From contig PSLF01000005.1 of the NCBI GenBank assembly GCA_040289475.1, forward strand, positions 113,446-153,397: a stretch of DNA of 39,952 bases. Reading direction: 5' to 3'. The notes under the pieces are model-generated. The model saw only the letters and a list, made by a program, of their open reading frames with translations, had not been told where the DNA came from and made no database searches. The position numbers and the translations under genes are program-made. This document shows positions 1-39,952 of this stretch, piece by piece. Source of the stretch: Acidimicrobiia bacterium. GTDB lineage: Bacteria > Actinomycetota > Acidimicrobiia > ATN3 > PSLF01. Positions within the stretch are counted from its first letter, which is position 1. Each line of letters begins with the position of its first letter.

Positions 1-1
1 T

Positions 2-1204
2 GCGGGATTTGCTTACTATCTAGCGCGACAGACAGTAGAGGACATTCCCACTGTAACGGTGAGTAGGGGTACCTTAGCCCCAGTAGAAGCTGGGCAGCCT
101 CAGAACTTTTTGGTCTTGGGAAGTGATAGCCGGGAGGGGCAAAACTCTGATTTCGGTTCACCGTCTCAAGTCGGGGGTCGCCGCTCCGATACCATTATGC
201 TTTTGCAACTTGATCCTCGGCGCCTCAAGGGAGTGGTGCTCTCGATACCTCGTGATACGAGAGTAGAGATCCCCGGCCACGGATTTGACAAGATCAATGC
301 TGCTTACGCCTACGGTGGAGCCGATCTTGCTATTCAGACGGTCTCGAAACTGACGGGACTGAAAATCCATCACTATATCGAAGTCGACTTCAGCGGCTTT
401 ATCTCTGTTGTAGATGCCGTTGGTGGGGTCGAGATTTGCTTCGACGCCCCAATAAGAGACGAGAAAACCGGTCTAGATATCCGCCAGGCCGGATGTCAGA
501 GGTTGTCGGGGGAGTATGCCCTCGCCTATACGCGCTCGAGGACTCCGCAGATTTTCGAGAATGGCCGTTGGGTTCCCGATACTTCCGGTGACTTCGGGCG
601 GATTCAGCGCCAACAGCAATTCTTGAAAGCTCTTATGCGTCAGGCTATTAGCGTGAATGCTCTGGCGAGGTGGAGGGAGCTGGCAAAAGCTGTTTCTGCT
701 GGAGTGAAAGTCGACGAGGGAGTCGATGTAGAGAGCTTTATCCAACTTTACCGCCGCTTTGGGGACATGAGCCCGGACAGGGTCGAAATGCTCTCGGTGC
801 CAGGGGAGCCGAAGATGATAAACGGGGTGTCCTACGTCGTGCTCAAGCAGCCGGATGCGAACAATCTCTTTTACTCGTTGGGCGGCGGCCCTGACTACGG
901 GACGCCTCAGCCATCAAGGGATGCTCTTCCCCGAGTAGTTCAAATTAAGGTAAAAATTCTGGATGCCTCGGGCAAGGCTGGGTTGGCCGAGTCAGTCTCA
1001 CAGCGCCTGAGAGGACAAGGATTCTCTGTTACCGGCATAGTCGCCCAAAAGCCCACCTCTGGAACTGAAGTCAGGTACGAACGGGGCGCCGAGCAGTACG
1101 CTAAGACAGTTGAGGATATCGTCGGTCCAGGGGCACGCCTCGTCTACACCACTAGAGCTCTCGAAGGAGACATTGTTCTGCGCTTGGGAAGCGATCTGCA
1201 ATGA
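2..1204 (+). CDS. LytR-CpsA-Psr (LCP) family wall-polymer ligase, 5' end outside window
   Basis: LCP enzymes move lipid-linked glycopolymers onto peptidoglycan or another wall acceptor at the outer membrane face. Residues here are numbered from the GTG at 59. The LCP core runs from NFLVLGSDSR (16-25) through RRSDT (41-45) and SIPRDT (62-67, the conserved Arg-Asp) to DFGRIQRQQ near 178. The last ~90 residues (VQIKVKILDASG onward) fit the LytR_C domain common in actinobacteria. The frame is open from base 2 to the GTG (AGFAYYLARQTVEDIPTVT), which looks like the end of a membrane anchor, so the true start lies before the window and the GTG is probably internal. The stop overlaps the rmlA start as ATGA, implying one transcript with the rhamnose genes. 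The polymer it attaches cannot be read from sequence. Confidence 0.92.
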   Translation, partial: AGFAYYLARQTVEDIPTVTVSRGTLAPVEAGQPQNFLVLGSDSREGQNSDFGSPSQVGGRRSDTIMLLQLDPRRLKGVVLSIPRDTRVEIPGHGFDKINAAYAYGGADLAIQTVSKLTGLKIHHYIEVDFSGFISVVDAVGGVEICFDAPIRDEKTGLDIRQAGCQRLSGEYALAYTRSRTPQIFENGRWVPDTSGDFGRIQRQQQFLKALMRQAISVNALARWRELAKAVSAGVKVDEGVDVESFIQLYRRFGDMSPDRVEMLSVPGEPKMINGVSYVVLKQPDANNLFYSLGGGPDYGTPQPSRDALPRVVQIKVKILDASGKAGLAESVSQRLRGQGFSVTGIVAQKPTSGTEVRYERGAEQYAKTVEDIVGPGARLVYTTRALEGDIVLRLGSDLQ

Positions 1205-2268
1205 AAGCATTAGTTCTGGCTGGCGGCGAGGGAACTCGCCTCAGGCCGATTACTCACACATCAGCAAAGCAACTGGTTCCTGTCGCCAACAAGCCGATTC
1301 TGTTTTATGGCCTAGAAGCTATAGCCAAGGCAGGAATAACCGATGTCGGCATTGTCGTGGGAGACACTGGCGCAGAAATAAAGGATGCTGTTGGAGATGG
1401 AAGTCGGTGGGGAATCATTCCGACCTTCATCTATCAAGAAAAGCCTCTCGGATTAGCGCACGCAGTTTTGATCTCGAGAGAGTATTTGGGATCCGATCCA
1501 TTCGTTATGTACCTAGGAGACAACATTCTCAAGTACCGTATAGAAGGCTTTGTAGAAGAGTTTCTGAGGTGCGGAGCCAACGCGCAGATACTCCTTGCGA
1601 AGGTTCCAGAGCCACAACGCTTTGGTGTTGCCGAACTTGACCCGGATGGACGAGTACGCCGTCTTGTGGAGAAGCCCGAACATCCACCGAGTGACCTTGC
1701 TCTGGTCGGCGTGTACATGTTCGATGAACATATCCACGAGGCTGTTAGGTCGATCCAGCCTTCTTGGAGAGACGAGTTGGAAATAACTGATGCAATCCAG
1801 TGGCTCATAGACGAAGGATTCGAGGTTAGGCCACATGTCATATCGGGGTGGTGGAAGGATACGGGGCGACTCGAGGATTTATTGGAGGCTAACCGTTTTG
1901 TCTTAGAAGACATCGAGCGGTCGGTAGAAGGCGATGTAGACAGCGAATCCGAGGTGGTTGGAAAGGTCGTCGTACCAAAGAGCGCGGTAATAGAAAACTC
2001 GGTAATCAGAGGACCCGCTGTAATAGGCGAGAATACGGTAATCTCACGCAGTTTTATCGGACCTTTCACCTCTATTTACGACGGCTGTCGTATCGAGGAG
2101 TCTACCGTGGAACACTCTGTGGTAATGGAGTGTGTGACGATTTCCTGTATCGAGCGCATCGAGGACAGCTTGATCGGAAAAGAGGTCGTTGTCCAAAGGG
2201 GATCTGGAAAACGTCCCGCTGCGTTGAGGCTAATGGTCGGCGATCACTCTCGAGTGTCGCTGTCTTGA
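1201..2268 (+). CDS. rmlA: Glucose-1-phosphate thymidylyltransferase (long RmlA type)
   Basis: Makes dTDP-glucose from dTTP and glucose-1-phosphate, the first step to dTDP-rhamnose and related deoxysugars. The N-terminus has the nucleotidyltransferase signature LAGGEGTRLRPIT (residues 6-18) followed by KQLVPVANKP, the metal-binding YLGDN near 102, and a later EKP. At 355 residues it is the long form: after ~240 residues of catalytic domain, hexapeptide-like repeats (VIENSVIRGPAVIGENTVI) form a left-handed beta-helix tail. Short RmlA enzymes are about 290 residues. The ATG overlaps the LCP stop (ATGA), and rmlB follows after 37 bases containing hairpins. A different sugar-1-phosphate specificity within the long-form family cannot be excluded, but rmlB and rmlD next door support RmlA. 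Confidence 0.93.
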   Translation: MKALVLAGGEGTRLRPITHTSAKQLVPVANKPILFYGLEAIAKAGITDVGIVVGDTGAEIKDAVGDGSRWGIIPTFIYQEKPLGLAHAVLISREYLGSDPFVMYLGDNILKYRIEGFVEEFLRCGANAQILLAKVPEPQRFGVAELDPDGRVRRLVEKPEHPPSDLALVGVYMFDEHIHEAVRSIQPSWRDELEITDAIQWLIDEGFEVRPHVISGWWKDTGRLEDLLEANRFVLEDIERSVEGDVDSESEVVGKVVVPKSAVIENSVIRGPAVIGENTVISRSFIGPFTSIYDGCRIEESTVEHSVVMECVTISCIERIEDSLIGKEVVVQRGSGKRPAALRLMVGDHSRVSLS

Positions 2269-2270
2269 GC

Positions 2271-2294
2271 GGGATAGCGGTATCCCTCTGGATA
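2271..2294 (+). promoter_or_regulatory. Two mutually exclusive hairpins ahead of rmlB
   Basis: In the 37-base rmlA-rmlB gap, GGGATA (2271-2276) pairs perfectly with TATCCC (2281-2286) over a GCGG loop. The same TATCC (2281-2285) can instead pair with GGATA (2290-2294) over a CTCT loop. The second stem ends directly before the GGGGGA ribosome-binding site (2295-2300) of the TTG-started rmlB. Both pairings are visible in the sequence; a role in setting rmlB translation is inference, and the stems are short. Confidence 0.4.
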
Positions 2295-2305
2295 GGGGGA
2301 TCAGG

Positions 2306-3316
2306 TTGAAGGTCTTAGTCACTGGAGGCTGCGGGTTCATAGGCTCTCACCTGTGCCGGATGCTCCTCGCCAGAGGAGACTTCGAGGTGACCAACTTAGA
2401 TGCGCTCACCTACGCTGCCGACCCGTTAGCACTGGCCGAGTTCCATTCGGACTCTCGCTATAGATTTGTAAAGGGGGACATCTGCGAGTGGGAGACGGTC
2501 ATAGAAGCTATGCAGGGGTGCGAAGTTGTGTTCCACCTGGCTGCAGAAAGCTTTGTCGACCGCTCTCTGCATCGGGCAGCTGAGTTCGTGCGCACAAATG
2601 TTGATGGAACAGCTCTACTGCTGGAGGCGGCGCGCCAGCTCGGAGTTAGGCGATTCGTTCACGTCGGGACTGACGAGGTTTACGGCTCGCAGGACGATCC
2701 GGGAGAGAAGGCTACGGAAACAAGTTCTCTCGAGCCCTCGAGCCCGTACTCTGCGTCGAAAGCCGCAGGAGACCTTTTGGCGCTTGCAGCGCACCGAAGC
2801 TACGGGCAAGACGTTGTTGTCACGCGTTGCTCCAATAATTACGGCCCCAGACAGTTTCCCGAGAAACTGATTCCATTGACGATTGTGAATCTGTTCGATG
2901 GTGTCGAAGTTCCCATCTACGGGGACGGACGTCAGGTGCGAGACTGGCTATTCGTGGAAGACCACTGTACCGCTTTGCTGACTGCTCTTGAGAAGGGAAA
3001 GGCTGGTGAGGTGTACAACATCGCTGCGGAGCAAGATCCTGAATGGACCAACCTTGATGTAGTAAAAGCTCTGGTTCGGATGACTGGCGCTAACGCGAAT
3101 CTCGTGCGCTTTGTAGAGGATCGACCCGGACACGACAGGAGGTACGCGATGAGCTCCTCTAAGATTCGAGAGTTGGGTTGGTCACCGTCTCTGAGCTTGG
3201 AAGAGGGACTGGAGAGAACTGTTTCGTGGTACAAGGCAAACGAGGATTGGTGGAGACCGCGGTTGCCTAAAGAGCGATCTGTACCCCAGCACAAGTGGGC
3301 CGGAGTGCATAAATAG
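2306..3316 (+). CDS. rmlB: dTDP-glucose 4,6-dehydratase
   Basis: Converts dTDP-glucose to dTDP-4-keto-6-deoxyglucose with bound NAD, the second step of dTDP-rhamnose synthesis. The extended-SDR Rossmann motif TGGCGFIGS is at 6-14, the RmlB-diagnostic Thr-Asp-Glu triad is at 122-124 (GTDEVYG), and the YxxxK pair is Tyr148/Lys152 (YSASK). The stretch RCSNNYGPRQFPEKLIPL is typical of RmlB and separates it from the GalE-like epimerases elsewhere in the window. The length of 336 residues is normal. The start is TTG, supported by GGGGGA five bases upstream and by the family N-terminus MKVLVTGG. rmlD follows 31 bases after the stop. Confidence 0.95.
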   Translation: MKVLVTGGCGFIGSHLCRMLLARGDFEVTNLDALTYAADPLALAEFHSDSRYRFVKGDICEWETVIEAMQGCEVVFHLAAESFVDRSLHRAAEFVRTNVDGTALLLEAARQLGVRRFVHVGTDEVYGSQDDPGEKATETSSLEPSSPYSASKAAGDLLALAAHRSYGQDVVVTRCSNNYGPRQFPEKLIPLTIVNLFDGVEVPIYGDGRQVRDWLFVEDHCTALLTALEKGKAGEVYNIAAEQDPEWTNLDVVKALVRMTGANANLVRFVEDRPGHDRRYAMSSSKIRELGWSPSLSLEEGLERTVSWYKANEDWWRPRLPKERSVPQHKWAGVHK

Positions 3317-3347
3317 AGACCGAAGCGGCCGAGCTTATTGACGATGA

Positions 3348-4250
3348 GTGGCCAACCAGCACTCGAGTGCTTCTAGCGAGGACCGGTTGCGGTACTTGAT
3401 CACCGGAGCGGCAGGACAGCTGGGATACGAGATCGTCGAGTGCCTCGGCGCCAGGGATGTCGCCGCATTCTCACACGGCCAACTCGATGTCACCGACAGG
3501 CACGCCGTGACGGAAGCGGTGCTGGCATACCAGCCTGACGTGATCGTCAATGCAGCAGCCTACACCGATGTCGATGGCGCGGAATCGGAGCCCGAGGCAG
3601 CGTACTCGGTCAATGCGTGGGGAGCAAGAAATGTGGCTTTGGCAGCCAAACAAACGGAATCTTATGTTTGCTACATAAGCACTGACTTCGTCTTCGACGG
3701 GACAAAGGACTATTACAACGAGTGGGACCATCCTGCGCCGCTCGGTGTTTACGGGGCTTCGAAGTTGGCTGGCGAGCAAGAGACCGCAGCGCATGCGCCT
3801 GCTTGGTCGATTGTAAGGACAGCTTGGTTGTGTGGAAGAAAAGGCAGAAACTTCGCAAAGACGATTCTTTCGCTTAGAAACTCTCGAGACACTATCGAGG
3901 TAGTGGACGACCAAAGAGGTTCTCCCTCCGTGGCCTCCGACATCGCTGCAGCACTAGTAGAGGTGTGCGCTAGGAGACTCGAAGGTATCTTTCACGTGAC
4001 CAACTCTGGGTCTGCAACATGGTGCGAGCTTGCCAAAGCTATCATGCGAGCTGCCGGCGACGACCCCGAGAGGATAGTGCCGACAAAAACCGAGGACCTG
4101 CGCCGCCCCGCGAAGCGTCCCAGGTCGTCGGTGCTGGACAACGCATGTTTACGGGCCGCCGGCCTCGCAGCGTTGAGACCGTGGCAAGAGGCCTTCGATG
4201 AGTTGGTCTGCGACCTGCTGAACGACACACGGGGGAGGGAGTTGAAATGA
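3348..4250 (+). CDS. rmlD: dTDP-4-dehydrorhamnose reductase
   Basis: Reduces dTDP-4-keto-L-rhamnose to dTDP-L-rhamnose with NAD(P)H, the last rhamnose step. From the GTG at 3348 the cofactor motif ITGAAGQLG lies at 18-26, the RmlD signature VNAAAYTDVDGAE at 67-79, STDFVFDG at 111-118, and catalytic Tyr135/Lys139 in YGASK. A TTG at 3387 (giving MRYLITG) has AGGA at a good distance and fits the family start better, so the first 13 residues may not be translated. The stop overlaps the next gene as ATGA. The 3,5-epimerase RmlC that makes this enzyme's substrate is not encoded anywhere in the window. Confidence 0.93.
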   Translation: MANQHSSASSEDRLRYLITGAAGQLGYEIVECLGARDVAAFSHGQLDVTDRHAVTEAVLAYQPDVIVNAAAYTDVDGAESEPEAAYSVNAWGARNVALAAKQTESYVCYISTDFVFDGTKDYYNEWDHPAPLGVYGASKLAGEQETAAHAPAWSIVRTAWLCGRKGRNFAKTILSLRNSRDTIEVVDDQRGSPSVASDIAAALVEVCARRLEGIFHVTNSGSATWCELAKAIMRAAGDDPERIVPTKTEDLRRPAKRPRSSVLDNACLRAAGLAALRPWQEAFDELVCDLLNDTRGRELK

Positions 4251-5023
4251 ACGATTCAGAACCAGACGCAAGCGAAGAGACCAGAGGCCGTGGGACGCGA
4301 ACACAAGGCCATAGATCTCAGTCTTCGCCTCAGAATGACGGCAGCGTGCGGCCGAAGATTTCAGAAACACTCATGAAAGAGGTCAAAAGCAGATTGGACG
4401 TTCGCCGCCGAGCAGGACTCTACGGAGACGAAGACGACGCACTTCCTTTTGCCGAAGCGGCGCTTGAAGACGATCTCGCCGCAGCAGCTAACCGACTCGC
4501 CGCAGCAGCGCGCATACCTTCTATAGTTCCGGATTTGAGGTTGCCCGCACCGCATGACGAGCCACTCGATATGGGCACCTCGACAGAACTAGAGGTGCGC
4601 GCCAGCGAGGTCTCCGAAAGCGCGCCACAAATCGGTCGTACCCAACCTCCGGCATCGCGCGTCCTTCTAGGAGCCGCTTTTTCTGCGGGCCGTAAAGTAT
4701 TCAGAGCAATAGCCGGTGATCGCATAGATCGCTTCATCGATGGATCAGCTGAATTCTTTTTCGCTGCCGCTGATTTTGCACGCGAGGCGTCCGAACGGAT
4801 CCTCGCATTGGAACGGCGGGTGCGCGAGCTAGAAGAGTCGCTCTCCTCTCTCCTCTCAGATACCTCCACGATAGTGCGAGAGGCTAAGAAATTAGGCAGT
4901 GACTCATCAGTCGAGTCGCCTCCTTCGAGGGGGAAGGCGACTTCGAAGGCGGTCGGTAAAACCAAGAAGAAAGAGTCGTCTACAAAACGATCGTCTCCGG
5001 CCCGTCGCAAAACCAAAGAGTAG
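4247..5023 (+). CDS. Coiled-coil protein with Lys/Ser-rich tail, function unknown
   Basis: I do not recognise an enzyme domain in these 258 residues. The first ~35 residues are polar and low in complexity. A charged, Ala-rich segment follows (DDLAAAANRLAAAARIP, about 84-100). An amphipathic helix near 142-180 (FSAGRKVFRAIAGDRIDRFID, FFFAAADFAREA) leads into a heptad coiled coil (ERILALERRVRELEESLSSLL, about 183-203). The last ~45 residues are a basic KTKKKESSTKRSS-type tail. There is no signal peptide, so a cytoplasmic or membrane-face location is likely. It overlaps rmlD by four bases and ends eight bases before a GT4 gene. The helix-plus-ERRVRELE pattern recurs in the proteins at 11269-11895 and 11819-12226, both also directly upstream of glycosyltransferases. 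A scaffold or length-gauge role is inference. Confidence 0.7.
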   Translation: MNDSEPDASEETRGRGTRTQGHRSQSSPQNDGSVRPKISETLMKEVKSRLDVRRRAGLYGDEDDALPFAEAALEDDLAAAANRLAAAARIPSIVPDLRLPAPHDEPLDMGTSTELEVRASEVSESAPQIGRTQPPASRVLLGAAFSAGRKVFRAIAGDRIDRFIDGSAEFFFAAADFAREASERILALERRVRELEESLSSLLSDTSTIVREAKKLGSDSSVESPPSRGKATSKAVGKTKKKESSTKRSSPARRKTKE

Positions 5024-5031
5024 GACCTAGC

Positions 5032-6201
5032 GTGAAGATTGCCGTTGCAATACCGCGATACGGTCGCAATGTCTTGGGCGGTGCCGAAGTTCTCGGCGCT
5101 TCTTACGCGAAAAAACTTCAAGAACGCGGTCACTCGGTAGAGGTAGTGACTACGTGCGCAGAGAGTCACTACGGATGGCGAAACCTACTTCCGGAGGGGG
5201 TTTCCTTCGAAAACGGTTTGACAGTCCGGCGTTTCCCGGTGCTAGGAGAGTGTCCCGAGTTTCCAACGATCGAGTGGTACATACAAAAAAGAGCCCGGAT
5301 CCCGTACGAGTCCGAGATTGTGTGGATGCGCTCCAAAGGGTACGCGCCGGAGATGGTCGAGTACCTCGCATCCTCCGACCACGATTGTGTAATTTTCATG
5401 CCATATCTGTGGGCTGGCACATACTTCGGAGTCCGCGCCGTTGGACACAAAGCAGTCGTACAGCTTCTCTTGCACGACGAGCCCTATGCCCGCCTTGCAA
5501 CGACCGCCGAGATCGTAGCGAGCTGCCGGGGAATTTTCTTCAACTGCGAGCCAGAGAAGCGTCTGGCTAGGCGACTGTTCGGTGACCTTCTGCCTCCTAG
5601 CACATTCGGAGGACTCGGATTGGATGATCCCGGCTCTTTCGGTATGACCGCTGAGGCATTTCGATCTCTGTACAAGTTGGGTGAAGCTCCGATGCTGCTT
5701 TATGCGGGAAGGTGGGAGGGCGGAAAGGGCGTTCCGGAACTGGTCCGGTATGTGAGACTTCTTAGGCACCGCCGGCCCCGTTACCGCCTTGTTCTGATAG
5801 GAGGCGGGCCCGAGGGCCCACGCAGGCGGACACCTGGAGTTGTGCCTGTGGGCTTTGTCTCCGAAGCCGCGAAGCACGGGGCTTATAGAGCAGCCGATGT
5901 TTTCTGTCAGCCTTCGCGCAACGAGTCCCTTTCGATAGTTTTACTGGAGGCGTGGCTCCATGGGACTCCTGCCTTGGTCAGCGGATACTGTGCTGTAACG
6001 CAGCACCATGTGCGGGTATCGGGGGGAGGGCTATGGTACCGGTCCTTTGGAGAGTTCGAGGCTGCCCTGGAGCTTCTTCTGGAAGATAAAAAGAGGGCAA
6101 ACGCCATGGGTCTGAGCGGAAGGCGCTATGTACTCGACGTGTACTCTTGGGAAGCGGTGCTGTCCCGAATTTCCAAGGCGCTAGAGGAGTGGTTTAGCTA
6201 A
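5032..6201 (+). CDS. GT4-family glycosyltransferase
   Basis: A retaining GT-B enzyme that transfers a sugar from a nucleotide-sugar donor to a growing lipid-linked glycan in the cytoplasm. The N-terminus MKIAVAIPRYGRNVLGGAEVL is the usual GT4 acceptor-domain start with the GGAE turn. The donor half begins near LLYAGRWEGGKGVPELVRY (about 222-240), and the E-x7-E sugar-binding motif is NESLSIVLLEAW (about 299-310). The length of 389 residues is typical. The start is GTG with AGGA seven bases upstream. It lies between the coiled-coil gene and a second GT4 gene, whose ATG shares one base with this stop (TAATG), so the genes are cotranslated. Donor and acceptor sugars cannot be assigned from sequence. 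Confidence 0.88.
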   Translation: MKIAVAIPRYGRNVLGGAEVLGASYAKKLQERGHSVEVVTTCAESHYGWRNLLPEGVSFENGLTVRRFPVLGECPEFPTIEWYIQKRARIPYESEIVWMRSKGYAPEMVEYLASSDHDCVIFMPYLWAGTYFGVRAVGHKAVVQLLLHDEPYARLATTAEIVASCRGIFFNCEPEKRLARRLFGDLLPPSTFGGLGLDDPGSFGMTAEAFRSLYKLGEAPMLLYAGRWEGGKGVPELVRYVRLLRHRRPRYRLVLIGGGPEGPRRRTPGVVPVGFVSEAAKHGAYRAADVFCQPSRNESLSIVLLEAWLHGTPALVSGYCAVTQHHVRVSGGGLWYRSFGEFEAALELLLEDKKRANAMGLSGRRYVLDVYSWEAVLSRISKALEEWFS

Positions 6202-7265
6202 TGGGACTTCACCAATTTCTGGAATGCGCGGTCCCCAATGACGCCGTCACTGCTTCCTCGTTGGTGACATGGAAAGCTCTGCGAAGAGTGGATCCTAAGG
6301 CCCGTATGTGGGCCTCTGCCTACGATTGGGAGGCGTTTAGAGGATTGATCGGTCACTATTCTCATTACGCAAAAGTGGCCACTTCCAGTGATATTTGCCT
6401 CTATCACGCTTCGTGCGATTCCCCTATATCCGAATTCTTGGCCGATCGGAAAGAGACTCTAGCCGTCTTCTACCACAACATAACCCCGGCCCATTTCTTT
6501 GAGCGTTTAGACCCTCTCCTCGCCCATCGTCTCAAGGTTGCCCGTCGACAAGTTAGAGAGCTTGCTCAGAGGTGTTCGGTGGCGTTGGCTGGCTCACATT
6601 ACTCCGCTGCGGAGTTGCAGGAGTGGGGCTTTCCCGAGCCCACTGTCGTTGGAGAGTATGTGGAGCAGTCCGCGTACGAGGTCGAGCCCGATAGCTGGAC
6701 TCTAGATAGGTTGAAACAGGAAAAAGGCGATGGGCCGGCAGTGTTGTTCGTTGGACGTCTAACACCTAACAAGGCCCAGCACAAGCTCATCGAGGCGGTC
6801 GGACGGGTGAAAAAGCGTTATCCCAGTGCTCGTCTTTGGCTGGCTGGGGGAAGCCACACTCCCTCCTACGCGGCAATCCTCCAAGAACTGGCCGACTACT
6901 GGGGACTCGGTCGAGTGTTCGCTGGGAAGATCTCTCAGGCTCAGCTGATTTCCTACTACTCTGCCGCCGATATCTTCTGCTGTCTTTCCGAGCACGAAGG
7001 TTTCTGCATTCCAATACTTGAGGCCATGCGTTTTGGATGTCCGGTAATTGCTTACGCAGCAACGGCTGTTCCAGAGACTGCAGGAGGAGCTGCAGTACTT
7101 TTAGAATCCAACGATCCTCGAGAGGTCGCCGATGCGATCGTGGGTCTTTGGGAAGATCCATCCCGCTGCGGCGAGCTAATAGATGCCGGAAGAAAGCGAG
7201 TCGAAACCTTACCTACGGAGAAAGAGTTTGGGGAGGCTATTCTCCGTGCTCTGGGGGCTCTTTAG
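6201..7265 (+). CDS. GT4-family glycosyltransferase, paralogue of 12239-13369
   Basis: A 354-residue GT-B glycosyltransferase, probably cytoplasmic and acting on the polymer of this locus. The N-terminus carries HQFLECAVPNDAV (about 4-16) and later VFYHNITPAHFF (about 88-99). The donor domain starts at LFVGRLTPNKAQ (about 182-193), and the E-x7-E motif is EHEGFCIPILEAM (about 264-276). The same unusual sequence landmarks, in the same order, occur in the protein at 12239-13369, so the two are paralogues of one distinctive subgroup. It is the last gene of the leftmost operon; the stop is only nine bases from the convergent wzt stop. The exact sugar is unknown. Confidence 0.88.
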   Translation: MGLHQFLECAVPNDAVTASSLVTWKALRRVDPKARMWASAYDWEAFRGLIGHYSHYAKVATSSDICLYHASCDSPISEFLADRKETLAVFYHNITPAHFFERLDPLLAHRLKVARRQVRELAQRCSVALAGSHYSAAELQEWGFPEPTVVGEYVEQSAYEVEPDSWTLDRLKQEKGDGPAVLFVGRLTPNKAQHKLIEAVGRVKKRYPSARLWLAGGSHTPSYAAILQELADYWGLGRVFAGKISQAQLISYYSAADIFCCLSEHEGFCIPILEAMRFGCPVIAYAATAVPETAGGAAVLLESNDPREVADAIVGLWEDPSRCGELIDAGRKRVETLPTEKEFGEAILRALGAL

Positions 7266-7274
7266 CTATTTGGC

Positions 7275-8501
7275 TTAAATTGCTTCGTGGCTCCAGATCC
7301 CGTGTAAATAGAACACCCCGTCTCCCTGGTCGAACTCTCCCGGCACCACTCTAAACTCGAAGGCTTTCTCTCGCCAGTCGTACGTCGTTGCCCCGAGATC
7401 GTCTCCCAGAGCCACGCTCACTACGTAGCGACCTCTCCACAGTGACAAATTAGGGCAACGAAACTCCAGATATCCTTTGCCGGGAGATATCTCAAAGGTC
7501 TGCGGCGTCTGGTTGGTAAGGGAGTTGACGCCGGTTACGCATGCCCCTGTTTCGGCTGAATAAATACGAACCGTAGGCACTACCTTCCCAGCATCAACGT
7601 CGGACTCGTAGGCTAGCCTAAAGATAACTTGATCCCCGGTGCGAACGGAAGATCTGACCGATCCATCAAGATCCAAAATTTCAAAAGCCCGAATTCTTAT
7701 CTTTTGGTTTCCCCAGCGGCTCTCCGATCCCGATACTCCCATACCCTCTGTTTGTGCTCTGCGCACAGCGTTCTGGTATAGACTCACTACCTCATCCGCA
7801 TCCCCATATGCGCGCACTACTCCTTTTTCTAACCACAGCACCTTCGAACACAATCGTCGAACCGAGGTAAGTGAATGGCTGACAAATACAATCGTCTTTC
7901 CTGCACGCCTAAGACCAGATATATAGTCGTAGCACTTTAATTGAAAGGCTTCGTCCCCGACAGCTAACACCTCGTCAAGAAGCAAAACTTCCGGCTCAAT
8001 GCTAATTGCGACTGAAAACGCAAGTCGAGCAGTCATACCAGAGGAATAATTTTTCAGCGGCGTGTCAATAAACTCATCCAACCCGGAAAACTCAACAATA
8101 TCTGAAAACTTCCTGTCAATTTCGGCCTTTGATAGCCCAAGAATTGATCCCGCCAAATATACATTCTCCCGCCCTGATAACTCCGGGTGAAAACCCGTTC
8201 CAAGCTCTAGCAATGACGACAAAGAGCCATTGACATGAATTTCTCCGTAATTCGGAGAAATTATCCGTGCTATACACTTCAGTAACGTAGACTTGCCAGA
8301 ACCATTCGGTCCGATAATCCCCAGCATCTCACCTTTATCAACCTGAAATGACACATCTTTTAAAGCCCAAAATTCCTCAAACTGCGATCTTCTCGCTAAA
8401 AGTGTTTCCTTCAAAGTGTGTGCTCTTTGCTGATATAACCGAAACCACTTCCAAACGTGGTGTACTTGAACAGGCGCACTCGCGGTAGTAATTGCCATCA
8501 C
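7275..8501 (-). CDS. wzt: Polysaccharide ABC exporter ATPase with carbohydrate-binding tail (Wzt)
   Basis: Powers export of a finished, lipid-linked polysaccharide through the Wzm channel. The ATPase domain (about 10-255) has Walker A GPNGSGKS (64-71), the signature YSSGM (152-156), Walker B VLLLDE (172-177) and the switch His209. About 140 further residues (from ~265, RWGNQKIRIRAFEI onward) form the extra beta-sandwich expected of Wzt_C, which in E. coli O8/O9a-type systems recognises the chain end before export. The GTG at 8501 overlaps the wzm stop (GTGA); an in-frame ATG at 8498 is an alternative. Base composition is clearly AT-richer than in the neighbouring glycosyltransferase genes, suggesting separate acquisition. 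Confidence 0.93.
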   Translation of the reverse strand: MMAITTASAPVQVHHVWKWFRLYQQRAHTLKETLLARRSQFEEFWALKDVSFQVDKGEMLGIIGPNGSGKSTLLKCIARIISPNYGEIHVNGSLSSLLELGTGFHPELSGRENVYLAGSILGLSKAEIDRKFSDIVEFSGLDEFIDTPLKNYSSGMTARLAFSVAISIEPEVLLLDEVLAVGDEAFQLKCYDYISGLRRAGKTIVFVSHSLTSVRRLCSKVLWLEKGVVRAYGDADEVVSLYQNAVRRAQTEGMGVSGSESRWGNQKIRIRAFEILDLDGSVRSSVRTGDQVIFRLAYESDVDAGKVVPTVRIYSAETGACVTGVNSLTNQTPQTFEISPGKGYLEFRCPNLSLWRGRYVVSVALGDDLGATTYDWREKAFEFRVVPGEFDQGDGVFYLHGIWSHEAI

Positions 8502-9412
8502 ACCAACTCCGCAAATGCACGTTCGAATCTATTGAAAATGAGCATTCCCAGGATAAGGGACGAAACTGAAACTGCCACTGAATACCCGAACAAAGTCCAG
8601 TCGGGCCACGCATTGTATAAAAGCAGCCTTCTAAAACTGTCAACTAAACCCACCACTGGATTTAGGGAGAACAAGAAGTATGAAGTGGTTCCATGAGCTT
8701 TCACCCAACTGGGATCAACTATGACACCGGAAAACCAAAACCATGCAAGCATAATGATGGAGACAAAATGCTCAACGTCTCTAAAATAGACATTGATGGT
8801 AGCCAGAATTAGACCCACTCCATATGCGAGAATCATGATGGTTACCACCGGCAGTGCGGCGAGGGGTGCTTTGAGCCCCGGTAGCTTGTAGAAAATGGAT
8901 ACACCAGCGACGAGGACAATCGATTCGAAGAGAAAGGTAATTGCGTTGGAGAGCACTATCGATAACGGAAGAATTTCACGTGGAAAGTAAACTTTTTGGA
9001 TGAGATGGCGGGAGGATACTATGGAGTTTGTAGAGGCTTGGACAGAGTTAGAAAACAAATTCCAGATTGTCAGACCGGTAAAGAAGAAAAGGGCAAAGGG
9101 TGCTCCCTCTTTGCCTTGAGGTGCAGCGCGCAATACCTTGAACACGAGAGTGAATACAGCCACTAAAAATAACGGATTAAGTAGAGACCAAAGAAACCCT
9201 AAAAACGAATTGCGATGTTGTGCGGCAAAGTCTCTTCTTACAAAGTTTGAAAGAATCTGGCGGTGCGTGATGACCTCTTTTACAGCGGGAAGTACACCGC
9301 GGCCAGGGGGAAGGCCACGCCTGGGGGGCTCTTCGGCTGGAGGATCGGGTAATACGACGCTTGCTTGGGTGGATATTGAAGGCGACGTATTCGGTACGGT
9401 TTCCAAGCTCAT
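8498..9412 (-). CDS. wzm: Polysaccharide ABC exporter permease (Wzm, ABC-2 type)
   Basis: The membrane half of an ABC-2 exporter that moves undecaprenyl-linked glycan across the cytoplasmic membrane. From the ATG at 9412 (MSLETVPN) the protein is 304 residues. A Pro-rich cytoplasmic N-terminus is followed by the family motif VRRDFAAQHRNSFLGFLWSLLNPL and about six hydrophobic segments. The reading frame stays open for another 71 codons upstream, but that part lies inside the preceding glycosyltransferase gene and looks nothing like the family. The ATG overlaps that gene's stop as ATGA, which settles the start. wzt follows with a four-base overlap. Like wzt, it is AT-rich for this window. Confidence 0.93.
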   Translation of the reverse strand: MSLETVPNTSPSISTQASVVLPDPPAEEPPRRGLPPGRGVLPAVKEVITHRQILSNFVRRDFAAQHRNSFLGFLWSLLNPLFLVAVFTLVFKVLRAAPQGKEGAPFALFFFTGLTIWNLFSNSVQASTNSIVSSRHLIQKVYFPREILPLSIVLSNAITFLFESIVLVAGVSIFYKLPGLKAPLAALPVVTIMILAYGVGLILATINVYFRDVEHFVSIIMLAWFWFSGVIVDPSWVKAHGTTSYFLFSLNPVVGLVDSFRRLLLYNAWPDWTLFGYSVAVSVSSLILGMLIFNRFERAFAELV

Positions 9413-11253
9413 AGTGACAGCGCCTTCAGTCGTTCTTTGATTAGACCGGCGGTGATCCGCCAATCGTATCGTTGCGCCCGTTCGGCTGCTGCAGCGGCTT
9501 TTTGTCGGAGCTCGTCTTGATTGGTTACGGCTCGACGCATGAGAGCTCTCAGGTGCTCCAGGTTGGGGAGAGCCCATCTGAAACCCTCGTAGTATGGGCA
9601 CTTCGCAACGGCGGACTCCATACATTGAACCTCAATGGGGTATCCCACAGACTCGTCAAAAAACTCGGTATGTCCCGACCAATTTGTTGCTATTGGCGGG
9701 ACTCCACAGGCCATTGCTTCCAGGATAGGTAGCCCGAATCCTTCCCCTTTAGTAGGTAAAACGAATACGTCGGCTGCCCTATAAAGAGTGCCCATCTGGT
9801 ACCCTTCAAGTTGGGGATTTACGTAGACGATTATCGGAGCCCTTTTCTTCCGAAGCTTGAGCCTTTCGATAGAGGCTCGAATGTTTACAGCCGGATCCCA
9901 ATTGGTACAAGCGATTACCAGCACGACGTCGTCGGAGAGAGAAAACTCTTCGGTGAAGGCTTTTATCAAAATCTCGGGACCTTTTCTCTCGCCCCACTCG
10001 AATAGAGATAAGAACGTAAAACGCTGAAACTTTTTGTATGGCGTGATAGCGGGGTGAAAGTAATCGGTGTCGACACCGAGAGGTATCTTGTGGATCGGAC
10101 GCTTGACCCCTGAAGATTCAAATGTCTCCACGTTGAACTGAGAAGGTACCCAGACCTCTACAGCTCGGTTAGCGGCATCGACCCATTCTCGGGGGATACC
10201 GTCAACTTCTAACATTGTGTAGCCCACCCTAAACTCCGATGGGACTCGCTTCCACAGATCTGCGGGACCTGCTGCTACCCAAAGCGATCCCGCCCGGCGT
10301 GGGATTCTCCTGACATCGTCCAGTAGCGGATCCCCGGTGTTCGGTTCTGAATGATCGGAGTAAAGGCTGTGATAGTTGACGTAGACACCCTCGGCCCAAA
10401 GCTTCTTTATTATGTTTCGAGTTGCGGTCGCATATCCCACAGGGAGGTGCAGTGTGGAAGACCAGACCACAGAAAGTTCTCTGGAGTCGAGGATTTCTTC
10501 TCGCCAGCGTGCTGTGAAAACTTTTCGAGAGGCCATGTACATTTCGTTGAAGTCATAACGATTCTCTTTGAGAGAAGCACTCCCTGCATGCTCAAGAGTC
10601 AGCTCGCCACAGTAAAGTATCTCGAAGCCTTTCTTGCGGGCTCTGTAACACAAGTCGGTGTCTTCGAAGTAGGCGAAGTAAGCCTCGTCGAACGCTCCTA
10701 GCACTTCTATCGCTGCTCTTTTCATATAGAGGACAGCTCCGATTACTGCTTCGACTTTCCGATTTTTTGTGCACTGCCCAATGTCGTCTTCGAGCCCAGA
10801 TTCGTTTTCGCCGAGCATCTCATAAGGCCGGACGAAGGACCCAGTATGGTTCAGCTTCCCGTCCGGAAATACCAGCCTGCATCCGACTACGGCGACGTTT
10901 GAATCTGAGTACGCCGCTCTGCGCAGTTTTCCGATCCAATCGGGATCCGTGATCTTTATGTCGTTGTTGACGACGACCACGTCGGAGTCTGGCTTGGAGT
11001 GAGCTATACCTATGTTGGCTCCTTTGGCAAATCCAAGATTCTCGCCACATTCCACCAAGGTGATCCCCGCGATACTTCGCAGGTACTCCAGAGTGTCGTC
11101 TGTCGAGCCGTTGTCGACGACGATGACGTCGAAATCGGCGTAGGCAGTTTTTTCGAACAGCGACTCGATGCAGGTTTTGGTGTGTCCTATGGCATTCCAG
11201 GTTACTATGACCACAGAAACGGTTGGAGAGAGGGGTTCTGGAGGAAGCATCAT
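9409..11253 (-). CDS. Two-domain glycosyltransferase: GT2 fused to GT4
   Basis: A 614-residue bifunctional candidate. The N-terminal ~250 residues are a GT2 (GT-A) domain: VSVVIVTWNAIGHTKTCIESL (13-33), VVDNGSTDD (45-53), the acidic metal site VVVVNND (about 91-97), and AYFAYFEDTDLCYRARKKG, as in WbbL-like rhamnosyltransferases. From about 262 a GT4 (GT-B) domain begins, with VPLGVDTDYFHP and the E-x7-E motif KGEGFGLPILEAMACG. It starts at an ATG pair 15 bases after the coiled-coil gene's stop and overlaps wzm by ATGA, so it is cotranslated with the exporter. Two consecutive additions by one protein, perhaps an alternating repeat, are inferred from the architecture; the sugars are unknown. 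Confidence 0.9.
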   Translation of the reverse strand: MMLPPEPLSPTVSVVIVTWNAIGHTKTCIESLFEKTAYADFDVIVVDNGSTDDTLEYLRSIAGITLVECGENLGFAKGANIGIAHSKPDSDVVVVNNDIKITDPDWIGKLRRAAYSDSNVAVVGCRLVFPDGKLNHTGSFVRPYEMLGENESGLEDDIGQCTKNRKVEAVIGAVLYMKRAAIEVLGAFDEAYFAYFEDTDLCYRARKKGFEILYCGELTLEHAGSASLKENRYDFNEMYMASRKVFTARWREEILDSRELSVVWSSTLHLPVGYATATRNIIKKLWAEGVYVNYHSLYSDHSEPNTGDPLLDDVRRIPRRAGSLWVAAGPADLWKRVPSEFRVGYTMLEVDGIPREWVDAANRAVEVWVPSQFNVETFESSGVKRPIHKIPLGVDTDYFHPAITPYKKFQRFTFLSLFEWGERKGPEILIKAFTEEFSLSDDVVLVIACTNWDPAVNIRASIERLKLRKKRAPIIVYVNPQLEGYQMGTLYRAADVFVLPTKGEGFGLPILEAMACGVPPIATNWSGHTEFFDESVGYPIEVQCMESAVAKCPYYEGFRWALPNLEHLRALMRRAVTNQDELRQKAAAAAERAQRYDWRITAGLIKERLKALSL

Positions 11254-11268
11254 CTGGTAAAAACCATC

Positions 11269-11895
11269 TCAGCTCAAGGGCCGTTCTTCTGTGGATGACT
11301 GCGTTTTCACCTTCATTTCCAGTTCGTTGATGGCGTCTTCAAGGGCCACTACGCTCAGCTCTAGAAGTCTGACTTTCTGCTCCAATGCTGTTATTCTGTC
11401 GCCGGCAGAGCCAGCTAGAGAGTGACGCTCCCGAGCCAATGCTGCCACTCTTGCTTCGAGATGGCGATGAGAACGGGCGATACGGCGTAAGCTTTCGGCT
11501 AGAGCTCCTGTGCTCACTGCAATCGACTCGTTGATTTGGTCGACCAAGGGGTTGACGCGAAGCGACACTGTCCTATTGACGAGGCGGCGGAGGAACATGA
11601 CTGGGTCTTTAATTGGCGAATGCTCGAACACTGACTCTTGGTGCAAGCGAGGAACTTGAGGTACAGAGAGTGCCATCTCAATTCCAAACTCTGTGCCAGT
11701 TGGATCTAACAGATACACCGGGTCCCGTTCGGTAAAATTCGGTTCGTGTTCGAGAATCTCGCCTATTTCCTCGAGGAAGTCGGAAACTTGATTTACGCCT
11801 CTCATAACCCAGTCCGCCGTGAAACCGTACCGCGTTGGCATGATACCAACTGAGCGACGCTCGACGCGAGCCGCCATCAATGCTTGGGGAGGCAT
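11269..11895 (-). CDS. Coiled-coil protein upstream of the GT2-GT4 gene, function unknown
   Basis: No enzyme domain is recognisable. The longest form has 208 residues. The first ~110 are mixed polar sequence (DPVYLLDPTGTEFGIEM, then SPIKDPVMFLRRLVNRTVSLRVNPLVDQINESI). The remainder is almost wholly heptad coiled coil (RHLEARVAALARERH, then DRITALEQKVRLLELSVVALEDAINELEMKVK). There is no signal peptide or membrane segment. It ends 15 bases before the GT2-GT4 fusion gene. The order of loop, short basic helix and LEARV-type coil matches the proteins at 4247-5023 and 11819-12226. The start is uncertain: ATGs at 11895, 11877, 11841 and 11805 all lack a strong ribosome-binding site, and the longer forms overlap the divergent gene. 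Confidence 0.65.
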   Translation of the reverse strand: MPPQALMAARVERRSVGIMPTRYGFTADWVMRGVNQVSDFLEEIGEILEHEPNFTERDPVYLLDPTGTEFGIEMALSVPQVPRLHQESVFEHSPIKDPVMFLRRLVNRTVSLRVNPLVDQINESIAVSTGALAESLRRIARSHRHLEARVAALARERHSLAGSAGDRITALEQKVRLLELSVVALEDAINELEMKVKTQSSTEERPLS

Positions 11896-12226
11896 TCTCG
11901 CCCGGGCTAGGCTCAGGGCGTATTTCCTCAGACCGCAAACGTTGCAGCTCGATCGAGTAGAGGATGTCGTGCCCGAAGAAGACCTGCTACGCCGCGCAGA
12001 TCATCTTGACGAGTTGAAACCTGGATCTTGGAGAAAACGGCATTCGCTGAAAACCGGAGGAATAGCAGCGAAGATACCGGTCTTAGGGAGGTTTTTGAGG
12101 CTGAGAGACGAGTTGGCTGCTATACGAGAGTTCTGCGACGCGGCTGCTGCTGGTTTTGCTGAACTTGCAGACCGAGTAGCCGAGCTCGAGCGAAGACTCG
12201 ACTCGATAGATACGAACCAGCGATAG
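11819..12226 (+). CDS. Coiled-coil protein upstream of a GT4 gene, function unknown
   Basis: A protein of up to 135 residues without a known enzymatic domain. The convincing part is the second half: GSWRKRHSLKTGGIAAKIPVL, an amphipathic LGRFLRLRDELAAIREF stretch, then AGFAELADRVAELERRLDSI, a short coiled coil closely resembling the one at 4247-5023. The short basic segment ahead of the coil also recalls the linkers found in some surface-polysaccharide methyltransferases, but no methyltransferase domain is present. It ends 12 bases before a GT4 gene. The start is unclear: GTG 11819 and ATG 11840 overlap the divergent gene at 11269-11895, and TTG 11942 is the next choice. GGGGAGG at 11886-11892 has no good start codon behind it. 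Confidence 0.6.
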   Translation: MKPYRVGMIPTERRSTRAAINAWGGILARARLRAYFLRPQTLQLDRVEDVVPEEDLLRRADHLDELKPGSWRKRHSLKTGGIAAKIPVLGRFLRLRDELAAIREFCDAAAAGFAELADRVAELERRLDSIDTNQR

Positions 12227-12238
12227 AAAAGCCCAAAG

Positions 12239-13369
12239 ATGCCCTTGGTCCACCAGGCGGTCGCCTCTTTTGTTCCATACGACGCAGTCTCGGAGGCAGC
12301 ACTCAGATTCGAGCGCATTCTGGACGGGAAAGCGGGAGCCCGCTTCTCGGGTCGCAGCACGTTCGTGAGTTCGAGGGAGGACTCACGCCGGTTTCGACCA
12401 GGCAAAATCGTCGCGGAGGGGATCCATCGCTGCCTCGCATCAAAGGCCATACACTTCGAGGACCTTGAACTTTCCAGGCCAGAAGACGTAATTATTTACC
12501 ATGTCTCCACCGACTCGGAGATAGTCCCGTGGCTGGAGACTCGCAAGGAAAAAGTTGTCGTGTACTATCACAACCTTACGCCTTCCCTGTTTTTTGCTCC
12601 TTACGATCCCGCTGTGGCCAGAAGATTGGATAGGGCTAGATCTCAGCTGCAGTTTTTGAGCGACATAGCGGTGGCAGCGGCCGCGCCTTCCGAGTTCTCC
12701 TGTCGCGAACTGTCTCAGTTGGGCTTCCGGAAAATCGCCCGAGTTTTATACCCTGTGCCTCCCCTCTCTAAGCCTGTTGAGAGCCCTAGGAGACTTTCTG
12801 CGCGCATAGGTTCTCCTCGAGAGCCTCTCGAGATATTGTTCGTGGGTCGGATAACGCCGAACAAGGCTCAGGATCAGTTATTGAGGCTGACGGCTCTGCT
12901 TGAGCGAGAAGGCGTGGTGTGCAATCTCGCCTTGGCCGGAGGAGTACACATCCCTTTGTACCGGCGTTACCTGGCACACCTCTTTGAGCGTCTCGATCTT
13001 GGAAAAGATCCTTTCTTGGGGTTACTCTCTCCGCGTCAACTGGATCGGCGGTATGGGGATGCAACGCTGTTCGTGTCGTTCTCCCGACACGAAGGCTTTT
13101 TGGTTCCCGCAGTGGAGGCGATGCAGAGAGGTTTGCCCATTATTGCACTGATGAGAGGGGCTGTGCTTGAGACAGTGGGATCGGGAGGCGTGCTCGTCGC
13201 AGAGGACGACGTGGCGGTCTTCGCTGCGCTCATCATGGAGATTATCCAGACACGAGACTTGTACGAGCAGCTCTCTTGGGCGGGGATGAATCGAGCCAGA
13301 CAGGTGTGCGATCCAGAAGCCATATCAGCTTCTTTCCGCGAGTTTTTAGCGTGGTCGATCGAGATATGA
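12239..13369 (+). CDS. GT4-family glycosyltransferase, paralogue of 6201-7265
   Basis: A 376-residue GT-B glycosyltransferase. Its landmarks are HQAVASFVPYDAV (about 5-17), IIYHVSTDSEI, VYYHNLTPSLFF (about 104-115), the donor-domain start LFVGRITPNKAQ (about 201-212), and the E-x7-E motif RHEGFLVPAVEAM (about 283-295). Each has a counterpart in the protein at 6201-7265, including the rare HQ-x7-P-x-DAV opening, so the two enzymes share ancestry and probably a related acceptor. With the coiled-coil gene 12 bases upstream it forms a two-gene operon between two leftward operons. Upstream spacing is tight and only a weak AAAG precedes the ATG. The sugar is unknown. Confidence 0.86.
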   Translation: MPLVHQAVASFVPYDAVSEAALRFERILDGKAGARFSGRSTFVSSREDSRRFRPGKIVAEGIHRCLASKAIHFEDLELSRPEDVIIYHVSTDSEIVPWLETRKEKVVVYYHNLTPSLFFAPYDPAVARRLDRARSQLQFLSDIAVAAAAPSEFSCRELSQLGFRKIARVLYPVPPLSKPVESPRRLSARIGSPREPLEILFVGRITPNKAQDQLLRLTALLEREGVVCNLALAGGVHIPLYRRYLAHLFERLDLGKDPFLGLLSPRQLDRRYGDATLFVSFSRHEGFLVPAVEAMQRGLPIIALMRGAVLETVGSGGVLVAEDDVAVFAALIMEIIQTRDLYEQLSWAGMNRARQVCDPEAISASFREFLAWSIEI

Positions 13370-13428
13370 ATACACAACGAGGACTGAGCTGGCCGAGCGA
13401 ACCGAGACCGTGCCAGAGCCCGGCTTCG

Positions 13429-14598
13429 TCAATCCCCTTGTGTGCTTAGCGCTGCTAGCCAGCCCTCCATTGTGCTCTGAGCCGTTTTCTCCCACGTGAA
13501 CTCCGATGCCCTCGCGGCACCTAACTCCCTTAGGCGCTCGGCCTTAGCAGGGTCGCACAAAATTTTTTCCATTGCGCGAGTCATCTCGACAACGTCGTAG
13601 GGATTGATCAAGACGGCTGCGCCGTTCGCGATCTCGGCAGTGGCGCCCCTATTGGATGTAACAACAGGCGTGCCGGATGCAAAAGCTTCCACAATGGGAA
13701 TGCCGAATCCCTCTGCCAGGCTGGGATAGACGAATGCATCTGCAGACTGCAGCAGGAGGCGCTTTTGCGCTTCATCGACGTAGCCGAGTCGGCGTATCCA
13801 CCCCTGCCTCTCTCCGCGTTCCAACCATTTTTCACTTTCGTTTGTCATCCATCCACGCTGCCCTGCTACAGCGAGCAAAACCGATTGGTCTTTAATTCGC
13901 TCCCGCAGTAATTCGACTGCCATTGCAAGCCTCGGAATGTTTTTCCGCGGCTCGATTGTGCCTATAAAAGCTATGAGTTTGGCGTCGGACGCTGCGATGC
14001 TGTCACGGAACCTCTGAATTTCCTCTTGCGACGCTCGTTCGAGAAGGCTTTCGTCAACGCCGTGGTAGGTAACTCGAACTTTTTCAGGAGGCAACCGCAA
14101 TACCGCACAGAGAGTGTTCTTCGACCAATTGGACACCGTAAATACGAGTCGGACTCGTTTCGAGGCCAGCCAAGCCATGCGGCGGAAGTAGGCAACTTTG
14201 AGGCGGGTGTGAACGGCGGGATTCGTCCAGAAGGTTGGGTCGTGGAATACGACGGTTTGAGGGAGGCGCGACCTTAAGGCGACTGTGTAATGGATGCCGT
14301 GAAATAGATCCGCTCGACATTTTTTCAAGAGAGCGGGCAAAACTGTTTGCTCCCACGCGATCCGCCCCGCTCTACCCAGTAGAAACGGCCCAGCCTCGAT
14401 GATCTCTGCTCCGGGCGCTTGAGCTAGCACTTCTTCGACATCTCGAGGTGTCACTATACAAACGAGTTGAACCCGGCCGTCTTCGATGGCTTTTAGCAAT
14501 CCCTTGAGCAGGCCCAGGGCATATCGGCCCACGCCGGCCTTGGCCGAAGGTAGGGGTGTGAGATCCAAGGCCACTCGCAAAGAGCTACGGCGGCTCAT
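13429..14598 (-). CDS. GT4-family glycosyltransferase (mannosyl/rhamnosyltransferase-like)
   Basis: A 389-residue GT-B enzyme of the type often labelled mannosyltransferase in O-antigen clusters. The acceptor domain opens with LRVALDLTPLPSAKAGVGRYALGL (about 7-30) and includes FHGIHYTVALRSRLPQTVVFHDPTFW. The donor domain starts at FIGTIEPRKNIPRL, and the E-x7-E motif is LAEGFGIPIVEAF (about 294-306). Its ATG overlaps the upstream GT4 stop (ATGA), so translation is coupled. It is the last gene of a three-gene leftward operon whose products share the G-TIEPRKN or G-TFELRKG donor motif. Subfamily resemblance hints at mannose, and a nucleotidylyltransferase gene at 22776 could supply GDP-mannose, but this is not proof. 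Confidence 0.88.
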   Translation of the reverse strand: MSRRSSLRVALDLTPLPSAKAGVGRYALGLLKGLLKAIEDGRVQLVCIVTPRDVEEVLAQAPGAEIIEAGPFLLGRAGRIAWEQTVLPALLKKCRADLFHGIHYTVALRSRLPQTVVFHDPTFWTNPAVHTRLKVAYFRRMAWLASKRVRLVFTVSNWSKNTLCAVLRLPPEKVRVTYHGVDESLLERASQEEIQRFRDSIAASDAKLIAFIGTIEPRKNIPRLAMAVELLRERIKDQSVLLAVAGQRGWMTNESEKWLERGERQGWIRRLGYVDEAQKRLLLQSADAFVYPSLAEGFGIPIVEAFASGTPVVTSNRGATAEIANGAAVLINPYDVVEMTRAMEKILCDPAKAERLRELGAARASEFTWEKTAQSTMEGWLAALSTQGD

Positions 14599-15680
14599 CG
14601 ACTCACTGCCTTTTGGTATGCCTCCAAGTGCAGTTTCGCTGATCGTTCCCAGCTGAATTCCTTTGCCCTTTCACTCCCCGCTTCTTGCAAGCAATGGGCT
14701 AGGCTTCGGTCCCTGACCAAGGCGTCCATAGCCTCCGCGAGGTTGCCTACGCGCTTTGGATCGACAAGAACCGCGGCTTTCGCTACTACCTCCCGTATCG
14801 GCGGGATGTCGGAAGCCACAATGGGTGCGCCAAGGGCCATTGCCTCTAGGAGTGGAAATCCGAATCCCTCGTCTAGAGAGGGAAACACGAAAGCCAAACA
14901 GTTCTGATACAGGAGCCGCAGTTCGGAGTCGTCGGGATCGTCAAAAAAGACAACCCGTTCGCGGCCTTTACGAGCTGGAACTCGCTGAAGGAGGGCCTCC
15001 CTTCGGACCTTCCAGCCCAACTTCCCAGCAAGCACCAGGGATAGGCGAGGGTACGAGGGGGCTAGAAGTGCGAATGCTTGGACAAGACGGTAAAGGTTCT
15101 TTCGTGGCTCAATTGTGCCCACCCATAAAAAGTATTCGTCTAGAGGGAATGGCCGGTTTGTAGCCCTCACTTTCTCTGGGACTTCGTCCGCCGATTCTGT
15201 AGCGCAAAACGAGGGGACGCCATGGTATATGGCAACCACTCTTCCCTCGAAGGCGGGGTGTTGTGCGCACAATTCCTCCGCTACCGCACGAGTAGGAGTA
15301 ATTACTACTGCCGCTTCTTTTTCTGCAACTCTGAGTCCCCTCTTGTGGAATGCCAGTCCCCATCGCGTAAACGCGCTGGGCCATTTTTCGAAGATGAGGT
15401 CGTGAACTGTTACCACCAATGGTTTGGAGGTGGGTGGAATCGCAAGACTCGTGGCGTGTACCACGTCAGCACGGCAGCTCATTGGCGGCAATCGTAGGAA
15501 CTGCCACGAGGCAAGGCGTGGCGCCGTTGTGCCGAAAAAAATCGGGGGCTTTATTGTTGTCGGTTCTCGACCCAGCAATTTAGCGAGGGCTGAGCGAAGC
15601 TCCGATGCGTACCGGCCAATTCCTCCGGGAGTCGGAGAGCCGAGCCGGTCTTGGGTAAGTGCAACCGTGAATCGGTACAT
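14595..15680 (-). CDS. GT4-family glycosyltransferase
   Basis: A 361-residue GT-B glycosyltransferase. The N-terminus has a GGIGRYASEL motif (about 19-28), followed by VVHATSLAIPP, VTVHDLIFEKWP, the TPTRAVAEEL linker, WVGTIEPRKNLYRLVQAF at the start of the donor domain, and the E-x7-E motif LDEGFGFPLLEAM (about 268-280). It resembles the adjacent protein at 13429-14598 throughout, consistent with an old tandem duplication. It starts at an ATG eight bases after the GT2-GT4 fusion gene and overlaps the next gene by four bases. No strong ribosome-binding site precedes the ATG, so coupling to the upstream gene is likely. Specificity is unknown. Confidence 0.88.
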   Translation of the reverse strand: MYRFTVALTQDRLGSPTPGGIGRYASELRSALAKLLGREPTTIKPPIFFGTTAPRLASWQFLRLPPMSCRADVVHATSLAIPPTSKPLVVTVHDLIFEKWPSAFTRWGLAFHKRGLRVAEKEAAVVITPTRAVAEELCAQHPAFEGRVVAIYHGVPSFCATESADEVPEKVRATNRPFPLDEYFLWVGTIEPRKNLYRLVQAFALLAPSYPRLSLVLAGKLGWKVRREALLQRVPARKGRERVVFFDDPDDSELRLLYQNCLAFVFPSLDEGFGFPLLEAMALGAPIVASDIPPIREVVAKAAVLVDPKRVGNLAEAMDALVRDRSLAHCLQEAGSERAKEFSWERSAKLHLEAYQKAVSR

Positions 15681-15688
15681 CGATTCGA

Positions 15689-17749
15689 TCAGCGAGACTC
15701 GGCTATTGCCCGCTTGTAGGTGGCGATCACCATATCGGCTGCCCTTGCCCAGCTAAACCTGGAGGCGCGGGCTCGGCCTCGCTCGGACAGGGATTTACGA
15801 AGCTCTTCGTCGTACAAGACATTGAGAACCGCTTGAGCTACCGCCTCAGCTAGCTCTTGGCCGCAATGAGTGTCCGTGGGTGACTCGACAAGCAATGCTC
15901 CATCACCAAGTATCTCTGGGAGTGACGATAGGGCGGTGGCCACCGTAGGGACGCCGTGGGCCATAGCCTCTAGAGGGGGCATGCCGAAGCCCTCGTAAAG
16001 GGAGGGAAACACGAACAAAGATGCATTGCGATAGAGGTGGGCGAGCTGGGTATCGGGAGCACTACGTACAAGCTTTACCGATGCCAGATCGAGCCCCGCC
16101 GAAAATGCCCGCTCGAGCGCGTCGGCACCCCCTAACCCGATATCTCCGGCGATCACGAGAGGAGGAATAGAGGGCTCTTTCTCCCGAGCTATGCGGTAAG
16201 CAGAGAGGAGCACTGCGGCGCCCTTGCGGAGCTCGAACGTACCCGCAAACAAAATGAACTCTTTCGGGAAACTATCCGGCAGGGATGGACCGTCATCTGG
16301 TAGCGATCGCACTCCGTGGTAGATGACGTCTATTTTCGCTGGATCGATATCGAAGACCGAGCAAATCTCGGCCTTGGTGAACTCGGAAACGGCGATTATG
16401 CGATGCGCCTTTGCAACGGCTGACCTAGCCGTGCGGGCAAGCTTTATTTGGCTTGGCGAATGAAGCTCTGGATGACGGACGAAACCGAGGTCGTGGACAG
16501 TAAGCACGCGTGCCGCACTCAGCGACGAGGGAATTACGAAATTGGGTCCGTGGACGACATCGGATCTACCGGCAAGCGCTTCTATGGGGACAATGCCGGT
16601 GGTGTTCCACAAGACATCAATCATGCGCGCGGATACCCGTACAGCTCGGGTTTTTGCGTAGAACCTGTATTTGTGGATCTCCCTCGTCCGCCTAGCGGAG
16701 GTTGCTAGCAACACCACCTCAATCTCATCTCGCCCTGCCATTTGCGTAAGAAGTGACTCAAGCGATCTTCCTACACCTGTAAGGTGGCCCAACAGGCAGC
16801 GAGCTTCAATGACCGCTCTAATAGGACGGTTATTAGTGGAGGGGTAGGGTTGAGGTGAGCATGTGGTCTGGGAGGATCGGTGCTCGTTCGCGTCGATACT
16901 TGGTGCTTGGCTGATGGGCGAGCCAGACGCAGTGATTGCGATGTTCATGCGGGGACCATCGGGCTTAGATTCCGGAACTGACTCGACGGCTGGAGCTGCA
17001 AAAGCTGGCTTAGAAAGACTTTTCCATTTTCTGGAAAACAGTGCCCACGACCGAAGATGACGTCCGAGAGCTACTGGCGAGCGAGCACTGGCTCGTTGTT
17101 CTTCGTGGAAAACGCGTGCGTTAGGCACATACCAAACCTCCCACCCTGCAAGCCAAGCCCTAGCACAGATGTCGACGTCTTCGAAGTAAAGAAAAAAACG
17201 GTCGTCAAATCCTCCTATCTCCTCGAAAGCGCGCCGTCTAATGGCCATGCCAGTGCCGGTTACCCAATCTGCTTGTCTTGGAGATTGATAGCCTGCTTCC
17301 ACGGCTTCGAACTCCCGAACACGGGCGGACCCTGGGGCTATTCTTCGAGCGAGCATAGTCTGAAGCGTGTAGAAACGCCGGGCCGAGACGAGCACTCTTC
17401 CTTCAGCGTCCAAAAGGCCGCAGCCAGCAATCCCTGCGTCGGGGTGTATTTCGAAAAACTCTTCGAGCACCCTTTTTGCCGTTGCGCTGACCCATGTATC
17501 AGGGTTAAGTACCAGTGCTATTTCTCCCGATGCCTGGGCTACTCCAGCATTGGCGCCAGCTCCGAAGCCGACGTTCCTACGGTTGCGCACTACTTTGACT
17601 TGGGGAAAGCGCTCGGCAACCATAGAGGCGCTGCCGTCGGTGGAGGCGTTGTCTACGACTACCACCTCTTCCCATCGAGCGATGGATTCTAGGCAGCGCG
17701 CCAAAAGCGCTTTGGTGTTGTAATTTACGACAACTGCAGTGACAGACAT
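15689..17749 (-). CDS. Two-domain glycosyltransferase: GT2 fused to GT4
   Basis: From ATG 17749 the protein has 686 residues. An N-terminal GT2 domain (about 1-245) contains VTAVVVNYNTKALL, VVDNASTDGS (32-41), ALVLNPDTWV and RFFLYFEDVDICARAW, as in rhamnosyltransferases of the WbbL type. A ~60-residue Pro/Ser-rich linker (about 247-307) joins it to a GT4 domain with LTVHDLGFVRHPE, FAGTFELRKGAA and the E-x7-E motif LYEGFGMPPLEAM (about 583-595). The frame continues upstream to a TTG at 17848, but that stretch (IVAIYDHRVPPKPES) is unlike the family and runs across the divergent promoter region, whereas 17749 has GGAAG just upstream. It heads a three-gene leftward operon. Successive transfer of two sugars is inferred. 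Confidence 0.88.
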   Translation of the reverse strand: MSVTAVVVNYNTKALLARCLESIARWEEVVVVDNASTDGSASMVAERFPQVKVVRNRRNVGFGAGANAGVAQASGEIALVLNPDTWVSATAKRVLEEFFEIHPDAGIAGCGLLDAEGRVLVSARRFYTLQTMLARRIAPGSARVREFEAVEAGYQSPRQADWVTGTGMAIRRRAFEEIGGFDDRFFLYFEDVDICARAWLAGWEVWYVPNARVFHEEQRASARSPVALGRHLRSWALFSRKWKSLSKPAFAAPAVESVPESKPDGPRMNIAITASGSPISQAPSIDANEHRSSQTTCSPQPYPSTNNRPIRAVIEARCLLGHLTGVGRSLESLLTQMAGRDEIEVVLLATSARRTREIHKYRFYAKTRAVRVSARMIDVLWNTTGIVPIEALAGRSDVVHGPNFVIPSSLSAARVLTVHDLGFVRHPELHSPSQIKLARTARSAVAKAHRIIAVSEFTKAEICSVFDIDPAKIDVIYHGVRSLPDDGPSLPDSFPKEFILFAGTFELRKGAAVLLSAYRIAREKEPSIPPLVIAGDIGLGGADALERAFSAGLDLASVKLVRSAPDTQLAHLYRNASLFVFPSLYEGFGMPPLEAMAHGVPTVATALSSLPEILGDGALLVESPTDTHCGQELAEAVAQAVLNVLYDEELRKSLSERGRARASRFSWARAADMVIATYKRAIAESR

Positions 17750-17800
17750 GGGCTTCCGAGCCGGCTCAGGAGTGCTCTCAGGTTTGGGAGGCACTCGATG

Positions 17801-17826
17801 ATCATAGATCGCGACGATCATAGATA
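17801..17826. repeat. Direct repeat GATCATAGAT in a divergent promoter region
   Basis: Two exact copies of GATCATAGAT (17801-17810 and 17817-17826) lie 16 bases apart in the 88-base space between the GT2-GT4 start (17749, leftward) and the ugd start (17838, rightward). Read leftward, each contains TATGAT, a good -10 look-alike. The second copy ends inside the ugd ribosome-binding site. The repeat could be an operator or paired promoter elements. Only the repeat itself is seen; its function is inferred. Confidence 0.4.
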
Positions 17827-17837
17827 AGGACGATTGC

Positions 17838-19142
17838 TTGGCCGCCAAAATACGACCTTCAAATCTGGCGATAATAGGCGCAGGCTACGTAGGCCTCGTC
17901 ACCGCGGCATGCTTTGTCGAACTGGGTCAGAAAGTTACATGCGCAGAGTCTGACCATTCCAAGCTGGCGATGCTGAAGCGGGGAGAGTGCCCGATCTACG
18001 AGCCAGGGCTGGGGGAGCTCATCTCCAAAGGAGTATCGTCGGGGATGCTCTCCTTTACAGACAATGCAGCCGAAGCAGCGACCGGCGCCGAATTCGTCTT
18101 CGTGTGCGTACAGACGCCCCCGAAACCTGATGGATCTCCGGACATGAGCTTCGTCGAAGAAGCGGCTCGCCAAGTTGGACCCGTCCTTTCTCCGAGGACG
18201 GTGGTTGTAAACAAGTCAACGATGCCAGTTGGCTCCACTGAGCGGGTAAGGAAAATATGTGAAGATGCCGGAGCCGCGGAGGTTCACTTCGTCTCTAACC
18301 CCGAGTTTTTGCGCGAGGGTACGGCCGTGTACGACTTCATGCACCCAGACCGTATCGTGGTGGGATCGTCGGATACGGAGGCGGCAGTTAGAGTATCCGA
18401 GCTATACAAGCCACTAAATGCGCCGGTTCTGATAACCGACCCTGCCAGTGCCGAGCTTATCAAATACGCGTCCAACGCTTATTTGGCGATGCGCCTTTCA
18501 TTTGTAAATGCCCTAGCGGAGTTAGCCGATGCATGCGGGGCAGATGTGAAAGAGGTGACTTTAGGGATGGGATACGACACACGAATTGGGTTCTCGTTTT
18601 TAAAGCCCGGTCCGGGGTTTGGGGGATCTTGCTTTCCAAAGGATACGCAGGCGCTTTTGTCCGTAGCGAGGCAGATGGGCGTCAACTTCCCACTTTTAGA
18701 AGCGACTCTGATGATAAACGAAGAACAACTCCAGCGGGTGTTTCGACGAATCGTCGATATGGCGGGTGGTACCGAAGGGAAGCGGATCGCACTCCTAGGT
18801 CTGGCCTTCAAGGCCAACACCGACGACGTCCGATACTCGCCCGCTATAGAGATAGCGAAGCTATTGCTGAACTCAGGTGCCGAAGTGGTCGGCACTGACC
18901 CTAGGGCCGCGCGCAACGCTTCCAAAGCCCTACCTGACCTGGCGATTGCATCTGATGCATACAGTGCGGCCGAGGGTGCAGACTGCCTCGCGATTCTTAC
19001 TGAATGGGAGGAGTATCGGTGGCTAGATTACGCAGCCATCGCCAAAACCATGAAAAAGCCCGCAATAGTGGACGCCCGCAACATTCTGGATCCGGCCGCC
19101 CTCGTCCGCCTCGGCTTTACCTATAAGGGGGTTGGGCGCTAA
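17838..19142 (+). CDS. ugd: UDP-glucose 6-dehydrogenase
   Basis: Oxidises UDP-glucose twice to UDP-glucuronate with NAD, supplying the uronic acid and the substrate of the next gene. The NAD motif IGAGYVGLVTA is at 13-23. The catalytic loop has NPEFLREG (154-161), Lys209 and Asn213 (ELIKYASNAYLAMRLSF), and the thiohemiacetal-forming Cys265 in GFGGSCFPKD. The C-terminal UDP-binding domain includes LGLAFKANTDDVRYSP. The length of 434 residues is standard for bacterial Ugd. The start is TTG, placed by AAGGA seven bases upstream (17826-17830). The stop codon is directly followed by the GTG of the decarboxylase gene, so the two are a unit. A UDP-N-acetylmannosamine dehydrogenase is a less likely alternative. 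Confidence 0.94.
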   Translation: MAAKIRPSNLAIIGAGYVGLVTAACFVELGQKVTCAESDHSKLAMLKRGECPIYEPGLGELISKGVSSGMLSFTDNAAEAATGAEFVFVCVQTPPKPDGSPDMSFVEEAARQVGPVLSPRTVVVNKSTMPVGSTERVRKICEDAGAAEVHFVSNPEFLREGTAVYDFMHPDRIVVGSSDTEAAVRVSELYKPLNAPVLITDPASAELIKYASNAYLAMRLSFVNALAELADACGADVKEVTLGMGYDTRIGFSFLKPGPGFGGSCFPKDTQALLSVARQMGVNFPLLEATLMINEEQLQRVFRRIVDMAGGTEGKRIALLGLAFKANTDDVRYSPAIEIAKLLLNSGAEVVGTDPRAARNASKALPDLAIASDAYSAAEGADCLAILTEWEEYRWLDYAAIAKTMKKPAIVDARNILDPAALVRLGFTYKGVGR

Positions 19143-20141
19143 GTGAGCGAAAGGCAATGGGAGGGAAAACCACCCTCGGCTGTGCTGATCTCTGGGGGCT
19201 CGGGATTTATCGGGTCGCATTTGGTAAGGCGTTTGCTAGAGATCGGGTCGAAAGTGATTTGCATCGATAACTTGCTCACTGGTCGTCGCAAAAACGTTTT
19301 GGAGCTGGATGAAAGTGAGAGGTTCACCTTTTTAGAAGCAGATGTGTGCAATCCTATCGAGCCCGGGCTCTTGGAGGGAGTCGAGTGGGTTCTCCATCTT
19401 GCCAGTCCAGCGAGTCCGGGAAAGAGTCCCGTCTCGTATATGTCGCTGCCGTTTGAGACTTTAGCAGCAGGCTCGAAAGGTACTTGGAACATGCTCGAAG
19501 CCGCTCGAATAGCGGACGCGCGGTTCTTGTTGGCTTCTACTAGTGAGGTGTACGGCGATCCCGAGGTAAATCCTCAGCCCGAATCCTACTGGGGCAATGT
19601 AAATCCGGTAGGTCCGCGCTCGGTCTATGACGAGGCTAAGCGTTTTGGGGAAGCGTTAGCCATGGCCTATCACAGAGAAAAAGGCCTTGATGTCAAGATT
19701 GCACGAATTTTCAACACATACGGGCCCCGCATGCGTCCGGACGACGGCCGGGTGGTGTCGAACATGGTTGTCCAAGCAATTCGAGGAGAACCTCTCACAG
19801 TGTACGGAGACGGCTCGCAGACGAGATCGTTTTGCTACATAGACGACATGGTCGAGGGATTACTGCGCCTCGCAAGCTCCGAGCACATAGGTCCCATGAA
19901 TCTTGGTAGCGCCGAAGAGTTTACAGTTCTTGAGCTGGCCGAGCTTGTGAGGGAAATGGTTCCAGAGGCTGGCGGGATCCATTTCGCACCACTGCCACCG
20001 GACGATCCCAAACAGCGTCGGCCGGACATTGCTCTGGCGAAAAGAGTTCTGGGTTGGAGTCCTCGGGTGCGGCTTAGAGAAGGATTGTCGAAAACCATAG
20101 CTTGGTACAGACAAGAGATCGGAGAAGGCCTAAGTGGGTGA
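19143..20141 (+). CDS. UDP-glucuronate decarboxylase (UDP-xylose synthase)
   Basis: An extended SDR expected to oxidise, decarboxylate and re-reduce UDP-glucuronate to UDP-xylose. The cofactor motif SGGSGFIGS is near 18-26. The segment LHLASPASPGKSPVSYMSLPFETL, then LASTSEVYGDP, then YWGNVNPVGPRSVYDEAKR (YxxxK pair), then RIFNTYGPRM-RPDDGRVVSNMVVQA matches the UXS group closely and differs from GalE or RmlB. The length of 332 residues suits the bacterial form. It starts at GTG immediately after the ugd stop, with a G-rich stretch upstream. Its neighbour Ugd makes its substrate, which supports the assignment. It overlaps the following GT2 gene by eight bases. Confidence 0.9.
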   Translation: MSERQWEGKPPSAVLISGGSGFIGSHLVRRLLEIGSKVICIDNLLTGRRKNVLELDESERFTFLEADVCNPIEPGLLEGVEWVLHLASPASPGKSPVSYMSLPFETLAAGSKGTWNMLEAARIADARFLLASTSEVYGDPEVNPQPESYWGNVNPVGPRSVYDEAKRFGEALAMAYHREKGLDVKIARIFNTYGPRMRPDDGRVVSNMVVQAIRGEPLTVYGDGSQTRSFCYIDDMVEGLLRLASSEHIGPMNLGSAEEFTVLELAELVREMVPEAGGIHFAPLPPDDPKQRRPDIALAKRVLGWSPRVRLREGLSKTIAWYRQEIGEGLSG

Positions 20142-20844
20142 AGGCGAGCGGAAGATATCGAAGCTGAGCGTAGTCATACCCGTGTACAACGAAAGACCGA
20201 CCCTGGCCGAGGTCGTACGCCGGTGTCGGACTGTGGCTTTGGACTACGACAGGGAAATAATCATAGTAGACGATGGCTCCACCGATGGGAGTGCCGACAT
20301 TGCCAGAAGTCTCGCTGATTCTACGGTAAAGGCCATACTGTTGCCGAAAAACTCCGGCAAAGGGGTGGCGGTACGGCGAGGAATTGGGGAAGCCACCGGG
20401 GATTATGTGCTCATTCAGGATGCAGACCTAGAGTACGACCCGGCGGACTGGGACAAGCTTCTAGCACCGGTAGAATCGGGAAAGGCGACAGTGGTATATG
20501 GATCGCGGTTTACTGGTGAACGCAAAAATATGCTTTTCTGGCATTGGGTGGGCAACCGTCTCCTCTCATTGCTAACCAACATCTTGTACAACTCCACTCT
20601 TTCCGATATGGAAACTTGTTACAAGCTGATCCCAACCGATCTGCTACGGAGTTTGGATCTAACGGCCAAAAGATTTGAGTTCGAGCCGGAGGTGACCGCC
20701 AAAATCCTAAAACGTGGAATTCGAATATATGAAGTTCCCATTTCATATACGGGACGCGAGTTCCACGAGGGTAAAAAGATTAATTGGAGAGACGGGATAA
20801 CTGCATTGTGGATGTTACTGAAGGTGAGGCTCGGCTTCGGATGA
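20134..20844 (+). CDS. GT2-family glycosyltransferase, DPM1-like (polyprenyl-phosphate sugar synthase)
   Basis: Probably transfers a sugar from a nucleotide donor to polyprenyl phosphate at the cytoplasmic face, giving the lipid-linked sugar used by GT-C enzymes. The 236-residue protein has LSVVIPVYNERPTLAEVV (about 11-28), VDDGSTDGS (46-54), KNSGKGVAVRRGI, QDADLEYDP (about 94-102) and the YGSRFTG motif, all typical of dolichol/polyprenyl-phosphate mannose synthases. There are no C-terminal membrane segments. The GTG start has GGAGAAGG five bases upstream and overlaps the decarboxylase stop by eight bases. The GT-C gene at 20918-22624, convergent to it, is a plausible user of its product. Whether the sugar is mannose, xylose or another is open. 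Confidence 0.87.
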   Translation: MGEGERKISKLSVVIPVYNERPTLAEVVRRCRTVALDYDREIIIVDDGSTDGSADIARSLADSTVKAILLPKNSGKGVAVRRGIGEATGDYVLIQDADLEYDPADWDKLLAPVESGKATVVYGSRFTGERKNMLFWHWVGNRLLSLLTNILYNSTLSDMETCYKLIPTDLLRSLDLTAKRFEFEPEVTAKILKRGIRIYEVPISYTGREFHEGKKINWRDGITALWMLLKVRLGFG

Positions 20845-20859
20845 GTATGACTCTCTTTG

Positions 20860-20890
20860 AATAACTAGAAGGCGAAGGCTTTCTGTTATT
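20860..20890. terminator. Hairpin between convergent genes, candidate bidirectional terminator
   Basis: AATAAC (20860-20865) pairs with GTTATT (20885-20890), and inside it AGAA (20867-20870) pairs with TTCT (20881-20884), leaving a bulged T and a GC-rich centre. It is followed rightward by an AT-rich run containing another GTTATT. It sits in the 73-base gap between the convergent GT2 and GT-C genes, the usual place for a shared terminator. There is no uninterrupted T tract, so the efficiency is doubtful. Confidence 0.45.
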
Positions 20891-20917
20891 AATTGTTTGT
20901 TATTACTTTAGATCAGT

Positions 20918-22624
20918 TTACTCCAGGCGAAAGATTGCTGCTTTCGCGGTACTGCGTTCCAAGGATCTTTGGATTATGACAAGAGCTCTTATGTGAAATC
21001 GGTCCTGTGGTAATCGGAGTGCTTTCAATACCTCGGCCGGCTCTTGGTTGTCGATTTGAATGATTAAGTACCTTACTCCTCGTGTCTTGAGTGCCTCAAA
21101 CCGCTCTTCAGGAGTCCCAGCACCAATCTTGTCTGGATCGAAGCATGCCAACATTGCCCGGCAAGGTCGTTCTCGAGGATCGAGCGCTGCTAGATCCTCG
21201 CTAGACAACGGGGGCACGATGTCCACCACTTGCCTTTCAGAGTAAAACTCTGCTAATGCGCCGGCATTCGACGCCAAGTTGCCGTTTAGATGACCACCGA
21301 CCCTGGAGGCAGTAATGATCGCCTGACCACCCCCGCGTTCCAGCAGTGCAAAGTGGAGGAGGGCGAGGTTTTTGCCATCTCTTATAGAAACGGCTCCCAG
21401 CCCCGCCACTGTGAGGGCCAGCCCCAAAAGCAGGTATTCCCTCCTGAATGTCGCCACTGATCGAGCGGTTACATTTCTAGCGCCTAATGATCCAACGGCT
21501 CCAATGGCAGCACCTGCGGCTATACCTAAGGCAGGGACCGAGGCAAGCGCAAAGCGATCATATCGAAAGTACCAAGCTGCGTGGATAACTGTCATGGAAG
21601 CAATCCAGGACCCTAGTAATGCAACGACATATGGGGCTTTCCATATGAGTAAAAGGAAACCCAAATATCCTAAAAGCGTTATAAACAACGACCGATAGCC
21701 ATGCCAAGAGTAATAGAACAATCCGGAGATAACGTTCCCAAGGCCCGGTTTCAGATTTGCAGCAAGCTCGGAAGCATAGGAAATTTGAGAAGAAGTTTGT
21801 TTAAGGGACCAAAATAGCCATCCACTGTAGGGAATCAGTAAAAGTGCTAATCCTGCAGATACGGCTCTTCCGCCGACTTTTCTTTCATAAACATTGCTAA
21901 AACTGCTGGTCTGCGAAAAACGTTTTAGTCTGTGGTAAAGAATCCAAAGTGAACATGCCAAGTACAGCGGTACGAGTACCAGCCCCTCGTTGCGAGTAAT
22001 GAGAGCGAATCCACCAGGGAGCGCTGCAAAAAAAAGTGCCTTGGCATTTTTATCTCTCAAGGCCTCGAGCATTAGAGCCAGTGCCCCATAAGCTGCGAGA
22101 GTGAAAACTCCTTCTGCCATAGGAACTGTAGTCCATTCAATGGCGAGGGGATGAAACAAGACGATAATTCCAGCCGCCAGTCCTGCCATCCATCCGCCGA
22201 CGCGGGATGCGATGTAGTAGCAAAGCATCCCCAAGAGCGCCCACGCTAAGGTTGCTGCTAGAACCCCCCCCAGTTCGGGGCCTGCGCTGCTTACGAAGGG
22301 AGTTATGGTCAGGGGATATCCAGGCAAAAAGCGGGTGTGCGGCTGTCCTCGCCACACATATCCTGCACCCAAAGCTAAGCTTCGGGCGGTACCCATGTAG
22401 TAATAGGCGTCGTAAGGATAGATGACCGCGTGGCTCCACATCTCTAGCCGTATGGCGATCGAGACGATAGCCAGCAAGACCATTCCGACCGACGCAACCA
22501 AAGGCATCTGTTTGAAATGCGGTCGCTCGCCAGCGGGCAGTGGTGTCACCCCCCCAACTTGTCTAGGCGCTTCCGATAACAAGGCGCTCTCTTTGGGCTC
22601 GATTTCAAGTGGCGGATGGAGCAA
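20918..22624 (-). CDS. GT-C fold membrane glycosyltransferase (PMT/ArnT-like)
   Basis: A 568-residue integral membrane protein with roughly ten hydrophobic segments, starting around residue 42. After the first helix the loop carries PYDAYYYMGTARSLALG (Asp72), the position of the catalytic acidic residue in GT-C enzymes of the PMT/ArnT group, followed by RFLPGYPLTITPF and the WTTVPMAEGVFTL segment. The ~150 C-terminal residues are soluble and would lie outside (ASNAGALAEFYSERQVVD). Such enzymes use polyprenyl-phosphate sugars, which fits the convergent DPM1-like gene. The start is TTG 22624 with no clear ribosome-binding site; ATG 22507 (residue 40) is an alternative. The central part is AT-rich for the window. 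The acceptor is unknown. Confidence 0.82.
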   Translation of the reverse strand: MLHPPLEIEPKESALLSEAPRQVGGVTPLPAGERPHFKQMPLVASVGMVLLAIVSIAIRLEMWSHAVIYPYDAYYYMGTARSLALGAGYVWRGQPHTRFLPGYPLTITPFVSSAGPELGGVLAATLAWALLGMLCYYIASRVGGWMAGLAAGIIVLFHPLAIEWTTVPMAEGVFTLAAYGALALMLEALRDKNAKALFFAALPGGFALITRNEGLVLVPLYLACSLWILYHRLKRFSQTSSFSNVYERKVGGRAVSAGLALLLIPYSGWLFWSLKQTSSQISYASELAANLKPGLGNVISGLFYYSWHGYRSLFITLLGYLGFLLLIWKAPYVVALLGSWIASMTVIHAAWYFRYDRFALASVPALGIAAGAAIGAVGSLGARNVTARSVATFRREYLLLGLALTVAGLGAVSIRDGKNLALLHFALLERGGGQAIITASRVGGHLNGNLASNAGALAEFYSERQVVDIVPPLSSEDLAALDPRERPCRAMLACFDPDKIGAGTPEERFEALKTRGVRYLIIQIDNQEPAEVLKALRLPQDRFHIRALVIIQRSLERSTAKAAIFRLE

Positions 22625-22686
22625 AGCAGGCTCTACCGGATACCTTAGAAACAGGTGAGATATTCTTGAGGTTACCCGATGGCGTG

Positions 22687-22699
22687 GCGCAACTTGCGC
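22687..22699. promoter_or_regulatory. 13-base palindrome in a divergent intergenic region
   Basis: GCGCAA (22687-22692), a single C, then TTGCGC (22694-22699) forms a perfect inverted repeat in the 151-base space between the GT-C gene (leftward) and the nucleotidylyltransferase gene (rightward). The location suits an operator for either gene. GGTTAC also appears on both sides of it (22670-22675 and 22735-22740). The binding protein, if any, is unknown. Confidence 0.35.
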
Positions 22700-22775
22700 A
22701 CCAAGGCAAGGCCCAGGCTTTCACAGACCTCATTAGGTTACACCGTTCGAGTCGTTCGCTTCTGGAGATGGTTAG

Positions 22776-23882
22776 ATGAAAGCAGTAGCTCTCGTAGGCG
22801 GTCAAGGTACCCGCATGCGGCCGCTGACCTTCACTACACCAAAACCGCTATTACCACTATGCCAGCGACCCCTCATTTGGTACACGGTCGAGCGGTGCAA
22901 GACCGCAGGCATAGAGGAATTGATTTTGTCGACCGGCTACAAGCCGCAACTTTTCGAGACAGTTGTTGGCGATCGTGTAGAAGACGTCAAGATTTCCTAT
23001 GTACACGAAACCGATCCTCTGGGAACCGCTGGTGGAGCGAAGAACTGCGAGGCTCTCCTGGACTCAACCTTCATCGTGTTCAATGGAGATGTTCTTACCT
23101 CTGTTGATCTATCAGACCTAATCCGAACCCACGAATCTACGGGGGCTAGTGTGACGATCTACCTCACAGAGGTGGAGGACCCCCGGGAGTATGGAGTGGT
23201 GCCCACCGCAGAGACGGGGGAGGTGCTCGACTTCATCGAAAAACCCTCGCTTGAGGAAGCGCCTACCAATTTCGTAAACGGAGGAATATACGTCATAGAG
23301 CGCGACATCTTGGCTTTGATTCCCGAAGGGGTTCCTTACTCTTTTGAGCGAGAGCTGTTTCCGAAACTTCTCGAAGACGGTGTGCTGGTCGTGGGGTACA
23401 AGAGCTCTTCTTACTGGCTGGATGTGGGGACTCCAGCCAAGTACTTGCAGGCCCACAACGATCTGATGTCAGGACGATTGCATGTCCAGCCTCCCGGGAC
23501 CGAATCGGACGGACTCTACTTCCTAGGTGAAGCCTACATTTCTCCTGATGCTGAGGTAGTGGGGCCAGTAGTTATAGGAGATGGGGTAAGAGTCGAATCG
23601 GAGGTTTCGATAAAGGGGCCTGTCTCGATTGGTCCAGATAGTCGGATCGAGGGACCGTCTCAGATAACCAGGTCGGTATTGCTGGGTGGAAACTCCGTGG
23701 GGAGGAATAGTGTGGTGGAGGATTCAATATTGGGGGAGAGAGCAGAGATAGCCTCGGACTGCCTGGTTTCCGAATTCGCGGTTATAGGAGCTGGTGCATT
23801 AGTGGGATCGGGAAACGAGCTCCGTAGGGGAATGAGAGTCTGGCCGGGCGTCGAGGTTGAAGACTCGGCGATCAAGTTCTGA
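22776..23882 (+). CDS. Sugar-1-phosphate nucleotidylyltransferase, probably mannose-1-phosphate guanylyltransferase
   Basis: Activates a sugar-1-phosphate to an NDP-sugar, most likely GDP-mannose. The N-terminus MKAVALVGGQGTRMRPLTFTTPKPLLPL carries the pyrophosphorylase signature with catalytic Arg and Lys. FNGDVLT (about 107-113) is the metal site, FIEKP and FVNGGIYV follow, and YWLDVGTPAKYLQAH closes the catalytic domain. From about 250 a hexapeptide-repeat beta-helix follows (ISPDAEVVGPVVIGDGVRV). The length of 368 residues and this motif set match actinobacterial ManB-type guanylyltransferases, but glucose-1-phosphate enzymes share the fold. ATG 22776 has GGAGA eight bases upstream. It is a single gene, divergent from the GT-C gene. 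Confidence 0.85.
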   Translation: MKAVALVGGQGTRMRPLTFTTPKPLLPLCQRPLIWYTVERCKTAGIEELILSTGYKPQLFETVVGDRVEDVKISYVHETDPLGTAGGAKNCEALLDSTFIVFNGDVLTSVDLSDLIRTHESTGASVTIYLTEVEDPREYGVVPTAETGEVLDFIEKPSLEEAPTNFVNGGIYVIERDILALIPEGVPYSFERELFPKLLEDGVLVVGYKSSSYWLDVGTPAKYLQAHNDLMSGRLHVQPPGTESDGLYFLGEAYISPDAEVVGPVVIGDGVRVESEVSIKGPVSIGPDSRIEGPSQITRSVLLGGNSVGRNSVVEDSILGERAEIASDCLVSEFAVIGAGALVGSGNELRRGMRVWPGVEVEDSAIKF

Positions 23883-23917
23883 CGACAACTCTTGGCTTCC
23901 TCGTAACGGTTTTATGA

Positions 23918-24418
23918 TCATTCGGGTCCGCAGTAAGTTTCTTTGATTCCCCGCTTAGCGAAGTACTTTTGATGGTAGTCTTCCGCTCGCCAAAATTGGC
24001 TCGCTTGCGCTATCTGGGTCACGATTGGCTTGTCGTAGCGGCCCTCTTCTTCGAGTTTCTTCTTGGAGCGCTCCGCAGCTTGCCGCTGGGCTTCGTCATG
24101 GTAAAAGATGGCCGACCGGTAGTTATCGCCCACGTCGGGCCCTTGCCGGTTTAGCTGAGTGGGATCGTGAATTCTCCAAAACACCTCCAGGAGATCCTCG
24201 TAGGAGATTCTGGAGGGGTCATAGTAAACCCTTACTGTCTCTGCGTGGCCAGTAGTGTGGGAGCACACCTCTTCGTAAGTGGGGTTCTCTTTGTGGCCCC
24301 CCTCATAGCCCACCTCGGTGTCAATGACTCCCTCTAAAGAGCGAAAGGCCTCTTCGACGTGCCAAAAGCAGCCTGCAGCAAAATCGGCTATTCCAGGATG
24401 GACGATCTCTTCGTGCAA
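23918..24418 (-). CDS. msrA: Peptide-methionine (S)-S-oxide reductase
   Basis: Repairs oxidised methionine by reducing methionine-S-sulfoxide, with a catalytic Cys. From TTG 24418 the protein has 166 residues. The catalytic motif [12 protein letters not shown] places Cys17 near the N-terminus as usual, followed by [54 protein letters not shown] and a C-terminal TYCGPE, all classic MsrA blocks. The frame is open to a GTG at 24520, but that would overlap the upstream membrane-protein gene by 88 bases and adds unrelated residues, so I prefer the TTG 14 bases after that gene's stop. It is not a polysaccharide gene and appears to be a housekeeping insert in the locus. Confidence 0.93.
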
Positions 24419-24432
24419 CTCTGGTAAAGCGG

Positions 24433-24750
24433 CTACGTCTGCTCGGCCCGTTTGCGGCTGCGGCCGAGGGCGAAGGAAGCCACTGCCGAAAGAACGAAGA
24501 AGGCGATTATCAGCAGCCACCTAACCGCATACCCTGCGGTGCTCGTAAGAAAGCTCGTGCCTGCAGGGCAAGGACAGGAGTTTGTGGCTGCTTGTCCCAA
24601 AAGCCCATTCGGCCCTGATGCGGCCCATGCAGAGCCTGTGATAGCTAGAGCGCCCGCTGCTGCGGCACACGATACTGCCCACCTGAAGATGGCACTCTTC
24701 TTTCGAGAAGCCGAATCTATCGAGTATGCGTAATTCAGCGAAGAGTTCAT
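24433..24750 (-). CDS. Small secreted or membrane-anchored protein with a Cys-Pro-Cys motif, unknown
   Basis: Not recognised. From ATG 24750 it has 105 residues: a basic N-terminus ([12 protein letters not shown]), a signal-peptide-like helix ending [10 protein letters not shown] (cleavage after about 43), a short exported segment with [10 protein letters not shown], one membrane helix (about 76-96, [19 protein letters not shown]) and a basic tail RSRKRAEQT. So only ~30 residues would be outside. The tail of helix plus Arg/Lys cluster resembles sorting signals, but no LPxTG is present. ATG 24750 has AAGGGTG six bases upstream, which is better than ATG 24774. It is cotranscribed with msrA (14-base gap), so a link to extracytoplasmic thiol chemistry is possible but speculative. 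Confidence 0.65.
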
Positions 24751-24813
24751 TGGTGTGCACCCTTTTTGGGCCATAGCTAGGAACTTCTCTCCTTCTATCT
24801 ACTGTAGAACATT

Positions 24814-24842
24814 ATTACAAATGCGGCTAGGTGGCCGTGTAA
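24814..24842 (-). promoter_or_regulatory. Sigma70-like promoter candidate for the small membrane protein and msrA
   Basis: Read leftward, TTACAC (24842-24837) and TGTAAT (24819-24814) are separated by 17 bases, a standard -35/-10 arrangement, about 60 bases ahead of the ATG at 24750. The two hexamers match the consensus at four or five positions each. The rest of the 182-base divergent space (24751-24932) shows only the epimerase ribosome-binding site AAGGCGGTGAG before 24933. Confidence 0.4.
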
Positions 24843-24932
24843 CTCTGTACCCTATTCCTCTGACCCTGGCAGCCTGAAATCTGAAACTCTGTCTTTGTCG
24901 GGGTGGGATTTGTCGCATTGCAAGGCGGTGAG

Positions 24933-25865
24933 ATGAAAGCAGTAGTAACCGGGGGAGCGGGATTCATCGGATCCAACCTCGTGGATCGTTTGGTCTCCAA
25001 TGGATGGGATGTTTTGGTCGTCGACAATCTTTCAACAGGTAAAGAATCCAATCTTGAATCAGCCCTGGCGTCAGGTAGGTGCAGGCTGGAAAGAGCCGAT
25101 ATTTTGGATTTGGATTTACACCGCCTGATGACAGATTTCGGCTGCGAGGTCGTGTTTCATCTTGCAGCCCAGGCCGATGTTCGGGTGTCGGTAAGAGATC
25201 CCCTAGCTGATGCGAGAACCAATATTCTAGGCACGATCGCTTGTCTGGATGCAGCTACCAAGGCAGGTTGCAGGCGGTTCGTCTTTGCCTCTTCGGGGGG
25301 GACGATTTATGGGGAGCCCGAGGAAATTCCGGTAACAGAGAGCCATCCCCAAGTTCCACTGAGTCCATACGGTATCGCAAAGAAGGCTGGCCACGACTAC
25401 CTCTACTATTATTCCAAAGTTCAAAAGCTGTCCGGTGTTAGCTTGGCGCTCGCTAACGTGTACGGACCCAGACAGGATCCTTTCGGAGAAGCTGGAGTAG
25501 TCGCAATACTGGGCGGAGTCATGCTCGCCGATGAACAAGCGACGCTTTATGGAGATGGAACCCAAACTCGAGACTTCGTCTACGTAGACGATGTCGTAGA
25601 TGCTTTCATCCTAGCTATCGACCACGGCGAGGCAGAAGTTTTAAACATCGGAACGGGAAAGCAAACCAGGATACTGGATCTTTTCGCTGAGATTGCTCGT
25701 CTAACGGACTATGACAAGGAGCCCTATTTTGCACCGAAGCGTACAGGAGAGCTCATGCACATCGCCCTCGATCCTTCCAGGGCAAAAGAGGTACTCGGTT
25801 GGGCTCCTGCTACCTCTTTAACGGCGGGTCTCGCCAAGACTATCGAATGGTTGCGGAGTCGTTAA
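24933..25865 (+). CDS. NAD-dependent sugar epimerase, UDP-glucose 4-epimerase-like
   Basis: An extended SDR of 310 residues expected to epimerise C4 of a UDP-hexose. MKAVVTGGAGFIGSNLVDRL holds the TGxxGxxG motif. VVDNLSTGKESNLE is the usual GalE-type loop, FASSGGTIYGEPEEIPVTE the Ser/Thr site, and PYGIAKKAG the YxxxK pair. LANVYGPRQDPFGEAGVVAIL and YGDGTQTRDFVYVDDVVDAF follow, and GWAPATSLTAGLAKTIEW closes the protein. ATG 24933 with AAGG upstream is the natural start; an in-frame codon at 24903 would add ten unlikely residues. The stop overlaps that of the convergent GT4 gene by three bases. GalE and WbpP-like N-acetyl-sugar epimerases are not separable by eye. Confidence 0.88.
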   Translation: MKAVVTGGAGFIGSNLVDRLVSNGWDVLVVDNLSTGKESNLESALASGRCRLERADILDLDLHRLMTDFGCEVVFHLAAQADVRVSVRDPLADARTNILGTIACLDAATKAGCRRFVFASSGGTIYGEPEEIPVTESHPQVPLSPYGIAKKAGHDYLYYYSKVQKLSGVSLALANVYGPRQDPFGEAGVVAILGGVMLADEQATLYGDGTQTRDFVYVDDVVDAFILAIDHGEAEVLNIGTGKQTRILDLFAEIARLTDYDKEPYFAPKRTGELMHIALDPSRAKEVLGWAPATSLTAGLAKTIEWLRSR

Positions 25866-27130
25866 TCACCTGCTGTGGTTTCCAACAACTCTCGGTAAAG
25901 GTCAAAATACCGGCGCGCTGCTTTCGAAGCCGTGAACTCCGCTTCAAATCGCTGTTTTCCTGCCTTACCAAGGCGCTCGCGTAGCTCTTTGGACCTGGTT
26001 AGGCGCTCCATCGCTTTTTGGAGCGCGTCGACATCCCGCGGGGGAACCAGAAGGCCGGTCTCCCCGTCAATTACCTGTTCGGGAATGCCTGATATCGCCG
26101 AAGCAATGACAGGCTTGGAGTTAGCCATGGCTTCGAGGACGACGTTAGGGAAGTCTTCGTACAAAATCGACGGGAGGACCACGATGTCTGACGCGGCGTA
26201 TAGGTTCCAGATGTTCCGTTCGAGTGGAAGTATTCGTGCCCGCCCAGGCGGCGCGATCTCATCTATCAGGCGCTCGAGGTGTTGTTGCTCCGGCCCTATT
26301 CCTACGATGAGAAGCGTGGTTTTGATCTCCGGGTTAGTCATGCAAAGTCTGGAAAAAGCTTCGATTGCGTAGCGATGCCCCTTTCCCTTTTCGAGTGATC
26401 CAACGCAAAGGATCAAAACATGGTCGGGCTCTACGCCGAGGCGTACTCGGGTCTGGGCTGGGGACTCGTCGGCTGCCCTCTCGGCAATGCCGTTCGGAAT
26501 AGCCACCGCCTTGCCGGGAGGTAACCGGAGCACCTCTGCGAGTCTTGATGCGGCGGCTTTGGAAGCCGTAACGAAGCGAGTCACGAATCGAGTGCACAGT
26601 CTCTCTAGTGGAAATTCGTACCAGCGTTGCAACGTGGTATATCCGTGTGCTTGGCTGTTGACGACATAGACGACGCAGTCCACCCCCGCGATGCCTGCTG
26701 CTATAGCGGCAGCTGTGCAGGAGGCCGCGCCTGGAAATCCCCCGTTGTTGATGTGGACGATGTCGGGTCTGAGCTTGGAAAAAAGCTTCGTGAGAACAGC
26801 GACGTCGTAGATTTGGATGAGTTGGCGAATGGGTAGGGTGAACATGATCAGGCGAACTAGTCCTCGTATGGGCTTACCTGACCTCGTGGGAAACTTGGCT
26901 TTTGTCCACTTGGCGAGGCCTTCTGGATCGGGAAGCGCTAGGCCGACACGGTCGATGTCGTATGGCATTCTCTCGGCGAGACCGGAGTTGTACCTCTCAC
27001 TTGCCCGGAAACTCAGCGACGGACGAATTTCTCTGGTGCGAACTGCCTCGCCTACTAGCACTACGAGCATTTGTTCACACCCTGCGAACGCATCGTTGTC
27101 AGTGTGGAAGTGGACCCGGGGTGTTTTCAC
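25862..27130 (-). CDS. GT4-family glycosyltransferase
   Basis: A 422-residue GT-B enzyme. The N-terminal half has RVHFHTDNDAFAGCEQMLVVL (a GT4 acceptor loop) and RPDIVHINNGGFPGA. IPNGIAERAADE leads to the donor domain, LCVGSLEKGKGHRYAIEAFSRL is its first strand, and the E-x7-E motif is LYEDFPNVVLEAM (about 323-335), followed by ISGIPEQVIDGETGLLVPP. GTG 27130 overlaps the stop of the preceding epimerase remnant as GTGA, which supports this start over the TTG at 27202 that would read through the remnant in another frame. The 3' end overlaps the convergent epimerase gene by four bases, leaving no room for a terminator. Specificity is unknown. Confidence 0.87.
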   Translation of the reverse strand: MKTPRVHFHTDNDAFAGCEQMLVVLVGEAVRTREIRPSLSFRASERYNSGLAERMPYDIDRVGLALPDPEGLAKWTKAKFPTRSGKPIRGLVRLIMFTLPIRQLIQIYDVAVLTKLFSKLRPDIVHINNGGFPGAASCTAAAIAAGIAGVDCVVYVVNSQAHGYTTLQRWYEFPLERLCTRFVTRFVTASKAAASRLAEVLRLPPGKAVAIPNGIAERAADESPAQTRVRLGVEPDHVLILCVGSLEKGKGHRYAIEAFSRLCMTNPEIKTTLLIVGIGPEQQHLERLIDEIAPPGRARILPLERNIWNLYAASDIVVLPSILYEDFPNVVLEAMANSKPVIASAISGIPEQVIDGETGLLVPPRDVDALQKAMERLTRSKELRERLGKAGKQRFEAEFTASKAARRYFDLYRELLETTAGD

Positions 27131-27474
27131 GGCTTTACGGACAACCCCGACGCCTCGAAGGTGAGGGCCAGCCCGTCGGCGAGTGAGACACGCGGATAGC
27201 AACCAAGCAACTCTTTGGTCGTCGAGATATCCACGACGTATTCGACGATGTCTCCCTTTGGCATTGACAAATCCCCGATACCCATAAGCTCATGGATTCC
27301 CCGTATCTGCTCGGCGAGCTTTGCCAGTCTCGAGGATGCTAACTTTTTGGCAGTTCCTTCGACTCCCCAACAAACCCATAGTTCCCGTAACCAAGGCATA
27401 ACCGATAGAAGACAATGATGGCCTTTTCGTGTGTTCTTTGAGTTGCCGCGAGAGTGCAGACCGACCGATCCCAC
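27127..27474 (-). pseudogene. Remnant of a sugar epimerase gene (both ends present, middle lost)
   Basis: Between the nitroreductase stop and the GT4 start lies a frame of 115 codons beginning GTG directly after that stop. Its last third is clearly the C-terminus of an extended SDR epimerase: SRLAKLAEQIRGI, then PKGDIVEYVVDISTTKELLG and CYPRVSLADGLALTFE, which aligns without gaps to the end of the epimerase at 33989-34933 (GDVKDSQADIS...). In a different frame of the same strand, AAAAGG (27427-27422) precedes TTG 27415, which starts MSSIGYALVTGTMGLLGS, a perfect TGxxGxxG epimerase N-terminus. I infer a gene with an internal deletion of about 200 codons plus a frameshift. Its TGA still overlaps the GTG of the GT4 gene. 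The 5' part, 27416-27474, is leader sequence. Confidence 0.65.
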
Positions 27475-28089
27475 TTAGATCACCGACACGAAGCTGTCAA
27501 GGTCAAGATCGGGACGAGATCTCGGTATGTAGCACGGATCGGGGCGTCCAATTATCAATAGGGCTTGGGGAATCCACTCTGAAGGAAGTTGGAGAGATTC
27601 CCTCGCTTCTTCGGGGGCGAAGATGGGAGCGGCAATCCAGCATGAGCCATACCCCGCTTCGGCGGCCGCGAGCATAATGTTTTGAATCGCTGCACCCAAG
27701 CTCAGTAGAGCCATCCCCAACTCTGCGTCCTGGCGTCGTCGGTCGGGATAGGTGTCCAGTCCTTGTGTTACCAGGCAAGCCAAGATGAGGGCAGGCGCAT
27801 TCGTTAACTTCTGAATCGACTTGTCGGAAAGAACCGAAGAACGCTTCGGATCTATCCCGTCTCGGCGCATGTCCTCTCTCCATCGTGCGGCCATAGATTC
27901 AGCGAGACGGCGTTTGGCTGCTTCGTCGACTACTACCGCAAACCTCCATGGAATAGTGTGATGTGGCGCCGGGGCGAAGAAGGCGACCTGGAGGATGCTG
28001 ACTAATTCACCGGCGTCTACTGGTTCCTTTGTAAAGCGCCGGATCGAGCGGCGGGAAGCAATTGCATCGCGGATCGATCCCTTTTCCAT
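27475..28089 (-). CDS. Nitroreductase-fold protein matching the C-terminal domain of FbiB
   Basis: A 204-residue FMN-binding protein. RRSIRRF (13-19) is the FMN-phosphate loop, FAPAPHHTIPWRFAVV (38-53) is the block characteristic of the FbiB C-terminal half, and DAELGMALLSLGAAIQNIMLAAAEAGYGSCWIA is the nitroreductase core helix. In mycobacterial FbiB this domain follows the CofE domain in one polypeptide and is tied to reduction of dehydro-F420 and extension of the glutamate tail. Here it is a separate gene nine bases after cofE; 240 plus 204 residues together nearly equal one FbiB. The start is ATG 28089 with a weak ribosome-binding site. A general nitroreductase is possible, but context and motif favour F420 biosynthesis. 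Confidence 0.88.
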   Translation of the reverse strand: MEKGSIRDAIASRRSIRRFTKEPVDAGELVSILQVAFFAPAPHHTIPWRFAVVVDEAAKRRLAESMAARWREDMRRDGIDPKRSSVLSDKSIQKLTNAPALILACLVTQGLDTYPDRRRQDAELGMALLSLGAAIQNIMLAAAEAGYGSCWIAAPIFAPEEARESLQLPSEWIPQALLIIGRPDPCYIPRSRPDLDLDSFVSVI

Positions 28090-28098
28090 CTGCCAGTT

Positions 28099-28821
28099 TT
28101 AGCGAAAAAGATCTTCCGTGTAGGGGCGCAGCAATTCTTTGGCGGCACCGTTCCCGGCGATGCATTCGCCCGCTAACCCTCGAACTATCGCTGCGGGGAT
28201 TCCCGCTGATTTGCCCATCACAAGCTCTGCGGCACAGGCTAGTTCATCTGCTATCGCAATCTCGGTCGCTTCTAGTCGGCGACCGAAGGTATCGAGACTA
28301 CCACGGTAGTCGAGCATCGGTTTCATCCCCGCCACACCGATGGCCACGTTGGTTTGGCCACGTCGCCAGGGTCTACCAAACGTGTCGCTTATCACTACGG
28401 CCACTCGGGCGCCACAACTATCGAAAACTTCCTCTCTGATACGGTGGGCAGAGGCGTCGGGGTTTTTGGGCAGCACGCTGACGTAGCCACGTTCGACATT
28501 AGAGTTGTCGACCCCAGCATTCGCACACACGAAACCGTGGTGAGTTTCCGAGATGATCATGTCGCCTCGCTTGCGTAAGACCCGTCTCGATTGCTCCATG
28601 ATGACTCGGTGGCGGTCGGCCTCGTTTTCGACCCGTACGATCCGTCCCTCAGCTTTCGAGACCGCTTTTTGCGTTACTACCAATATGTCGCCGTTACGGA
28701 GATCACAACCGTTCGCCGAGGATGTAGATGCTATGAGAGTTCCGAGCCGGTCTCCGGGGCGAATCTCTCCAATCCCATTTACTGGGATGATCTCGAGAGA
28801 TGCCGAAGTGTACGTCTGCAA
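28099..28821 (-). CDS. cofE: Coenzyme F420-0:L-glutamate ligase
   Basis: GTP-dependent ligase that adds glutamate residues to F420-0. The 240-residue protein carries the CofE blocks GDILVVTQKAVSKAEGR (44-60), ETHHGFVCANAGVDNSN (92-108, metal and substrate contacts), VLPKNPDASA and VVISDTFGRPWRRGQTNVAIG (142-162). Its length equals archaeal CofE or the N-terminal half of actinobacterial FbiB; the matching C-terminal half is the next gene. The start is TTG 28821, with GGAG ten bases upstream in the four-base gap after cofD (overlapping the cofD end), so the two are almost certainly cotranslated. Confidence 0.95.
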   Translation of the reverse strand: MQTYTSASLEIIPVNGIGEIRPGDRLGTLIASTSSANGCDLRNGDILVVTQKAVSKAEGRIVRVENEADRHRVIMEQSRRVLRKRGDMIISETHHGFVCANAGVDNSNVERGYVSVLPKNPDASAHRIREEVFDSCGARVAVVISDTFGRPWRRGQTNVAIGVAGMKPMLDYRGSLDTFGRRLEATEIAIADELACAAELVMGKSAGIPAAIVRGLAGECIAGNGAAKELLRPYTEDLFR

Positions 28822-28825
28822 CTTT

Positions 28826-29776
28826 TTACATCTCCGCTTCTACTGCCTCGAGCACGGTCTTTGCGAGGGCTTTTGCCTGGGGCACACCTCGCATGAGCGT
28901 CTGGGCCGGTATGGGTTCGACCTCGAGTGCTTCTATGTCGGGGATCGCTTCGCGATCGACGAAGTCTATGACTATCGCGTGGATAAAGTCTCGATATGCG
29001 TCGGCAACACCAATACAGCTCGCCTCGAGGCCGACTGCTTCCATCATTCGGTCAGCCGGGCCTCTAACTGGCTGGCCTTGAATCAAAGGACTGACCGCGA
29101 CGATCTTGTTGGGGAAGTCTCTGAGGGCGTCCCTGATCCCTGGTACTGCCAGTATTGGGCCTATCGAGGCAACGGGATTGGAGGGGCACACGATTATCCC
29201 ACTTGCGTTGCGGATAGCCTCCATAACACCAGGAGCGGGAGTTGCCTGTTGCACCCCGTGGTAATACACACTGATTATCCGGTCCTGGGCCCTCCTTTCG
29301 ACCAAGTACTCCTGAAAATGTAGGTCTAGACGTGGCCCACTACCTGGCTGCTCTACTATTACTCTGGTCGTGACCTCTTGATCGCTCATTGGGATCACCG
29401 TCGAGCGTACCCCCCATGCCCGAGCGATCTCAGCAGTCACCTCGCTCAGGGTAGCCCCCGATCTAATGCGCCACGATCTGTACAGGTGCGTAGCGAGGTC
29501 GACGTCACCCAGGCGGAACCAGGTCGGGCCCGTGTAACGTTTTAGAGCCTCAAGGCACCTGAAAGTGTCCCCTTGAATACCCCATCCACGTTCTGGATCG
29601 TTTGCTCCGGCTAGCCCGTAAATTACCGAATCTAGATCCGGGCTGATATATAGATCGTAAAGACGGATATCATCGGCGGTGTTTACGACAACGGTGAGAT
29701 CCTTTTGGTCTAAGAGCCCGACTAAGCCTCTTAAAAACCGGGCGGCGCCAACGCCGCCTGCGAGTGCAACCAACAT
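28826..29776 (-). CDS. cofD: 2-phospho-L-lactate transferase (FbiA/CofD)
   Basis: Transfers a phospho-lactyl or phosphoenolpyruvyl group onto FO to give (dehydro-)F420-0; actinobacterial FbiA uses the enolpyruvyl donor. The 316 residues hold the family blocks MLVALAGGVGAARFLRGL (1-18), VVNTADDIRLYDLYISPDLDSVIYGLAG (29-56), ERGWGIQGDTF, WFRLGDVDLATHLYR, IVCPSNPVASIGPIL and VSPLIQGQPVRGPADRMM. ATG 29776 has a strong GGGAGGT five bases upstream. It is the first gene of a leftward cofD-cofE-nitroreductase operon divergent from cofG-cofH. The donor-making guanylyltransferase CofC/FbiD is not encoded in the window. Confidence 0.96.
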   Translation of the reverse strand: MLVALAGGVGAARFLRGLVGLLDQKDLTVVVNTADDIRLYDLYISPDLDSVIYGLAGANDPERGWGIQGDTFRCLEALKRYTGPTWFRLGDVDLATHLYRSWRIRSGATLSEVTAEIARAWGVRSTVIPMSDQEVTTRVIVEQPGSGPRLDLHFQEYLVERRAQDRIISVYYHGVQQATPAPGVMEAIRNASGIIVCPSNPVASIGPILAVPGIRDALRDFPNKIVAVSPLIQGQPVRGPADRMMEAVGLEASCIGVADAYRDFIHAIVIDFVDREAIPDIEALEVEPIPAQTLMRGVPQAKALAKTVLEAVEAEM

Positions 29777-29799
29777 AGGACCTCCCGTTAGCTATGTTG
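29771..29799. promoter_or_regulatory. Inverted repeat between the divergent F420 operons
   Basis: CAACATA (29771-29777) and TATGTTG (29793-29799) are exact complements separated by 15 bases, with centres 22 bases apart, about two helical turns. The pair spans the cofD start codon and most of the 48-base cofD-cofG gap, a position from which one dimeric regulator could control both operons. The right arm also resembles a -10 element. No regulator gene is seen nearby, so this remains a sequence-only candidate. Confidence 0.35.
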
Positions 29800-29824
29800 A
29801 GAGTAGCGGGATCTTGAGGAAAGC

Positions 29825-31324
29825 ATGCCACTCAGGACGCAAGAGATCATAGCCACAGCAGTCGAAGCCAGAGACACCCTTGCAGGCTCGGATGTTTTAA
29901 AGATTCCGTTTATCGAGCAAAATACTGACTCGTCGGTACTTTTAGATGTCGAAGGCAAGTTCGACCGCGGAGGGGGCTCGGATCTCGCAGGTACCTACAG
30001 CGGCGCGATCGCAGAATGGTACGTCGACGAGCTTTTCGAACTCAGGCGTACAACGGCCGCATCGCTCGCACGCCTGCTCGACCCTTCTGTAGCGGCAGAT
30101 GAACTACTCGAGGCTGCCTGTTCCGTTCGTGACCGACAGTGGGGTGGGGTAGTCTCTTTTTCTCCAAAAGTCTTCATCGACCTCACCAGGCTTTGTCGTG
30201 ACAGGTGTGCCTACTGCACCTTTATTCGTGACCCTCTCTCCCCAATGCCCTCGTCACCGCGAAACGAGGATTCTCCTCTAGCATCGGAACTGCCGGTTAG
30301 GGACAGGTGGGAGAGACCCGAACCATATCTCCTGCACGAAGAGGTTTTGGCTATTGCCACGGTAGGGCGCAAAGCCGGTTGCACCGAGGCGCTCTTTACT
30401 CTGGGGGACCGTCCCGAAGAAAAGTACCCGGCCGCTCGAAAATTCCTTCAGCGAATGGGTTACGACAGCACTGCTCACTATCTATACGACTGCGCCAGGC
30501 TGGTAATCGAAGAAACGGGACTCCTTCCTCACATCAACCCTGGAGTCATGACCAGATTGGATCTGCGTTCTTACAAGGAAGTGGCGGCTTCGTGTGGAAT
30601 GATGCTGGAGTCTACGAGTTATGCTTTGTTCGCCGACCCCCGTGGCTGTCATTTTGAATGCCCCGACAAATACCCGCCGGTGAGGGTTGCCACCATTCAG
30701 GCAGCAGAAGTCGAGAAGGTGCCATTTACTACTGGGATACTCATCGGTATAGGGGAGAGCTTACAGGCGCGGGCTGACACTCTTTTGGTCCTGGCTTCGC
30801 TTGCTGTATCGGGGTTGCATATCCAAGAAGTGATCGTTCAAAACTTTAGGGCAAAGCCTTCCATCCCGATGAGCACATGCCCAGAGCCCACAGATCAGGA
30901 GCTAGCACGCACAGTAGCCTTAGCGAGACTACTCCTTCCGCCATCCGTGGCCGTTCAGGCACCACCCAACCTCTCGCCCGGCAATTACGCATCGCTACTA
31001 GGCGCAGGGGTATGTGACTGGGGAGGAATCTCACCTGTCACCCTCGATCACGTCAACCCCGAGGCAGCTTGGCCCGAGATCAGTGCTGTGAAGAGGGCAA
31101 CGGAGGAAAGGGGATTCGAGTTGAGAGCGAGGCTGTGTGTGTATCCTTCATTCGTTCGCTCCAATGGGTGGATCTCTGAGCGAGTAAAACCTTACGTCGA
31201 CGCTTTGGCCGACTCGGAAGGGTGGGCCTCGGTCTTTGGGCCGCTCGCTGCCGAGCTGGGCTGTGCACCGATTGTCGCCGTGCGCGACGCTTCTATTGAT
31301 CGTATGAGTGACCGAAGGGAATGA
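29825..31324 (+). CDS. cofG: FO synthase subunit 1 (radical SAM, CofG)
   Basis: With CofH, makes the deazaflavin FO from tyrosine and a ribityl-uracil intermediate. The radical-SAM cluster motif is CRDRCAYC (Cys124, 128, 131) within FSPKVFIDLTRLCRDRCAYCTF. Further family blocks are ALFTLGDRPEEKYP, GLLPHINPGVM, MMLESTSYALF, VPFTTGILIGIGE and VQAPPNLSPGNY. At 499 residues it is longer than archaeal CofG (roughly 320-390), mainly from a ~100-residue N-terminal extension. ATG 29825 follows GAGGA at five bases. The 3' end overlaps cofH in another frame. Actinobacteria usually carry CofG and CofH fused as FbiC; here they are separate. Confidence 0.95.
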   Translation: MPLRTQEIIATAVEARDTLAGSDVLKIPFIEQNTDSSVLLDVEGKFDRGGGSDLAGTYSGAIAEWYVDELFELRRTTAASLARLLDPSVAADELLEAACSVRDRQWGGVVSFSPKVFIDLTRLCRDRCAYCTFIRDPLSPMPSSPRNEDSPLASELPVRDRWERPEPYLLHEEVLAIATVGRKAGCTEALFTLGDRPEEKYPAARKFLQRMGYDSTAHYLYDCARLVIEETGLLPHINPGVMTRLDLRSYKEVAASCGMMLESTSYALFADPRGCHFECPDKYPPVRVATIQAAEVEKVPFTTGILIGIGESLQARADTLLVLASLAVSGLHIQEVIVQNFRAKPSIPMSTCPEPTDQELARTVALARLLLPPSVAVQAPPNLSPGNYASLLGAGVCDWGGISPVTLDHVNPEAAWPEISAVKRATEERGFELRARLCVYPSFVRSNGWISERVKPYVDALADSEGWASVFGPLAAELGCAPIVAVRDASIDRMSDRRE

Positions 31325-32651
31325 TCACTTGAACAAAAAGTCTCTGAGACTCGTCACAGAGCCAGGCGCACTCCCGCTAGTAGAAAGGGTCGCTGGCAGA
31401 TCTGGCTCTACGCTGGGTGCCTTGGCGATCGCTAAACGCTCGGGGGCTGTGCCACTTACTCGCCCTCAGGAGCCTACGCCGGGTCCTCGTTTCGACGGCA
31501 GTACTCCCGCCGACGAGCTTGAATCGAGGCTCAGCTTGGCTTCAGATAGCGTGCGGGCAGTTCTAGAGAAGTCCCTCGAGGAGAGAGTCTTAGACCGCGA
31601 CGACCTTTTGCTCTTGATGAATGTGAGAGGTCACGACTTTGATGCGCTCGTGGCGACTGCGGATTGGTGGCGACGGAAGACAGTGGGAAATGTGGTCACC
31701 TACGTCGTCAACCGAAACATCAACTTCACCAACGTTTGTACCATCGGGTGTGGGTTTTGTGCTTTCTCCACAGGTCTTGCCATGGAAGACGCTTACTTTC
31801 TCAGCTTTGATCAAGTCGTCGAGAAGGCTAAAGAATGCTGGGAGCGAGGGGGAACCGAGGTGTGCATCCAGGGGGGGATACATCCCACTATGGACTGGAC
31901 CTACTACCCCGGGCTTTTAAAGGCAATAAAAAAAGAGCTTCCACTTATTCACACGCACGCATTCAGTCCCATGGAGATTATCTGGGGATCTAAGAGCGCG
32001 GGTATACCGGTCGACGAGTACCTCGTGTTGTTGAAGGAGGCTGGCTTGGACACCATCCCAGGAACAGCTGCCGAGATCCTGGACGACTCGGTTCGCCAGA
32101 TCTTGTCGCCGAAGAAGGAATCAGTCGCCGAGTGGGTCGAAGTTGTGACGACGGCGCACTCGCTGGGCATCCGCTCTACTGCTACGATCATGTTCGGCCA
32201 CGTCGAGACCGTAGAGCACCGAGTTGAACATCTGCTGTTGATAAGGCAAATCCAGAAAGAAACCGGCGGATTTACAGAGTTTGTCCCGCTTCCATTCATC
32301 CACGAGTTTTCTCCAATGTACCTTCAGGGAAAGTGCGGCCCAGGACCCACCCGCCTCGACTCGGTGCGACTACATGCCGTGGTCCGCTTAGCTTTGAGGG
32401 GCTACATAAACAACATTCAAGCAAGTTGGGTAAAGCTGGGTGTGGACGGTGTCCAAGAGTGTCTACAAGCGGGATGCAACGACTTCGGTGGCACCCTGAT
32501 GGAGGAGTCCATATCTCGGCTGGCGGGAGCTAGGAACGGGCAGGAGCTTTGGGTAGACGAGATTGCTGCTGCCATTAGGGCCATAGGTAGAATCCCGAAG
32601 CAACGAAGCACCACCTACGGGGATCCTCCCCGAGATCCACTTCCTGTCTGA
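31308..32651 (+). CDS. cofH: FO synthase subunit 2 (radical SAM, CofH)
   Basis: Joins tyrosine-derived hydroxybenzyl to 5-amino-6-ribitylaminouracil, the CofG substrate. The cluster motif is CTIGCGFC (Cys144, 148, 151) in NRNINFTNVCTIGCGFCAF. Other CofH blocks are EVCIQGGIHPTMDWTYY, IHTHAFSPMEI, GLDTIPGTAAEIL, ATIMFGHVE and NDFGGTLMEE. The 447 residues include ~75 extra N-terminal residues. GTG 31308 overlaps cofG by 17 bases and lacks a ribosome-binding site. TTG 31329, five bases past the cofG stop with GAAGGGA upstream, is probably the real start and would trim seven residues. The gene ends 27 bases before the convergent GT4 gene. Confidence 0.95.
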   Translation: MTEGNDHLNKKSLRLVTEPGALPLVERVAGRSGSTLGALAIAKRSGAVPLTRPQEPTPGPRFDGSTPADELESRLSLASDSVRAVLEKSLEERVLDRDDLLLLMNVRGHDFDALVATADWWRRKTVGNVVTYVVNRNINFTNVCTIGCGFCAFSTGLAMEDAYFLSFDQVVEKAKECWERGGTEVCIQGGIHPTMDWTYYPGLLKAIKKELPLIHTHAFSPMEIIWGSKSAGIPVDEYLVLLKEAGLDTIPGTAAEILDDSVRQILSPKKESVAEWVEVVTTAHSLGIRSTATIMFGHVETVEHRVEHLLLIRQIQKETGGFTEFVPLPFIHEFSPMYLQGKCGPGPTRLDSVRLHAVVRLALRGYINNIQASWVKLGVDGVQECLQAGCNDFGGTLMEESISRLAGARNGQELWVDEIAAAIRAIGRIPKQRSTTYGDPPRDPLPV

Positions 32652-32678
32652 ATCGAGAGAGATGCTAAGACGACACTA

Positions 32679-34019
32679 CTAGGGTCTCTTGGCTCTTCGG
32701 CGTTGTAGCTGCTCGGCTTTGGCGAACGCCAGTTCTTTGTAGAGCATCGAAATATCGGATACGAGCCGCTCTTCTCCGTAGGCGTCTTTAACCAATCGAG
32801 CCGACACCTCGAGCTGTGCTTTGGGAGTCTCTACTGCTTCGAGAATTGCCTCGGCTAGGTGGTCGGCGGTGCGCTTTTGCGCAAGGACTCCCTGTCCTGC
32901 GGTGGCGAAAAGCTCGGCCACTCCACCCACGTCGGTGGAGGCAACGGGGCGCCTAGAAGCTATAGCTTCGACTAGAGCCACTGGAAACCCCTCATTTTTG
33001 GACGACAAAGCGACGACATCGCAGGCGGCATATAGCATCGCGAGATCTCGCTGCCATCCGACAAGTCGGATCTCGACGCCGAGCTTACCCCCCAGCTCGA
33101 CGACTTGCTCCCGCAAAGGACCGTCGCCAGCCACCAACAAAACTACCTTTGAAGATTTGTGGGCAGCTATGGCGCCCACGGCCTCAACCATAAGAAGGGG
33201 ATCTTTAATAGGAACTAGGCGTGCGACCCAACCTATGCAAAGAGCAGTCTCTGGTACACCGAACGCCTGTCGTGCCGCACGTTTTGGAGGGATCTCGTCA
33301 AAGCGATCCAGAGGAATTCCGAGGGGGACAAGCCGAATCTTTTTTCTCGAGATTCCAGCCGACGCGAGCTCTTCTATTTGGGAAGGCGTAATCGCGATAA
33401 CGCAGTCAGACATCGACGCGAGGACTGTCTCCCACGCCCTCACTGCTGCGGAGACTGCAGGAGAGAAGTATCCCTCGAAAGTGTTCCCGTGAAAGGTGTG
33501 AATCACGATGGGAACCCCGGTCAGGTGTGCTGCTATTCGCCCGAGAGTTCCAGCCTTAGCCATGTGAGTATGGACTATGTCTGGTCGCAAGCGGCGTAGC
33601 AGCGTTACTAACTTGGCCAACGTAGCGAGATCAGTTGTAGGTCGAGGTGCGCGACTCAATGTTTCGATGATTTCGAGTGGGAGTTCTTGACGTTTTTCCG
33701 GTTCGATCAAATCTAAGTAGTTCCCCTCCCTTTCGTCTTCGATACCGCTTACTAGAACGCTTTGGAAGGCAGGAGGACTGAGCTTCGAGGTGAGTAGGGT
33801 AGCTTGGACCGATGGCCCTCCGATGTTGAGGCGAGTAATAACTCTACAGATTTTGAGGGGCAGCAAGACTTTTAGGCGCTGATCGATCTCGGAGCGTGTT
33901 GGGTAGGATTCTTTGGTGCCGCTCAGGTCTCGTGGGGGATCCTGGGAGCGACTTTCGCCCACTTCTGGCGGGTTGTCGCTCGTCCCGTCTATCGCTGGCT
34001 TGTGTAACTGAGGATCCAC
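32679..34019 (-). CDS. GT4-family glycosyltransferase
   Basis: A 446-residue GT-B enzyme. The first ~48 residues are polar and unlike the family. The catalytic part begins at ICRVITRLNIGGPSVQATLL (GG loop), continues with RPDIVHTHMAKAGTLGR and HTFHGNTFEGYF, and enters the donor domain at IGWVARLVPIKDPLLMVEA. The E-x7-E motif is KNEGFPVALVEAI (about 340-352), followed by STDVGGVAELF. The HTHMAKAGTLGR and HTFHGNTFEGYF blocks are frequent in GT4 enzymes of capsule clusters. GTG 34019 gives a 31-base overlap with the epimerase gene upstream; a TTG shortly before ICRVITRL is an alternative. Epimerase and transferase are one leftward unit. The sugar is unknown. Confidence 0.87.
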   Translation of the reverse strand: MDPQLHKPAIDGTSDNPPEVGESRSQDPPRDLSGTKESYPTRSEIDQRLKVLLPLKICRVITRLNIGGPSVQATLLTSKLSPPAFQSVLVSGIEDEREGNYLDLIEPEKRQELPLEIIETLSRAPRPTTDLATLAKLVTLLRRLRPDIVHTHMAKAGTLGRIAAHLTGVPIVIHTFHGNTFEGYFSPAVSAAVRAWETVLASMSDCVIAITPSQIEELASAGISRKKIRLVPLGIPLDRFDEIPPKRAARQAFGVPETALCIGWVARLVPIKDPLLMVEAVGAIAAHKSSKVVLLVAGDGPLREQVVELGGKLGVEIRLVGWQRDLAMLYAACDVVALSSKNEGFPVALVEAIASRRPVASTDVGGVAELFATAGQGVLAQKRTADHLAEAILEAVETPKAQLEVSARLVKDAYGEERLVSDISMLYKELAFAKAEQLQRRRAKRP

Positions 34020-34933
34020 TCGACCGTCCGTGCCAATCCCTCTTCAAAGCTAGTTCTAGGGGACCACCCGAGGACTCGTTCCGCCTTGGAGATGTCGGCT
34101 TGGGAGTCCTTGACATCGCCGGAGCGCGGACTTGCGAACTTTGGATCTATCTTCACTTCCGTTATAGCCTCTAGAACTCTCAGAAGTTCGAGAATCGAGT
34201 GTCTGCCCCCCGCTGCGATGTTGAAGACTTCGTGTTTTCCGCAATCCACTTCGACCGCTTTGGATATGGCAGCGGCAACATCCGATACGAAGGTGAAATC
34301 TCTAGTTTGGCTCCCGTCCCCATACACAACGGGTCTGCGCCCGCAAATAAGTGCTTCCGTAAACAGGGGAATCGCAGCGGCGTAGGGAGAGTCGGGTCTT
34401 TGGCGGGGCCCATAGACGTTGAACAGCCGCAAAATTACAGTGGAAATTCCAAACAAATCGGAAAAAACGCGGCAGTACTGCTCCCCAGCTACTTTGCTTA
34501 CCGCATAGGGAGAGCGAGGATTGAGAGGTGCCGACTCGAGCGTCGGTAGAGGAGCGGTTCCTCCATAGACCGAAGACGACGAGCCAAATATGAACTTCTC
34601 CACTCCGGCGTCTCGGGCGGCAGTCAGCAGTGTTACAGTTCCGCCGGTGTTTACCCTATCCGACCCTATCGGATCGTCTATTGAGAGCCCCACTGCTCTC
34701 GCGGCGGCTAGGTGGACTACGCAAAAGGCGCCCGCAACGGCCTTTCGCGCGACTTGTTCGTCTGTGATGTCGGCGACGATCAACTCGGTATCGATTCCGG
34801 ATAGGTTTTCCTCTATCCCCGTGGAGAGATCGTCTATAACTCGCACGTGGTAACCGCGGGACAACAATGCCTCAACGGTGTGGGATCCGATGAACCCCGC
34901 TCCGCCGGTGACCAGGACAGCCCCGCCTTTCAT
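33989..34933 (-). CDS. NAD-dependent sugar epimerase (UDP-glucose/UDP-GlcNAc 4-epimerase-like)
   Basis: A 314-residue extended SDR. VLVTGGAGFIGSHTVEALL (6-24) binds NAD, VIDDLSTGIEENL follows, GSSSSVYGGTAPLPTLE provides the Ser site, and SPYAVSKVAGEQYC the YxxxK pair. RLFNVYGPRQRPDSPYAAAIPLF is the WbpP-like substrate loop, and YGDGSQTRDFTFVSDV and GWSPRTSFEEGLARTVEW complete the fold. WbpP-type enzymes interconvert UDP-GlcNAc and UDP-GalNAc, GalE-type UDP-Glc and UDP-Gal; which applies is not decided by sequence alone. ATG 34933 lies 33 bases after the preceding GT gene, and the 3' end overlaps the following GT4 gene. The epimerase remnant at 27127 resembles its C-terminus. Confidence 0.88.
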   Translation of the reverse strand: MKGGAVLVTGGAGFIGSHTVEALLSRGYHVRVIDDLSTGIEENLSGIDTELIVADITDEQVARKAVAGAFCVVHLAAARAVGLSIDDPIGSDRVNTGGTVTLLTAARDAGVEKFIFGSSSSVYGGTAPLPTLESAPLNPRSPYAVSKVAGEQYCRVFSDLFGISTVILRLFNVYGPRQRPDSPYAAAIPLFTEALICGRRPVVYGDGSQTRDFTFVSDVAAAISKAVEVDCGKHEVFNIAAGGRHSILELLRVLEAITEVKIDPKFASPRSGDVKDSQADISKAERVLGWSPRTSFEEGLARTVEWILSYTSQR

Positions 34934-34966
34934 GGATCGACGGGCACGGGAAGTTCCGCGCCTCTG

Positions 34967-36103
34967 TCAGGCGCCTGCTCTGGCTGAGGCTGCCGATGCC
35001 AGCATCGCAAAGAGTTTTTCTCCGACAGCCTCTTCCCGGTGGTGGTTGTAGACCCAGTAATGTGCTGCCGCAGCAACTTGCTCTCTAAGATTTGCATCCA
35101 GCGAGTAACGAATTGCAGCGTAAATCTCTTGTTCAGAGCGAGCACATAGAATCGGGGGCTGCTCGCCATAGGCAACCTCGGCCGCTCCGAGGTCTACGTA
35201 GCCTAGCACCGGTCTTCCCGCGGCCATAGCCTCCAGTGCGATGGTTCCCAGACCGGGGGAGTCGAAGTCGTCGACCACGAGGTCGGCCTCCAAGAATTGG
35301 CGGGCCAGTTCTAATCGATCTAAGTGTGGCAGCCAGTTTACTTGAGAAGCTAGGCCAAGTTTTTCTATCACCCGCACCGTTGCTTCGGACTCTCGCCCCC
35401 GGTATACCAAAACAAGTTCGAGTTTGATTCCTTCGGAGAGGAGCCGTGCGCATGCCCTGAAGAGGCGGTCTCCAGATTTGATCAAACGGTCTCTCTCGAA
35501 CTCGGCCCAATCGACCCTGGCAGGATAGAAGATACGAAGGACCGGATTGGCCGGGCGAAGGGCGGGACGAGTTGGGGCAACTTGAATGGGGAAGGGTAAG
35601 AACCTGTTGTGGCTTATGCCCATGTTGTGCAGGATAGTCGCGTGTTCTGGTTGCGTATGAAGAACAGCAGCAGCTCCTTCGAGTGCCTTTCGATAAGCCT
35701 TGCCCTGTGATCCCTCGTCATAACCCAATGACTTCAGATCTCCTGGCAGCGCCAAGTGAACGTATGGCTTTCCGGTTCCTGGAGCGAGGGACGCGTATAG
35801 TCCGATCGAAAACACCACGTGGTACTCGCTAGCCAGCCTTTTTAGAAGTGCCTTCTCAGATCTCCGCGCGAAGAGGCCAGCCCCTCCCCCCATTCCTGAA
35901 GGATCGAAGCGGATTACCCAATCACTGCCTGCGGGCGGTCGGACATTCGGCGCAAAGGCCGGAATGGAATCCTCTTCGTCTTGGGGAAGAAACAAGTCGG
36001 CTCTAGCTCCGTAGTTCCGGAGTGTGCGCGTGAAAAGATAACCGGTGCCCGCCATATTGCCGAGCACCGCTACCCGCAAGATTGAGCTTTGAAAAGCTGC
36101 CAC
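34967..36103 (-). CDS. GT4-like glycosyltransferase with altered E-x7-E motif
   Basis: A 378-residue GT-B protein. LRVAVLGNMAGTGYLFTRTLRNYG (about 9-32) resembles GT4 acceptor-domain starts. PYVHLALPGDLKSLGYDEGSQGKAYRKAL and VLHTQPEHATILHNMG form the middle, RIFYPARVDWAEFERDR starts the donor half, and DDFDSPGLGTIALEAMAAGRPVLGYVD is the motif region (about 278-304). There the first Glu of the usual E-x7-E is replaced by Pro while the second is kept, so it belongs to a divergent subgroup. GTG 36103 has GAGGG about ten bases upstream; TTG 36079 is an alternative. It is first of a three-gene leftward set with the epimerase and another GT4. Specificity is unknown. Confidence 0.78.
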   Translation of the reverse strand: MAAFQSSILRVAVLGNMAGTGYLFTRTLRNYGARADLFLPQDEEDSIPAFAPNVRPPAGSDWVIRFDPSGMGGGAGLFARRSEKALLKRLASEYHVVFSIGLYASLAPGTGKPYVHLALPGDLKSLGYDEGSQGKAYRKALEGAAAVLHTQPEHATILHNMGISHNRFLPFPIQVAPTRPALRPANPVLRIFYPARVDWAEFERDRLIKSGDRLFRACARLLSEGIKLELVLVYRGRESEATVRVIEKLGLASQVNWLPHLDRLELARQFLEADLVVDDFDSPGLGTIALEAMAAGRPVLGYVDLGAAEVAYGEQPPILCARSEQEIYAAIRYSLDANLREQVAAAAHYWVYNHHREEAVGEKLFAMLASAASARAGA

Positions 36104-36177
36104 GTACTTATACCCTCTGAATCAATGGATCAGGCACCCATATATATTTTCGGATGCGCAAGCTCACATATTGTGGC

Positions 36178-36195
36178 GCTCTGTTACACCAGAGC
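36178..36195. other. Perfect hairpin in the longest intergenic gap
   Basis: GCTCTG (36178-36183) and CAGAGC (36190-36195) pair around a TTACAC loop in the 176-base gap (36104-36279) between two leftward genes. No T tract follows on either strand, so it is not a typical terminator. The rest of the gap is AT-rich around 36140-36150 and 36222-36240 and may hold the promoter of the downstream GT-epimerase-GT operon, but I cannot place -35/-10 boxes convincingly. No gene is credible here. Confidence 0.35.
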
Positions 36196-36279
36196 AGATG
36201 CCAAAGCAATGTTGTCGGATTCTATATCGATAGATACGATTACGCGGCGATGCCCGAAACTCGGATTCCCCTTCACTCG

Positions 36280-38862
36280 TTAGTGGCGGCTTTTCTCCAG
36301 AATAGCTACAAAGCATGGTTCTAAGGGGGTTCGGTTTTGGGTAAGTTCTCCGGAAACGTTCTTCTCCTTCGCCCCCGCCTCAGTTGAAGGTGGCGCTGTC
36401 GCGGTCACTTCTCCCAAGGAATTGGCCACGTCTGCGCTGTAGTCGAATCGACGTAGATAATACCTGAGCAGTTCAACAGCTTCTGTGACGTAGCCGTCGC
36501 GGGCCAGTGTGTTTGCCATGTCTACTGTAACTCTAGCGTCGCCTAGCTCGAATCCATGGCATCCGGCGTCAAAAATCAACTTTTTATCGTCCAAGGCTAA
36601 AGCGGTCTTCATGAGCTCCGCATCGACATCTAAGTCGTACGGATTGTACCGACGAGCTAGCTGGAGTGCCTCGATTGCGACCAACAGCTTGGACCGGTCG
36701 ACTGACAAGGGCTTCTCGAAGAAACTGTTGCCTCTGGCACCACCCCAATAGTTCATCAGCTCCCCACGGGTCTTGTAAAAGCGCGCTTCTTCTGGGCTTA
36801 AGCGGATTCCTTCGAGGAGGGCTCGGTCAGCGCTTTCTAAAGCCTCGACCTGTGTATTGGGGGATTTTGCCAGCCAAGCCTCAATTCTCGAAACCTCGTA
36901 CTGGTCGTAGCGGTACCTAGATTCCCAGGGGTTGCGGCGGACCGCCTTGTCGATCAAGTCCCGGGTGGAGGACGCATAGTCCCGCACGACGCCTTCTAGT
37001 GAGGGATTGTTGCCCTGTGCCCACTGCTGCATTGCTGACTTGGCGGACTCCTGTTCAGGCACGAATTTTCTGTATATGTGGTCTGCGCGATAGGGGCGAA
37101 CAGATTGCCAGGCCAGTGGGACCGCGAGAACTACGTACGCCACCGCGAATATCGCTGTCGAAACCCTCAGTTTCTCTGGGACAAAGTCCTGTCTTCTCGA
37201 GCGAGATTTTTTACCGAGGGCTGGATTTGCCTTTTTCCTGGCTGTCGCCGCTTTTTTCGACTTCGAATCAATTTTTTTGAAGGAGTCCTTTGCATCCACT
37301 GAAGAGTTCGAGGCACTGCGAATGGGCTTCGAAACAGCGTTTGAGCCTTTCTTGAACCGCGATTCGTTGTAGATACCTTCTTCTGCGTCCTTTGCTCTCT
37401 GGCGCAGCCTAGAAGCTAGTACCTTTACCAATCTTGGCGGTACGAGCTCTTCGGGTTCGATCCGGATGCTTTTTGCTGCATCTGATAGAGCCGGCCTGGA
37501 GAGATAGGCAAGTTTTGCCGTAAGGGGGGCTAGAGTGTAGAGCAGAAACGTTATTCCTATCTGATTGACGTTAAAGCTCTCTACCACTAGGAACGAGAGC
37601 ACCGATATCGTTCCGCCCCCTATCAGCAAGCGCAACTCTCGCAGCTCCGAATTGACTTTGAATCCTCGCCTGAAACGCTGAGCCACGATTGTCTCGGCAC
37701 GTTTGCAGGCGTTTGCCATGCGCCAAGCGGGGACGAAAACTGCGCCTAGCAGCCACAGAAACGCGCCGAGCCCCAAAATCCCGGCCGAGTAGAACCAAGA
37801 GATAAAGACGTTATGAGGTCCGTTGGCAATTTGATTGGGTCCGTATAGCCTGAAAAACTCGAATCCTTGATATCGCAGAAAAACAACGCGAAAAGTGTCG
37901 ATTCCCCATCCAAATATGGGCCTATCTAGGCCTGCCCTGATTCCTGCCTCCCAAAGTAGAATCCGCTGTCGGCTGGAGGAGTCGCCTGCAGAGAACATCG
38001 ACAAAAGTCGGGAAAACAAGTTGGTCCTTCCTCTCAGAACCAGAGCCGCGAACAAAAAGGCAATTACCGAAGCCCCAGCGGTTGCCAAGAATGGAGCCGG
38101 TCGCTTGCGTATCTCAGGGGAAAACAACATACCGAGCGCTACTGCGACCACTGCTAGCGCAGCCCACGAGCCGCGACTCTGAGTCTGAAGAATTTCCAAG
38201 AAGGCCAATCCTGCGAATACCCAGCCAATTCCCTTTACCAAAAGGTCCGAGGAGATGGCTATGAGTACCACCGCGATCGGTAAACAGATGGCCAAGAAGC
38301 CGGCGAAGTGATTGGGGTTCCCATACGTCGAGAAGATAGACGACGTCTTAAAAGAGGCAGCACCCCAAAGTTCCCAGTCGAGCTTTATGCGGCCCTCAGT
38401 TACGAAGGTGACATACTGGAGCACGCCGTAGATAGCCGATAACAGGCCACCGACAAAGACGAGACTATAAAACGCTGATTTGACCTGACGTTTGTCGTCG
38501 AATACATCGGCGGTAGCGAGGCCGAGAATAGTAAAAGCCGCTATCGAAATAAGGCCGTCGTATGACTTATAGAAGCCCAAGATCGATATAACTTTTGCGA
38601 AACTCGCTGCGGTGGCAAGTCCAGTTGTGACTAGCAGGGCTAGCATCGGCAGTTCTATACCGGTCTTAGGGTAGATGAGCCTGCGCCGCTGAACAGTCTC
38701 GGCGATCCACAATCCGACTATTACGATTGTCGCTACCAAAACGAGGGTGAACTTGGTGAGGTTGAAAACGTCAAAGGTATCGGTGTTGAAGGCCAGTGGT
38801 ACGGCAGCCATCAGGAATACGATCGTCCAGCGCCTTGCCGTACGCAAACGATCGCTCAACAT
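36280..38862 (-). CDS. Wzy_C / O-antigen-ligase-like membrane protein with Lys-rich linker and TPR tail
   Basis: An 860-residue protein. About eleven hydrophobic segments between residues 12 and 455 contain the Wzy_C signature: TQSRGSWAAL (227-236), RQRILLWEAGIRAGLDRPIFGWGIDTF (298-324) and GPHNVFISWFYSAGILGLG (348-366, conserved His350). Such proteins polymerise or ligate lipid-linked glycan outside the cytoplasmic membrane. Residues ~500-560 are a basic, Lys/Ser-rich linker (KKIDSKSKKAATARKKA), followed by one more membrane helix (566-584) and ~215 residues of TPR-like helices, so that the tail faces out. ATG 38862 is 50 bases from a divergent SDR gene. Whether it acts as polymerase, glycan ligase or protein O-glycosylase is not settled by sequence. 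Confidence 0.88.
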   Translation of the reverse strand: MLSDRLRTARRWTIVFLMAAVPLAFNTDTFDVFNLTKFTLVLVATIVIVGLWIAETVQRRRLIYPKTGIELPMLALLVTTGLATAASFAKVISILGFYKSYDGLISIAAFTILGLATADVFDDKRQVKSAFYSLVFVGGLLSAIYGVLQYVTFVTEGRIKLDWELWGAASFKTSSIFSTYGNPNHFAGFLAICLPIAVVLIAISSDLLVKGIGWVFAGLAFLEILQTQSRGSWAALAVVAVALGMLFSPEIRKRPAPFLATAGASVIAFLFAALVLRGRTNLFSRLLSMFSAGDSSSRQRILLWEAGIRAGLDRPIFGWGIDTFRVVFLRYQGFEFFRLYGPNQIANGPHNVFISWFYSAGILGLGAFLWLLGAVFVPAWRMANACKRAETIVAQRFRRGFKVNSELRELRLLIGGGTISVLSFLVVESFNVNQIGITFLLYTLAPLTAKLAYLSRPALSDAAKSIRIEPEELVPPRLVKVLASRLRQRAKDAEEGIYNESRFKKGSNAVSKPIRSASNSSVDAKDSFKKIDSKSKKAATARKKANPALGKKSRSRRQDFVPEKLRVSTAIFAVAYVVLAVPLAWQSVRPYRADHIYRKFVPEQESAKSAMQQWAQGNNPSLEGVVRDYASSTRDLIDKAVRRNPWESRYRYDQYEVSRIEAWLAKSPNTQVEALESADRALLEGIRLSPEEARFYKTRGELMNYWGGARGNSFFEKPLSVDRSKLLVAIEALQLARRYNPYDLDVDAELMKTALALDDKKLIFDAGCHGFELGDARVTVDMANTLARDGYVTEAVELLRYYLRRFDYSADVANSLGEVTATAPPSTEAGAKEKNVSGELTQNRTPLEPCFVAILEKSRH

Positions 38863-38912
38863 GGAAGTTTGTGGATTCGAGTAGAAGGGACGACCACGGT
38901 GGAAACGCTGGA

Positions 38913-39890
38913 ATGAGCAGAAAGGTAGTGGTGACTGGGGGAGCCGGTTACATCGGCTCCCATGTAGTAGACGCGCTCGTAAGACAGGGAGCCGAAGTCT
39001 TCGTTATAGACGATCTCTCCTCGGGCAGTACCGAAAACATCTCTCGTCATTTTGGATCCGAAAACTTTCACTTCATAAAAGCATCCGTCTTGGACGAAAA
39101 GGTAGTCGACCAGTTCGTCGCCGGATCCGAGCTTGTTTTTCATTTAGCAGCTGCAGTAGGAGTTCGAACGATAGTAGAACAGCCCCTAGAATCGCTACTA
39201 GTAAACGTAGAGGGAACTCGGGTCGTCCTCGACGCTGCATGGAGGCACGGAGTTCGGTTGGTTTTTGCCTCGACTTCAGAAGTGTACGGCAAGGCATCTC
39301 GAGTTCCCTTCTCCGAAACCGATGACCGACTGCTTGGTCCAACAACGGTCCACCGGTGGGGATATGCGACGGCCAAGGCATTAGACGAGCACCTCGCTTT
39401 TGCATACGCCGACAAAGGTCTTTCGGTTTGTATTCTGCGGTACTTCAACTCGTACGGCCCTCGATTGGATCCCAAGGGGTACGGTTCGGTCGTCGCGACC
39501 TTCATTCGCCAGTCCTTGGCCGGTGAACCCCTAACCATTCATGGAGACGGAAAACAGACCCGTTGCTTTACCTACATAGATGACACGGTTCAGGGTACTC
39601 TTCTGGCAGCTGAGACGGTAACATCCGGAGCGGAAGTCTTCAACTTGGGGAGCACAGAGGAAATTTCCGTTCTCGACCTTGCGATAAAGATTAGGGAGCT
39701 TCTCGGGTCGGAGTCCGAGCTTCGTTTCGTGCCCTACGAGGAGTACTACGGTCCTGGTTTTGAGGACACCAGGCGCCGCGTTCCCGATGTCGACAGGGCC
39801 TTTCGCATTTTGGGGTGGAAGGCCAAGGTCGGTCTGGAAGAGGGACTGCGAAGGACGATCTCGTGGTGGAAGGAACGGCATGGAATCTGA
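38913..39890 (+). CDS. NAD-dependent nucleotide-sugar epimerase/decarboxylase (extended SDR)
   Basis: From ATG 38913 the protein has 325 residues: KVVVTGGAGYIGSHVVDAL (4-22) for NAD, FVIDDLSSGSTENISRHFG, LVFASTSEVYGKASRVPFSE, HRWGYATAKALDEH with the YxxxK pair, RYFNSYGPRLDPKGYGSVVATFIRQSL, and HGDGKQTRCFTYIDD. The STSEVYG and QTRCFTYIDD blocks place it near UDP-glucuronate decarboxylases and related epimerases rather than classic GalE; the product is uncertain. The frame is open upstream to 38796, inside the opposite-strand Wzy_C gene, but those residues are unrelated. Its 3' end overlaps the next gene by 11 bases. Confidence 0.85.
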   Translation: MSRKVVVTGGAGYIGSHVVDALVRQGAEVFVIDDLSSGSTENISRHFGSENFHFIKASVLDEKVVDQFVAGSELVFHLAAAVGVRTIVEQPLESLLVNVEGTRVVLDAAWRHGVRLVFASTSEVYGKASRVPFSETDDRLLGPTTVHRWGYATAKALDEHLAFAYADKGLSVCILRYFNSYGPRLDPKGYGSVVATFIRQSLAGEPLTIHGDGKQTRCFTYIDDTVQGTLLAAETVTSGAEVFNLGSTEEISVLDLAIKIRELLGSESELRFVPYEEYYGPGFEDTRRRVPDVDRAFRILGWKAKVGLEEGLRRTISWWKERHGI

Positions 39891-39952
39891 GGGCCATAGC
39901 TTACCACCGAAAGAAGGCGGTGTTAGTTCCGTCGATGACTTCAAGGCGGCTG
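39880..39952 (+). CDS. Start of an unidentified gene, cut by the window edge
   Basis: ATG 39880 with AAGGA five bases upstream opens a frame that runs to the window end, giving MESEGHSLPPKEGG and about ten more polar residues without a stop. It overlaps the epimerase stop by 11 bases, like other coupled genes here. Only 24 codons are visible, with no hydrophobic segment or known motif, so no function is proposed. Confidence 0.5.
   Translation, partial: MESEGHSLPPKEGGVSSVDDFKAA

Follow-up and report, generated by a model that had tools for sequence, protein, structure and literature searches.

Does a cofE gene that lies beside the gene for an FbiB-type nitroreductase preserve the state from which the fused F420 biosynthesis protein FbiB arose, or is it an FbiB gene that was later broken in two? 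The question is raised by a gene pair in the window, by which we mean the whole 39,952-nucleotide stretch of an Acidimicrobiia genome that was analysed here. The initial annotation had described a cofE of 240 residues and a nitroreductase of 204 residues, nine bases apart and arranged as the two domains are in FbiB, and had left the choice between an ancestral unfused state and a secondary split open. The open reading frames confirm this description, as does the APAPHHT-PWRF block found in the nitroreductase sequence, and the two lengths sum, as had been pointed out, to about one FbiB (444 residues against the 449 positions of the full-length FbiB model NF009810). We conclude, with a probability of roughly 0.86, that the pair represents FbiB in an unfused, ancestor-like state, within a cofD-cofE-fbiE operon of an acidimicrobial actinobacterium.

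The pair lies directly 3' of cofD, the first gene of the run, whose stop is four bases from the cofE start (Table 1). Read on the minus strand, the junction between cofE and fbiE is TAA-AAC-TGG-CAG-ATG, so that both genes share one reading frame with a single TAA in between. In a whole-genome scan NF009810 accordingly matches the window across positions 6 to 443 with one TAA within the match, and owing to this TAA the window has no uninterrupted open reading frame that holds both FbiB domains. Inspection by eye found no good ribosome-binding site upstream of the fbiE ATG, and fbiE is therefore likely to be translated by re-initiation after cofE, a coupling that we infer from the junction.

Table 1. 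Features of the F420 gene cluster in the window
Feature	Coordinates	Strand	Basis and remarks
fbiE, free nitroreductase FbiE	27475..28089	-	204 aa, ATG start
Nine-base spacer	28090..28098	-	Sequence; lies between cofE and fbiE
cofE, F420-0:gamma-glutamyl ligase, single domain	28099..28821	-	240 aa, TTG start; TIGR01916, PDB, CofE tree
cofD/fbiA, 2-phospho-L-lactate (or PEP-derived) transferase	28826..29776	-	TIGR01819 333.8 bits, over cut-off
cofG, FO synthase subunit	29825..31324	+	TIGR03550 400.3 bits; separate gene, divergent from cofD
cofH, FO synthase subunit	31308..32651	+	TIGR03551 489.2 bits; separate gene

The ligase is readily identified: its TIGR01916 score of 262.8 bits exceeds the curated cut-off of 180.65, and its best PDB matches are 7uld, 2phn and 2g9i (E about 4e-44). 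The best NCBIfam models of the nitroreductase are those of whole FbiB (172.8 bits), of which it covers the C-terminal half (positions 254-444 of 449 in NF009810), and of the FbiB C-terminal domain, TIGR03553 (171.7 bits, E 1.4e-50). Both scores are below the curated cut-offs, and that of TIGR03553 (249.55) was reached in 0 of the 40 genomes searched. By sequence, the best PDB match is the C-terminal domain of M. tuberculosis FbiB, 4xom, at 1.2e-34, the next match being at 2.1e-18. The AlphaFold model of the protein (pLDDT 92.0, pTM 0.87) is closest in fold to the same domain: the top 11 PDB structure matches are FbiB C-domain chains with E of 3.4e-19 to 2.6e-17, ahead of the next at 6.9e-15, and the best of them (4xoq, 4xom and 4xoo) have TMq values of 0.80-0.87.

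In a docking model reported for M. tuberculosis FbiB, P289 and M372 form the methylene pocket and R337 contacts the carboxylate (PMC6450877). Two of these three modelled pocket residues are conserved in the window FbiE, as P42 and M126. The R337 position is occupied by K in the window, by A in 24 of 35 class rows and by G in FbiE of Thermomicrobium roseum, and because of this last case R337 is no reliable mark of dehydro-F420 reduction.

Could the nitroreductase nevertheless be an unrelated member of its family that merely adjoins cofE? These genomes hold many nitroreductases, the TIGR03553 score is below its cut-off, and Betaproteobacteria plasmids bear FbiE-like nitroreductases that lack an annotated F420 gene within 5 kb. 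Against this, the nitroreductase trees group the protein with FbiB C-terminal domains and not with other nitroreductases, placing it inside a 100/99 clade of 50 rows that comprises fused domains, Acidimicrobiia, family f25 and four Chloroflexota rows. Its identity is 45-55% to class relatives and 33-43% to fused domains, compared with 23-30% to other nitroreductases, and in the structural comparison 11 FbiB C-domain chains stand ahead of any other. A grouping with unrelated nitroreductases, which the initial annotation had named as the outcome that would overturn its proposal, is thus not what the trees give, and we consider a chance neighbour extremely improbable. The orthology instead points to a stand-alone dehydro-F420 reductase, FbiE, a kind known from T. 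roseum, and we predict this activity for the window protein from its sequence and structural model.

The surrounding genes are those of an F420 pathway. The cofH gene overlaps cofG by 17 bases, and CofG and CofH together are equivalent to FbiC; a CofC/FbiD gene is located in another part of the genome, at G000:C20:820-1413, with a Pfam score of 80.8 bits that exceeds the cut-off. With CofG, CofH and CofD in the window and CofC in the genome, there is a candidate gene for each known step to F420. Luciferase-like places number 15 in 1.97 Mb of the window genome, of which 14 exceed the Pfam cut-off, one of these only when its neighbours are counted with it, a number that fits an F420 user, in a family that includes FMN enzymes and matches 10 of 14 control genomes. 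One luciferase-like oxidoreductase place adjoins cofC (L331, G000:C20:30-1413). FbiC, at 29825-32651, is also split in the window, into cofG and cofH; it is split in a same-order genome (G001) too and fused in 14 of 21 other class loci examined. Fused and split FbiC separate on one branch of a tree of 22 class rows, which is unrooted and gives no direction of change. Immediately past fbiE, at 27127-27474, is a 115-aa open reading frame without a Pfam match, the end of which resembles by eye the C-terminus of a nucleotide-sugar epimerase and which is perhaps a gene remnant.

The split arrangement is the rule in the class. Relatives were gathered with a 12-row alignment as query, the best 80 of at least 559 being used. 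FbiE was found at E <= 1e-25 in 48 of 395 genomes of class Acidimicrobiia, and in 46 of these cofE directly precedes fbiE on the same strand as a separate open reading frame; a fusion was found in 0 of 48. One of the remaining two genomes (G031) has cofE on another contig, which brings the unfused state to 47 of 48, and the other has its locus at a contig end, where the arrangement is not judgeable. In G031 fbiE directly follows cofD (L249). Of the 46 pairs, 39 have a potential fbiE start codon that overlaps the stop codon of cofE, by four bases in 38 and as TGATG in one. The window is the odd one of its class, with an in-frame pair, TAA in place of TGA and no overlap, and among the 46 pairs a single frame is shared by the window and L179 only (L067 is the same contig place as L179). 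Open-frame lengths had suggested fusions in some class genomes, such as G027 (461 aa) and G015 (457 aa); their loci show separate genes in different frames, the apparent fusions being due to long spurious frames in G+C-rich DNA.

Beyond the class, an uninterrupted open reading frame across both domains was found in 42 of the 296 genomes of a phylum sample (counted from result rows), none of them from the window's class. In another actinobacterial family, f25, all three loci examined (L215-217) carry split genes that touch. Seven loci were examined in family f35: in six, 7-14 kb separate FbiE from cofE, and the seventh stretch is without cofE. In a Chloroflexota sample of 151 genomes, adjacent-split and unlinked pairs both occur, and fused FbiB was not found in the 49 loci examined (L255-283, L287-306).

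Trees were built for each protein, with fused and split labels taken from gene structure and with rows omitted where the nitroreductase domain was under 165 aa or the CofE domain under 200 aa. The quick nitroreductase tree has 117 rows (thinned from 256); the careful one, from which eight long or doubtful rows were omitted and in which class and fused rows were thinned further, has 81. The CofE tree has 95 rows, near-identical rows having been thinned from 244 to 94. Because the single-gene approximately unbiased (AU) tests described below were not strong enough, a concatenated CofE and nitroreductase alignment was built; its tree has 45 rows (thinned from 211), L226, L301 and L247 having been removed beforehand, and it omits loci with cofE and fbiE on different contigs, including four Chloroflexota rows that branch close to fused FbiB. 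Fused FbiB is monophyletic in all trees (nitroreductase alone 100/99, CofE alone 97/83, concatenated 100/98). The window groups with Acidimicrobiia in every tree, with support of 96 and 99/96 in the quick and careful nitroreductase trees, 94/81 in the CofE tree and 95/91 in the concatenated tree. The f25 split pair is the sister of fused FbiB in the nitroreductase and concatenated trees (99/94 in the latter), and in the concatenated tree the window and other Acidimicrobiia come next; the Chloroflexota and f35 rows in the sample lie outside these. With CofE alone, f25 groups with Acidimicrobiia (91/64), a placement beside fused FbiB not being rejected (p 0.413).

This topology bears directly on whether a fused FbiB ancestor was broken by a nonsense change to TAA, with translation re-initiating at the ATG nine bases on. 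The junction itself invites such an account: cofE and fbiE lie in a common frame that only one TAA interrupts, and readthrough would leave 16 codons, the stop included, between the CofE end and the RRSIR motif, where fused linkers have 9-18. TAA is one change from TAC or TAT, and Y follows CofE in 5 of 60 distinct fused linkers. The single-gene AU tests also allow the window to join the fused proteins, since this placement was not rejected with CofE alone (p 0.432) and was borderline with the nitroreductase alone (0.044, or 0.097 if the same-order row L012 moves along). Single genes have much less power in these tests than the concatenated data, with which the following placements were rejected: the window inside the Actinomycetes-type fused FbiB (4.8e-6) or inside the f31 fused FbiB (7.8e-8), two subclades picked after the tree was seen, the window and all fused proteins as a clade (0.0023), and the window and Acidimicrobiia with the Actinomycetes-type fused rows (7.9e-4). 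The comparison of relatives argues in the same direction, given that all 46 class pairs that are adjacent are split, that the same-order row L012 has a four-base ATGA overlap in a different frame, that a same-frame split pair recurs in another class genome, and that a Met at any position occurs in only 3 of 60 distinct fused linkers. A secondary split is thus unlikely, and of the two histories that the initial annotation had offered, the concatenated tree and the AU tests favour the ancestral one.

The same single stop might also be a wrong base in a gene that is really fused, the more so as the species is represented here by one assembly. Such a fused FbiB would be unique among the 46 class genomes with an adjacent pair, and the ATG lies near the start sites of the split relatives; we judge a sequencing or assembly error very unlikely. 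For programmed readthrough of the TAA, which would yield a full FbiB, there is nothing in support.

As unfused states surround a single fused clade, a single fusion without any fission is the most parsimonious account. Among the lineages sampled, which do not include the fused protein of Lokiarchaeota, the fusion occurred once, on the branch from which the FbiB proteins of Streptomyces, Actinomadura, Actinophytocola and a number of further actinobacterial families descend. The cofE-fbiE order, in which the genes overlap or all but touch, most likely predated it. That adjacency was continuous is made less certain by the unlinked Chloroflexota rows near the fused clade: in the careful nitroreductase tree L081, L082, L084 and L104, three of which have Dehalococcoidia in their titles, occupy a position between Acidimicrobiia and fused FbiB (98/82), and in none of the four is fbiE beside cofE. 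The quick tree leaves the order of these rows, Acidimicrobiia and the fused clade open. The nitroreductases of the Betaproteobacteria plasmids (L285, L286) are placed among Chloroflexota rows in these trees.

The two genes may also be separable in their inheritance. In the phylum sample, 34 class genomes have a CofE match, and FbiE at E <= 1e-25 was found in only the window genome (G000) and G004, which leaves 32 of the 34 cofE-bearing genomes without FbiE at this threshold in this one sample. The cofE of families f13 (L253, L254) and f11 (L250, a long branch) nests among fbiE-linked cofE in the CofE tree, and no nitroreductase-like open reading frame was found in the stretches L250-L254. An open reading frame that appears by eye to be nucleotide-sugar epimerase-like follows cofE in L253 and, less clearly, in L250; one of this kind follows fbiE in L004, L006 and L012. 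Comparison of these loci suggests that FbiE was likely lost in place in L250, L253 and L254. The cofE of family f4 (L251, L252; of the two, only L251 is in the tree) is of another, Chloroflexota-like kind. It is possible, and we offer it as a tentative view, that FbiE in Acidimicrobiia is a separable part that was lost in place in f13 and f11, whose cofD-cofE genes remain next to a nucleotide-sugar gene like those of relatives with fbiE, the window keeping a state ancestral both to this loss and to the FbiB fusion. If the FbiE-less f13 and f11 make F420, they must either have a dehydro-F420 reductase that is not yet recognised or use another three-carbon unit, and FbiE-less cofE lineages are places to look for the missing reductase.

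For the window pair we propose that one message gives two proteins. FbiE, a free FMN protein that by analogy with FbiB would be dimeric, may pass a hydride from FMNH2, for which a source must be presumed, to the enolpyruvyl group of dehydro-F420-0, and CofE would add the glutamate tail as a separate GTP-dependent ligase. The nitroreductase domain is reported to be essential for tail extension in M. tuberculosis (PMC6450877); if the window CofE works alone, the tail is predicted to be extended without a fused partner, as it is by archaeal CofE. The separation of glutamate ligation from the FMN-dependent step that the initial annotation had proposed holds for gene structure, and the two proteins could still form a complex.

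A published review describes cofE and fbiE as fused "in Actinobacteria", and its main text has no mention of Acidimicrobi, Rubrobacter or Thermoleophil; nor did the literature searched, by titles and with most subscription journals outside its coverage, contain a title on split cofE/fbiE in Acidimicrobiia. Our results refine that statement: the FbiB fusion is not shared by all Actinobacteria. It arose a single time in those that were sampled, most likely from an adjacent two-gene stage of the kind that Acidimicrobiia and one other family still have. Naturally separate CofE and FbiE proteins also offer a way to find out if it matters that ligation and reduction are physically joined.

Three known systems frame this arrangement. 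The single-domain ligase of Archaeoglobus fulgidus (PDB 2PHN) resembles the window CofE in architecture, but in the CofE tree the latter is far nearer to FbiB N-terminal domains than to archaeal CofE; archaeal cofE is reported to lack an adjoining FbiB-type nitroreductase, except for the fused protein of Lokiarchaeum (PMC6450877). The stand-alone FbiE of T. roseum, reported to reduce dehydro-F420 (PMC8498797, citing Braga et al. 2020; PMC8764529), is like the window protein an FbiB C-domain homologue that keeps P289 and M372. Its gene lies behind cofD-cofC and a transporter gene, and the 16 kb examined there contain no cofE, whereas the window fbiE adjoins cofE. In the nitroreductase trees the T. 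roseum protein groups with other Chloroflexota and f35, at a greater distance from fused FbiB than the window protein. M. tuberculosis FbiB, a CofE-nitroreductase fusion with C-domain structures 4XOM, 4XOO and 4XOQ, has homologous domains in the same order and shares P289 and M372 with the window, which differs from it in having two proteins, K in place of R337 and a position in a clade outside the fused clade.
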